Below, piece after piece: positions 1-49,898 of a stretch of DNA of 49,898 nt. The translations under genes were made by a program, and so were the position numbers. This DNA is from an uncultured cyanobacterium (lineage in GTDB: Bacteria; Cyanobacteriota; Cyanobacteriia; PCC-6307; Cyanobiaceae). Positions within the stretch are counted from its first letter, which is position 1, and every line of letters starts with the position of its first letter. Location of the stretch: positions 1 to 49,898 of the forward strand of contig CAIZQU010000077.1 in the NCBI GenBank assembly GCA_903935205.1, in the 5' to 3' direction. The notes under the pieces were generated by a model. It ran no database searches, was not told the origin of the DNA, and was given only the letters and a program-made list of their open reading frames with translations.

Positions 1-149
1 CGCTTCCACTGGTCAAAACAGACGGTCTGGCTGAGCAGAAGACCGGTGACCATCCAGCCAAGCAGCACCAGGTGACGTTCGTCGCAGACCGGGCAGTGTT
101 GACGCAGAAGGCCGGTGAGTTCAGCATGGAGCCGGGCGTGGAAATCCAC
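1..149 (-). CDS. IS4-like transposase, N-terminal fragment cut by the window edge
   Basis: This minus-strand frame is open to the left edge and encodes about 49 residues, with a segment reading LLGWMVTGLLLSQTVCFDQW. A hydrophobic stretch of this kind near the N terminus is typical of IS4-type transposases common in cyanobacteria; the DDE catalytic core would lie outside the window. The start used is a GTG at 147-149; an in-frame stop lies shortly upstream, so the true start cannot be far away. There is no clear Shine-Dalgarno sequence. The terminal inverted repeat of the element probably lies between about 150 and 200 but cannot be fixed from one end. The family call is inferred from a short fragment. 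Confidence 0.55.
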   Translation of the reverse strand, partial: MDFHARLHAELTGLLRQHCPVCDERHLVLLGWMVTGLLLSQTVCFDQWK

Positions 150-348
150 GAGGGATTGGTTTGGTGTGACAACCCCAACCTCTCATGGCTCCCTGCCCAC
201 CCAATGGCTTGAGACCCATTCCGGCACAGGGGCTTCCGGAGTTGTGTCCGTCAGTCAGGGTGAGACCCTGTCCCATCCCAAGGTGGGATATCTCTCCATG
301 GATTTGGGGCCGATCTGGGGCATGCGCAGCTACGCGCAGCTCAGGCTC

Positions 349-2064
349 TCAGGTCTCCCCCGGTTCAGGCACCGTCAGGGTGATGCCGGACGCTTCCAGC
401 ACCGCAGGGGCGCAGGAGCGCAGGCTCCAGCGTTCCAGGCTCAGATCCTCTCGACTTCCACCCTCTCCGGCGGCCGCTTCGAGGCTGATTCTCAGCTCGC
501 TGGCTTTGCCGCCACGGGGCCCCAGCATTTCGACTCGTAGGGCTTCGATCACCGTGCCGGGCCTGCGGTCGAGGGCGGCGGCGAGCCGCAGCAGCAGCGC
601 CATCGACGCCACCGTCTGCCGTTGATCCCGCTCCTGGATCAACTGCCACGACTCGTGACGCTTTTTGGGTAAGCCGCGACGGTGGTACCGCGCGATCGCT
701 GCCACCATCAGATGTTCGGCCTCGCTGTAGCCAAGCAACTCGCCGTGTCGGATCAGGTACCAGGTGTGTTTGTGGTAAGCGGCGATGTTGATGTGTTTGC
801 CGCAGCTATGCAGCTGGGCCGCTGCCCACAACAGTTTCCTGCCCGGACCCGGGTCGTCATGGAGGGAACCCCGGGTCTGGTCGTAGAGGCTCAGGGCATG
901 GGCGGCCACGCGCTCAGCTCGGGCCGCATCAACCCCGTGGCTGCGGGCCAGATGGCGAACGGTGCGCTCCCGGATCGAGCTCTGAAAGGCCAGTCGGTCG
1001 GCCAGCAGGCCATTGCGCAGCATCCAGTCCACGATCAGCCCCTCCCGTAGGGCGCGATCGCAGACCACCAGCTCCTGGGCCTGAAGCATGGCCATGGCGG
1101 TCTGCAGGATCAGGGCCCCTGGCACGATGATCTCGGAGCGTCGTTCGTTGATCGGGGTGAGGGCACGTCGTTGCTCAGGCCCCATCGTCACCAGGCGGTC
1201 GACGAGCTGGTCGACCCGGGCGCGGCTGAGGCGATAGCCGTTGAGCTTCAGGCCGGGTTTGGCATCCTCCGCAGCGGCCAGCGCTGCCAGGGCCATGGCG
1301 GTGCCGCTGGTGCCCACCAGCACCGGCGACTTGTCTTGGGGGGTGAGGGCGGCACGGACCTGGGCCACGGCAGGGTCCAGCGAGCCTTGGATGTAGGCCT
1401 CCAGGAAGGCCCGCCGCGACGCTGGCAGGGGATCCTGCTGGCAGAACTCCCGCTGCAGGCGAACCGCGCCGATCCTGGTGCTGGTCAGGGTGCGGGCATC
1501 GCGGCCGTCGGCCAGGATCAGTTCTGTCGAGCCGCCGCCGATGTCCAGGATGTAGTGGGGCGACTCCCCCAGGGGCATACCGGAGAGCACGCCGAGGTAG
1601 ATCAGGCGAGCCTCCTCCGGACCGCTGACCAGGTCGACCTGAAGGTCAAGGCTGCGCTCCAGCAGCTGCAGGAAATCGCGGCCGTTCGGTGCCTCCCGCA
1701 CGGCGCTGGTCGCTGCTGTGATGATCTGCTCGGCTCCATGGCTGAGCGCAAGGTCGCGGCAGTGGCGCAGGGTGAGCAGGGCCCGTTCCACCGATTCGGC
1801 CGAAAGATCTCCAGTCACGGGATCCCGCTCCCCGAGCCGCACGGTCGACTTCTCGGCCTGCACCACGCTGAAGGCGTGCAGGGCCGGATCGATGGCAGCG
1901 ATGAGCAGATGAATGGAATTGGTTCCGATGTCGATCGCGGCCACTCGCCGGGTTGCTGATGCCTCGGCCGTGCCCGTGCCAGGCCCGGTGGGTGTGGCCA
2001 TGGGGGTGGCGGCTGATCCTCCGGGGACCTGCGACGGCGACGTCGGGGGAGATGCGTGGGCCAT
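349..2064 (-). CDS. ppx: Exopolyphosphatase / pppGpp phosphohydrolase (Ppx/GppA family)
   Basis: Cytoplasmic enzyme expected to release phosphate from polyphosphate ends and possibly hydrolyse pppGpp. The product is 571 aa from the ATG used. A Pro/Thr/Ala-rich, probably disordered N terminus precedes the actin-like phosphate-binding signature AIDIGTNSIHLL (about residue 43) and the second glycine loop LDIGGGSTELI (about residue 172). The C-terminal half has an HD-like helical domain with LHSCGKHINI and ARYHRRGLPKK, as in full-length Ppx. An upstream in-frame GTG at 2092-2094 would add 10 residues. It is divergent from ubiA, so the promoters share about 150 bases. A PPK2-type kinase lies about 36 kb away in the same window, so both polyphosphate making and breaking are represented. 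Confidence 0.9.
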   Translation of the reverse strand: MAHASPPTSPSQVPGGSAATPMATPTGPGTGTAEASATRRVAAIDIGTNSIHLLIAAIDPALHAFSVVQAEKSTVRLGERDPVTGDLSAESVERALLTLRHCRDLALSHGAEQIITAATSAVREAPNGRDFLQLLERSLDLQVDLVSGPEEARLIYLGVLSGMPLGESPHYILDIGGGSTELILADGRDARTLTSTRIGAVRLQREFCQQDPLPASRRAFLEAYIQGSLDPAVAQVRAALTPQDKSPVLVGTSGTAMALAALAAAEDAKPGLKLNGYRLSRARVDQLVDRLVTMGPEQRRALTPINERRSEIIVPGALILQTAMAMLQAQELVVCDRALREGLIVDWMLRNGLLADRLAFQSSIRERTVRHLARSHGVDAARAERVAAHALSLYDQTRGSLHDDPGPGRKLLWAAAQLHSCGKHINIAAYHKHTWYLIRHGELLGYSEAEHLMVAAIARYHRRGLPKKRHESWQLIQERDQRQTVASMALLLRLAAALDRRPGTVIEALRVEMLGPRGGKASELRISLEAAAGEGGSREDLSLERWSLRSCAPAVLEASGITLTVPEPGET

Positions 2065-2188
2065 CGGGGCACTCTTCGGCCGCGGCGCCGACACTTTGCC
2101 ACCGCCGCGAGAGGGATGGTCCGCGGCCGAGGTGGAATGCCGAGCCCCGGACAGCGAAGCCGTCTGCGGATCGCACCCCAGCCAGCCC

Positions 2189-2194
2189 TAGGGT
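2189..2194 (+). promoter_or_regulatory. Candidate -10 element (TAGGGT) of ubiA
   Basis: TAGGGT lies 22 bases before the ubiA ATG. TAGGG hexamers occur at a similar distance before the genes at 25530 and 36645. No convincing -35 box is visible. Confidence 0.3.
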
Positions 2195-2216
2195 GCCGCC
2201 ATTCTTTGATCTGCCC

Positions 2217-3113
2217 ATGGCCACGGCGAGGGCCCTGCTGGAGCTGTTGCGATGGCACAAGCCCAGCGGGAGGCTGATCCTGCTCATCCCCGCGGGCTGG
2301 GCTCTCTGGCTCACGCCCCAGAGCCCGCCGGCTTCGACCCTGGTTGGTTGGATTGTGCTGGGCGGCCTTGCGGTCAGTGGGGCGGGCTGCATCGCCAACG
2401 ATCTCTGGGACCGCCGCATCGATCCGCTGGTGGAACGCACCCGTAACCGGCCCCTGGCCTCCGGCCGCGTCGGGCCCGTGACCGCCACGGCCCTGCTGTT
2501 GTTCTGTTTGCTTCTGGCCTTGCTGGTGGTGCTGGCCCTGCCGCCGACCGGCAGAAGCAGCGCCCTCGTCCTGGCGATGGCTGCCCTGCCCCCTGTGCTG
2601 CTTTACCCCTCGGCCAAGCGCTGGTTTCCCCTGCCCCAGCTGGTCCTGGCCCTCTGCTGGGGATTCGCCGTGTTGATCCCCTGGGTGGCAGCCAGCGGCT
2701 CTCTTGCGGGGGGCTGGCCCCTGCTGCTGACCTGGTTGGCCACCCTGAGCTGGACCTTCGGTTTTGACACCGTCTATGCGATGAGCGATCGGGAGGACGA
2801 CGCCCGTCTGGGGGTGCGCAGCAGCGCCCTCAGCCTTGGTGCGGCGGCGCCGTTCTGGGTCACAGCCTGCTACGGCCTCACAGCCCTGCTTCTGGCCATC
2901 GCGGCCCAGTTGCGCGGCATCGCTGGACCACTGTTCTGGCTCCCCTGGTTGGTCGCCACGGCTGGCATGGTGCGGGAGGCCCTGGTCCTGCGGCGGGCTG
3001 GATTGCCCCGCAGCTCCTATGCCATCCATTTCGGTCGCCAGGTTCAGCTCGGGGCCCTGCTGCTGCTTGCCCTGATCCTTGGCACCGCCTCCACCCCTGC
3101 AGCATTTCCCTGA
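2217..3113 (+). CDS. ubiA: UbiA-family 4-hydroxybenzoate polyprenyltransferase
   Basis: Integral membrane prenyltransferase of 298 aa. In cyanobacteria this family attaches a long isoprenoid (solanesyl) chain to 4-hydroxybenzoate on the way to plastoquinone. Both Mg-diphosphate-binding aspartate motifs are visible: NDLWDRRID (about residue 61) and DTVYAMSDREDD (about residue 184). Alternating hydrophobic segments give roughly eight to nine membrane helices. The ATG at 2217 begins the normal N terminus, MATARALLELLRWHKPSGR. The frame is open further upstream, but that part is antisense to ppx and does not resemble the family. It stands alone between the divergent ppx and the downstream carboxypeptidase (111-base gap). 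Confidence 0.88.
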   Translation: MATARALLELLRWHKPSGRLILLIPAGWALWLTPQSPPASTLVGWIVLGGLAVSGAGCIANDLWDRRIDPLVERTRNRPLASGRVGPVTATALLLFCLLLALLVVLALPPTGRSSALVLAMAALPPVLLYPSAKRWFPLPQLVLALCWGFAVLIPWVAASGSLAGGWPLLLTWLATLSWTFGFDTVYAMSDREDDARLGVRSSALSLGAAAPFWVTACYGLTALLLAIAAQLRGIAGPLFWLPWLVATAGMVREALVLRRAGLPRSSYAIHFGRQVQLGALLLLALILGTASTPAAFP

Positions 3114-3224
3114 ATCCAGGCTGCGCCCCGGATCCTGGCTCCGCCTCAGCTTTCCACGCTCCTCACCCTTTTTTCGCGGCTCACGACCCTGACGGGTGCC
3201 CGTGCCACCGCCGCTGCGCTCACG

Positions 3225-4160
3225 ATGATCCTCAACTCCCTACCCCTGCCGCCGCCGTTGCGCCGCGGAGATCGTGTTCGCCCCGTAGCGGCCAGTTCAG
3301 CCCTTGGGGATGGCGAGCGCCTGGCGGCGGGTCTGGCGATCCTCCGGGACTGGGGGCTGGAGATCGAGGACAACCAGGGCCTGGCTGAGCGCCGCTGGGG
3401 CTATCTGGCGGGCAGCGATTCCGAACGGGCGGCGGATCTTCGCCCTGGCGAGCCCGGCTCCCCCGCTCCGGCCCTCTACGCCTGCGCCCGTGGCGGCTGG
3501 GGAGCGGCCCGTTTGCTGGAGCAGTCGCTGCGGCAGCCCGACGGTTGGTTGCTCGGCTTCTCGGATGTCACCTCTCTGCTCTGGCATCGGGTGGTCCAGG
3601 GGGTCGGTGGGGGGGTGCACGGACCCCTGCTCACCACCCTGGCCGAGGAGCCCGAATGGAGCCGGGAACGGCTGCGTGCCCTGTTGTTTGGTGAACCCCT
3701 GCCTGAGCTGGAGGCCGTCGGCTGGCGGGCTGGCGTGGCCGAGGGACCGCTGCTCGTGGCCAATCTCACCGTGGCCAGCCATCTGCTCGGCTCTCCCCAT
3801 CTGCCGAACCTGCGGGGGGCGATCCTGGTGCTGGAGGACGTGGGTGAGGCCCCTTATCGGATCGAGCGCATGCTCACCCACTGGCGCCTCTGCGGCGCAT
3901 TGCAGCAGCTGGCTGGCCTTGGCTTCGGCAGCTTCGAGGGGTGGCGGGAGGCCGATGGCCGCGCCGATGAGCCCGAAGACCACCGCTTCGAACTCGATCA
4001 GGTGCTGCGTGAACGCAGTCTCGATCTGGGGATTCCGGTGGTCGCCCACCTGCCGGTCGGCCATGCCCCGGGCAACGCCGCCCTGCCGCTGGGATCCCTG
4101 GCCCGTCTTGATGGCGGCCGTGGGCGGCTGACTCTGTTGCCGGCCGGGGGTGGTGGCTGA
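3225..4160 (+). CDS. ldcA: LD-carboxypeptidase (peptidase family S66)
   Basis: Serine peptidase of 311 aa expected to trim the terminal D-alanine from muropeptide tetrapeptides during murein recycling. The LdcA-type elements are present in order: CARGGWGAARLL, the nucleophile segment GFSDVTSLLWH, the glutamate region LEDVGEAPYRIERML, and the C-terminal histidine region VVAHLPVGHAPGN. These match the Ser-Glu-His triad layout of S66. No signal peptide is seen, which fits a cytoplasmic enzyme. Length is normal. The ATG at 3225 is the first start; the next gene is convergent (mscS family), so this gene is probably monocistronic or read through from ubiA. Confidence 0.85.
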   Translation: MILNSLPLPPPLRRGDRVRPVAASSALGDGERLAAGLAILRDWGLEIEDNQGLAERRWGYLAGSDSERAADLRPGEPGSPAPALYACARGGWGAARLLEQSLRQPDGWLLGFSDVTSLLWHRVVQGVGGGVHGPLLTTLAEEPEWSRERLRALLFGEPLPELEAVGWRAGVAEGPLLVANLTVASHLLGSPHLPNLRGAILVLEDVGEAPYRIERMLTHWRLCGALQQLAGLGFGSFEGWREADGRADEPEDHRFELDQVLRERSLDLGIPVVAHLPVGHAPGNAALPLGSLARLDGGRGRLTLLPAGGGG

Positions 4161-4195
4161 GCCTGAGCCCTTGGCTGTCCTGTCCGGCACCTTCA

Positions 4196-4224
4196 GGGTT
4201 GGCTCCGCCTGGGCAAGGCAACCC
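4196..4224. terminator. Possible hairpin between convergent genes
   Basis: GGGTTG (4196-4201) is inverted at CAACCC (4219-4224), with a small inner GCC/GGC pairing in the loop. It lies in the 100-base gap between convergent genes. There is no T-tract, so terminator function is inferred from position. Confidence 0.3.
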
Positions 4225-4260
4225 CGACCCCGAGCCTCGCTTGGCCACCAGGCCTGGGGG

Positions 4261-6063
4261 TCAGCCGCCTCCCCAGGGCGGTGGCACGGTGCTGCGGTCG
4301 CTCTCCCGGTTGGCCTGATACGCCGGAGAAAGAATCTCAACGCCGGCGTCCGCAAAACGGTCCTGCAGGGAGGCCAGCAGCTCTGAAAGGGTCTCGCGGT
4401 AGCGGTTGACATCCCGCAGGCTGGCGTCGATTTCGTAGCTGATGTGAAAGTCGTTGAGGGCGGTCTGCAGCACCTTCGGGGCGGGCTGTTCCGCGATCCC
4501 TGGCACGGCCCGTGCCGCCTCCAGCATCAGGTGGTGCACCTGTCGCCAGGGCACGTCGTAGCCGATGGTGATCGTGGTGGTGATCGTCACCGGCCAGGGG
4601 CCCTCGCGGCCGGTCGAGCTGAAGTTGAGAACAGGAGTGGAGATCACCATGGCATTGGGAAGGCTGACCAATTCGTTGCGCGGTGTCTGGATGCGGGTGA
4701 CGAGCAGGTTGCGGTCCTGCACCACGCCGGTGACGCCATTGATCTCGACCCGATCACCCTCCTGGAAGGCGCGGGTGTAGATGAGCATCACGCCGCTGAT
4801 CACATTGGTGGCCACGGCGCTGGAGCCGAGGGCCGCCAGCAGGCCGACAAACAATCCGGCCCCCTGAAAGGCGCGGCTGCCGGACCCGGGGATGTAGGGA
4901 TAGGCCACCACCAGACCAGCCAGCAGCATGGTGGCCGCCACCAGACGGCCCGTGGGCCGAGCCCATTCACGGTAGAAGCCGCTGATCTGCAGCTGGCCCC
5001 GTTCGATCGCTCCGAACCAGTCCATACAGGCTCGCATCAGCCCTCGGGTGAGCAGCAGGATCAGGGCGATCGTCAACAGATTGGGGATCGCGGCCACCGC
5101 TCCATCGAACAGCCGGATCAGAACGCCCCGAAGATGGCCCCGTAGCCCCTCGGCGATCATCTGGGTCGGGGGAAACTGCCCGAGCAGCAGGGGGATCAAC
5201 AGATAGCTGGCCAACAGCAGCAGGCTCAAGTGCAGCAGCCGCAGCAGTCGCAGCAGCACAGCCCGCTCTTGGATGGGGTCCAGCACGGTGGTGCTGCCGA
5301 TCCGCAAGCCTGCCAGCAGAGGGGAGTCGCCCTGGCGGATCCAGCGGCCCAGGCGGTCTTGCAGCAGGGATTGGATCCGCAGCCAGAGGAGATAGATTCC
5401 CAGCACCAGAAGGGCCAGGGCGGTGCTGCGGATCCAGGCCCCCAGGGTGTGGGTGCTGCGGTATTGGCGAATGGCGGCCCGCATCTGGTCGCGATAGTGC
5501 TCAGCCAATTCCTGGCGACTGGTGCCGAACGCCAGGGCCGCTCGGTCATCGACCGCCAGCTGGGGTGTGAACCCTCCCCCGGGTCGCTGCAGCCCGACCA
5601 TGGCGTAGGGGGGATCTTCGCGGATCACCAGCTGATCGGGTTCCACCGCCTGGTTCTCAGCCAACTGCCGAAGCCTCAGGCTGCCCCGGACCGCAGCCTC
5701 TGCGGGGGTCTGGGCTCCGGTGGCCGAGCGGATCTCGAGCACCCGACGCCCCTCCAGGGTGACCCAACTGGAGGGAGGGGGAGGGGCCGGAGCGGTGGCC
5801 GCCGCGGATGGCTGCCGCGGGTCAGGGGCGATGACGGCGGCAGGAACGGCAGTGGGTGATGCTTCACCAGGCCAGGCCACGGCCAGCCCTGCCGCCGGAC
5901 TGGTCGCCGCGTTTCCCCCCCCCCACGCCTGGGCCAGCCGGAGCGCTTCGCCAGCCTGGCCCAGGCCGGCATGGGCCATCTGGGCCGCCAGCAGAGCCGT
6001 GATCAGCGCCACCGGCAGAACAGGCGGTCGCAGGGGCCGTCGCGGCTGGCGAGGCGCTGGCAT
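4261..6063 (-). CDS. Mechanosensitive ion channel of the MscS family, with long N-terminal domain
   Basis: Large MscS-type channel (600 aa). A cleavable signal-like segment at residues 1-33 is followed by an Ala/Pro-rich linker, a periplasmic-type domain, and about five membrane helices between residues 190 and 460. The MscS core follows: a pore helix in LLAALGSSAVATNVISG, then the beta domain with EGDRVEINGVTGVVQDRNL and RNELVSLPNAMV. It probably opens on membrane tension to release osmolytes. The ATG at 6063 is chosen because the longer frame to 6183 overlaps ispD and would hide the signal sequence. It ends convergent with ldcA and starts 67 bases after ispD, so the two may be co-transcribed. 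Length is well above E. coli MscS (286 aa) and within the larger cyanobacterial MscS-like class. Confidence 0.82.
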   Translation of the reverse strand: MPAPRQPRRPLRPPVLPVALITALLAAQMAHAGLGQAGEALRLAQAWGGGNAATSPAAGLAVAWPGEASPTAVPAAVIAPDPRQPSAAATAPAPPPPSSWVTLEGRRVLEIRSATGAQTPAEAAVRGSLRLRQLAENQAVEPDQLVIREDPPYAMVGLQRPGGGFTPQLAVDDRAALAFGTSRQELAEHYRDQMRAAIRQYRSTHTLGAWIRSTALALLVLGIYLLWLRIQSLLQDRLGRWIRQGDSPLLAGLRIGSTTVLDPIQERAVLLRLLRLLHLSLLLLASYLLIPLLLGQFPPTQMIAEGLRGHLRGVLIRLFDGAVAAIPNLLTIALILLLTRGLMRACMDWFGAIERGQLQISGFYREWARPTGRLVAATMLLAGLVVAYPYIPGSGSRAFQGAGLFVGLLAALGSSAVATNVISGVMLIYTRAFQEGDRVEINGVTGVVQDRNLLVTRIQTPRNELVSLPNAMVISTPVLNFSSTGREGPWPVTITTTITIGYDVPWRQVHHLMLEAARAVPGIAEQPAPKVLQTALNDFHISYEIDASLRDVNRYRETLSELLASLQDRFADAGVEILSPAYQANRESDRSTVPPPWGGG

Positions 6064-6130
6064 GAAGGCCGTGGGGATGGATTTCGATCCTGACGCGGCG
6101 GCTCTGCCGCCGCCAACGCTCCGCCAGGGA

Positions 6131-6844
6131 TCAGGCGCGCCCTGGGCTGGTGCCGTCCCGGTGGGCGAGCACCGCCTCGGCAATGGTCAGATCGAAGCTG
6201 GTGGTCAGTTTGATGTTGGCTGGTGTGGCTTCCAGCACCTGCACCGGCAGCCCAAGCCGCTCGAACAGGGCCGCGTCATCGGTGACGTTCCATCCCTGGG
6301 AGGCGGCTGTGGCATGGGCCTGGCGCAACTGGGTCACGGCAAAACCCTGGGGGGTCTGGGCCGCCCATAGGCGGCTGCGGTCTGGGGTGGCGCAGATCGT
6401 GCCGCTGCCATCCACCTCCTTGATGGTGTCGGTGACCGGCACCGCGGCGATGATGCCGGCGCCGGCCGGGATCGCCTCGCCGAGGGCGAGGGCGCAGCGC
6501 TCCAGCAGCTCCGGTGTTACCAGGCAACGGGCCCCGTCGTGGATCAGCACGGCCTCGGCCTGATCGGGGAGGGCGTCCAGTCCCCGGCTCACCGAGTCCT
6601 GGCGGGTCTCACCGCCCAGGATCCAGACCACCGGCCGATCGGGTTGGGCGTTGGCCACGATGGCCGCGATCGCCTCAGCGTCCTGGGATTGGCCGACGAT
6701 GCCGATCCAGCGAATCGCTTGGCAGGCCAGGGCCGCATCCAGGGTCCAGGCGAGCACGGGGCGGCCGGCCAGGGGCAGCAACAGCTTGTTGCGGTCGGCG
6801 CCCATGCGGCGGCCGCTGCCGGCGGCGGCGATCAGCAGATGCAC
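6131..6844 (-). CDS. ispD: 2-C-methyl-D-erythritol 4-phosphate cytidylyltransferase
   Basis: MEP-pathway enzyme making CDP-methylerythritol from CTP and MEP. The N terminus carries the nucleotide-binding loop [18 protein letters not shown]; later come [15 protein letters not shown] and [17 protein letters not shown], and the C-terminal substrate loop [14 protein letters not shown]. The GTG at 6842-6844 is preferred because a GGGAG stands 8 bases before it and the protein then begins directly at the conserved strand. An ATG at 6887-6889 would add 15 unsupported residues. It is divergent from the GT9-like gene at 6975. The product is 237 aa, normal for IspD. Confidence 0.88.
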
Positions 6845-6882
6845 AAGCAAGCTCCCGGAAGCGGGACGGGAAGAACCTGATC

Positions 6883-6890
6883 CATACAAT
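6883..6890 (+). promoter_or_regulatory. Candidate -10 element (CATACAAT)
   Basis: The hexamer TACAAT at 6885-6890 sits 84 bases before the ATG at 6975. The octamer CCATACAAT also occurs before the thioredoxin gene on the other strand, and CCATACGAT before fabG. No -35 is evident. Confidence 0.35.
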
Positions 6891-6974
6891 CAGGCCAAGG
6901 AGCCCTTCCTGCAGCCGCTGCTTGCCTCGCGCTCTGTTCACGTCCCAGTTCAGCCCCTGCTCAACATCGCCCCC

Positions 6975-7817
6975 ATGCGTGCATTGTTTCTGATTCCGGG
7001 CGATGGGCTGCAACAGCTCCAGGCCTTCCCCGCCGTGGCGGCCACCGCCGAGCAGCTCGGCTTCACGATCCAGGTGGCCTGTTCCCCCGAACAGGCCCCC
7101 CTCTGGAAGCTGCTGCCGGTGGTCGAAAAGCTGATCCCGTTCAGCTTCGGCGATGCCACCCTGGCGGATTGGGCCAATCTGCTCGGTTCGGTCCGCGATC
7201 CCGATTTCCAGGTGGCGATCAATCTGGCTCCCAGCCGCCAGATGGACCTGATGCTGTCGATGAGCCACATCCCAACCCGGGTGGCCAGCTCCGGCTTCTC
7301 CGCCACCACCCGGGTGAGCGAACCACCGGCCGGCTGGGGAGCCCAGTCCCTCGCTGGATACCTCAGCCCGGTCGGGGTGAGTCTTGATGCCTCCGCCTTC
7401 AGGCTGGCGATACAACCGTCTGCCTTGGCGGAGGCCACGGCGGGATTGCCTCCGGGAGATGGTCCCCTGCTCTTGTTGGCCCCAGCTGGCGGTCCGACGG
7501 ACTGGCCTGAGATTCATTGGCAGCAGCTGCCGGATCGGATTCGCGCGAACCTACCCAGCCTGCGCTGCCGTCAGCTGCCGCCGGCCACGGTCGCTACGGC
7601 ATCCCGCCGTGCCGCCGAAATCGCCGCCAGTGATGTGGTGCTGGCGAGCGATCCGCTGACCATTGAGTTGGCGCTGTATTGCGGCACGCCCCTGGTGGCC
7701 CTCGGCCGAGGCAGTGAAAGCCTGCCGGCACGGGACGGGGTGAGCGGCGTCGCCCCGGCCGGCTCCCTGGCTTCCCTGGGGCTCGATCCAGTGCTGCAGG
7801 CTCTGGGGCTGAACTGA
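6975..7817 (+). CDS. Glycosyltransferase family 9-like (heptosyltransferase-type) protein
   Basis: Protein of 280 aa beginning MRALFLIPGDGLQQLQAFPA, a Rossmann start like that of ADP-heptose:LPS heptosyltransferases. The second half has LLLLAPAGGPTDWPEIHW, the counterpart of the GT9 donor-site segment, and ASDVVLASDPLTIELALYCGTPLVAL, matching the conserved GT9 region in which D and T bind the donor. Likely acts in cell-surface polysaccharide or LPS assembly at the cytoplasmic face. Length is shorter than enterobacterial heptosyltransferases (about 320-350 aa), so a divergent picocyanobacterial variant is probable; acceptor and donor are unknown. The ATG at 6975 is used; the open frame upstream is antisense to ispD. 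The next gene starts 3 bases after the stop, suggesting one transcript. Confidence 0.68.
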   Translation: MRALFLIPGDGLQQLQAFPAVAATAEQLGFTIQVACSPEQAPLWKLLPVVEKLIPFSFGDATLADWANLLGSVRDPDFQVAINLAPSRQMDLMLSMSHIPTRVASSGFSATTRVSEPPAGWGAQSLAGYLSPVGVSLDASAFRLAIQPSALAEATAGLPPGDGPLLLLAPAGGPTDWPEIHWQQLPDRIRANLPSLRCRQLPPATVATASRRAAEIAASDVVLASDPLTIELALYCGTPLVALGRGSESLPARDGVSGVAPAGSLASLGLDPVLQALGLN

Positions 7818-7820
7818 GCC

Positions 7821-8969
7821 ATGGCGCTCCGGAAGGCACCGCCCACTTCCGGAAGGGTTCCAACCCGATGGAGGAGGAGACCCCCGCCTACCCGCGCGCG
7901 CCACCCCTGGCTCTCGCCGATTCTGCTGTTGGTCGCGGTGGTCAATCTCACGGCGATCGGCTACCGCATCACCGAGGGCTGGGACTGGGGAGACTGCTAT
8001 TGGATGGTGGCGATCACCATCCCCGGTATCGGCTATGGCGAGGTCCATCCGCTCTCAGCGGCGGGCAGGGTCGTCACCGTGTTCTCGATCATCGGTGGCC
8101 TGGCGGTGCTTCAGCTTGCCGCCCAGAGCCTTCTCGGCCTCTCCGAGTCGGGTTATCTGCGTCGGGTTCGCCATCGCCGCCTCATCCATTGGATCCGAAC
8201 CATGCAGGACCATGTCATTGTCTGCGGCTATGGCCGCATCGGTCGTGAGATCGCCGAGCAGTTGCTGCGAGAAGGGGTTGCGATGGTGGTGATCGAACTG
8301 GATCCGGAGCTTCAGGCGGCGGCGGAAAGCCGTGGCATTCCCGTGATGCTCGCCGATGCAACCCGCGATGAAACCCTGCGCCAGGCCGGCATTCTGCGCT
8401 GCCGCAGCCTGGTGGCGGCCCTGTCGAGCGATGCCGCCAATGTGTATGTGGTGCTCAGCGCCCGGGCCATCGCCCCTGATTGCCGGCTGATTGCCCGCTG
8501 TGACAACGAGGAGGCGGCCCGCAAGCTGCGCCAGGCCGGAGCCGACCAGGTGATCAGCCCCTATGTGGCCGGCGGTAGGGCGATGGCGGCCATCGCCCTA
8601 CGGCCCCTGGCCATGGACTTCCTTGAACTGGTGGCTGGTTCGGACTGCGAGGTGGAGGAGTTCCAGCTCAGCGAGGATCCCCGTCAGCTCGGACACCTGG
8701 CCGGCCGGTCCCTGGCGGACCTGGAGATCAAACGACGCACTGGCGTGCTGGTGCTGGCGGTCAAACAGCCCACCGAGCCGATCAGCACCACCCCTGATCG
8801 CGCCATGGGCCATCAGGTGGCCGGCGAGCGGTTGATCGCCAACCCGCCGGTGGAAACCCGTCTGGCACCAGGCCAGCTGCTGGTTGTGCTGGGCAGCCGC
8901 GAGCAGCTGGCCCGTCTGCGCAAGTTGCTCGGAGTCGCGGTAGTGCAGGAAAGTGCCATGCCCGGCTGA
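7821..8969 (+). CDS. Two-TM ion channel with cytoplasmic RCK (TrkA-N/TrkA-C) domains
   Basis: Channel subunit of 382 aa. A basic N terminus precedes TM1 (about 30-50), a pore helix with filter at residues 69-74 (GIGYGE), and TM2 (about 80-106). The RCK/TrkA-N domain follows, with dinucleotide motif [14 protein letters not shown] (about 132-145), an acidic strand-2 end (VIELD), and a C-terminal TrkA-C-like domain. The overall plan is that of MthK-type potassium channels that form tetramers gated by RCK rings. The filter is odd: the usual T-T-V-G-Y-G-D is here P-G-I-G-Y-G-E, so the threonine preceding the GYG core is glycine, and selectivity may be altered. It is immediately downstream of the GT9-like gene (3-base gap). 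Potassium specificity is inferred from the family. Confidence 0.82.
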
Positions 8970-8981
8970 CGGCGGGTGGGA

Positions 8982-8990
8982 CCATACGAT
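8982..8990 (+). promoter_or_regulatory. Candidate -10 element (CCATACGAT) of fabG
   Basis: TACGAT at 8985-8990 is 22 bases before the fabG ATG and lies in the short gap after the channel gene. It resembles the CCATACAAT copies at 6882-6890 and 43475-43483. Start-site data are needed to confirm it. Confidence 0.35.
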
Positions 8991-9012
8991 CGCGACCTGT
9001 CGAATCGCTGCC

Positions 9013-9765
9013 ATGACCCTCTCCCCATCCTCCCCAGAGCAGGTGGCTCTCGTGACCGGTGCCAGCCGTGGCATCGGGCGCGCCATCGCCCTCCATCTGG
9101 CCAGCAGTGGCGCCACGGTGGTGGTCAATTACGCCAGTTCACCCGAGAGTGCCGAGGCTGTGGTGGCTGCGATTCACGAGGCCGGAGGCCGGGCCTGGAG
9201 CCATCGGGCCAATGTGGCGGAAGAGGAGGAGGTGGAGGCCATGGTCAAGACGGTCCTGGAGCGGGAGGGACGGCTCGATGTGCTGGTGAACAACGCCGGC
9301 ATCACGCGCGATGGATTGCTGATGCGCATGAAGAGCGCCGACTGGCGACAGGTGATCGATCTCAACCTCACCGGGGTGTTTCTCTGCACCCGGGCCGTCA
9401 GTCGCAGCATGCTGAAGGCCCGCAGCGGCCGCATCATCAACATCACGTCCGTGGTGGCCCTGATGGGCAATCCCGGTCAGGCCAATTACAGTGCATCCAA
9501 GGCTGGTGTGATCGGTCTCACCCGAAGCAGCGCCGCTGAATTTGCCAGCAGGGGCATCACGGTCAATGCGGTCGCTCCCGGTTTCATCGTCACCGACATG
9601 ACCCGCGATCTGGATCAGGGGCCAATCCTTGCGGCGATCCCTCTGGGACGGATGGGACGACCGGAGGATGTGGCCGGAGTTGTTCACTTCCTCGCCTGCG
9701 ACCCCGCCGCCGCTTACATGACCGGCCAGGTCCTGCAAGTGGATGGCGGAATGGTCATGCGCTGA
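9013..9765 (+). CDS. fabG: 3-oxoacyl-[acyl-carrier-protein] reductase
   Basis: Short-chain dehydrogenase of 250 aa performing the first NADPH-dependent reduction in type II fatty acid elongation. Visible motifs: the cofactor loop [10 protein letters not shown] (about 15-24), [14 protein letters not shown], the catalytic serine in [16 protein letters not shown], and the YSASK Tyr/Lys pair. [10 protein letters not shown] and the C terminus [13 protein letters not shown] are typical of FabG. The chosen ATG gives standard length; an earlier start at 8953 would only extend into the upstream channel gene. The downstream neighbour is the low-GC GT39-like gene, which looks like an insertion. Confidence 0.93.
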
Positions 9766-9789
9766 AATCGCCTCCAGGGCCTAGACGTG

Positions 9790-9795
9790 TAAAAT
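9790..9795 (+). promoter_or_regulatory. Candidate -10 element (TAAAAT)
   Basis: TAAAAT lies 27 bases before the GTG of the GT39-like gene, inside a locally AT-rich stretch (GTGTAAAATGATTTACG). No -35 box is recognisable. Confidence 0.35.
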
Positions 9796-9822
9796 GATTT
9801 ACGAACAAGACTGGGTGATGCG

Positions 9823-10995
9823 GTGATCTCGGGGGGCGGTTGGCTTTCAAAGACTGGTATGGCAGTGATTCTGGCGTTCCTGGCTGGCGAGCTCGCGTAC
9901 GGGGTCAACGGCATCAGCCCCCCTCATCCAGACGAAGTCTGGACGCTAAGGGTATTGGATATGCCATTAGATGCCATATCTTCTTACATCTTTGCGCAGG
10001 ATAACCATCCTCCTCTATACTATCTAGTGGCCAAGGTGTGGTCCTTGGTGATCGGGAAAGGCATTGATTCGATTCGCCTGCTCTCATGCCTTTTTGGCGG
10101 TCTCGCCCTAGCGGCTATTTTGGCTTTCGCTTGTCTTTACCGCCGAATTTCCCTGTTGGTGCCCTTGCTGCTTCTGGCATCCAATCCTTTGTTCGTGCAT
10201 TATTCATCTACGGTTAGACCCTATTCCATGGTAGTTTTTCTCACCGCTCTTGCAACCCTGTCTGGCCTGCATCTCCGCCACTCTATTCTTGCTGAACGAA
10301 CATCCATATTTTTGCCTCTGGCCAGAAATCCAGGCCGTTTAGTGTTGATCTTGACATTTTACTCATCCTGTCTTCTTCTTGCTTTAACGCATTACTATGG
10401 CACCCTATATGCGCTCATCCTCCTGGCCTGGGATTTTGTCGAGACTCATATTTGTCGACGCAGGGTTCCTCCAATGCTGGTCGCTCTTGCAGCCTTGATA
10501 TGGCCTTTCTGCCATTTCTTAATCGGTTCAAGTGCTAGCCAAATCGAGTCTAATTCATGGGTCAGGGTTTTTCCGTTTGTAAGTACTCTCAATAATGTTC
10601 TGATGGCATTGTTCCCGGTTCAGTTGATCTCGGTCAAGCCTCACTTTGTTTTCAACCTGAGTTTGATTCTGGTTATCGCGTTGATTCTCAGGCCTGTCCA
10701 TGCCCGCTGGAGTCTGCCCGCGTTCGCTGACTTGACGACGATAATGGCCAGCAAGGAAGCTTATCTCGCGCTACCGATTGTTGTTCTCTATCTATTTTCT
10801 GCTGTTGTCGATCTTGTCCACCCATTCTCAACTCCTTATTATTTCTTGGTCGCCTTGCCGTCCTCCGTTGTATTGATGGGAATTATACTGGCATTCATCC
10901 GCCGGACGTTTTCTTCTATTCCCGCCTTCGTTTTGCTGTCCGGGGTCGTGTGCTCGCAGCTGCTGCTCGCCCATCAACGGCTCTTGCTCCCTTGA
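9823..10995 (+). CDS. GT39-type (PMT/ArnT-like) polytopic membrane glycosyltransferase
   Basis: Polytopic membrane protein of 390 aa with roughly nine to ten hydrophobic segments. It carries two hallmarks of the GT-C fold (family 39): an acidic pair in a first external loop (HPDEVWTLR, D37-E38) and HPPLYYLVAKVW (about 62-73). Such proteins transfer sugars from polyprenyl-phosphate donors on the periplasmic side; donor and acceptor here are unknown. It is shorter than ArnT (about 550 aa) and lacks an obvious C-terminal soluble domain. Base use differs from the neighbours, with many A/T-ending codons such as TAT, ATT and TTT, suggesting horizontal acquisition. The start is a GTG at 9823; an ATG at 9859 is an alternative. 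Confidence 0.65.
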   Translation: MISGGGWLSKTGMAVILAFLAGELAYGVNGISPPHPDEVWTLRVLDMPLDAISSYIFAQDNHPPLYYLVAKVWSLVIGKGIDSIRLLSCLFGGLALAAILAFACLYRRISLLVPLLLLASNPLFVHYSSTVRPYSMVVFLTALATLSGLHLRHSILAERTSIFLPLARNPGRLVLILTFYSSCLLLALTHYYGTLYALILLAWDFVETHICRRRVPPMLVALAALIWPFCHFLIGSSASQIESNSWVRVFPFVSTLNNVLMALFPVQLISVKPHFVFNLSLILVIALILRPVHARWSLPAFADLTTIMASKEAYLALPIVVLYLFSAVVDLVHPFSTPYYFLVALPSSVVLMGIILAFIRRTFSSIPAFVLLSGVVCSQLLLAHQRLLLP

Positions 10996-11035
10996 AAGCA
11001 AAACGATCATCCCTGTGATGAGGAGCGATTGCTGC

Positions 11036-11293
11036 TTATTGCGTTTTCAGTGAACTCCCGATCTCTTCGCGGAGCCTGCGTATCTTTTGGAGTAGTTTTA
11101 AGCGTCGACTGCGGGCTGTGACAGTAAGGAAAAGGCGGATTGGGATGTAAACAATAGCCATCAGCACGCCGAGGGCCGTGATCAAGAGAAAAATCATGCC
11201 GTTCGCGCTGTCGGCCATGGCCATGGCTCCAGCGTTGGCCGGGCTGGCAATGCCAGGGTCCAGGGTCTGCTCCAGCAGTTGATTCAACGGCAT
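11036..11293 (-). CDS. Small single-pass membrane protein of unknown function
   Basis: 85-aa protein with an Ala/Met-rich N-terminal part, one hydrophobic helix (about residues 33-57, MIFLLITALGVLMAIVYIPI) and a strongly basic tail with a run of Arg/Lys (about 61-76). AGGAG stands just before the ATG at 11291-11293. An overlapping ATG at 11295-11297 in another frame yields a protein with no membrane segment and is less likely. It faces the GT39-like gene convergently and diverges from groEL. I do not recognise a family. The basic, positive-inside tail suggests an N-out, C-in topology. Confidence 0.55.
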   Translation of the reverse strand: MPLNQLLEQTLDPGIASPANAGAMAMADSANGMIFLLITALGVLMAIVYIPIRLFLTVTARSRRLKLLQKIRRLREEIGSSLKTQ

Positions 11294-11436
11294 GCATCTC
11301 CTTTGATTGTTACGAGCATAGTCAGATTTCTGATTCGGGCAGCGAAGCGGTCTCGGTTGAGCCGAGCATCGCCAGATTGCGAGTTCCTGGGCAGACGGCT
11401 TTCCCTACCTCTGGCCCTTGGGACAAGGCGCTTTGA

Positions 11437-13119
<1,683 letters not shown>

Positions 13120-13152
13120 GCCCAGCCCAGGCTGCCGTCACCGCCAGCGCAA

Positions 13153-13461
13153 TCAGAACCCGTTAACGAGGCGGGCATGAAGGCGGCACACATTCAGGGC
13201 TTGCGGGGGAGGCTTGCTGCACAGCTTCCCCAGCTCCCGGTTGAGCGCCTCGAACTGGGCCAGGTGGGCGGTGCTGATCGGCAGTCCCAGCAGAGAGGCG
13301 CCGTAGACGAGGAGGCCTCCGCAGGTCGGCAGCGTCAACCCCAATCCGACCCATCGCCTCCTTGGCAGAGACCTCTGCCGGCGGCGTACCAACAGGGGGC
13401 CGCCTGGCCTGACGGTGCTGTCAGCGATCTGCCCTCCCTGGCTGTGGCCGTTGTGTGTCAT
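13153..13461 (-). CDS. Small membrane-anchored protein, unknown function
   Basis: 102-aa protein: a polar, arginine-rich N terminus (residues 1-36), one hydrophobic segment (about 37-60, GLTLPTCGGLLVYGASLLG), and a short C-terminal domain with two cysteines in KLCSKPPPQALNVCRLHARL. The frame is open far upstream to 14013, but that part overlaps the NanE-like gene; the ATG at 13461 begins the sensible protein. It is convergent with groEL, whose stop lies only 33 bases away. The paired cysteines might form a disulfide outside the cytoplasm. Function is not recognised, and coding status rests on the membrane-helix pattern and compact C terminus. Confidence 0.5.
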   Translation of the reverse strand: MTHNGHSQGGQIADSTVRPGGPLLVRRRQRSLPRRRWVGLGLTLPTCGGLLVYGASLLGLPISTAHLAQFEALNRELGKLCSKPPPQALNVCRLHARLVNGF

Positions 13462-13906
13462 GGGTCTGATGCTTCGATGGAGCCGAGACGCATCCCTGGT
13501 CTCCTTCCTGATCTCATCGTGGACAGGGCTTGGACGGAGAGGCAGCAGCCCGTCAATAAAAGTTGGCAACGGCAGCGGCCAACCATCGAACCGGCCAGAC
13601 GGCCCGGCCGTTTCTGCTCCTTTCAGCCACTGCGGCGTCCAGAAGCCTGTTGCCTGTATCTGCATCGGCCCCAGATCCATGGGACGATCCCGCCCTTGAA
13701 CGCACTCGTGTCTCACGTGGGTCCCAACGCATCGTGATTCTGGATCCGTGCCAACGGCCGGCAGGGTGCTGCCACAGCACGGATCTTGGGGTGAAGGCGC
13801 TGAAGTGTTCCTGATGCCCTGCATCGCAGGATGAGGCCGTGATCGGCGCCCGATCGGGTCTGTTCCTGTTCGGGATCTGGACAGCCGACCGCTGTGCAGG
13901 AGGTTC
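13462..13906. other. Gap of 445 bases without a confident gene
   Basis: This stretch lies between the small membrane protein and the NanE-like gene. It contains a perfect hairpin GATCGG-CGC-CCGATC at 13841-13855 and a smaller one (CCTGC-ATC-GCAGG) about 20 bases to its left. Both could end the nanE transcript coming from the right, though no T-run follows. Short open frames here have no recognisable features. Confidence 0.5.
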
Positions 13907-14656
13907 CTAGTCGGCCAGGGCACGCACGTAGGCAGCCACCTGGAGATCCACGCCGGTGATCGCTGTTCCCACCACCACCGCGTCGGCTCCAGCGGACAGG
14001 GCCCTGGCCGCATCCGCTGGACCAGTGAGTCCCCCCTCGCAGATCAGGGTCACCGCTGAAGGCAGATCTCGCCGCAAGGCTGGCAGCAGTTCCCAGGCTG
14101 GCGGCTGTTCGGCGGCGGTGGCTTCGGTATACCCATACAGGGTGGTCCCGATCCAGGTGCAGCCCAGCTCGGCCGCCCGCAGACCATTGGCCACACTGTC
14201 GACATCGGCCATCAGCGGCGCCCCGAGTTCTTCCCGGCAGCGCCGGATCAGTTCTCCCAGATCCTGACCCTCTGGACGGGGGCGGGCCGTGGCATCGATG
14301 GCGATGAGATCAGCACCAGCCGCCCAGACGGCCCTGATTTCCTGCCAGCCCGGGGTGATGTAAACGGCACTGTCGGCGTGACTGCGCTTCCAGAGCCCCA
14401 CAATCAACGCTTCCGGGCAGCGGCCTCGTACGGCGCCGATATGTTCCGGGCTCTCCAGCCGCACACCCAGGGCCCCGTTGCGCAGACTCGCCTCGGCCAT
14501 GGCGGCGATCACCTGGGGCTCTCGCAGCGGTGACCCTTCCGGAGCCTGCACCGAAACGATCAGACCTCGTTGAAGATCCTGGCGATCCGGTAGCCATCGG
14601 GAGCTCCCTCCTGACGGCGCCGCTGCTGGCGGCTCGATCGGGCGATCGTCAGGCAT
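13907..14656 (-). CDS. nanE: N-acetylmannosamine-6-phosphate 2-epimerase-like protein
   Basis: TIM-barrel protein of 249 aa. In the family, NanE converts ManNAc-6-P to GlcNAc-6-P. The recognisable core is LIVGLWKRSHADSAVYITP, then ADLIAIDATARPRPEG, GAPLMADVDSVANGLRAAELG and GTTLYGYTE, which follow NanE in order; the final phosphate-binding segment is ICEGGLTGPADAARALSAGADAVVVGTAI. Its ATG follows the stop of the preceding gene without a gap (TGAATG), so translation is probably coupled. No sialic-acid lyase or ManNAc kinase is nearby, so the usual catabolic pathway is not supported and the real substrate is uncertain. It is the last gene of the ctaA-ctaB-ABC string. Confidence 0.78.
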   Translation of the reverse strand: MPDDRPIEPPAAAPSGGSSRWLPDRQDLQRGLIVSVQAPEGSPLREPQVIAAMAEASLRNGALGVRLESPEHIGAVRGRCPEALIVGLWKRSHADSAVYITPGWQEIRAVWAAGADLIAIDATARPRPEGQDLGELIRRCREELGAPLMADVDSVANGLRAAELGCTWIGTTLYGYTEATAAEQPPAWELLPALRRDLPSAVTLICEGGLTGPADAARALSAGADAVVVGTAITGVDLQVAAYVRALAD

Positions 14657-15940
14657 TCAGCTGGCCCTGGGGAGTTCGGCATCGGGAAGCCATGCCCCCA
14701 GTTCCGCCAGGGCGCGAGGCCTGGGGGCTGGAGCTCCCTGGCTCAACCTGGCCTGGGGCTGTTGGGCCAGCTGGCGGCGCAATCGCTCGGCATCGCGGCT
14801 GAGGGCTGCTGGGGGTCGCACCAACGCTGGAAGGCTGGCGCCCATGGGTAGGTCGGCTGCAGGGGTTGGCCGAAGGAGGGGGGATTCCCAGTCCCGGCTT
14901 TCCAGCTGGTTTCTTCCTTCGCCGGGGGCTGGCAGGTCCCAGGGTGCGGCCATGGCAGATGGATCGTTGCTGACGGCAGGCTGACCGTTGCCATGGGCGG
15001 TGCTGAGCTCGCTGGAGCTTCCGATCAGGGCCGATCGCACCAGTGCTGCGGCCCGGGGCCACTGACGCCGCAGGCGATCCAGGCCTCGGCGGGCCGCTGC
15101 AGCGGCTGCGGTTGTCGTCTGAATGGAGCTGGAGTGGCGGGGATCGGGATGGTCGACCCGGGGAGCCAGACGCTCCAGCCGATCCTGGGCCACCGTGTTG
15201 CCAGGGGACAGCTCTTGGGTTACGGACTCGTCCGAGGGGCAGGACTCACCCCGCTCCTGGTCGCCGCCGAAGGCCGGAAACGGGCTGGACAACGACTGTT
15301 TAGGGGGGGGCGAGCCGGTCAGGCCCGATGGTCCGGCCGATCCGAGCTCACGGCTGATGGCCATCACTCCGCCGAGGGCGATGGCGCCTTCGCTGCCCTG
15401 AGGAGCAGGGATCGGGGGCGACACGCTGGCGTTGGGATCGCCGGCATGGTGTTGCACCACCGCCAGGGTCCGTTCGTGGTCCTGCAGGTCGTCGTTCCAG
15501 GCTTGGGCCGGGGCAGGCTCTGGGGGAAAGGTGGCCATCATGGCCGCGATCGCGGCATCCACCTCGGAGAGCACCCGGCTCTGCAACGGGCCGTTGTCCC
15601 GTGGATCGCGGCTGAACGAAACGGCATCGCTCAGCGTTGCGGCGGTCCCGTTGCTGCCAACCTGGGACGATCGCAGGTCGGGCTGGCTTGCTTCGTCCAG
15701 CCGTAGAACCTGATCAAACCAGGTGACGGCGCCCTCTCCCAACGACGGCTTGAGCCTGCCTTGGCGAAAGATCTCCAGTTGGGCGAATCCGCGGCGGTGG
15801 ACCAGAGCCTGGCCCAGCTGTCGGACCCTGAGGCAATCGCGCTCGCTGATGGCTGAGAGGAGCTGGGTTTCGGGGTCGGGCCGCTCAGCGGAGCTCAGCC
15901 GTGGACGCAGGGAAGGTCTGAGGAGAGGATCCACGGGCAT
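14657..15940 (-). CDS. Cyanobacterial protein of unknown function, 427 aa
   Basis: Soluble-looking protein. Residues 1-90 are the most structured, with ETQLLSAISERDCLRVRQLG and a tract resembling a small mixed alpha/beta domain (HRRGFAQLEIFRQGRLKPSL). The middle (about 110-280) is low complexity, rich in Pro, Ser, Ala and Gln. A Leu/Arg-rich helical tail follows (LDRLRRQWPRAAALVRSALIG, then Arg/Leu-rich repeats). No family is recognised. It starts 4 bases after the ABC permease and its stop abuts the NanE-like start, so it belongs to the same transcript. A role in assembly or regulation of the upstream exporter is possible but unsupported. Confidence 0.6.
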   Translation of the reverse strand: MPVDPLLRPSLRPRLSSAERPDPETQLLSAISERDCLRVRQLGQALVHRRGFAQLEIFRQGRLKPSLGEGAVTWFDQVLRLDEASQPDLRSSQVGSNGTAATLSDAVSFSRDPRDNGPLQSRVLSEVDAAIAAMMATFPPEPAPAQAWNDDLQDHERTLAVVQHHAGDPNASVSPPIPAPQGSEGAIALGGVMAISRELGSAGPSGLTGSPPPKQSLSSPFPAFGGDQERGESCPSDESVTQELSPGNTVAQDRLERLAPRVDHPDPRHSSSIQTTTAAAAAARRGLDRLRRQWPRAAALVRSALIGSSSELSTAHGNGQPAVSNDPSAMAAPWDLPAPGEGRNQLESRDWESPLLRPTPAADLPMGASLPALVRPPAALSRDAERLRRQLAQQPQARLSQGAPAPRPRALAELGAWLPDAELPRAS

Positions 15941-15944
15941 GGGC

Positions 15945-16820
15945 TCAGGAGAGTTTGCGATCCAGGAGGGGACGGATCAGCAGAAATAAACCGACAGCCA
16001 GGGCCGTCAGGATCGCCAGGCAGTTGGCAGTGGTCAGGGAGCCGTAGGGGGCCTCCAGAACCACGTCGGTGGCGATCCGGCTGAGGACCAGGTCGCCGGC
16101 GTAGGCCGAGCGGATCGGTTCAATGGCGAAGGTAAGGGGATTCAGGGCCGCAAGCCACCCCAGCCAGGTCGGCATGAAGCTGATCGGGGCCAGGGCGGTG
16201 CTGGCGAAGAGCAGGGGGAGATTGGCCACGAAGATCACAGCGATCAGTTCGATGTGGCCAGGCAGCAGAAAGGCCAGCCCGAGACTGAGGGCTGTGACCG
16301 CAAAAACCAGGAGGAGCAGGGTGATCACCACCAGCGCCAGACCCGTGGCCCCAGGCCAGCCATAGCCGAGGACACCGGCGGTGCCGACGATCGCCAGGCT
16401 CTGGACCAGGCTGAGGCTGGTGATGTAAAGCACAGAGGCCAGCACGATCGAGGAGCGAGAGCGCAGCGGCGCCACCAGCAGCCTGTTCAGGAAGCCGAAT
16501 TCCCGGTCGAACATCACGGGCAGTCCGGCGTTGAGGGCAGCGCTGAAGGCGGTGAACACGATCACACCAGCGCCGAGAAAGCGCCCGTAGCTTCCTCCTC
16601 CCGGCAGCAGGCCCGCCGGTGCCTTGGCGAAGAGCGCCCCGAACAGCACCAGCCAGATCAGAGGTTGCAGCACACCGGCCACCAGGGTTGACGGCCGTCG
16701 GATCAACTGCACGAACAGGCGCCTTGTCAGGGCCAGGGTTTCCTGGCTGATCTCGGCCAGGGCCGAGGAGGAGACGCTGGTCTCAGGCAGGGGTGAAAGG
16801 GCTGGAGTGGCGCTGGTCAT
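15945..16820 (-). CDS. ABC-2 type transporter permease (DrrB-like)
   Basis: Membrane component (291 aa) of an exporter. It has six predicted helices and an ABC-2 arrangement: a cytoplasmic N terminus, LIWLVLFGALFAK as TM1, the loop MFDREFGFLNRLLVAPLRSRS typical of DrrB-type permeases, and further helices to the C terminus. The ATP-binding subunit lies directly upstream on the same strand (51-base gap). Substrate is not predictable. Its place just after ctaB raises the idea of a heme- or membrane-related export role, but this is context only. Confidence 0.85.
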   Translation of the reverse strand: MTSATPALSPLPETSVSSSALAEISQETLALTRRLFVQLIRRPSTLVAGVLQPLIWLVLFGALFAKAPAGLLPGGGSYGRFLGAGVIVFTAFSAALNAGLPVMFDREFGFLNRLLVAPLRSRSSIVLASVLYITSLSLVQSLAIVGTAGVLGYGWPGATGLALVVITLLLLVFAVTALSLGLAFLLPGHIELIAVIFVANLPLLFASTALAPISFMPTWLGWLAALNPLTFAIEPIRSAYAGDLVLSRIATDVVLEAPYGSLTTANCLAILTALAVGLFLLIRPLLDRKLS

Positions 16821-16871
16821 CGTTCGGCAGGACCGAGGGGCAGGGATGGCGGGACGGGGACGGGGGCGGGC

Positions 16872-18050
16872 TCAACGCATGGCCTGCTTGCGTTCCGCCT
16901 TGGCATCCCGTTGGCCAGCAACGGCGAGTTCCGCATCCTGAAGGGTGCGGCCGGTGGCCTGGAGATACACATCATCGAGGCTGGCTCGGCTCTGGGCGAG
17001 GGCGAAGACCGGCAGATCGGCATCGGCCAGCTGATGGCGAAGCCTTTCGATCACGGCGTCGCCATCGACCACCAGGTTGAGGGAATAGCCCTGGGCGCGG
17101 TTGATCACCACCTGTCGCACGCCTTGGCAAGCCTGAAGCAGAGAGCGGACCCTGACGGCCTCCTGCTCATCGCTGAACTCTCGGATCCGCAGGGTGACGC
17201 GGTCGCCGCCGAGGGCCCCCTTGAGATCTGCGGGGGTCCCCTCGGCGATCACCCGGCCGGCTTCAAGGATGGCCAGCCGATCGGCCAGGGCATCGACCTC
17301 CTCGAGGTAGTGGCTGCTCAGCAGCACCGTTGTTCCCTGATCCCGCAGCTGTTGCAGCACCCGCCAGATGGTGGCCCGACTCTCGATGTCCAGGCCGACG
17401 GTGGGCTCGTCGAGCACGAGAACCCTGGGCCGATGCAGCAGGCCGGTGGCCAGGTCAAGGCGGCGACGCATGCCACCGGAATAGGTGCCACAACGGCGAT
17501 CGATCCATGCCTCCATCTCCAGCAGGCCGATCAGCTCCTCGATGCGTGCGTTGCGTTCCTGGCGGGGGAGGTGGTGCAGGTCTCCCTGGAGAGCTAGCAG
17601 CTCGCGGCCGCTCAGGATCTTGTCGATCGCCACCTCCTGGGCGACATAGCCCAGCAGCCGACGGGCTCCGCGGGGATCGTCCAGGGCATCGACACCGGCC
17701 ACCCGGACCTGGCCGGCATCCGGGGCGAGCAGGGTGCAGAGGATGCGAAGGGCCGTGGTCTTGCCGGCGCCGTTCGGGCCCAGCAATCCGTACAAACAAC
17801 CAGACGGCACGGTCAGCGAGACCCCATCGAGGGCCAGGACCGCGTCGGAGCGGCCGCCGCTGCCGTAGCGCTTGCTCAGGTTGTGGAGCTCGATCAAACC
17901 TGGCCCTCTCCCGATGGTCGACCCTGTGGAATCTAGGGAGTGAGCGGTAGAAGCTGCCGTTGCAGGGGGGGCGGAGAACCGCCGCTGCAGGGATCGGGCC
18001 AATCCGGCGAGGCTCGATGCGGGGAGTGGATCTCGCGCCTGGTCCAGCAA
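16872..18050 (-). CDS. ABC transporter ATP-binding subunit (DrrA-like)
   Basis: ATPase subunit of 392 aa partnering the following permease. Motifs: Walker A LLGPNGAGKTTALRI, Q-loop GYVAQEVAIDK, signature TYSGGMRRRLDLA, Walker B RVLVLDEPTVGLD, and the H-loop in LLSSHYLEEVDALADRL. A C-terminal domain of about 90 residues follows, as in daunorubicin-type exporters. The start is uncertain: ATG at 18050 gives an N-terminal extension of about 51 residues that is not part of the ABC fold, whereas a TTG at 17895-17897 would begin at LIELHNLSKRYG. The gene starts 11 bases after ctaB ends if the ATG is used, favouring an operon. Confidence 0.85.
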   Translation of the reverse strand: MLDQARDPLPASSLAGLARSLQRRFSAPPATAASTAHSLDSTGSTIGRGPGLIELHNLSKRYGSGGRSDAVLALDGVSLTVPSGCLYGLLGPNGAGKTTALRILCTLLAPDAGQVRVAGVDALDDPRGARRLLGYVAQEVAIDKILSGRELLALQGDLHHLPRQERNARIEELIGLLEMEAWIDRRCGTYSGGMRRRLDLATGLLHRPRVLVLDEPTVGLDIESRATIWRVLQQLRDQGTTVLLSSHYLEEVDALADRLAILEAGRVIAEGTPADLKGALGGDRVTLRIREFSDEQEAVRVRSLLQACQGVRQVVINRAQGYSLNLVVDGDAVIERLRHQLADADLPVFALAQSRASLDDVYLQATGRTLQDAELAVAGQRDAKAERKQAMR

Positions 18051-18061
18051 AGCGGGATGCT

Positions 18062-19180
18062 TCAGGGCAGAGGCGGCCCGGACAGGAGTCGGGCCAGATC
18101 CCCCTGCCAGGGATCGAACAGGACAGCCTGGGGAAGGCGGGCCAGCAGGATCAACAGACAGATGCCGAACAGATAAAGGATGGACCAGCGGAACAGGTTG
18201 CGGGCCGGCTGGGTTGCCTCAGGGTCTCGGCGCAGGGCCTGGCTGAGCTGCAACAGGCGGCCGTTGAATGGCAGCAACAGCAGGCCATAGAGCCAGCCGC
18301 CGCTGGGAAGGGCGATCACTCCGAGGGTGCTGATGGCCGCGGTCATGGCGCTGTAACGGGCGATCGCCTCGGAGGTGAAGGCAGGCCCCTTGACCACAGG
18401 CAGCATGGGGATGCCAACGGAGCGGTAGTCCTCGCGCAGCAGGAGTGCCAGGGCCCAGAAATGAGCTGGCGTCCAGACCATGATCAGGGTGAACAGCCAC
18501 CAACCGGCCCAGCTCATGCCGCCGCTGGCCGCGGCCACTCCCACCAGGGGAGGAATCGCCCCGGCGACGCCTCCGATCACAATGTTCCGGCTGGTGCGGG
18601 GCTTGAGAAGGGCGGTGTAGAGGAGAACGTAGCTGCAGAGACCCAGCAGGCTCAAGGCGGCTGCCAGGGGGTTCACCGCGATCACCAGCAGAAGGGTTGA
18701 GGCCACGGTCAGGGCCACGGCGATGGCGAAGGCGCGCCGGCGGGGGAGGCGGCCGGAGGGGATGGCCCGCTGCTGGGTCCTCTGCATGCGACTGTCGAGC
18801 TCCTCCTCCCAGAGGCAGTTGAGAACCCCGGCCGCTGCCGCCGCCATGGCGCCTCCACCGAGGGTGGCGATCAGGCGGAGAGGATCGAGGGGCCAGGCCA
18901 TGGTGAGGGCCATCCCGGCGGTGGTCGTCGCCAGCAGCAGGGGGATCAGCCGGGGCTTGGCGATCTCCAGCCAGGCGGGCAACCGGTGGACCCGTCGTGG
19001 GGAGGCGGTGATCTCCTCACCAGAGATGGTCCCTGCTGTCTGAATTTCAAGGCCCAGGCCGGAATCATCCCCGAGGGAGGGATCTGGATTGGATCCTCGA
19101 TCCAGGGGAATCGGCCGCGGTGGGCTGGCCGAGACATGGCCCAGGTGTGGGGGTCTGGAGAGGGGCGGAACGCTAACCAT
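18062..19180 (-). CDS. ctaB: Protoheme IX farnesyltransferase (heme O synthase)
   Basis: Polytopic UbiA-superfamily enzyme of 372 aa that adds a farnesyl group to heme B, giving heme O for the aa3 oxidase. The first aspartate-rich motif is [25 protein letters not shown]; the second region reads [16 protein letters not shown]. About nine membrane helices are present. The N-terminal 70 residues before [17 protein letters not shown] are variable and polar. The ATG at 19180 overlaps the ctaA end by 8 bases, implying translational coupling. CtaA downstream in the pathway converts heme O to heme A, and the oxidase genes are divergent just upstream. Confidence 0.9.
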
Positions 19181-20135
19181 GGGCCATCTCGAGAGGGGTG
19201 GACGGGGGAATGGCGCGGGAGGAGGAGGGTGCGACCAGGGTTCGTCCCCAGAGGGATCCCAGAAGGGCGACCAACAGGGCGGCGAGGATCTGATGCCCGA
19301 CGGTGACCAGGGGCTCGCTCAACTGCAGGCGAAGACTGGTGACCCCCAGCAGAACTTGCAGGGGAACCAACAGGCCAGCGGTCACGGCCCGGATGGTCAT
19401 CGGGCGATGGACCCGTGGCAGGGCCAGGGATGCGGTGGCGAGCAGCAGCAGGGCCGAAACAGCACCCCAGGCTCCGTAGCGATGGAGCAAGAGCCAGTGG
19501 CAGCTTCTGCCGCTCTCCAGGCAGAGGGAGGACGCCCAGCGGGTGGCCATGGCCCCACCCAGGAAGCATTGGCCGAACAGGACGGCGGTGGCCAGAAGCG
19601 GCAGGGGCCACCACCACTGGGGAAGAGGGATGGTTGCAGGAGGACGTTGCATCAGCAAGGCTTCGCGGCAGGCCGAAACCACGAGAACCAGCAGCAGAGC
19701 CGTGAGCAGGTGGGCCGTGACGGTGCCAGAGGCGAGAAGGCCCAGAACCGTGAGGGCACCGAGAAGACCCTGCAGAGCCACCAGCAGCAGGGTGAGCCCG
19801 GAGACCCAGGGAAGCCAGCCCGGCAGGCTGTGGCGCCTGATCAGGCTGATGGCCGTCATCGCGAGCAAGGTGAGGCCGACCAGGAAAGCGTCGAGACGAT
19901 GGAACCATTCCAGAAAGACCTGGAGGTTCATCTGCCGCCCTGGTATCAGCGAGCCAAAACACAAGGGCCAATCCGGGCAAGCCAGGCCGGCTTCCATGAC
20001 CCTGGTGGCGCCACCGATGGCCACCAGAGCGATCAGGGCGACAACCAGATGGCCGAGGAGGATCGACAGGCTGCGGAGCAGAGCCGGAGCTGGGATCGAA
20101 ACAGTGTCAGCTGCAGTCACCGACCCATGAACCAT
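19173..20135 (-). CDS. ctaA: Heme A synthase
   Basis: Eight-helix membrane enzyme (320 aa) that oxidises heme O to heme A. Histidines expected to ligate heme are visible in [30 protein letters not shown] and [12 protein letters not shown] pair of cysteines ([10 protein letters not shown]) occurs in the first external loop, as in many CtaA proteins. The start ATG at 20135 faces ctaC; the 171-base gap to the ctaC start holds both promoters. It is the first gene of the minus-strand string that continues with ctaB. Confidence 0.9.
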
Positions 20136-20306
20136 GGCCGCGACAAACGATTGGGTACATAAGTTAGCGAGTTCTGACTGGTGGGGGATCCCTCACATCT
20201 CAGCCAGGAATATGAACGAAATCTAAACTTTCGCCGCATTTCTGCTCTTGGCTCGAATCGCACATCCATTGCCGGGACGTCCTTCATAGGCTGGATCCGA
20301 TCCTTA

Positions 20307-21269
20307 ATGATCGTTCTCGCCGCCGTGGCTATACCCACCGCCCTGGTCACCCTTCTGATCGGCATGGCACTCGTTCTCACCGGCCTCTGGGTCGGCGAGA
20401 ACGTCTCCTTGTTGCCGCAGGACGCCAGCAGCAACGCACCGGTTTACGACAGTTTGTTTCAGGTTCTGTTCAGCATTGGCACGATCCTGTTCGTTGGGAT
20501 CGTTGGCCTTTTGGTGTTCAGTCTGATCAGATTCCGGCGCCGTCCTGGCGAGAGCCTTGATGGCGCGGCTATCGAAGGAAATCTCCCCTTGGAGATCCTC
20601 TGGACGGCCATCCCAGCCGTCGTTGTGCTTTTTGTTGGCATTTACAGCTATGATATTTACGAACGAATGGGAGGCATGGCTTCCCTCAATCACCACGATC
20701 TCGGCCCGCAATCCGAGCTGGCCCATCGCCATGGCGGTCATGGCGATGCGATGGTGATGGCCTCGATCAGCGCCAGCGACTCCGGCGGCGACACGACCCC
20801 TGCCGGGCCCTCCTCAGATCCGGGCTCCAGGCCGAGAGTCTGGGGAGGCATTGGGGTTCCGGATCAGGCGGTCGAGGCTGAGGCCGTATCCGTCGATCTG
20901 ACGGCCATGCAATTCGCCTTTATTTTTCATTATCCCGATACCAATATCATCAGTGGCGAATTGCATGTGCCTGCCGGTCGGACCGTCGAGCTGCACATGG
21001 AGGCTCGCGATGTAATCCATGCCTTCTGGGTGCCCCAATTTCGCCTCAAACAGGATGTGATTCCCGGCCAGCCAACCGTCCTCAGTTTCACCGCCACCCG
21101 TCCGGGCAGTTATCCGATCGTCTGCGCAGAACTCTGCGGTCCTTACCACGGTGGCATGCGCTCGACAGTCGTTGTTCATGAGCCCGATGCCTACGAGGCA
21201 TGGTTGCGCCAAAACACTCCAACCGCTTCCCCAACGGTTGCCAATTCCGGAACAACACCCACGGCCTGA
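20307..21269 (+). CDS. ctaC: Cytochrome c oxidase subunit II
   Basis: Subunit II of an aa3-type respiratory oxidase (320 aa). Two N-terminal membrane helices (about 5-30 and 50-80) are followed by LPLEILWTAIPAVVVL. A periplasmic cupredoxin-like domain has VIHAFWVPQFRLKQDVIPG and the binuclear CuA motif CAELCGPYHGGM. An extra segment, rich in His/Gly/Asp (about 125-175), sits between helix 2 and the cupredoxin. The ATG at 20307 gives a normal N terminus; the frame extends to a GTG at 20181 with 42 polar residues that do not look like a signal. It accepts electrons from cytochrome c6 or plastocyanin in cyanobacteria. First gene of ctaC-D-E. Confidence 0.9.
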   Translation: MIVLAAVAIPTALVTLLIGMALVLTGLWVGENVSLLPQDASSNAPVYDSLFQVLFSIGTILFVGIVGLLVFSLIRFRRRPGESLDGAAIEGNLPLEILWTAIPAVVVLFVGIYSYDIYERMGGMASLNHHDLGPQSELAHRHGGHGDAMVMASISASDSGGDTTPAGPSSDPGSRPRVWGGIGVPDQAVEAEAVSVDLTAMQFAFIFHYPDTNIISGELHVPAGRTVELHMEARDVIHAFWVPQFRLKQDVIPGQPTVLSFTATRPGSYPIVCAELCGPYHGGMRSTVVVHEPDAYEAWLRQNTPTASPTVANSGTTPTA

Positions 21270-21272
21270 ATC

Positions 21273-22970
21273 ATGACCCTTGCTTCCCCCACCGACTTCC
21301 AGCCCCAGGGTGAACCGCCAGCGTCGTCCCCAGGCGGGCTACAGCCCGACGGTTGGCTTCGTTACCTCAGCTTCAGCCTCGATCACAAGGTGATCGGTCT
21401 TCAGTATTTGGTGTGCGGTTTCTTTTTTTATTTTCTTGGCGGTGCTCTCGCCGGTGTGATCCGCACTGAGCTCGCCAGCCCCATCAGCGATTTTGTCAGC
21501 CGCGAAACCTACAACGAAGTGTTGACGTTGCACGGCACGGTGATGATTTTTCTCTGGATCGTCCCGGTGGTGAATGGTGCTTTTGGTAATTATCTTATCC
21601 CTTTCTACGTCGGGGCTCGCGACATGGCCTTTCCCCGGCTCAATGCCGTCGCCTTCTGGCTGATTCCCCCCGCGGGCCTGCTGTTGATCACCAGCTATTT
21701 TGTGCAGGGCGGGGCCGCGCAGTCCGGCTGGACCGCCTACCCACCGCTGAGTATCACGACTCCTGCCCTCGGTCAGGTTCTTTGGATTCTGAGTGTGCTG
21801 CTCCTGGGTGGCAGCTCCATTTTTGGCGGTATCAATTTTATCGCCACGATTCTCAAGCTTCGCCGTCCTGGCTTGAAGATGATGCAATTGCCAATGTATT
21901 GCTGGGCCATGCTTGGCACCAGCATCTTGGTGGTGCTGTCCACACCAGTGCTGGCCGGAACCCTGATCCTGCTTAGTTTCGACATCATCGCCCACACCGG
22001 TTTTTTTAATCCGGCTCTCGGGGGAAATGTGGTTGTATATCAACACTTGTTCTGGTTCTATTCCCATCCAGCAGTCTATATTATGGTCCTGCCGGCTTTT
22101 GGCTTGGTAAGCGAAATATTGCCGATTCATGCTCGAAAGCCCCTGTTCGGATACACGACAATGGTCTACTCTATTATGGGAATTGTTGTTCTGGGCCTTG
22201 TCGTATGGGCTCACCACATGTTCACCAGTGGTACGCCTCCTTGGATGCGGCTTTTCTTTACGATTGCAACATCGTTTATCGCCGTGCCAACAGGGATCAA
22301 ATTCTTTAATTGGTTGGCAACCCTCTGGGGCGGAAAGATTGCCCTAAACAGTGCCATGCTTTTTGCCTGTGCGTTCATCGTCAACTTTGTCTTTGGTGGG
22401 ATCACGGGTGTGGCTCTCGCCCAGGTTCCCTTTGATATTCATGTGCACGACACCTATTTTGTCGTTGCACACTTTCATTATATTGTTTACGGTGGGACTG
22501 TCTTTGTCATCTTCAGTTCCGTCTATCATTGGTATCCAAAGTTTACTGGCCGGATGCTTAATGAACACCTTGGCCGCTTCCACTTTCTCCTCACCTTCAT
22601 CGGTTTCAACCTCTGTTTTGCCCCCCAGCATTGGCTTGGCCTCAACGGCATGCCTCGCCGTGTTGCCGAGTACGACCCCTCCTTTGCAACCTGGAATCAG
22701 GTCAGCAGCGTCGGGGCCCTGTTGATGGCCATCAGCAGCCTGCCTTTCCTGATCAATATTCTGGTCAGTGCATACCGGGGTGAGATCGCCGGTGACAATC
22801 CCTGGCGAGCTCTCACGCCTGAGTGGCTGACAACCTCGCCCCCACCTGTGGAGAACTGGATCGGTGAAGCTCCCCTCGTCACCCATCCCTATGGCTACGG
22901 CAGTGCCCAGGACCAGATCGATCTCGGCGCAGCGACCGGCCGGGATCTCTGGGGTGGGCCTGGCCTCTGA
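21273..22970 (+). CDS. ctaD: Cytochrome c oxidase subunit I
   Basis: Catalytic heme-copper subunit (565 aa) with about 12 membrane helices. Copper/heme ligands are in LTLHGTVMIFLW, WFYSHPAVYIMVLP (cross-linked His/Tyr region), VWAHHMFTSG and HDTYFVVAHFHYIVYGG. It starts 3 bases after ctaC, so translation is tightly linked. GC drops in the centre of the gene (about 22000-22570, many A/T third positions) compared with its ends and with ctaE; this may reflect membrane-helix composition or gene conversion. Subunit type is A-family-like by the canonical helix VI motif with Tyr (SHPAVYIMVLP). Confidence 0.95.
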   Translation: MTLASPTDFQPQGEPPASSPGGLQPDGWLRYLSFSLDHKVIGLQYLVCGFFFYFLGGALAGVIRTELASPISDFVSRETYNEVLTLHGTVMIFLWIVPVVNGAFGNYLIPFYVGARDMAFPRLNAVAFWLIPPAGLLLITSYFVQGGAAQSGWTAYPPLSITTPALGQVLWILSVLLLGGSSIFGGINFIATILKLRRPGLKMMQLPMYCWAMLGTSILVVLSTPVLAGTLILLSFDIIAHTGFFNPALGGNVVVYQHLFWFYSHPAVYIMVLPAFGLVSEILPIHARKPLFGYTTMVYSIMGIVVLGLVVWAHHMFTSGTPPWMRLFFTIATSFIAVPTGIKFFNWLATLWGGKIALNSAMLFACAFIVNFVFGGITGVALAQVPFDIHVHDTYFVVAHFHYIVYGGTVFVIFSSVYHWYPKFTGRMLNEHLGRFHFLLTFIGFNLCFAPQHWLGLNGMPRRVAEYDPSFATWNQVSSVGALLMAISSLPFLINILVSAYRGEIAGDNPWRALTPEWLTTSPPPVENWIGEAPLVTHPYGYGSAQDQIDLGAATGRDLWGGPGL

Positions 22971-23084
22971 GCCAACGAGCACCCAGGTCCCCGGTCCTGC
23001 CCCTCACCCCATCACCCTCCAGCGGTCCCGATTGGCGATCGCCCTCAGCCCACCCGCCCTGCGGTCCTCACCTTCCGCCGACGT

Positions 23085-23720
23085 ATGACCAGCCTCGCCC
23101 CCGGCAACAGTGACACCGAGACCCGCGATGTGGTCAGCACGGCCGCAGTGGCCCACGCGGGCCATGACCATGGCGGCGAGCATGCCGATGCCCGCCTCTT
23201 CGGCCTGGCCACTTTCCTGGTGGCCGACGGCATGACCTTCGCTGGCTTCTTTGCCGCCTACCTCACCTTCCGCGCCGTCAATCCCCTGCCACCTGGCTCG
23301 AACTACGAGCTCGAGCTGGTTCTGCCAGCGATCAACACCATGCTGCTTCTTGTCAGCAGTTACACCTTCCACAGGGCCGGTCGCGGGCTGCTCCGGGGCG
23401 ACGGTCCAGCCTGTCGCCTCTGGCTGCTGCTCACAGCAGCCCTCGGAGCCGCCTTTCTGGCTGGACAGATGGTGGAATATTTCCACTTGCCCTTCGGTTT
23501 GACCGACAACCTCTTCGCCAGCACCTTCTACGCCCTGACCGGTTTTCATGGTCTGCACGTCACCCTCGGCGTGATCTGCATCCTGATTGTCTGGTGGCAG
23601 TGCCGTTCCGGTGGCCGGGTCGCTGCCTCCACGCCCTTCGGCCTGGAGGCAGCGGAGCTCTACTGGCATTTTGTCGACGGCATCTGGGTGATCCTGTTCG
23701 GCATCCTCTATCTCCTCTGA
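23085..23720 (+). CDS. ctaE: Cytochrome c oxidase subunit III
   Basis: Membrane subunit III (211 aa) with five hydrophobic helices. The N terminus is rich in His/Asp/Glu (HAGHDHGGEHADAR), then GLATFLVADGMTFAGFFAAY. The conserved segment YALTGFHGLHVTLG and the terminal LEAAELYWHFVDGIWVILFG match the family. The gap to ctaD is 114 bases, which includes a HIP1 site at 23035, and the start ATG is the first good one. It completes the ctaCDE set. No subunit IV gene is seen immediately downstream. Confidence 0.92.
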   Translation: MTSLAPGNSDTETRDVVSTAAVAHAGHDHGGEHADARLFGLATFLVADGMTFAGFFAAYLTFRAVNPLPPGSNYELELVLPAINTMLLLVSSYTFHRAGRGLLRGDGPACRLWLLLTAALGAAFLAGQMVEYFHLPFGLTDNLFASTFYALTGFHGLHVTLGVICILIVWWQCRSGGRVAASTPFGLEAAELYWHFVDGIWVILFGILYLL

Positions 23721-23742
23721 ACGAGCTTCCTCCACCCACACC

Positions 23743-23756
23743 AGGCAGCGCTGCCT
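23743..23756. terminator. Palindrome after ctaE
   Basis: AGGCAGCGCTGCCT is a perfect 14-base palindrome 22 bases after the ctaE stop. Folded as RNA it gives a 5-bp stem with a 4-base loop. No U-tract follows, so a termination role is only suggested by position. Confidence 0.3.
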
Positions 23757-23944
23757 AGCCGGCCTCTCCGGAGCCTCGGCAGCACCTGAAGCGATCCGCG
23801 ATCCGGTTGGCCCCTCAGGGCTCCAGGCCGCCAACAGCGGTTGGCAGTGGGCTGAGCGATTGTGGCCTGTTGATGCGTTGAGGGTTGCCGAATGCTGATC
23901 GCATTGGTCAAAATTCAATCAATGTTGTTGGGTTTCAACGCTTC

Positions 23945-24358
23945 ATGGCTGTCCATCGATTGACCGCCGAAGGCCAGGAAGGACAGGCTGTGCCGGCTTC
24001 CCCCCTCGAAGGCCCCGCCCTGCTCGATCGGGCCCGCTCGCTCAGCAACCGCCCTGAGGATCAGATCGCCAGGGCCTGCGGCTATGTCGGACCCAGTGGC
24101 CGGGTGCTCAAGAAGAGCTTCTATCGGGCTCTGGTCGCCGCCAAGGGCTACATCGTTCCCTCCGCTGCCCCGGCCACCACGGCAGGAAAGGGCCGCCAGG
24201 CCGATTTCCGCACCAGGGTCCATGGCAATGGCAATCTGCTGATCGGCCAGGCCTATACCCGCCGTATGGGCTTCGAGCCTGGCCAGGAATTCAGGATTGA
24301 GCTGCATAAAGAGAGCGGCTCGATCTGGCTCTCACCCCTCCAGGATCCGTCGTCCTGA
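23945..24358 (+). CDS. AbrB-like transcriptional regulator (cyAbrB type)
   Basis: 137-aa regulator. The N-terminal two thirds contain the cyanobacteria-specific segment ALLDRARSLSNRPEDQIARACGYVGPSGRVLKKSFYRALVAAKGYI (residues about 20-66). A swapped-hairpin DNA-binding domain lies at the C terminus (FRTRVHGNGNLLIGQAYTRR, then GFEPGQEFRIELHKES). Cyanobacterial cyAbrB proteins bind DNA broadly and influence carbon/nitrogen balance genes. The ATG at 23945 is used; the open frame upstream has no matching features. The gene stands alone, with gaps of 224 and 393 bases, so it probably has its own promoter. Confidence 0.88.
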   Translation: MAVHRLTAEGQEGQAVPASPLEGPALLDRARSLSNRPEDQIARACGYVGPSGRVLKKSFYRALVAAKGYIVPSAAPATTAGKGRQADFRTRVHGNGNLLIGQAYTRRMGFEPGQEFRIELHKESGSIWLSPLQDPSS

Positions 24359-24751
24359 TCGTGGCCAGATCGGCTCCCATGTCCGCTTGCAGCACCGATC
24401 TGGTGGATCGCCCCAGGCCGGAAGCCCCCGTCGGATCCGGCCGTTCGCCAGCAAACCCTGAGACCCGTGGGCATGCGCAGCCGCCTCGAAGCCTGCTGCG
24501 CTTGGGTCGACCGATCAGGTCCTGAACAGAGACAGGACCGATCGCGCGCCCATCAGAGGCTCAGCCTGAGACACAGGGCATGAAGGGCATTTCAGCCTCT
24601 TCATCACCAGAGCTATTGCCCTGCAGACATTCCGGCCCTTGCCTCGGCGCCGCTGTCTCGATGCGGATGAGATTCAGCTGAGATCTGCCTTCGCTCAAGG
24701 GCGGGATCTGCCCATGGACTTTGGCCAGATCCAGCTACGGGCAACGAGCTG
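24359..24751. other. Gap of 393 bases with a strong inverted repeat
   Basis: No confident gene is seen between cyAbrB and the convergent riboflavin synthase. The main structure is a 7-bp stem GGTCCTG/CAGGACC with an 8-base loop, extended by CGATC/GATCG across a one-base bulge (24512-24544). It may terminate both converging transcripts or belong to a small RNA. Confidence 0.5.
24512..24544. terminator. Strong bidirectional hairpin
   Basis: CGATC-A-GGTCCTG pairs with CAGGACC-GATCG around AACAGAGA, giving 12 base pairs with one bulged A. It lies between convergent genes; no T-run is present. Confidence 0.4.
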
Positions 24752-25459
24752 CTACCCCCAGCCATGCTCCGCCAGCCAGGCGCTGTTGATCGCGGTGGCT
24801 TCGCCCTGGCCTTCTCCATGGCCGTTGGCTGGTGCTGCCCCAGCCTTGAGCAACCGTTCGGTGTATTTGGCCAGCAGGTCGGCCTCAAGATTCACGCTGT
24901 CGCCAACGCGGCGCTGGGCCAGGGTGGTGGACGCCCAGGTGTGCGGGATGACGGCGATCCAGAAGCTGCCGTCATCGGCCTGACCAGCTGCCGCCCCCGC
25001 CCCCGCCGTGCCCAGGCCCGCCACGGTCAGGCTGATGCCATCCACGGCCACGCTCGCCTTCTCGCAGATGTAACGCACCCATGGCCGCTCCCGCCAGCGC
25101 AGGGCCAGCCGCCATGAAGCCGGCAACCGCTCGATCCCGACCACCTCCCCGAGGGCGTCGACATGGCCGCTCACCAGATGGCCGCCGAGCCGATCCGACA
25201 GCCGCAGGGCGGGTTCCAGATTCACGGCAGCCCCCGCAGCGGCGCGGCTGGCCAGGGTGGTGCGCTCCAGGGTTTCCTCACTGACATCGGCGCGGAAGCC
25301 ATCGGCCATCAGCTCGGCCACGGTCAGGCAGACCCCGTCCACGGCAATGCTGTCCCCCAGTCGCAGGCTTCCCAGGCTCCCCGTCCCTGGAAGCCGCACC
25401 CGCACCCCCGCCGGTGCCCGCTCCAGCCATCCCACCGCCTGGACCAGTCCGGTGAACAT
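24752..25459 (-). CDS. ribE: Riboflavin synthase, alpha subunit
   Basis: Enzyme of 235 aa dismutating two 6,7-dimethyl-8-ribityllumazines to riboflavin. The two lumazine-binding repeats are visible: MFTGLVQAVGWLER..., with VDGVCLTV and FRADVSEETLERTTL, and the second half GGHLVSGHVDALGEV..., VDGISLTVAGL, IPHTWASTTLAQRRVGDSVNLEADLLAKY. A Gly/Ala-rich insert of about 15 residues (GTAGAGAAAGQADDG) lies in the second repeat, and the C-terminal tail is longer than usual. The start MFTGLVQ is standard. It is divergent from the bifunctional nuclease gene; the gap contains CCATAAT, which can serve as a -10 region on either strand. Confidence 0.92.
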   Translation of the reverse strand: MFTGLVQAVGWLERAPAGVRVRLPGTGSLGSLRLGDSIAVDGVCLTVAELMADGFRADVSEETLERTTLASRAAAGAAVNLEPALRLSDRLGGHLVSGHVDALGEVVGIERLPASWRLALRWRERPWVRYICEKASVAVDGISLTVAGLGTAGAGAAAGQADDGSFWIAVIPHTWASTTLAQRRVGDSVNLEADLLAKYTERLLKAGAAPANGHGEGQGEATAINSAWLAEHGWG

Positions 25460-25483
25460 CGACCCCTCTGGTCCCTGCTCTCG

Positions 25484-25502
25484 CCATAATCGCTGCTAGG
25501 GC
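25484..25502. promoter_or_regulatory. Shared promoter region of ribE and the nuclease gene
   Basis: The 70-base divergent gap holds CCATAAT at 25484-25490 (ATTATGG on the minus strand, about 25 bases from the ribE start) and TAGGGC at 25497-25502, 27 bases before the plus-strand ATG. Assignment to one or the other is a guess. Confidence 0.3.
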
Positions 25503-25529
25503 AACGGCGCAAGCCTGGAGATCACGGGC

Positions 25530-26153
25530 ATGGTCGAGATGGGAGTCGCCGGTATCGCCCTCGATGCCGCCAGCCGCAGCCCGATCGTGCTGCTCCGCGA
25601 TCCTTCCGGCCGTCGCCAGGTGCCGATCTGGATTGATCAGAGCCAGGCCCAGAACATCCTGGCCGGCCTTCAACGCGAGCGCCCCCCCCGCCCCCTCAGC
25701 CATGACCTGATGGTCCGCCTGCTGGAAGCCGGCGGACTGAGGCTGGAGAGGGTGATCATCCACGCCATCGAGGACAGCACCTTCCGCGCCGTGCTCAAAC
25801 TCCAGCGCGGTGAGGAGGCCCCGATCGAGGTCGATTCCCGCCCCAGCGATGCCATCGCCCTGGCCCTGCGAACCGGCAGTGCCATCTGGATGCTCGAAGA
25901 GGTGGTCGCCGATGCCTCGATTCCTGTCGATGCCGAGGCGGATGCCGAGGACCAGGAGGATTTCCGCCGCTTTCTTGACCGCACCAGTCCTGCCGAGCTG
26001 ATCCGCCACCTCCGGCGCGTCGAGGATGGGCGCAGCGACCAGGCTCCGGAGCCTCCGTCAGCCTCGGGTTCCAATCCCGGGCCCCAGGACCCCGGCGACT
26101 CCGGCGGCCCCGCTGGCTCTCCCGCCGATGGCCCCGATGTCGTCGGGCCCTGA
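25530..26153 (+). CDS. Bifunctional nuclease (BFN, DUF151) domain protein
   Basis: 207-aa protein. Residues 1-130 form the BFN domain: MVEMGVAGIALDAASRSPIVLLRD, WIDQSQAQNILAGLQRERPPRPLSHDLM, then VIIHAIEDSTFRAVLKLQ and VDSRPSDAIALALRTGSAIWM. In plants and bacteria, BFN proteins are reported to have both DNase and RNase activity. The C-terminal 45 residues are Pro/Ser/Gly-rich and likely disordered. The gene overlaps the next one by 17-26 bases depending on the start chosen there, which implies coupled translation. Confidence 0.85.
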   Translation: MVEMGVAGIALDAASRSPIVLLRDPSGRRQVPIWIDQSQAQNILAGLQRERPPRPLSHDLMVRLLEAGGLRLERVIIHAIEDSTFRAVLKLQRGEEAPIEVDSRPSDAIALALRTGSAIWMLEEVVADASIPVDAEADAEDQEDFRRFLDRTSPAELIRHLRRVEDGRSDQAPEPPSASGSNPGPQDPGDSGGPAGSPADGPDVVGP

Positions 26154-27339
26154 TTCCCCGGCCTCCCCACCGCTGAACCTGGGTCCTGCGCAGGCTCCGG
26201 TCCGCCGATCCTTCGGCCTTGGTCGGCCCGTCTCCCTCTTCACCCTCGGCACGATGCGGGCGTTGGAGACGCCCGCGGCCATGGCCGCCGTGGTGGAAGC
26301 CGCCCTCGCCTCTGGCATCAATCACCTGGAGACGGCTCCTGCCTACGGACCAGCGGAGACCTTTCTCGGTGGGGTGCTGGGGCAGCTGGCCGAGCGGGAT
26401 CCGGCAGGGAGGCGTGAGCTGGTGATCACCAGCAAGCTCCTGCCGGGCTCCGGCGAAGGCCTCGGCCTGGTCGAGGGTCTCCAGCAGGTTCGGGCCATCC
26501 TGGGGCGCCTCGGGCTGTCCCGACTGGACAATCTGGCCGTCCATGGCCTCAACACGCCCGAACACCTGCACTGGGCCCTGCGGGGGGCTGGCGCCGACCT
26601 GCTCCAGGCCGTTCTGGCGGAGGGGCTGGTGGATCAGGTCGGTTTCTCCAGCCATGGATCCAATGCCCTGATCGAGGCGGCCCTGGCGAGCGGCCGTTTT
26701 GGCTTCTGCAGTCTCCATCTCCATCTGTTCGATCCGGAGCGCCTGCCCCTGGCTCGGCAGGCTCTGGCCGCTGGGATGGGCGTGATGGCCATCTCTCCAG
26801 CCGACAAGGGTGGGCGGCTCCAGGCTCCCTCCGCCGAGTTGGAGGCCGATTGCACCCCCTTCGCTCCCCTTGAACTGGCCTACCGCTTTCTGCTCAGTGA
26901 AGGGATCAGCACCCTCACCCTGGGGGCCGCCCGACCTGAGGACCTGGCCCTCGCTGCGCGTCTGGCCGCCGCCGACGGCCCCCGCAGCGCCGCCGAGAAC
27001 ACGGCTCTGGATCATCTCGCCGCCGCCGCCGCCGAACGTCTTGGGGGCGACCGTTGCGGCCAGTGCAGAGCCTGCCTTCCCTGTCCCGTTGAGGTTCCGA
27101 TTCCCGCCCTGCTGCGCTTGCGCAATCTGGCGGTCGGCCATGGTCTGGTGGGCTTTGCCCAGGAGCGGTACAACCTGATCGGCCGGGCCGGTCACTGGTG
27201 GGAGCAACGGGATGCCTCCGCCTGTGAGCGCTGTGGTGCCTGCCTGCCCCGCTGCCCCCACGATCTGGCCATTCCCGATCTGCTCGCTGACACCCACCGT
27301 CGTCTGGCGGCGGCCCCGCGGCGGCGGCTTTGGGGCTGA
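26137..27339 (+). CDS. Aldo/keto reductase with C-terminal ferredoxin-like domain
   Basis: 400-aa oxidoreductase. The N-terminal TIM barrel shows LGRPVSLFTLGTMRAL, INHLETAPAYGPAETFLGG (catalytic Tyr), LVITSKLL (Lys) and LAVHGLN (His), as in aldo/keto reductases of the COG1453 type. The C terminus has two cysteine clusters, CGQCRACLPCP and CERCGACLPRCP, typical 4Fe-4S ligands, suggesting electron exchange with ferredoxin-like partners. The start is uncertain: ATG at 26128 or 26137, both inside the end of the nuclease gene. The physiological substrate is unknown. It converges on the solute-binding lipoprotein gene across a gap with a nested hairpin. Confidence 0.85.
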   Translation: MSSGPDSPASPPLNLGPAQAPVRRSFGLGRPVSLFTLGTMRALETPAAMAAVVEAALASGINHLETAPAYGPAETFLGGVLGQLAERDPAGRRELVITSKLLPGSGEGLGLVEGLQQVRAILGRLGLSRLDNLAVHGLNTPEHLHWALRGAGADLLQAVLAEGLVDQVGFSSHGSNALIEAALASGRFGFCSLHLHLFDPERLPLARQALAAGMGVMAISPADKGGRLQAPSAELEADCTPFAPLELAYRFLLSEGISTLTLGAARPEDLALAARLAAADGPRSAAENTALDHLAAAAAERLGGDRCGQCRACLPCPVEVPIPALLRLRNLAVGHGLVGFAQERYNLIGRAGHWWEQRDASACERCGACLPRCPHDLAIPDLLADTHRRLAAAPRRRLWG

Positions 27340-27346
27340 GGGCGGA

Positions 27347-27394
27347 CCAGGGGCTGGGCCAACGGGGCACGGAGCCCCAACCTCTGGCCCCTGG
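27347..27394. terminator. Nested hairpin between convergent genes
   Basis: CCAGGGGC (27347-27354) is perfectly inverted as GCCCCTGG (27387-27394); inside lies a second stem GGGGC/GCCCC (27364-27368 and 27374-27378). The position between convergent genes suits a bidirectional terminator. No T-tract is visible. Confidence 0.45.
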
Positions 27395-27509
27395 GACCTT
27401 GCTGTGGCATGGGGGCGGAGGAGGGCCAGGGCTCGCGAACTTGCTGGGTGTGTGCGGGGTGTCAGGTCGGTCCGCGCGGGCGCCGGCGGCGGCCTGGATC
27501 GGGGGCCGT

Positions 27510-27539
27510 GATCAGCGCGCCGGCGATCAGCGCGCCGGC
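27510..27539. repeat. 15-bp tandem duplication across a stop codon
   Basis: GATCAGCGCGCCGGC occurs twice without a gap (27510-27524 and 27525-27539). The stop codon of the minus-strand binding-protein gene lies in the second copy. Reading on from that stop, the same Pro-Ala-Arg-stop sequence is present again 15 bases later. Confidence 0.85.
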
Positions 27540-28591
27540 TTCCCTGGGGCTGCGCCATCCCAGAGCGTCTGCAGCCGCTGGCGTTCTGCGGGGGGCAGGG
27601 GCGGCAGATCGCGCCAGCGGGCCCGCACCGTCGCCGGCGGCAGCAGCAGGTTGCGAAGCCTGGCGGGGTATGGGGCCAGGGCGTTCTCCAGTTGCTTCTG
27701 AGGAAGGGGCGGCACCCAGCCAGCGGCCACCAGACGGGAGAGCAGCGGAGGCTCCAGGGCCTGCCCCAGCCACTCCAGCGGCGCTGCCGGGGCGCCGGCC
27801 GGACTCAGCAGCAGATTCCAACTGAGTGGACCTCCCTGCTCCGGCAGCACCGCCTGCAGCCTGGGGTCGCGACGCAGCAGGGGCACCACCCGCTGGCGGG
27901 GCACCACCGCAGCCTCGGCGTAACCCTGCAGCAGCAGGTTCAGCCCGTCCCGGTCGTCGTAGGCGAGCGTTTGTTGGCGCAGACGCCTGAGCCGCCCCGG
28001 ATCTTCCTCAACCAGGGCCATGGCCAGTCGTGGCGAGGACGGCAGCACCAGGCGACCGCGGAGGCTGGGATCGAGCAGCAGACCCCAGCCCTCAGGGGCG
28101 CGACGGGCCAGGTCCGGTCGGTTCCGCAGCACCAGAATCCAGGGATTGATGGCCCAGGGGAAGGCCAGCGGGGCCGACCCATCCCCATCGGGGGCAAACA
28201 GACGGGCGACCGGGCCTGCCTGTGGATCGAGGCGGGCCAGCAGCGCGGCGGTGCCGATCGGCTGCAGATCCTCCCGGTTCAACCGGGTGGCCCAGCCATC
28301 GGACAACTGGAGCAGGGCGGGCCGCAGCCCAGCCGCCCCGCTGCCTGCCGCTGCCATGGCGGTCGCTACCTCGGCCGGCTCGTCGCGCAGGAGAACCTGC
28401 CAGCCCTTGGGCAGCACAGCGCTCCAGGCGGCCGGCAGATCGCTGCGGCAGGCCAGCAGCCGGGGCCGGGGAGTCCTGGCGGCGCATCCTCCCAGCCCCA
28501 GACCGGCCAGCCCCAGACCGGCCAGCCCCAGACCGGCCCTGGCGGCGAGTTGCAGGGTCTGACGGCGGGTGAGGGGCGGCGGGTCAACCAT
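27527..28591 (-). CDS. Periplasmic solute-binding lipoprotein (PotD-like), possible Tat signal
   Basis: 354-aa extracellular solute-binding-type protein. The N terminus has twin arginines (LTRRQTLQLAARAG), a Gly/Leu-rich hydrophobic core and a lipobox-like LGGCA, so it is probably exported and lipid-anchored. The body (LRPALLQLSDGWATRLNRE, FPWAINPWILVLRNRPDLARR, GWGLLLDPSLRGRLVLPSSPR, YAEAAVVPRQRVVPLL) follows the fold of polyamine/iron-type binding proteins. No permease or ATPase is adjacent. The start ATG overlaps the CobT-like stop by 8 bases, so expression is coupled. The signal core is built of a 15-bp DNA repeat. The ligand is unknown; coupling to a cobalamin-type gene suggests, but does not show, a corrin- or base-related ligand. 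Confidence 0.7.
   Translation of the reverse strand: MVDPPPLTRRQTLQLAARAGLGLAGLGLAGLGLGGCAARTPRPRLLACRSDLPAAWSAVLPKGWQVLLRDEPAEVATAMAAAGSGAAGLRPALLQLSDGWATRLNREDLQPIGTAALLARLDPQAGPVARLFAPDGDGSAPLAFPWAINPWILVLRNRPDLARRAPEGWGLLLDPSLRGRLVLPSSPRLAMALVEEDPGRLRRLRQQTLAYDDRDGLNLLLQGYAEAAVVPRQRVVPLLRRDPRLQAVLPEQGGPLSWNLLLSPAGAPAAPLEWLGQALEPPLLSRLVAAGWVPPLPQKQLENALAPYPARLRNLLLPPATVRARWRDLPPLPPAERQRLQTLWDGAAPGKPAR
28493..28537. repeat. Three-copy 15-bp tandem repeat in a signal peptide
   Basis: CAGCCCCAGACCGGC is repeated three times in a row. It encodes the Gly-Leu-Ala-Gly-Leu core of the lipoprotein signal peptide, so copy number changes would lengthen or shorten the hydrophobic core in five-residue steps. 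Confidence 0.9.
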
Positions 28592-29840
28592 GGCCGGACG
28601 GTAGGTCGGCGTGGGCATGCCCCCCCGGCTCCGGGGGTGGAGGGGGCAGTGAGGCCAGGGTGCTGGCTGGGCTGTCCCGGCCGGTTCCCAGCAGGCTGCG
28701 GCAGGCCCGGTCGCAGGCGGCGGCGAGGGCGGCGGGGCTGCGGCCCGCCAGCTCCCAAAGCAGTGCCAGCCCACCAGCTCCCACCCCCTCCTTGACGTAC
28801 CCCCGCTCGTAGGCAGCCAGAGCGGGATGGATCGGCCAGTGGAAGCGCAGCGAGGCGGCGAAACCGAGGGGTTCATGGCCCCAGCGATGGCCGATGCGCC
28901 GCAGCAGCAGGGCCAGATCGCTGTCCCGCTCCGAGGCCACCCAGGCCGTGGTCCCGACGGCCGCCCGGGCGACCAGGCGAGGCCGCAGGGAGGCAGGGGC
29001 CAGGGCCATCGCCAGGGCCAGCACCGCCGCCATCTGGCTGCCACCGGCGAGCAGCAGCGGACGGCCCCTGGCGGCGGCCGCCAACAACAGGCCTGCCGCC
29101 AGGGGTTGCATCGGATCTCCCACGGCGGCCACCAGCGCCAGGGGATCGCTGTCGCCCTGCGGCTGGGGACGGGCGAGGCTGGCGGCCGGCGCCGCCGCCA
29201 GCCCCCTGGCCACCAGATCCGCCTTGAGGTGATGGGCCGGCTGCATCAGGCTGCCGCTCATGATTCCGCGGGCTTCAATCCCCAGGCCACACAGCAGGGC
29301 TTGGGCGGTGGTGGTGCCTCCGGGCACGCATTCCGCCAGCAGCAGGGGGGTTGTCGCCCCATGGCGGCCTCCCTGTCCCCAGCGCTGACCGAGGGCGAGC
29401 AGGGCCCGAACCCGCTCCAGGGGCATGGCGGCACCGCTGCTCAGGCAGCGGGCCGGGCCGGCGCCGGCCGGAGGTGGTGGTCGCAGATGGGGTACCCCCG
29501 GGGCGATGGCGCAGCCCAGGTCCACCACCAGCGGTTCCAGGCCCAGGCCTTCGCACACCGCCCGGCTGATCAGGGCCGGTGACACCCCCGCCGGAAGCGG
29601 TGGTAAGGGGTGGGGTAGGGGGCTGTCGGGGCCGAGCAACAGCAGCTCCGCATCGGCGGCGGCGGTGCCCCGCCGCGACTCCGGTGTTGCCCCGGCGGCG
29701 GAAATCCCTGCCACGGCAGCGGTTTCGGTGGCGGCGAGCAGGAGCAGCACCTCGGGGCTGACCAGGGGATCGCGCCAGGGACGGCACCAGCGCTCCGCCG
29801 CTTCGGGAGCGCCGCTGAGTCGCTGCGGCTGGGTCGTCAC
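28584..29840 (-). CDS. cobT: CobT-like nicotinate-nucleotide:base phosphoribosyltransferase family protein
   Basis: 418-aa protein resembling the CobT-like group found in cyanobacteria and archaea (TIGR00303 type). CobT forms the alpha-ribazole-type nucleotide that becomes the lower ligand of cobamides. Visible segments: PLVVDLGCAIAPGVPHL, ALLALGQRWG, LLLAECVPGGTTTAQALLCGLG, MQPLAAGLLLAAA, PLLLAGGSQMAAVLALA and YERGYVKEGVGAGG. The GTG start at 29838-29840 overlaps the previous stop codon as GTGA, and its stop overlaps the next ATG, so it is tightly coupled on both sides. A longer frame to 30707 is open only because it is antisense-like to DUF2232. Cyanobacteria make pseudocobalamin, so the base may be adenine. 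Confidence 0.78.
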   Translation of the reverse strand: MTTQPQRLSGAPEAAERWCRPWRDPLVSPEVLLLLAATETAAVAGISAAGATPESRRGTAAADAELLLLGPDSPLPHPLPPLPAGVSPALISRAVCEGLGLEPLVVDLGCAIAPGVPHLRPPPPAGAGPARCLSSGAAMPLERVRALLALGQRWGQGGRHGATTPLLLAECVPGGTTTAQALLCGLGIEARGIMSGSLMQPAHHLKADLVARGLAAAPAASLARPQPQGDSDPLALVAAVGDPMQPLAAGLLLAAAARGRPLLLAGGSQMAAVLALAMALAPASLRPRLVARAAVGTTAWVASERDSDLALLLRRIGHRWGHEPLGFAASLRFHWPIHPALAAYERGYVKEGVGAGGLALLWELAGRSPAALAAACDRACRSLLGTGRDSPASTLASLPPPPPEPGGHAHADLPSGHG

Positions 29841-30493
29841 AACGGATCGAGGGCCAGCAGGGAGCGGAGGGCCGGAGGGGGTTCGCCGATCGGGCTCTCC
29901 AGCCGCGGGAAGATCCAGTAGGCAACGGCGTGGAGGCACAGCACCAGAAGCAGGTTCTGGATCAACACCAGAGCGAGGGCCCCGATCTGGACCAGGCCGA
30001 GATCCAGGCTCGCCGCCTGCCCCACCAGCCCCAGCAGACGCTCCAGCAGCACCGAGGCCGCCGTCGTGACCAGAACCCAGAGGTTTTCCCCGACCAGCAC
30101 CGACAGCACCGCCAGCCGGACCAGAAATCCCAGGGCACCGATCAGGCCGCCGATCGTCAGGCTGGTCCACCAGCTGATCCTGCGCCGCCAGCTCCAGCCC
30201 AGCCAAAGGCTGAGCAGGCCGTAGGGGAAGAGCACCAGTGCCCCTCGGATCGGCCCCATCAGGGCCACCACCAGCATGGCCAGCACCACCAGACCCTCCA
30301 GGGCGATGCGCCAGCCATGGCGCAGCTGCAGCAGGGCCAGGGGCAGGGGCAGGGCGAGGCGGAACAGGGGGGCACCGATCGGCAGGTAATAGAGCGCGAG
30401 CCAGAGCAGGGCCGTGGCGGCCGCCAGATAGGCGCTGTCCATCATCTGGCGGGCCTGCCGCTGGCTGAGCTGGCGCTGGGGAGGGGGAGACAT
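29837..30493 (-). CDS. DUF2232 / YybS-like membrane protein
   Basis: 218-aa polytopic protein. About six to seven hydrophobic helices are present, beginning AYLAAATALLWLALYYLPIG, with a basic inner loop GWSWRRRISWW. It resembles the DUF2232 family of small integral membrane proteins, some of which look like S-component-type transporters; the function is unknown. Its stop overlaps the GTG of the CobT-like gene, implying coupled translation. It follows the upstream lipoprotein by 122 bases. If it is a vitamin-type substrate-capture component, its pairing with cobT would make sense; that remains speculation. Confidence 0.7.
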   Translation of the reverse strand: MSPPPQRQLSQRQARQMMDSAYLAAATALLWLALYYLPIGAPLFRLALPLPLALLQLRHGWRIALEGLVVLAMLVVALMGPIRGALVLFPYGLLSLWLGWSWRRRISWWTSLTIGGLIGALGFLVRLAVLSVLVGENLWVLVTTAASVLLERLLGLVGQAASLDLGLVQIGALALVLIQNLLLVLCLHAVAYWIFPRLESPIGEPPPALRSLLALDPL

Positions 30494-30615
30494 CGGAACG
30501 GGGCGCTGGCGGACCGGAGGCGGGCTGAGCGGGCAGGGCTGGGGCGGTGGCGCGGAGCGCGGCGGGTGTGGCAGGCGCAGCAGCCCGACGCAGGCCGCTG
30601 ACGCTGGGTCCCGCT

Positions 30616-31278
30616 TCAGCGCGGGGGTGGAGCCGGTCGCACCTGGGGGGCGGTGGCCTGGGGGGTAGGCGTGGCGGTCCCGATCCGCTCGATGGTTTCC
30701 ACCTCAAAGGGCACGCCGGCGCTCCGCAGGGCTTCGGTCACCACCTCTGCCGGCGCCGAGGGATCGGCCTGGGGGAGCCGGAGCGTGACCCGATAAGGGG
30801 CGGCGCTGCTGCCTCCAGCAGCAGGAGCTATCGCTGTGCCCTGACGACGGCCGGAACCAGCGGTCGCCTCGGGGGCGGAACCAGGGACTGGCGGCGGTGC
30901 CGGGGGCCGGGCGGCGGCACGGGGGGCGCGGGTGCCGCTGCTGGGTTTGGTGGCCACGCTCCCTGGTTCGGAGGCTCCGGGCGCGGCGGGACTGCCGGGG
31001 GTTCCCGGCGGCTGGGGTGTGGCTGGGCCGGTGGGTGTGGCTTGGGTCGGGCTGCTCTGGCCGGCTGCGGTGGACACGGCCGTGGTCGGGGTGGGAGGGG
31101 CTGCGGTGCTGGTGGCTCCGCTGCCAGGGCCGGCAGGGTCGGGGAAGCTTCGTGAGAGAGCCTCGCCGAAAGGGGTTCCGCTGCAGCCGGCCAGCTGGGG
31201 CAACAGCAGCAGCACGATCCAGCCCCCTATCCGGGACCAGGGTCGGCGCTGGGTCGATAGGCGCCGGGCACGGGCCAT
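30616..31278 (-). CDS. Proline/alanine/threonine-rich lipoprotein
   Basis: 220-aa exported lipoprotein. A basic N terminus and hydrophobic core (IGGWIVLLLLPQLAGC) end in an LAGC lipobox. Residues about 40-150 are a low-complexity Pro/Ala/Thr/Gly/Ser linker. A compact C-terminal part of about 55 residues (YRVTLRLPQADPSAPAEVVTEALRSAG) looks folded. The ATG at 31278 overlaps the topA stop by one base (TGATG), so translation is coupled. A long linker could span the periplasm from an anchored end. No family is recognised. Confidence 0.65.
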   Translation of the reverse strand: MARARRLSTQRRPWSRIGGWIVLLLLPQLAGCSGTPFGEALSRSFPDPAGPGSGATSTAAPPTPTTAVSTAAGQSSPTQATPTGPATPQPPGTPGSPAAPGASEPGSVATKPSSGTRAPRAAARPPAPPPVPGSAPEATAGSGRRQGTAIAPAAGGSSAAPYRVTLRLPQADPSAPAEVVTEALRSAGVPFEVETIERIGTATPTPQATAPQVRPAPPPR

Positions 31279-34010
31279 CACGTTGCCTCGGGACGGATCA
31301 CCCGCACGGCGCTGGCCCGCATCCGGCCGCTCTTGGTGGTGCTGCGGGCTTTGGGCGTGGCGGCGGCGGCGGTGCTGCGGCGGCTGCCACTGCCTGGACG
31401 GGCGGCCGTGGAGCGGCCTGAGGCGCTGCGGCCGGCGCCCTTGCCGCTTGCCGCCTTGGCTGCCAGCAGTTCGACGGCCTGCTCAAGGGTGATCGTTTCG
31501 GCTGCGGTTCCCTCCGGGAGGGAGGCATTGACCTTGCCCTGTTTGACATAAAGGCCGTAGGGACCGTTGAACAGCTGGATCGCCTCCTCGCTGCCCTCGG
31601 GGGTGCCGAGATCGCGCAGGGCCGTGCGACCACCCCTGCCCCGCTTGGGCTCGGCCAGGAGTTCGAGGGCGCGGCCCAAGGGCACCGTCAGAACGTCGTC
31701 CTCGGCCTTGAGGGAGCGGTAGTCCTTCTCGCCCTTGCCCTTGTGATGCACCACGTAGGGGCCGAAGCGGCCCAGGCTCGCCTCCACTTTCCCCCCCTCG
31801 GGATGCTCTCCCAGCAGCCGGGGCAGCCGCAGCAGGCCGAGGGCATCCTCCAGCTTGACCTCCTCGGGTTTGACACCCTTCGGCAGGGAGGCCCGTTTCG
31901 GTTTGGGGGTGGCTTCGCTGGCCTGGCCGAGCTGCAGATAGGGGCCGTACTGACCAAACAGCAGATAGACCGCTTCGCCCGTCTCGGGATCGATGCCGAG
32001 GGATTCGGGGCCGTCGGCCTTCTGGCGCAGGATCTGTTCGGCCCGCTCGGCGTCGAGATCGGCGGGGGTGATCTCCACCGGCAGGGTGGCCTTGAGCAGC
32101 TCCTCACTGCCGTCATCGGCCACCCGTTTCTTCTCGAGATAGGCGCCGAACCTGCCGATCCTCACCACGCAGGGCAGGCCTTCCAGCTCCACGGTGCGGG
32201 AGGCACCCGGATCGATGTCGCCTTCCCGCTGCTGCACCTGGGTCTCCAGACCCTGATCGCCTTTGTAGAAGCCCTCCAGATAGGGCAACCACTGCACCCG
32301 GCCGGTGGAGATCTCATCGAGGGTGTTCTCCATCCGGGCCGTGAACCCGGTGTCGACCAGATCGGGGAAGTGCTCCTCCAGCAGGGCCGTGACGGCGAAG
32401 GCGGTGAAGCTTGGGGTCAGGGCGTTGTTCTGGAGGGTGGCGTAGCCGCGATCGACGATGGTGCCGATGATCGAGGCATAGGTGGAGGGGCGGCCAATGC
32501 CCTCCTTTTCCAGCATCTTCACCAGGGCGGCCTCGCTGTAGCGGGCTGGCGGCTGGGTTTGGTGGCCGAGGGCCTCCACCCCCTTGCAGGCCGGCTTATC
32601 ACCCTGCTTGAGGGCGGGAAGCAGCACCTCCTGACCCTCCAGGGCGGCATCGGGATCGTCGGAACCCTCCACATAAGCCCGGAAGAAGCCGGCGAAATCG
32701 ATCCGCTTGCCGCTGGCCCGGAACGCCGCCGGGCCGAGGCTGCCACCATCGGCCTCCAGATCGACGCTGAGCATCGTCAGCCGGGCATCGGCCATCTGGG
32801 AGGCGACGGTGCGTTTCCAGATCAGTTCATAAAGGGCCAGGTCGCGACCATCCAGGCCGGTGGCGGAGGGGTCGCGGAAGCTCTCCCCTGCTGGGCGAAT
32901 CGCCTCGTGGGCCTCCTGGGCATTGCGCGCCTTGGTGGAGAACTGACGGGGTGCCGGGCTGAGATAGTCCTGGCCATATTTGCCTTCGACGCAAGCGCGG
33001 GCGGCGCTGATCGCCTGCTCGCTCAGGTGCACCGAGTCGGTGCGCATGTAGGTGATGAAGCCGCGCTCGTACAGCCCCTGGGCCGTGCGCATCGTCTCCC
33101 GTGCCGAGAGGCGCAGCTTGCGATTCGCCTCCTGCTGCAGGGTGCTGGTGGTGAAGGGCGCCACCGGTCGGCGGGTGGTGGGCTTCTCCTCCACCGCCGC
33201 CACCCGCCAGGGAGCCGAGAGCACGGCGTCCCGCAGGGTGCGGGCCTCGGCCTCGCCGAGCAGCCGCACCTTGCTGCCGACCTTGAGGGCACCGGTGGTC
33301 TCGTCGAAATCGGAACCGCCGGCGATGCGCTCGCCTCTGAGGTGGGTGAGCTTGGCCTCGAAGGCGGTGCCCCCCTGCTGGAGCTGGGCCTTGAGATCCC
33401 AGTAACTGCCGCTGCGAAAGGCCCGCCGGGCCCGTTCCCGCTGCACCAGGAGGCGCACCGCCACCGATTGGACCCGGCCGGCGGACAGGCCCCAGGCCAC
33501 CTTCTTCCAGAGGAGCGGCGAGAGGGTGTAACCCACCAGCCGGTCGAGAATGCGGCGGGTTTCCTGGGCATGGACCAGTTCCATGTCGAGGTCGCGGGTC
33601 TGCTCCAGAGCGCGGCCGATCGCGGTCTTGGTGATCTCGTGGAACACCATCCGCTTCACCGGCACCTTGGGCTGCAGCAGCTGCAGCAGGTGCCAGCTGA
33701 TCGATTCGCCCTCCCGGTCCTCGTCCGTGGCCAGGAGCAGCTGATCGGCCCCCTTGAGGGCATCCTTCAGCTCCTTGACCACCTTCTTCTTGTCCTTCTG
33801 CACCACGTAGAGGGGCTCGAAGGCGTTGGCGGTGTTGACGCCGAGGTTGGCCCACTTCTCACCCTTGTGGGCCGCCGGAATCTCACTGGCGTTGTTGGGC
33901 AGATCGCGGACATGGCCCATCGAGGCCTCGACGCGAAAATCCTTGGGCAGGTACCCCCGGATGGTTCTGGCCTTGGTGGGGCTCTCGACGATGACCAGGG
34001 TGTGCGCCAC
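31278..34010 (-). CDS. topA: DNA topoisomerase I (type IA)
   Basis: 910-aa enzyme relaxing negative supercoils. Toprim domain at the start ([19 protein letters not shown], then [19 protein letters not shown]), active-site tyrosine in [16 protein letters not shown], and repeats of the bacterial C-terminal domain ([27 protein letters not shown]). The usual zinc-ribbon tail is replaced by an Ala/Gly/Ser/Arg/Lys-rich tail of about 60 residues. The start chosen is a GTG at 34008-34010, directly before the conserved strand; the frame is open to an ATG at 34121, adding 37 unsupported residues. Divergent from ndhB, 135 bases away. Confidence 0.93.
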
Positions 34011-34109
34011 GGGAACGCGGGAAACCGTTCCCCTCTTTATCGCATCGCCAGCCGGGCCTGTGGGGATCGTCTGGCCTGCGGCCGGTCCGTCAGCGCCGTA
34101 AACGGCCGC

Positions 34110-34115
34110 TACAGT
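34110..34115 (+). promoter_or_regulatory. Candidate -10 element (TACAGT) of ndhB
   Basis: TACAGT lies 30 bases before the GTG at 34146 in the divergent gap with topA. No -35 is recognised. The topA promoter must lie in the same stretch. Confidence 0.3.
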
Positions 34116-34145
34116 CCGCATCGCCGACCCCTGGACAGCCTGGCT

Positions 34146-35783
34146 GTGGCTCTACCCGACGTACTGCTCGCGGTTCAATCAGCCGCTGCCGGCCTCTCAC
34201 CCGACGCTTTGTCCAATGCGGCCAGTGTCGCCACCGATGCGATCGCAGCGGGGGTCAGCACTGGCACCCTCAATCTGCAGCTCCATGCCGGCGCGATCGC
34301 CCCGGAGGCCGCCGTGCTGGTGGCGCTCCTGGCCTGTCTGCTGGTGGACCTGGCGGGGGAGCGCACCGCCAGCCGCTGGGTGCCGCCGATCTGCTACGGA
34401 GGTTTGATCGCTGCGTTGGTTCTGCTGGCCTTGCAGTGGAACGGTTCCCTCGAACCCTCCTTCCTGGGGGCCTTCCTCGCGGACAACCTGGCGATCGCCT
34501 TCCGGTCCGTGGTTGCCGCTTCCACCCTGATCACCCTGCTGCTGAGCTGGCGCTATGTCGAGCGCAGCGGCACGCCCCTGGGCGAATACGCGGCCATCCT
34601 GCTGGCGGCGACCCTGGGGGCGATGTTCCTCTGTGGCGCCACCGACCTGATCAGCATCTTCATTTCTCTGGAGACCCTCTCGGTTTCGAGCTACCTGCTC
34701 TCCGGTTACATGAAGCGTGATGCCCGCAGCTCCGAGGCGGCACTCAAATATCTACTTGTCGGTTCAGCCGCTGCCGCCGTATTTCTTTACGGCGCTTCCT
34801 TGCTTTACGGCCTGAGCGGCGGAAGCACGAGCCTGGTTGCCATCGCTGTCGGTCTGCGCACTGCCGCCTCCCCGATCACCGCCCTCTCGCTGGTGTTTGT
34901 GCTCGCCACGGTGGCCTTCAAGATTGCGGCCGTTCCCTTTCACCAGTGGACCCCTGATGTCTATGAGGGTTCTCCCACGCCGGTGGTCGCATTTCTTTCG
35001 GTGGGATCAAAGGCTGCCGGCTTTGCCCTGGCATTGCGGCTGCTGGTGGGCTGCTTCGAAAGCTTCGATGCCCAATGGAAATTCCTGTTCACCGTGCTGG
35101 CACTGTTGAGCATGGTGCTCGGCAACATCGTTGCCCTGGCCCAGACCTCGATGAAACGGATGCTCGCCTACTCATCGATTGGCCAGGCGGGTTTTGTGAT
35201 GATCGGCCTGGTCTGCGGCACGGAAGATGGCTTTGCCGCGATGGTTCTTTACATGGCGGCCTACCTGTTCATGAACCTTGGCGCTTTCGCCTGCATCATC
35301 CTTTTCTCCTTGCGCACCGGCAGCGACAGGATCGCTGATTATGCGGGCCTTTATCAAAAGGATCCCCTGATCACCCTCGGACTGAGCCTCTGCCTGCTGT
35401 CATTGGGAGGCATTCCGCCGATGCTGGGCTTCTTTGGCAAGATCTATCTCTTCTTCGCCGGCTGGGCTGACAAGCAATATCTCCTCGTGGTTGTTGGATT
35501 GATCACTTCGGTTGTCTCGATTTACTACTACATTTCCGTCATCAAGATGATGGTGGTCAAGGAGCCGCAGGAATCCTCCGATGTCGTCAAGGCTTACCCG
35601 GCGATCAGCTGGTCCCTGGCCGGTATGCAGCCCCTGCGGGTGGCGCTGATCGGCTGTGTTCTCGTGACTGCGATCGGTGGCATCCTCTCCAGTCCCCTCT
35701 TCGACTGGGCCACCGCCGCCGTGGCCGGCACGCCGATCCTGCAGCAGGCCCTGGCCATTGCTCCTTCCCTCTCGGTGGGCTGA
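34146..35783 (+). CDS. ndhB: NAD(P)H-quinone oxidoreductase subunit 2 (NDH-1)
   Basis: 545-aa antiporter-like subunit of the thylakoid NDH-1 complex used in respiration, cyclic electron flow and CO2 uptake. About 14 helices. Signature regions: [88 protein letters not shown] and [24 protein letters not shown]. The start is a GTG at 34146-34148, giving [16 protein letters not shown]; no ATG occurs nearby. The frame is open for about 2.4 kb further upstream, but that part is antisense to topA and must not be counted. Confidence 0.95.
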
Positions 35784-35793
35784 GATCGTCGCC

Positions 35794-36582
35794 ATGGCGC
35801 CCCTGGAGGCCTCGAACCGCATCGGTCCCCTTCACCATCGGGACATTCCCGCTCCTGTGTTCGGGTCGCTGGCGAATCCAGCTTCCCTCCCCAGCGCCGC
35901 CGCCACCGGCTCTGTGCCGGTGGCTGAACTGCTTCATGTGGACAAGATCTACGGACAGGGTGAAGCCCAGGTGAAGGCCCTCGACAACCTTTGCCTGCGG
36001 GTCGAGCGCGGCGACTATCTGGCGGTGATGGGAACCTCCGGATCGGGCAAAAGCACGGCGATGAACATCATCGGCTGTCTCGATCGTCCCAGCGCCGGCA
36101 CCTACCGCCTCAATGGCGTGGCGGTGGAAACCCTCAGTGACGATCAGCTGGCCGATGTGCGCAACCGTGAGCTTGGCTTCGTCTTTCAGCAGTTCCACCT
36201 GCTCCCCCAGCTCACCGCCATCGAAAACGTGATCCTGCCGATGATTTATGCCGGTGTGCCCTCCGAGCAGCGCCGCCAGCGCGCGCGACAGGCCCTGGAA
36301 CGGGTCGGGCTGGGCCATCGACTCGACAACCGCCCCAACCAGTTGTCGGGTGGTCAACAGCAGCGGGTGGCGCTGGCCCGGGCGATCATCAACCAGCCCG
36401 CCCTGCTGCTGGCTGACGAACCCACCGGCGCTCTCGACTCCCGCACCACCGAAGAGGTTCTGGCCATCTTCGACGACCTCAATGCCCAGGGCATCACGAT
36501 CCTGCTGGTGACCCATGAGGCGGAGGTGGGGGCACGGGCCGGCCGGGTTGTTCATTTCCGCGATGGCCGGGTCGCCGATTGA
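35794..36582 (+). CDS. ABC transporter ATP-binding protein (MacB/LolD/DevA-like)
   Basis: 262-aa ATPase. After a 40-residue polar N terminus come VAELLHVDKIYGQGEAQVKALDNL, Walker A MGTSGSGKSTAMNI, Q-loop VFQQFHLLPQLTA, signature LSGGQQQRVALARAI and Walker B ALLLADEPTGALD, then LLVTHEAEVGARAGRVV. This is the MacB/LolD/DevA type that drives exporters with FtsX-like permeases. No permease or membrane-fusion gene lies next to it; the following gene is a CNNM-like protein. It starts 10 bases after ndhB, so read-through is likely. The start is ATG at 35794; upstream residues would be from the ndhB region. Confidence 0.85.
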   Translation: MAPLEASNRIGPLHHRDIPAPVFGSLANPASLPSAAATGSVPVAELLHVDKIYGQGEAQVKALDNLCLRVERGDYLAVMGTSGSGKSTAMNIIGCLDRPSAGTYRLNGVAVETLSDDQLADVRNRELGFVFQQFHLLPQLTAIENVILPMIYAGVPSEQRRQRARQALERVGLGHRLDNRPNQLSGGQQQRVALARAIINQPALLLADEPTGALDSRTTEEVLAIFDDLNAQGITILLVTHEAEVGARAGRVVHFRDGRVAD

Positions 36583-36614
36583 ACGCCGGCGCAGCCGCCC
36601 ATGGGTGGTGCTGA

Positions 36615-36620
36615 TAGGGT
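36615..36620 (+). promoter_or_regulatory. Candidate -10 element (TAGGGT)
   Basis: TAGGGT lies 24 bases before the ATG at 36645. It resembles the ubiA element at 2189-2194 (22 bases before its start). Confidence 0.3.
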
Positions 36621-36644
36621 TCGGCCGTCGGTTCGGCCCTGCGG

Positions 36645-38051
36645 ATGGCCTCGGGATTCCTGATCGAAGGCCTGCTGATCCTGCTGCTGATCCTGGCCAA
36701 CGGCCTCTTCTCCGGTGCCGAGATCGCCGTGGTCTCCGCCCGGAAGGTGCGCCTTGAGCAGCGGGCCGAACGGGGTGATCGCCGGGCCAGGGCGGCCCTG
36801 AAGCTGGCCAATGCGCCCAACGACTTCCTTTCCACCGTTCAGATCGGCATCACCCTGATCGGCATCCTCAGCGGTGCGGTGGGTGGTGCCACCGTGGCTC
36901 GCCGGCTTGAGCCCCTGCTGGCTGGGCTGCCTGGCATCGGTGGCTCCGCCAGGGGCCTGAGCATGGCCCTGGTGGTTGGTGTGATCACCTATCTCTCGCT
37001 GCTGATCGGCGAGCTGCTGCCCAAGCGTGTGGCCCTCGGCAATCCCGAAGCCATCGCCTGCATGGTGGCGGGGCCGATGCGCAGCCTGGCTCGCCTCTGC
37101 TCGCCGCTCGTGCACCTGCTGGGCGGCTCCACCGAGGCCCTGTTGCGCCTGTTGGGTGTGGCCCCCTCCGGCGAACCGGACCTCACCGAGGACGAGATCA
37201 AGGCCCTGATCCGCCAGGGGGCGGAGGCGGGCGTGTTTGAACAGGCGGAACACAGCATGGTGCAGCGGGTGTTTCGGCTCGGGGATCGGCCGATCCGTGC
37301 CTTCATGACGCCGCGCACCGAAATCACCTGGCTGGATGCGGAGGCCAGCCCCAGCGAACAGCTGGAGATCGTGATCGCCTCCAGCCACTCCCGCCTGCCG
37401 GTGGGGGCCGGGAGCCTCGATGCCTGCCAGGGGGTGTTGCGCACCAGTCAGTTTCTGGTCGCCCAGCGGCTGGCTGGGAGCCTGGCAGACACCGGTGGGG
37501 AGGCGGCCGCATCCAGCGCTGGCGGATCTGGCTCTGCCGGTATGGCGATTCCCCTGCTCCCGCTGCTGCAACCTCCGCTCTATGTGTCGGAGTCGATGCG
37601 AGCCCTGGCGGTGATCGAGCGCTTCCGCGAATCGGGCAGCCACATCGCCCTGGTCACCGATGAGTTTGGCGGTATCGCCGGCCTGGTCACCGTGACCGAT
37701 CTGATGGAGGCGATCGTGGGCGATCTGCCCTCCGCTGAGGACGATGACGTTCCCTCGGTGGTGGAGCGTGAGGATGGCACCTGGCTGATCGATGGAATGC
37801 TGGAGATCGATTCCTTCCGAGAGCTGGTGGGCCGCCGGGCTCCCGGCGACGACGACAGCGACGACTTCCACACCGTCGGCGGCTTTGCCATGCACCGCCT
37901 GGGCCACATCCCCCGCGCCGGTGAACACTTCGAGGCCGATGGACTGCGTTTTGAAATCGTCGACATGGATGGCAACCGGGTGGACAAGCTTCTGGTCAGC
38001 CGCTTGCAGGTGGAGATCGATGGCGATGGCCTGCCGCCGGATCCGCGTTGA
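36645..38051 (+). CDS. CNNM/CorC-type membrane protein (DUF21, CBS pair, CorC_HlyC)
   Basis: 468-aa protein, often misnamed hemolysin. An N-terminal DUF21 region has about four hydrophobic segments (LLILLLILANGLFSGAEIAV, ITLIGILSGAVGGAT, MALVVGVITYLSLLIGELLPKR). Paired CBS domains follow (AFMTPRTEITWLDAEASPSE; VIERFRESGSHIALVTDEFG). A short acidic domain ends it (TVGGFAMHRLGHIPRAGEHFEADGLRFEIVDMDGNRVDKLLV). Between the CBS segments lies an extra Ala/Gly-rich stretch of about 40 residues. The family transports or senses divalent cations such as Mg2+. Two hairpins follow the stop. Confidence 0.85.
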   Translation: MASGFLIEGLLILLLILANGLFSGAEIAVVSARKVRLEQRAERGDRRARAALKLANAPNDFLSTVQIGITLIGILSGAVGGATVARRLEPLLAGLPGIGGSARGLSMALVVGVITYLSLLIGELLPKRVALGNPEAIACMVAGPMRSLARLCSPLVHLLGGSTEALLRLLGVAPSGEPDLTEDEIKALIRQGAEAGVFEQAEHSMVQRVFRLGDRPIRAFMTPRTEITWLDAEASPSEQLEIVIASSHSRLPVGAGSLDACQGVLRTSQFLVAQRLAGSLADTGGEAAASSAGGSGSAGMAIPLLPLLQPPLYVSESMRALAVIERFRESGSHIALVTDEFGGIAGLVTVTDLMEAIVGDLPSAEDDDVPSVVEREDGTWLIDGMLEIDSFRELVGRRAPGDDDSDDFHTVGGFAMHRLGHIPRAGEHFEADGLRFEIVDMDGNRVDKLLVSRLQVEIDGDGLPPDPR

Positions 38052-38060
38052 GGCCCTGGC

Positions 38061-38089
38061 ATCGGCCCACGGTCGTTCCTTGGGCCGAT
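38061..38089. terminator. Hairpin after the CNNM-like gene
   Basis: ATCGGCCCA (38061-38069) is perfectly inverted at TGGGCCGAT (38081-38089) with an 11-base loop, only 9 bases after the stop codon. No T-run follows. Confidence 0.45.
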
Positions 38090-38117
38090 CAGCGTGGGTC
38101 AGAGGTCTGGAACCAGC

Positions 38118-38141
38118 CGAGGCGAGCAGGCGGTCGCCTCG
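38118..38141. terminator. Second hairpin in the convergent gap
   Basis: CGAGGCGA pairs with TCGCCTCG around GCAGGCGG. With the hairpin at 38061-38089 it makes a pair of strong structures in the 207-base convergent gap. It may serve the minus-strand PPK2 transcript. Confidence 0.4.
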
Positions 38142-38258
38142 CCAGGGCAGCGGCGATCGCCGTCCGCAAGGGACCATCTCGGCAGCTCGGCGGGCGCCGT
38201 TCCCTGATCGGGGGCAGGGGCCTTGTCCCCAGCGGGGCTGGTGGGGGCCGGGGCGGGC

Positions 38259-39266
38259 TCAGGGATAGCGGTTAGGCACGAAGAACTGCTCACCGATCGG
38301 CGGCCGCTGGATCGAGCGGGCCGCCTTGCGGGGGGGCAGCTCGATCGCCGCTGGCGTCATGTCGCCGTAGGGCACCTTGCTGAGCAGGTGGTGGATGGTG
38401 TTCAGCCGTGCCCGTCGCTTGTCATCGGCCTCCACCGTGAACCAGGGCGCTTCCGGGATGTTGGTGCGGGCGAACATGGCGTCTTTGGCCACTGAGAACG
38501 ATTCCCATCGTTCACGGGCTTCCAGGTCCATCGGGGAAAGCTTCCAGCGCCGCATCGGGTCGGCGATGCGCTCGCGAAAGCGCTGTTCCTGTTCGCTGTC
38601 ACTCACGGAGAACCAATACTTCAGCAGCAGGATGCCGCTGTCGACCAGCATCCGCTCCAACTCAGGACAGGCCCGCAGAAATTCCTCCACCTGCCGTTCA
38701 CTGCAGAACCCCATCACCCGTTCGACGCCAGCACGGTTGTACCAGCTGCGATCGAAGATCACGATCTCACCGGCGGCGGGAAAGTGCTCCACATAGCGCT
38801 GGAAGTACCACTGGGTCTTCTGCTGGTCTGAGGGGGTGCCGAGGGCCACCACCCGACAGCCCCGCGGATTGAGCGGTTCAGTGATGCGCTTGATCGTGCC
38901 CCCCTTGCCGGCAGCGTCGCGCCCCTCGAAGACCACGATCAGGCGGAAGCCCGTGCCCTTGATCCAGTACTGCATCTTCACCAGCTCCAGCTGGAGCCGC
39001 GCCAGTTCCTTCTCGTAGAGGTCGCGCTCAAGCCTTGGGCGGACCCCCGCCGCCGCCCCCGCTGCAGCGACTTGAACGGCATCGCCGACGTCGGCTTGCG
39101 CGGACCCCGGTAGAGGGGAGCGGGCATCGCCATGCCCCTGGCCCCCAGCCTGGCTGCTGATGGCTTCGCGGGCCCCCTCCTGGTCCCGCTCCTGCAGGGA
39201 TCCGCTGGTTTTCTGGTCTTCTGAGGAGCGCCGCCGCTCCTTGCCGCGATGCTTCTTCTGGCCCAA
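38259..39266 (-). CDS. ppk2: Polyphosphate kinase 2 family protein
   Basis: 335-aa PPK2-type kinase. Core motifs: Walker A VVFEGRDAAGKGGTIKRI, TPSDQQKTQWYFQRYVEHFPAAGE, Walker B IFDRSWYNRAGVERVMGFCS, and the lid MRRWKLSPMDLEARERW. PPK2 enzymes phosphorylate nucleotides with polyphosphate or the reverse. The N terminus before residue 100 is polar and charged (KKHRGKERRRSSEDQ...) and not part of the fold. No ATG is in a suitable place: the choice is a TTG at 39264-39266, 22 bases after the M23 gene stop; the next ATG (MQYWIKG) would cut the domain. Its C terminus, RPPIGEQFFVPNRYP, is family-typical. Substrate class (ADP/GDP or AMP) cannot be told. Confidence 0.85.
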   Translation of the reverse strand: MGQKKHRGKERRRSSEDQKTSGSLQERDQEGAREAISSQAGGQGHGDARSPLPGSAQADVGDAVQVAAAGAAAGVRPRLERDLYEKELARLQLELVKMQYWIKGTGFRLIVVFEGRDAAGKGGTIKRITEPLNPRGCRVVALGTPSDQQKTQWYFQRYVEHFPAAGEIVIFDRSWYNRAGVERVMGFCSERQVEEFLRACPELERMLVDSGILLLKYWFSVSDSEQEQRFRERIADPMRRWKLSPMDLEARERWESFSVAKDAMFARTNIPEAPWFTVEADDKRRARLNTIHHLLSKVPYGDMTPAAIELPPRKAARSIQRPPIGEQFFVPNRYP

Positions 39267-39288
39267 GGCAGCCCCCGTCGCGAGGTCT

Positions 39289-40956
39289 CTACCCCCCCGC
39301 TGTAGCTCCGGCGGCGCCCTGTTGCCGGGGCAGGGGGGCGGGTGGGGGAACGTTGGCGGCCGGTGGGAAGGGGCGGGGCAGGCGATCGGTGGGTAAGGGC
39401 CGCGGTGTTCCACCCCCGGCGGTGGCTCCGGTGCCTGATCCGGATCCGTCGGCACCAGCGCCGGCGGTTCCAGCCGCTGCCGTTCCCGCTGCTCTAGCTG
39501 CGCCAGCTCCCGGTACCCCTGCACCCGGAGCGGCGATCGGGCCAAGGGGGGAGCGGGGGCGTTCCAGGCTCTCGATCAGCTGGCCCAGCAACAGGGCCAC
39601 CGCATCGGGTGCAGGGCCGCCACCGGCTCCGCCCTGCAATCCCGCCAGCCCCGGCAGGCCGCCGGATTGCTGGGGCTGGCCACTGTCGAATTCACCCGGA
39701 TCGATCGCCACCCAGCCGCCCTCCTGGGGAACACGCACCTCGAAGTGCAGGTGGGGACCGGTGCTGCGGCCCGTGCTGCCCACCCGGCCGATCACTTCGC
39801 CCTGGCGCACCCGGTCGCCCTCCTTCACATACAGCTCCGAAAGGTGGCCGTACAACGTGCGCCGCAGGGGACGCCCATGTTCGATTTCCACCGCCAGTCC
39901 ATAGCCACCCGCATCGCCGCTGCTCACCACCCGCCCCGACAGCGCGGCCACCACGGGGGTGCCCTCCGGGGCGGCCAGATCCCGGCCGCTGTGCATCAGC
40001 CAGGTCCCCAGGATCGGGTGGAGCCGCCAGCCGAAGCCGCTGGTGGGTTCGGCGGCGCCGATCAGCGGGAACAGCAGGCCGCGGTTGCCGTTTCCACCGA
40101 TCCCCTGGGGCCTTGGAGTGACCCGGAAGACATCCGTGAGGCGGAAGCTGCCGCCGATTCCCGAGAGGAGAGCCGTCACCGGGACGGAGATCGGCGGCAG
40201 CGGAGCCGCATCGATGCCATAGCGCTCGCCACCACCGCCGCCACCACCACCGCCAAGGTCGATCGCGCCTCCAGCCTGGGCGCTGCCCCCACCCCGTTGC
40301 TGGAAGACCACGCCGCCATCACCGGCGATGGCGCCGCACTCCCGGGCCGAAAAGGCCCCACTGCCGCAGCCCTGGCGCAGGAGCGAAGGATTGGCGATCA
40401 GGCCGGGATGGACCCGCACCTTCACTTCCCGAGGGCTGACCACCCCATCGCGGATCAGGGCGTCGAGGGACTGGTCAAAGCGCCGGGGGGCCTGCGGTTG
40501 CCGCTCCGCCAGGCCTGGCCGGATCGGAGCTCCGGCGGAGGGGGGCTCGGCCGGGGCGACCAGGGCCGCCGGGGCCTGCTGGAAGCGAATCGCCGGCGGC
40601 GGAGTGCGGGGCGGTTCCGCAGCCGGGGGGGCTCCCTGGACGGAAGGGGGGAAAGCCGCGGCTGGGGCCGACGCCCCGGCCGGGGCGGCCGGTGCCTCCC
40701 GGACGACCGGGGCGATCTGGGGGGCTGGTTCGGTGGCGGCTGGCGCCTCAACCTCGGCGCTGGCCGGAGCCGCTGGGGCCTCCCCTGCTTCGGCGAGGAC
40801 CTGGGCGTATCGAGGCTCCGCCTGGAATGGCGCCGCCGCGGACCGATGGCCAGCGGGGGAGGCCGCCAGGGTCAAGGCCAGTAGCGGCGATGACGCCAGG
40901 GGCATCGCCAGCAGGGCGGAGAGGGCCAGGGGGGAACGGTGCGGCTGGCGGGCCAT
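39289..40956 (-). CDS. M23-family (LytM-like) metallopeptidase with signal peptide
   Basis: 555-aa exported protein. The signal peptide is MARQPHRSPLALSALLAMPL and following hydrophobic residues up to about 35. A Pro/Ala-rich stretch of about 130 residues and a further Gly-rich segment (GGGGGGG near residue 235) come before the M23 domain (about 300-430). This has FGWRLHPILGTWLMHSGRDLAAPEGTPVVAA and GPHLHFEVRVPQEGGW, which supply the zinc ligands. The C terminus (about 440-555) is Gly/Ala/Pro-rich. Likely a murein hydrolase or an EnvC-like activator. ATG at 40956 gives a clean signal; an ATG at 41016 would add 20 residues in front. The 99-base gap to birA holds CACAAT as a possible -10. Confidence 0.8.
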   Translation of the reverse strand: MARQPHRSPLALSALLAMPLASSPLLALTLAASPAGHRSAAAPFQAEPRYAQVLAEAGEAPAAPASAEVEAPAATEPAPQIAPVVREAPAAPAGASAPAAAFPPSVQGAPPAAEPPRTPPPAIRFQQAPAALVAPAEPPSAGAPIRPGLAERQPQAPRRFDQSLDALIRDGVVSPREVKVRVHPGLIANPSLLRQGCGSGAFSARECGAIAGDGGVVFQQRGGGSAQAGGAIDLGGGGGGGGGERYGIDAAPLPPISVPVTALLSGIGGSFRLTDVFRVTPRPQGIGGNGNRGLLFPLIGAAEPTSGFGWRLHPILGTWLMHSGRDLAAPEGTPVVAALSGRVVSSGDAGGYGLAVEIEHGRPLRRTLYGHLSELYVKEGDRVRQGEVIGRVGSTGRSTGPHLHFEVRVPQEGGWVAIDPGEFDSGQPQQSGGLPGLAGLQGGAGGGPAPDAVALLLGQLIESLERPRSPLGPIAAPGAGVPGAGAARAAGTAAAGTAGAGADGSGSGTGATAGGGTPRPLPTDRLPRPFPPAANVPPPAPLPRQQGAAGATAGG

Positions 40957-41055
40957 GGGGTGGGGCGAGGGGGCAGCGGAGCGATCGGAGCGCCGCATCC
41001 AGAAATCCCTGGCCATTGTGCTTCACGCGCCTCGTTGAGGCCGGCGGTTCACCGC

Positions 41056-41814
41056 TCAGAAGCGCCGCAGGATTCGCTGGCGGCCGTCGCCCTGAACCAA
41101 TCGCAACCCGCCATCCTGCTCCAGGCCCTGCGGCTGCCACCAGGCGCCGTCCAACCACTGGGGATCCGGGGGGTGCAGCAGGGCCTCGGCGTCCCGGCGT
41201 ACCGCTTCGCCATCCGCTGCCAGGGCCATGGCGCGCTCCAGGGCGCGGAGCACCAGGGCGGTGAGGGCCAGCGGTTCGCCGTGCCACAGGCCCGGTTGCC
41301 GGCGGAGATTGGCAGCGCCGAGGGGCACTGGATTGCGGCCGTTGAGCCCCAGCCCGATCCGGGCCCAGCGGATCCGCGAACCCCTCAGCCGCAGCCCAGG
41401 CAGCAGCCCGGCCAGCTTGCGGGGACCGGCGGGTGTGAGCAGCAGCAGGTCATTGGGCCACTTCAGCCGTACCGGAGCCCCCCGGGCGATCAGGGCCTGG
41501 GCCAGGGCGAGGGCGACCGCCAGCCCGGGCGCCGCCGCGTCCTGCGGTTCCGCAGGCCAGGGCAGGGCTGCGCTCAGCCACACCCCACCGGCCGGCGATT
41601 CCCAGCGGCGGCCCAGCTGGCCGTGGCCGAAGCACTGGCGCCGGGCCACCACCAGCCTGGGTTCCGTCAGACGCTCCGCCGGAGGCCGCCTCTCCAGCCA
41701 GCCCGCGAGTTCGGTTTCCGTGCTGGCGCACACGGCCAGGCTGCGCAGGCGCCAGGTCGGAGGAGCCCCCAACGCGACGAGGGCGCGGTGCTTCGCCTGG
41801 ATCGCACCGTTCAT
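41056..41814 (-). CDS. birA: Biotin--[acetyl-CoA-carboxylase] ligase
   Basis: 252-aa ligase attaching biotin to the AccB subunit. It is the short, single-function form with no DNA-binding domain. Motifs: the biotinyl-AMP loop region QCFGHGQLGRRWESPAGG, the strand VRLKWPNDLLLL with the substrate lysine, and GPRKLAGLLPGLR followed by ARIGLGLNGRNPV. The loop differs from the usual GRGRRG, reading GHGQLGRRW, but the final GRxW is kept. The ATG start at 41814 is the only good one. It lies 75 bases after the aminotransferase stop and 99 bases before the M23 gene. Confidence 0.87.
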   Translation of the reverse strand: MNGAIQAKHRALVALGAPPTWRLRSLAVCASTETELAGWLERRPPAERLTEPRLVVARRQCFGHGQLGRRWESPAGGVWLSAALPWPAEPQDAAAPGLAVALALAQALIARGAPVRLKWPNDLLLLTPAGPRKLAGLLPGLRLRGSRIRWARIGLGLNGRNPVPLGAANLRRQPGLWHGEPLALTALVLRALERAMALAADGEAVRRDAEALLHPPDPQWLDGAWWQPQGLEQDGGLRLVQGDGRQRILRRF

Positions 41815-41889
41815 GGCGGGGGCCCGGATCTCAAGGCTGCCGCGGCGGCGCCTGGCTGCGCAGGGGGCATCGCAGGGGGCAGGGTCCGC

Positions 41890-43131
41890 TCACAGCCCGC
41901 GCAGCCAGGCGCCCATGCGGGCGGCGCCGGCCTCCAGATCCTCGCTGGGGTGCACCAGGGCCAGGCGCTGCCAGCCCTCGCCGCCCGGTCCAAATCCGTT
42001 GCCCGGCGTGAGGCACACGCCCGTGGCGTCCAGCAGGGTGGCCGCCATGGCCTCCGAGTCCAGGCCCCGACGCCGCGCCGCCTCCGGCAGCGGCAGCCAG
42101 AGGTAGAGGGCCATGGTGGCGTCAGGCACCGTCCAGCCCTCGCGGCGCAGGGCCGCAGCCATCCGGTCCCGTCGCTCCCGATAGATCGCCCGCAGCCGTT
42201 CCGGCCAATGGGGGGCGAGGTCGAGGGCGGCGATGGCGCCGGCCTGCAGGGCCAGGGACTGGTTGAAATCCACCACCGCCTTGAGCTGGCGCAGGGCGGT
42301 GATCAGGGGTTCGCCGCCGATGGCGAAGGCGATGCGGTAGCCCCCCAGACACCAGCCTTTGGAGAAGGAGAAGAACTCGATGCCGCAGCGCCGCCAGTCC
42401 GGATGGCGCAGCAGGGCCGGCGCCTCACCTTCGAGGGCCAGGTCGATGTAAGGGTTGTCGTGGGCGAGCACCAGGTCGTGGTCGATGGCCCGGGCCATCG
42501 CCTCATCCAGCCAGGCCTGTTGCCCCGTGGTGGCGGTGGGGTTGTGGGGGAAGCCGAGCACCATCAACTTCAGCTGATCCCAGGTCTGGGCGGGGAGGGC
42601 AGCGAAATCGGGGCGCCAGCCCTGCTCCGGATCGAGATGGAGGAGCACCGTCTGAGCGGAAGCCAGCTCCAGGCCGCCGCGGTGGGAGGGGTAGTGGGGG
42701 TCCAGCAGAAGGGCGCCATCGCCGGGGTTGAGCACCGCCAGGGGCAGGTGGGCCGTGCCTTCCTGGGAACCCACCAGCAGCAGCACCTCCCGTTCGGGAT
42801 CGACCCCGACCCCGAAGCGTCGCTGGGCCCAGGCGGCGACCCGTTCGCGGAACGGCAGGGTGGCCGCATGCAGGCAGTAGGACGCACTGCGGGGCTCTTG
42901 AAGCGCCGTGGCGATCGCCGCGAGGGCCAGCGGCGGTGGTTGCAGGTCGGTGGAGCCGAGGGAGAGATCCAGAAGGGGAGGAAGCCCCGCGGCGCCGTTG
43001 TCGCTGGACCGATGGCCGAGCGGGGGTGGGCTGGCTGCGGCAGCGAGGCGAAGGGTGTAGGCCCGCTTGCGGCTGTCGTTGCGGGCAAAGACGCCGCTGC
43101 CGAGCCGCGCGACCCGTTCAGAGATGGGCAT
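41890..43131 (-). CDS. PLP-dependent class I/II aminotransferase
   Basis: 413-aa aminotransferase. Fold type I pattern: LDLSLGSTDLQPPPLALAAI, GSQEGTAHLPLAVLNPGD, DPHYPSHRGGLELA, LGFPHNPTATTG (substrate Asn), VLAHDNPYIDLA (cofactor Asp/Tyr) and the Schiff-base lysine in FFSFSKGWCLGGYRIAFAIG. The order resembles LL-diaminopimelate or succinyl-DAP-type aminotransferases and AspC-like proteins, but the amino donor cannot be decided. The start ATG at 43131 overlaps the thioredoxin end by 14 bases, so they are coupled. It is followed by birA. Confidence 0.85.
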   Translation of the reverse strand: MPISERVARLGSGVFARNDSRKRAYTLRLAAAASPPPLGHRSSDNGAAGLPPLLDLSLGSTDLQPPPLALAAIATALQEPRSASYCLHAATLPFRERVAAWAQRRFGVGVDPEREVLLLVGSQEGTAHLPLAVLNPGDGALLLDPHYPSHRGGLELASAQTVLLHLDPEQGWRPDFAALPAQTWDQLKLMVLGFPHNPTATTGQQAWLDEAMARAIDHDLVLAHDNPYIDLALEGEAPALLRHPDWRRCGIEFFSFSKGWCLGGYRIAFAIGGEPLITALRQLKAVVDFNQSLALQAGAIAALDLAPHWPERLRAIYRERRDRMAAALRREGWTVPDATMALYLWLPLPEAARRRGLDSEAMAATLLDATGVCLTPGNGFGPGGEGWQRLALVHPSEDLEAGAARMGAWLRGL

Positions 43132-43453
43132 CGAGGATGGCGCGGAGCTGGGCCTGGGTCATGACACCCTCATGGCGCCACAGCTCCTTCCCCGAGCGGA
43201 ACAGGATCAGCGTCGGCAGGCCCTGAATCCGGTAGCTGTCGCGGCTGGCTGGATTGCCATCGGCTTCAAGCTTGACCACCTTCAGCTGTTCGCCGTAGGT
43301 CTGGGCCGCCCAGCCCATGATCGGGGCCATCAGTCGGCAGGGTCCGCACCACTCGGCCCAGACATCCACCAATACGGTGCCGGAGTGCTCAAGAACCTCA
43401 TCCGCGAAGGTGATGTCGCTGACGTCGATCACGGTATTGGTGGTGGTGGACAC
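43118..43453 (-). CDS. Thioredoxin
   Basis: 111-aa dithiol redox protein. Active site WAEWCGPCRLMAP at residues 32-44 (CGPC at 36-39), cis-proline loop YRIQGLPTLILFRSGKE. It reduces target disulfides in the cytoplasm. The start is GTG at 43451-43453, giving MSTTTNT. A -10 hexamer TACAAT (minus strand of 43475-43480) stands 21 bases upstream, so the leader is very short. Its end overlaps the aminotransferase gene by 14 bases. Confidence 0.92.
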   Translation of the reverse strand: MSTTTNTVIDVSDITFADEVLEHSGTVLVDVWAEWCGPCRLMAPIMGWAAQTYGEQLKVVKLEADGNPASRDSYRIQGLPTLILFRSGKELWRHEGVMTQAQLRAILDAHL

Positions 43454-43808
43454 GGCCTGGACGCGGTTCAGTGAATTGTATGGAGCTCGCAGAAGCCACC
43501 GCCGCTTTTCAGGCGCCGCTGGGCAGGCGCCAGCTTGAGGCTGGGTCGGAACTGCCGCGGCAGTTGGGGAGGAACCAGGCGGCCGCCGGGGCGCTTCAAG
43601 CAGCGCAGGCTTCCTTCTGCCCCTGAATCGAATCCGGAACGACCAGCCTCCTGGCTCCTCGGCCTGAACCCTCGGCCTGACCCATCAGACCGATGAACGC
43701 TCGCCCAGGCCCGAGCCGCCAAGGCCAGCATCCAGGTCAGGTGATGTCAGGAGAGGTCAGCCAGCTCGGCGGTGGCCGCCGGGCTGGCTCTCGGGAGCAG
43801 GGATGGAT
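43454..43808. other. Gap of 355 bases; possible short ORF
   Basis: Between thioredoxin and vipp1 no recognised gene is seen. One small plus-strand frame (ATG at 43480, stop 43624-43626, 48 residues, Ala/Gln/Leu-rich) could encode an amphipathic helix, but nothing else supports it. The rest is GC-rich without clear hairpins or an RNA gene. Confidence 0.4.
43475..43483 (-). promoter_or_regulatory. Candidate -10 element (CCATACAAT) of the thioredoxin gene
   Basis: On the minus strand the hexamer TACAAT occupies 43480-43475, 21 bases before the GTG start. The whole nonamer CCATACAAT is shared with 6882-6890 on the plus strand. Confidence 0.4.
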
Positions 43809-44582
43809 TCAGAGCTTGTCGATCGAGCGGCGCAGGTCTTCGAGCTCGGCATCCACCTCGGCCACCTTGACCGGCTCGAGCTGGGGTAGGGGCCCATCGG
43901 CTGCGGGCAGGGCCACGGGGGTGGCGCCGCCCGAGAGGCGCTTGCGCAGCGATTCGAGCTCCTCGTCCACGCTGTCGCCCTCCAGGCTGGCGAACTGGGC
44001 TTCGAGGTCGGCTCCGGCCAGCTCGGCGGCCGCCTGGCTGCGGGCCTCCATCGACAGCACCTTCTCTTCCATCTGCTCGAAGGCCGCCATCGAGCTGGTG
44101 GTCGACAGATTGCCGACCGCGCTCTGCAGTTGCTCCTGGGCCTGGGCCGCCTGGGCGCGGGCCTTGAGCATGTACTTCTTGGTCTTGGCCTCAGCGATCT
44201 TGCCTTCCAGGGCGGTGAGGCTGCGCTTGAGGGTGTCGACCTGGGACACCTGGGCGTTGATCTGGTTGTTGAGGGCGGTGGCGGTGTCCTGGTAGGTCTT
44301 GCGGCGGGACAGCGATTCGCGCGCCAGTTCCTCCTCCCCTTTCTTGAGAGCCAATTCAGCCCGTTGATACCAGGTATTGGCCTGACTCTCGGCCTGTTCA
44401 GCCTGATTCTGGAGCCGCTTCTGGCTGGCGATCGCCGTGGCCACGGCCTGACGAAGCTTGATCAGATCCGCCTGCATGTCGGCGACGGATTGATCGAGGA
44501 TCTTGGCCGGATCCTCCGCCTTGCCCACCAGATCGTTGAGGTTGGCGCGCAGCAGACGGCTGAGCCGATCGAAGAAGCCCAT
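43809..44582 (-). CDS. vipp1: PspA/IM30 family protein (Vipp1)
   Basis: 257-aa coiled-coil protein that binds and remodels membranes; cyanobacterial Vipp1 supports thylakoid biogenesis. The N-terminal amphipathic helix is MGFFDRLSRLLRANLNDLVG, followed by KAEDPAKILDQSVADMQADL and long coiled-coil helices (about 25-180). The last 40 residues form a variable C-terminal tail (PQLEPVKVAEVDAELEDLRRSIDKL). The ATG at 44582 gives the family start; the frame continues to 45179 without a matching sequence. It is divergent from the DUF721 gene, with 126 bases between them including TACCCT on the minus strand as a possible -10. Confidence 0.93.
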   Translation of the reverse strand: MGFFDRLSRLLRANLNDLVGKAEDPAKILDQSVADMQADLIKLRQAVATAIASQKRLQNQAEQAESQANTWYQRAELALKKGEEELARESLSRRKTYQDTATALNNQINAQVSQVDTLKRSLTALEGKIAEAKTKKYMLKARAQAAQAQEQLQSAVGNLSTTSSMAAFEQMEEKVLSMEARSQAAAELAGADLEAQFASLEGDSVDEELESLRKRLSGGATPVALPAADGPLPQLEPVKVAEVDAELEDLRRSIDKL

Positions 44583-44708
44583 GAACGGAACGGGGCGGTG
44601 GCCCGAGGGTAGCCCCCATCGTTGCCAGAGGCTGGCCGTGGCGCCAACGACGGATTGCCGCACCGGTGACGCGGCTCCTAACGTCAGATCATCGAGGCTG
44701 ATGGCCCC

Positions 44709-45374
44709 ATGCCAGGCAGCAATTCCAACCGCAGCAACCGCCAACGCTTCGATCCCAGCAGGGTCGAGGGCCGTGGCCAGGCCAGGCGGGTCGGCAACGT
44801 CTCGTTTCTGGTTCCGGCTCCGCCAGCACCGGCCACCCCTCTGGCGGGCTGCCTGGAGGCCCTGCAGAGCGAGTGGGTGCGCGAGGGACATCTGGCTGCC
44901 CTCTGGCAGGCCTGGCCCCGGCTCGCCGGTCCCCAGCTGGCTCCCCACTGCCGTCCCCTGGCCCTGCGGGCCGGGGTGCTCACCGTGGGGGCGGCGCCGG
45001 GACCCTGGTTGCAGGCCTTGCAATACAACCGTCACCAACTGCTCGGCGCTCTGCGGGGGGCCGGCTTCGCCATCCGCGATCTCCGGGTCAGCCAGCACCA
45101 CCCCGAGGCCCCGATCGCTCCGGGCTCGCAGGAGCAGGCCGCGGTGTGGGCCCGGCATCCGAGCCGCAGTGATGTCCACGGCATGGCGGTCTGTCCGGCC
45201 TGCGGCCGGCCGGCGCCGGCGGGGGAAATGGCCCTATGGAGCCACTGCGGTTTTTGCCGGCGGGCCGAGCTGGCGGACCAGGCGAGGAGAGATCGGGAAC
45301 GGGCTGGAGCCGAGCCGCCCGAGTCCGGTGGTGGGGGCGGTGATGCTGGGTTGACTGCCTTGCCGACGCCGTAG
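44709..45374 (+). CDS. DUF721-domain protein with C-terminal zinc-ribbon-like cysteines
   Basis: 221-aa protein. A polar N terminus (about 1-45) precedes the DUF721 domain (about 46-135: LAALWQAWPRLAGPQLAPHCRPLALRAGVLTV, then PWLQALQYNRHQLLGAL). The C-terminal region has VCPACGRPAPAGEMALWSHCGFC, two CxxC pairs resembling a zinc ribbon. DUF721 proteins resemble DciA, which helps load the replicative helicase in bacteria lacking DnaC. A helicase-loading role is therefore possible; the zinc part is extra. The ATG at 44709 is used; the gene is divergent from vipp1 and convergent with the HExxH protein. Confidence 0.72.
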   Translation: MPGSNSNRSNRQRFDPSRVEGRGQARRVGNVSFLVPAPPAPATPLAGCLEALQSEWVREGHLAALWQAWPRLAGPQLAPHCRPLALRAGVLTVGAAPGPWLQALQYNRHQLLGALRGAGFAIRDLRVSQHHPEAPIAPGSQEQAAVWARHPSRSDVHGMAVCPACGRPAPAGEMALWSHCGFCRRAELADQARRDRERAGAEPPESGGGGGDAGLTALPTP

Positions 45375-45440
45375 CGGTGAAGGCCGGGGCTGCCTTCACC
45401 GCCGCACCCTGAGGCCTTGCAACGCCAAGTCAATGGCGCG

Positions 45441-46028
45441 TCAACGCTGAGGTTGCCGGGTGGTGCTGGCCGCTGACCCCGCCGGGGAGGATGGGGTGGC
45501 CGCTGCGGGGGCCGCAGCCGCTGGGGGCTGCCGTTGCCCTGGGGCACCGGGGCCGACGACGGTGGCGCACGAGCTCTCCAGATGGGCCAGATAGAGCGGC
45601 AGCTTCTGGGCGGCCATCGCCCTGGCTTCGGCTTCGCGGTGCCAGCTCTTGTCGGTGTAGAGGGCGTCGATGTCGCGCAGGTCGGCGCGGCTGAGATTGG
45701 CACGCAGATAGGCGTTGCTCAGCAGCGGCACCCCCCTGCGGCAGCGCGCCTGGACGCCGTGCCAGCCCTCGTGCATCAGGGTGTCGAGCTGGTTGCCGCG
45801 GGGGCAGACGACGATGCGGCGGCTGCCGCGGATGTACAGACCGAACAGATTGGGCTCGTTGCGGCAGCGTTCATGGCTGCCGACCACCTCGAAGCCGTAG
45901 TTGCGGAAGGTCTGGACCAGGGCGTTGAAAGCGTTGGCATCGAAGCGGGCCGCGGCGGTGGCTGGGGCCCAGGGGCAGGCCAGGGAGGCGATCAGACCGC
46001 AGGCCAGGGACCGGATGGAGACGGCCAT
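45441..46028 (-). CDS. Small secreted HExxH (zincin-like) protein
   Basis: 195-aa exported protein. A signal peptide covers about residues 1-27 (SIRSLACGLIASLACPWAPA, then an Ala-rich site). The mature part has two early cysteines, then DTLMHEGWHGVQARC (H86-E87-x-x-H90), and further on DKSWHREAEARAMAAQKLP, where a glutamate could be the third zinc ligand, as in gluzincins. The last 45 residues are Ala/Pro/Ser-rich. No known peptidase family is recognised. The ATG at 46028 is used; a start 7 residues earlier (46049) would bury the signal. It lies 36 bases after the cupin gene. Role inferred: periplasmic peptidase or metal-bound protein. Confidence 0.68.
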   Translation of the reverse strand: MAVSIRSLACGLIASLACPWAPATAAARFDANAFNALVQTFRNYGFEVVGSHERCRNEPNLFGLYIRGSRRIVVCPRGNQLDTLMHEGWHGVQARCRRGVPLLSNAYLRANLSRADLRDIDALYTDKSWHREAEARAMAAQKLPLYLAHLESSCATVVGPGAPGQRQPPAAAAPAAATPSSPAGSAASTTRQPQR

Positions 46029-46064
46029 GGCGGACGCCGGGGATGGCAACTGGCCGGAATGTAG

Positions 46065-46595
46065 TCAGGATGCGGCGGTTTCGCCCACCGTTGGCCTCAC
46101 CGTTGCGAACTGGGCGCGCCAGCGGCGTTCCTGCTCCTGGGCCTCGTCGCTTCCTTCGGCGGGGAAGCCGGGAAGGAAGTCCTTGTCGGCGGTGGGTTCG
46201 TAGGGACCCTCCTTGATCTCGAGCATCACCGAATCGGGTTCCAGGGCCACCAGGGTATGGAGGATGCCCTCCGCCAGCTGGATGCCGCGCAACGGTCCGG
46301 CGGCCGCCAGCCGCTCCCTCTGAACCACCTGACCGTCGGGGTCGAGCAGCAGCAGACCGATCGCTCCCTGCAGCACCACAAAGCACTCGAACCCAGCCCC
46401 CGGCCGGCTGCGCAGATGGCGATGGGGGCGCACGTAGGTGCCCGGTTGCATCACGTTGAGGAAGCGCTGGACGGGATCGGGCTCCCGGTGAAGGTTGTGG
46501 TTGCGGCGCAGCCGGGGCAGGGCCCTGGCCTCGGCGGCCACCCGATCGAACAGCTCCTGATCAAGCCGCTGCAGGGAGGGGGGATCGCTGGTCAT
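46065..46595 (-). CDS. WbuC-family cupin-fold protein
   Basis: 176-aa protein. The N terminus RLDQELFDRVAAEARALPRLRRNHNLHREPDPVQRFLNVM and the cupin barrel with TYVRPHRHLRSRPGAGFECFVVLQGAIGLLLLDPDG, then LAEGILHTLVALEPDSVMLEIKEGPYEP, follow WbuC proteins. The histidines in PHRH and LHT and a glutamate between them could bind metal. WbuC occurs in some O-antigen clusters; no such cluster is here. The ATG at 46595 is used (GTG three bases earlier is an alternative). The C-terminal 30 residues are unusual. It lies between pyrF and the HExxH gene, all on the minus strand. Confidence 0.8.
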   Translation of the reverse strand: MTSDPPSLQRLDQELFDRVAAEARALPRLRRNHNLHREPDPVQRFLNVMQPGTYVRPHRHLRSRPGAGFECFVVLQGAIGLLLLDPDGQVVQRERLAAAGPLRGIQLAEGILHTLVALEPDSVMLEIKEGPYEPTADKDFLPGFPAEGSDEAQEQERRWRAQFATVRPTVGETAAS

Positions 46596-46671
46596 CACCC
46601 CATTCTCAGGGATCGCCGCAGGGGTGGCCGCTGCCGGTGCTGATCCGGGGCGGCCGGAACGGCTCCGGCGA

Positions 46672-47412
46672 TCAGGAGCTTCCGTGGAGGAGCGCGGCGC
46701 AACAGGCGGCGAAGGCCGCCGCTGGATCGGGGGCGGCGCTGATCGGCCGGCCGATCACCAGCTGGCTGGCTCCGGCGGCGATCGCTTCGGCTGGACCCAT
46801 CACCCGGGCCTGGTCGCCCGTGGCTGAGCCGGCCAGCCTGATCCCGGGGGTGACCAGGGCAAAGGGGCGAGGGTGAGCCCGCCGCAGGGCTGTCACTTCG
46901 AGGGGGGAGCAAACGCAGCCGCCGATGCCGGCGGCTGCCGCCAGGGCCGCCAGGCGTTCCACATGGGCGGCCAGGGGTTCCTGGATCGCCAGCTCGCTGT
47001 GGAAGCGCGACTCGGGCCAGCTGGTCAGCACCGTCACCGCCAGCAGGGTGGGTGAGGGCAGCCCGGCGGAGGCAGCGCCTGCGACCGCGGCCTCCTGGGC
47101 GGCGGCCAGGGCTTCGGATCCGGCCGCGCCATGCACCGTGATCAGACCGGCGCCGAGGCGGGCGGCGTTGCGGCAGGCCCCGGCCATGGTGGCCGGGATG
47201 TCGTGGAACTTCAGGTCGAGGAACACCTTCAGGCCTCGCTGCCGCAGCTCCGCCACCACGGCGGGCCCGGCCGCACTGAAGAGCTCCAGCCCCACCTTCA
47301 CCCAGCGCAGGCCCACAACCGCATCGGCCAGGGCCAGGGCGGAGGCGGAATCGGGTCGATCCAGGGCCAGGATGATCTGCTCGGCCGGGTCGTGGGCAGG
47401 CGTTGCAGCCAT
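46672..47412 (-). CDS. pyrF: Orotidine 5'-phosphate decarboxylase
   Basis: 246-aa TIM-barrel enzyme performing the last step of UMP synthesis. Motifs: [18 protein letters not shown], the catalytic loop [14 protein letters not shown] (D-x-K-x-x-D), [24 protein letters not shown], and [20 protein letters not shown] with LVIGRPI. The start [12 protein letters not shown] at 47412 fits the family. A longer frame opens at 47628 with ATGA overlapping the reductase stop, but would add 72 low-complexity residues including (IQ)4. The gene is on the minus strand after the damaged reductase. Confidence 0.92.
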
Positions 47413-47504
47413 GGGGGGCCGGGGAAGTCGCGGGGCGGAAGGGGGCTGGGCTGGTCGCTGACCCTCGAAACCGTGCCCGAGGGGGCGCTGGGGTGAGGGT
47501 CTTC

Positions 47505-47540
47505 GTTTGTTTGTTTGGATCTGGATCTGGATCTGGATCG
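47505..47540. repeat. Microsatellite (GTTT)3 followed by (GGATCT)3 and GGATCG
   Basis: Three GTTT units at 47505-47516 run into three GGATCT units and one GGATCG at 47517-47540. It lies 90-130 bases upstream of the pyrF start on the minus strand, where it would be the leader. Confidence 0.9.
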
Positions 47541-47624
47541 GGTGGTCTGGCCCTGGCCTGGGCAGCTCTGGAGTGGGCCCTGCACCAAGGGGCTCAGGGG
47601 CGAGGGTCGGTTCAACCGCCCGGA

Positions 47625-48153
47625 TCATCCGGTCGGTGCACGATCCACCGCTGCTCCGAGGCCCAGCAGCCGACTCAGACGATCTTCAATGCTCTCATCC
47701 CGGGCCGGGCTGGCAGGGCTGCAGAGCAGCTGTCTCCCCACCACATCGGCACCCAGGTGGGCCAGCTGCAGCCGCAGGGCCGCCAGGGCTGTGCTGCCGC
47801 CGCCACCGGAGTGGCTGGCGATCGCCACCGGCCTCCGGTTGAAGAGGGCACGGAAGTCCTCCCCCTGCACCGATAACCAGGCGATGGCGCTGGTGAGCAC
47901 CGGTGGGATCGATCCGTTGTATTCGGGTGCGCAGATCAACCAGCGGCTGGCGCTCCAGGTCCGGCAGGGCGGGGGGGATCCCGGCCGCCTGGGTCCGTGG
48001 CGTGAACAGGGGCAGCGCGATGGCGGTGAGATCGAGCAGGTCGGTGCGCTGGCCCCGGGCGGCGGCGGCATTGGCGAAGCGCTGCGCCAGCTGAAGGTTT
48101 TGGCCGTTGCTGGCGGCGATCAGCAGGAGATCCGAGGCTGGTGGGGATGTCAT
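47625..48153 (-). pseudogene. NADPH-dependent FMN reductase family protein, frameshifted
   Basis: The N-terminal part is in one frame from ATG 48153: MTSPPASDLLLIAASNGQNL, DLTAIALPLFTPRTQAAGIPPALPDLERQ. The C-terminal part continues in another frame: SRWLICAPEYNGSIPPVLTS, FRALFNRRPVAIASHSGGGG and [20 protein letters not shown] to the stop at 47625. Together they make an SsuE/ArsH-type flavodoxin-like reductase. The frames change near 47945-47960, where a few residues usually present before the APEYNGS motif also seem to be missing, so a small deletion is likely. It could be a real pseudogene or a sequence error. Confidence 0.75.
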
Positions 48154-48508
48154 CGGCGGAGCGGTGGCCGGCTGGGTTGATCCTGCCTGCCTGCCGCCGC
48201 CGCCGGGTTGGATGGCCGCGGCGGTGGCGCCGCGAACCCACGGCAGGCCGCCCCCATCAGGCCAGACGGCCTCGCGGCCCGTGCTGCAGGGAGAACGTGG
48301 TTGCCGGTGTGAGCTTGCAATCGGATATCTCGGAAGTTGATCCATCCGGCATCAACCAGGCATCAGGGCACAATAATGCTCCAGGATGCGATGATAAAAC
48401 TTTGGGCCTTTTGCTCTTTCCCGTTGGTCTTCTCGGCCTGCGGTTAGAATTCACTCCTGCCGTTTGTTTGAAGCTGCCAGCTCGTTGTTGCACGGTTGGC
48501 TCGACTTC
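48154..48508. other. Gap of 355 bases, AT-richer toward the methyltransferase
   Basis: Contains possible -10 elements TAGAAT (48445-48450, with TTGGTC at 48424-48429 fifteen bases upstream) and CACAATAAT (about 48369-48377). No gene or RNA is recognised. The change to lower GC begins near 48300 and continues into the methyltransferase gene. Confidence 0.45.
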
Positions 48509-49180
48509 ATGCCGGCGGATCCACACCTCAAGTCTTGGAACTGGCAGCCCATGAACCCCGCTCGAGCGATGCGCAGAGCCGCCTGGCAGGCGTCGATGAT
48601 CGGTCTCCCACGCGGGCCGCACATCACCCGCTATTTTATGTATCAACACCTTCGGAAGATCGGGGCTGATCTCCAGTTGCCCCCTGGCAAGGTCGTCTCT
48701 GTGAGCCACTCCGACGCATTGGCCTCCATGCTTGGAATCAAGGCGACTGAGATGATTTCCGCTGACTATCCAGACCACAACTTATTGGCGCTTGGTTGGG
48801 ATGATGATTCCATGGATTATGTGCTTTCGGATCAGGTGCTCGAACATGTGGAAGGTGATCCCTATCAGGCCGTTGCTGAGTGCCATCGCATTCTTCGCCC
48901 CGGTGGTGTCTCGGTGCTGACCACGTGCTTCATTAATCCCATCCATGGTTGCCCTCGGGACTTCTGGCGCTTTTCGGCTGATGCTCTGGCGCTCCTTCAT
49001 CAAGACTGGTCGGACATTATTGAGGTTGGTGGTTGGGGGAATTTCGAGGCATGGTCCATCGTTCGAGATGGTTTGCGCTTTGAAGGAGTGCCCGATGCAG
49101 CCTGGCATCCCCTGCATCGAATCGCCATGCGCAACGATCCGCTCTGGCCAATTGTGACCTGGATAATCGCTCGCAAATGA
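48509..49180 (+). CDS. Class I SAM-dependent methyltransferase
   Basis: 223-aa methyltransferase-like protein. Conserved features: VVSVSHSDALASMLGI (motif I region, degenerate), MISADYPDHNLLALGWDDDSMDYVLSDQVLEHVEGDPYQAVAECHRILRPGGVSVLTTCF (motifs II and III, VLSDQVLEHV), and a later segment PRDFWRFSADAL. This layout is common in small-molecule or surface-glycan methyltransferases; the substrate is unknown. The start is ATG at 48509; MNPARAMRR at 48551 and a TTG at 48464 are alternatives. GC is lower than in the neighbours, which fits an acquired gene. A weak hairpin ATAGA-CGTCT-TCTAT follows at 49234-49248. Confidence 0.72.
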   Translation: MPADPHLKSWNWQPMNPARAMRRAAWQASMIGLPRGPHITRYFMYQHLRKIGADLQLPPGKVVSVSHSDALASMLGIKATEMISADYPDHNLLALGWDDDSMDYVLSDQVLEHVEGDPYQAVAECHRILRPGGVSVLTTCFINPIHGCPRDFWRFSADALALLHQDWSDIIEVGGWGNFEAWSIVRDGLRFEGVPDAAWHPLHRIAMRNDPLWPIVTWIIARK

Positions 49181-49264
49181 TGGTTCTCAGCAGGTCAGAG
49201 CGGAACGCCTGGACGCAAATCTAAGACTAAGGAATAGACGTCTTCTATCAATGCACAGGCTCTA

Positions 49265-49705
49265 TTGTTGGCGTTCTTGGCCTGGCTGAAGAGCCGGCGT
49301 ATGTTTGGCTTATGGTTGTTGAAACCGGTGCCAACGGTGGCCGATTCGATGAGCCGATCCAGCCCCTTTCTGGCTGGTGCCTATCGGATGCCACTTGCGG
49401 CGAAGAGCCTTGGGGCGCTGGATGGAGCCGCCGGCGTCGCCCTGCCGCTGGGCTGGCTGTCAGGACCTTCTCCCCACCATCTGCTGTTGTTCCGGCCTGT
49501 TGAGGCCGCGGCGCGGGAGGGTCCTGGCCTGCTGGGGAGCGGTGGTGGCGTCGGACCGCTGCCGGTGGGGGATCCGCCCCTGCCGCTGCGGGAGCTGGTC
49601 TTCGGGGCGATCCGTTTGACCCGCATCGCCGCTGAACAGTCAGTGTTGGCCGGTCTGCACGACAGCCTGCTGCTGTTCCACCGGCAGGGTGAACGCATCC
49701 GGTGA
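49265..49705 (+). CDS. Unrecognised ORF, 146 aa
   Basis: This frame begins at a TTG and has ATG starts at 49298 and 49388. From about 49390 the codon pattern is typical of genes in this window (G/C third positions), ending RELVFGAIRLTRIAAEQSVLAGLHDSLLLFHRQGERIR. No domain is recognised. It may be a small genuine gene, or a remnant next to the mobile element that begins at 49830. Overlapping frames show no better candidate. Confidence 0.35.
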   Translation: MLAFLAWLKSRRMFGLWLLKPVPTVADSMSRSSPFLAGAYRMPLAAKSLGALDGAAGVALPLGWLSGPSPHHLLLFRPVEAAAREGPGLLGSGGGVGPLPVGDPPLPLRELVFGAIRLTRIAAEQSVLAGLHDSLLLFHRQGERIR

Positions 49706-49804
49706 TGGCTCAGCCTGCCGTGGCCGCTGCTCCACCACCGGCCTGACTCAACCAGGCTCTTGATTACGCAGCAAGCTCCGCAACCGGCCCAGCCAGGCCG
49801 TAGA

Positions 49805-49829
49805 GTGGTACACAAATACCATCCGGGTT
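49805..49829. mobile_element. Possible left end of an IS1595-type element
   Basis: The 25 bases before the transposase start read AGTGGTACACAAATACCATCCGGGT in part, and could contain the terminal inverted repeat. The matching right end is outside the window, so the boundary is not defined. Confidence 0.35.
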
Positions 49830-49898
49830 ATGGGCCGAAATGCCATTCAGTTCCAGAAAGGGCTCTCTGTGCCCGAGTTTCTGAAGCTTTACGGAACG
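49830..49898 (+). CDS. IS1595-family transposase, N-terminal fragment cut by window edge
   Basis: The last 69 bases encode MGRNAIQFQKGLSVPEFLKL and three more residues before the edge. This start resembles the IS1595-family transposases (MGxNxIQFQKGLSLPEFL). The rest of the element, with a zinc-binding segment and DDE core, would lie to the right. The start ATG at 49830 has no clear Shine-Dalgarno sequence. It is a second transposase from a different family than the one at the left edge. Confidence 0.7.
   Translation, partial: MGRNAIQFQKGLSVPEFLKLYGT

Follow-up and report, generated by a model that had tools for sequence, protein, structure and literature searches.

A 2TM-RCK channel of an uncultured Cyanobiaceae cyanobacterium with glycine in place of the S4 filter threonine

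In the selectivity filter of potassium channels, a threonine lines the innermost K+ site (S4) with its hydroxyl and its carbonyl. This threonine and the third filter glycine are near-invariants, and the case for their roles rests largely on engineered mutants and simulation. A channel gene in the genome of an uncultured Cyanobiaceae cyanobacterium (GCA_903935205.1) has been read with a glycine at the S4 position, which raises the questions whether the glycine is real, whether it marks a group of picocyanobacterial channels and what it would mean for the passage of K+. The gene was analysed in its window, the stretch of 49,898 nucleotides at positions 1 to 49,898 of contig CAIZQU010000077.1.

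The channel gene and its surroundings

The open reading frame at 7821-8969 starts with ATG and encodes 382 amino acids without an internal stop. Pfam recognised Ion_trans_2 (residues 36-100), TrkA_N (132-247) and TrkA_C (339-371), all above the cut-off. The best solved relative by sequence was MthK (query 27-327, E 2.9e-29), which was also the best fold match of the AlphaFold2 single-chain model (mean pLDDT 86.2); GsuK was matched as well. Two transmembrane helices around a pore loop were found with Ion_trans_2 and with the model helices at 31-52, 56-66 and 80-110, and a cytosolic RCK domain with N and C lobes was found with TrkA_N, TrkA_C and the two fold matches. The gene is an intact MthK-type (2TM plus RCK) channel. 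The full-length fold matches to MthK had low TM-scores of 0.35-0.45 (by query length) and an rmsd of 11-13.5, which we take to reflect a different mutual placement of pore and RCK domain in the single-chain model. The models confirmed the fold; near the filter, where ten-residue blocks scored 74 and 62, they were less confident and were not used to judge its geometry, and a single chain cannot show ion binding. The features of the locus are as follows.

6131-6889, minus strand: conserved neighbour, which we take to be ispD (synteny)
6984-7817, plus strand: conserved upstream neighbour, presumably glycosyltransferase-like (synteny)
7821-8969, plus strand: 2TM-RCK ion channel gene, 382 amino acids (open reading frame, Pfam, MthK sequence and fold matches, AlphaFold2 model)
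7911-7976, plus strand: first transmembrane helix, residues 31-52 (AlphaFold2 model)
7986-8018, plus strand: pore helix, residues 56-66 (AlphaFold2 model)
8016-8042, plus strand: filter T-I-P-G-I-G-Y-G-E, residues 66-74 (translation, codons)
8022-8024, plus strand: Pro68 (CCC), found at this site in 15 of 42 genus genomes, an ordinary variant
8025-8027, plus strand: Gly69 (GGT), replacing the S4-site threonine (threonine in 201 of 201 other distinct homologs)
8058-8150, plus strand: second transmembrane helix, residues 80-110 (AlphaFold2 model)
8214-8561, plus strand: RCK N-lobe (TrkA_N) with the Rossmann motif G136-x-G138-x-x-G141 (Pfam); MthK C1 calcium ligands not kept
8835-8933, plus strand: part of the RCK C-lobe (TrkA_C; Pfam)
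9013-9765, plus strand: conserved downstream neighbour, presumably fabG (synteny)

The filter is encoded by ACC (T66), ATC (I67), CCC (P68), GGT (G69), ATC (I70), GGC (G71), TAT (Y72), GGC (G73) and GAG (E74). Open reading frame, translation and codons bear out the initial annotation, which had read T-I-P-G-I-G-Y-G-E in an RCK-type channel with glycine for the threonine of the innermost site. From the K+ signature T-x-G-[YFL]-G-[DE], the glycines and the aromatic residue are present in G71-Y72-G73-E74, and the S4-site threonine is absent. MthK shares the 2TM pore and the RCK domain with the window channel, but has the threonine in TIATVGYGD (T59 in PMC11251424), and where its D184 and E210 align, the window channel has Ala and Arg. 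The proline that had been taken as a further anomaly is indeed there; as part of the anomaly it was rejected, since no fixed threonine precedes the S4 position (MthK has Ala) and 15 of the 42 genus genomes carry proline.

In the RCK domain, the MthK residues D184, E210 and E212, which we take to be the ligands of the calcium site C1, align to Ala200, Arg226 and Asp228. Ala200 is found in 190 and Arg226 in all of the 202 distinct homologous channels compared. The Rossmann glycines 136, 138 and 141 are kept in 202, 197 and 202 of these channels, and residue 159 is acidic (E or D) in every one. Because these residues are kept and the C1 ligands are not, a nucleotide-bound ring is likelier than calcium at C1, and gating is probably controlled by a nucleotide at the RCK Rossmann fold.

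The gene order ispD-GT-channel-fabG was found in the window and altogether in 122 of 145 locus records, which include repeated fetches of some genomes; 102 of the 122 also had groEL. The remaining records showed ispD-GT-channel only (2 of 145) or the channel alone (21 of 145). Among the latter are L043, L062 and L063, loci of 7.6-11 kb without the usual ispD, fabG and groEL neighbours, so the gene sits elsewhere in that lineage. A switch of filter design between close relatives was found in this same lineage.

A second channel copy in the genome that would free this one was rejected, as the sole other match covered RCK residues 133-366 and had no pore. At C161:15611-15805 (L294), the genome holds a second Ion_trans_2 protein, KirBac-like in our reading, with the filter T-L-G-S-I-G-Y-G and the hydroxyl of a serine at S4. 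The genome also encodes one TrkH-family protein, and K+ uptake therefore need not depend on the window channel alone. Synechocystis has five K+ channels including SynCaK (sll0993), described as a Ca2+-dependent K+ channel in the plasma membrane of cyanobacteria, and the growth of synCaK, synK and kirBac6.1 mutants is reported as unchanged under high osmotic pressure and salt (PMC13099474); SynK is the subject of PMC2853561, where the K+-uptake-deficient E. coli strain LB2003 was used, and of PMC3928508. SynCaK and the window channel are likely members of one broad group of cyanobacterial channels. Distinct potassium channels, an inward rectifier among them, are described from freshwater picocyanobacteria (PMC9361551); the accessible part of that paper makes no mention of the window gene or its filter.

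Glycine 69 among homologs and its expected effect

Nearly all sampled family members carry the channel. Homologs were found in 42 of 42 genomes of the genus (threshold 1e-3), in 273 of 300 of the family (1e-30) and in 177 of 386 of the phylum (1e-20); among the family genomes that are at least 90% complete, 192 of 197 had one. One scan of GTDB genomes yielded 80 loci. The 284 loci were reduced to 202 distinct channels by merging rows that were identical over residues 40-300, and L082 (no pore) and L215 (a 10-base locus) were dropped; these channels are the fetched part of the homologs, an uneven family sample that is richest near the window's genus. Threonine occupied the S4 position in 201 of the 202, glycine only in the window, and 19 more distant homologs of the phylum all had the threonine. 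Read from the residue before the threonine, the filters of the 42 genus genomes were ATIGYGE (15), PTIGYGE (13), STLGFSD (5), STMGFSD (3) and STIGFGE (2), with STIGYGE, PTIGFGE, TTIGYGE and the PGIGYGE of the window once each. L036 (CALPNT020000005.1), titled as a Bifidobacterium breve MAG, holds a cyanobacterial channel at 68% identity, and its title or bin is probably wrong.

The KcsA mutants T75G, T75C and T75A are changed at the same filter position, T75G by the same substitution; these are engineered proteins, whereas the window glycine is natural, stands in an RCK channel and lies between a proline and an isoleucine. In KcsA T75C and T75G, site S4 is removed and the occupancy of S2 is lower, the conductance of the T75X mutants is down 3- to 17-fold, and MthK T59A and NaK2K T63A are non-selective (PMC11251424). 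Recovery from inactivation is prolonged in T75G at an unchanged inactivation rate (review PMC7337057). The earlier suggestion that the protein may conduct differently is thus supported by precedent. No natural filter of the GIGYG or GVGYG type was found in the literature searched, which left most subscription journals aside, among papers that combined at least three of six terms.

The reading we prefer, and to which we give an even chance of being right, is that the intact window channel with its unique Gly69 would still pass K+, with a weakened S4, a low conductance and possibly a weaker K+/Na+ discrimination. In the tetramer, the exchange of threonine for glycine would remove the hydroxyl ligands of S4, and the site would then hold water and no ion while K+ still passes. 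The conductance would be several-fold lower as in KcsA T75X, the recovery from inactivation slower as in KcsA T75G and the K+/Na+ discrimination possibly weaker as in MthK T59A. From the KcsA T75 mutants and MthK T59A, a K+-permeable channel with a water-filled S4 and a low conductance would be expected. A loss of selectivity is not assured, because Kv1.5 T480A and Shaker T442A are still K+-selective (PMC11251424). Two points could speak against this reading: the adjoining Pro68 could re-stiffen the filter, and the raised divergence at second codon positions could reflect relaxed constraint.

With the first of these points, the glycine would be functionally neutral, leaving K+ selectivity and conductance essentially normal, since the backbone carbonyls and the stiff Pro68 would compensate for the hydroxyl. 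The selectivity retained by Shaker T442A and Kv1.5 T480A (PMC11251424) and the occurrence of Pro68 in 15 of the 42 genus genomes agree with this, but all other distinct homologs examined have the threonine, and in MthK, the closest structural relative, T59A is reported to be non-selective (PMC11251424). We consider neutrality rather unlikely.

Constraint on the window copy

Relaxed constraint would make the filter change one step in the decay of a channel whose function is being lost in this lineage, which is unlikely in our judgement. It is favoured by the divergence of the copy. Among the 47 loci that carry the channel plus four neighbours (window included), the window channel had the largest mean protein distance (0.505, compared with a mean of 0.336 for the others), a ratio of 1.5 against 1.08 for IspD, 1.09 for GroEL, 1.15 for GT9 (ranked second of 47) and 1.17 for FabG. 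Against seven near relatives the ratio rose to 2.12, though FabG (1.63) and GT9 (1.60) were also raised, with GroEL at 1.28 and IspD at 1.13; the whole lineage has therefore diverged, and the channel most. Nine of the 118 positions conserved in at least 95% of the family rows are changed in the window (median 1; rank 2 of 183), and position 69 is the only one of the nine that is otherwise fully invariant. When the pore columns were left out of the tree, the window channel grouped with GYG channels and had an end branch of 0.7 (0.54 in another tree). Three small-genome relatives, L188, L189 and L190 (G044, G104 and G050), have shortened open frames of 241-250 amino acids, and in two of them the match contains stops, which suggests that the gene has been lost in some lineages.

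The open frame of the window, however, is full-length, and its divergence is uneven. Identities to five clade mates were compared with those of the clade mate L084. They were 0.81-0.93 in the pore segment (L084 0.85-0.96) and 0.65-0.81 in TM2 (0.68-0.84), but 0.60-0.68 in TM1 (0.68-0.80), 0.45-0.65 in the linker (0.60-0.85), 0.72-0.76 in RCK-N (0.83-0.91) and 0.58-0.62 in RCK-C (0.73-0.83). Conservation of the pore segment and TM2 is close to that in the clade mate, and the rest has drifted, above all the RCK part. The view that the remainder of the protein looks normal therefore applies to the pore segment and TM2, and not to TM1, the linker and the RCK lobes. Codon positions also speak against decay. 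Between the window and its clade, the differences were 0.41-0.53 at third and 0.16-0.19 at second positions, with first positions also below third. As third positions still differ most, purifying selection has acted; as second positions differ by only 0.07-0.12 between L084 and the other clade members, the constraint on the window copy is weaker, not vanished.

An error of sequencing or assembly is very improbable as the source of Gly69. The glycine comes from a single genome, in 169 contigs, but the S4 threonine of close relatives is encoded by ACC or ACG, from which GGT takes two or three changes, here in frame and with clean codons around; a single-base sequencing error was rejected since at least two changes are needed. 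The canonical threonine in the homologs, which the initial annotation had linked to an isolated change or a sequencing error, thus points to the former. A pattern for codons beginning with C, G or T at the S4 position matched in 7 of 400 family genomes, and the match of the window was the sole one inside the channel; the other six loci had no match to the channel. A-initial codons other than ACN are covered by the 202-row alignment, for its rows. A conserved picocyanobacterial subtype defined by P-G-I-G-Y-G-E, as had been suggested, is refuted within the sequences examined and extremely improbable, because all other distinct homologs keep the threonine and the glycine occurs in one of 42 genus genomes, one of 202 distinct channels and, for the pattern inside the channel, one of 400 family genomes. 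The initial interpretation was half right: the channel is possibly altered, but it is a singleton.

Filter designs of the relatives

Of the 202 distinct channels, 80 have another residue instead of the third filter glycine. Their filters were T[LM]G[FW]SD (72), TIGYSE (3), TVGYSE (2) and, once each, TVGFAE, TVGYQE and TLGLTD; L291 and L202, with T-V-G-Y-Q-E and T-V-G-F-A-E, have Gln or Ala for the glycine. Two extra residues between filter and turret were found in all 73 channels of the SD/TD type and in none of the other 129. On trees computed without the filter, the loss of the glycine took 16 changes, 11 of them forced by strong branches (FastTree), and the SD type alone took 11, 7 of them forced; its single origin was rejected with p-AU 2.5e-7 (short search, 87 rows). 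These trees come from quick or FastTree searches, and within-gene recombination may inflate the counts. A tree of three neighbour genes from the 47 loci, a set without the switching pairs L043/L062 and L047/L072, required only 2 changes for the SD type, one of which was probably a reversion to GYG within an SD clade. Because the channel trees and the neighbour-gene tree disagree, it is uncertain how often the design switched, and recombination may account for part of the scatter of the SD type on the gene tree.

Between the sisters L043 and L062, filter and turret together are 43% identical, against 91-95% for TM1, pore helix, TM2 and RCK, and the L062 gene (3563-4633) has an SD-type filter in an otherwise G-Y-G background. 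In 15-residue windows from 63, 69 and 75, its nucleotide identity was 0.87-0.91 to L072 and 0.62-0.77 to L043, whereas in the rest of the gene it was 0.90 to L043 and 0.75 to L072. This mosaic looks like the swap of a short cassette of roughly 50-70 bp. L046 and L037 are nearly as close to the L062 cassette as L072 (0.88 and 0.87 compared with 0.90), and the likeness to L072 could partly come from shared constraint on one design. We propose tentatively, as possible but still doubtful, that the filter is an exchangeable cassette, with a short xTIG[YF]GE and a two-residue-longer xT[LM]G[FW]SD design, and with the window as a third, singular design that lacks the S4 threonine. Recombination and repeated change would shift lineages between designs while the transmembrane helices and RCK stay, and in the longer design the third glycine would always be lost together with the insert.

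In searches that lay mostly outside the subscription journals, none of the listed papers described a channel with a GFSD filter, and no description of glycine-loss filters in cyanobacteria was found. GYSE and GYSD appeared as filters only in PMC3283738, whose accessible part describes protozoan channel homologs that its authors suggest to be non-selective or non-functional. These resemble many relatives of the window channel in the loss of the third glycine; the window channel itself, unlike them, has kept G-Y-G.

A natural equivalent of KcsA T75G, together with dozens of channels without the third glycine, would allow soft and direct knock-on to be tested on proteins kept by selection. Such channels would also prompt the question which ion is really carried in these widespread phototrophs. 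If the filter is indeed an exchangeable cassette, a very widespread group of phototrophs would be tuning K+ selectivity itself, or giving it up.
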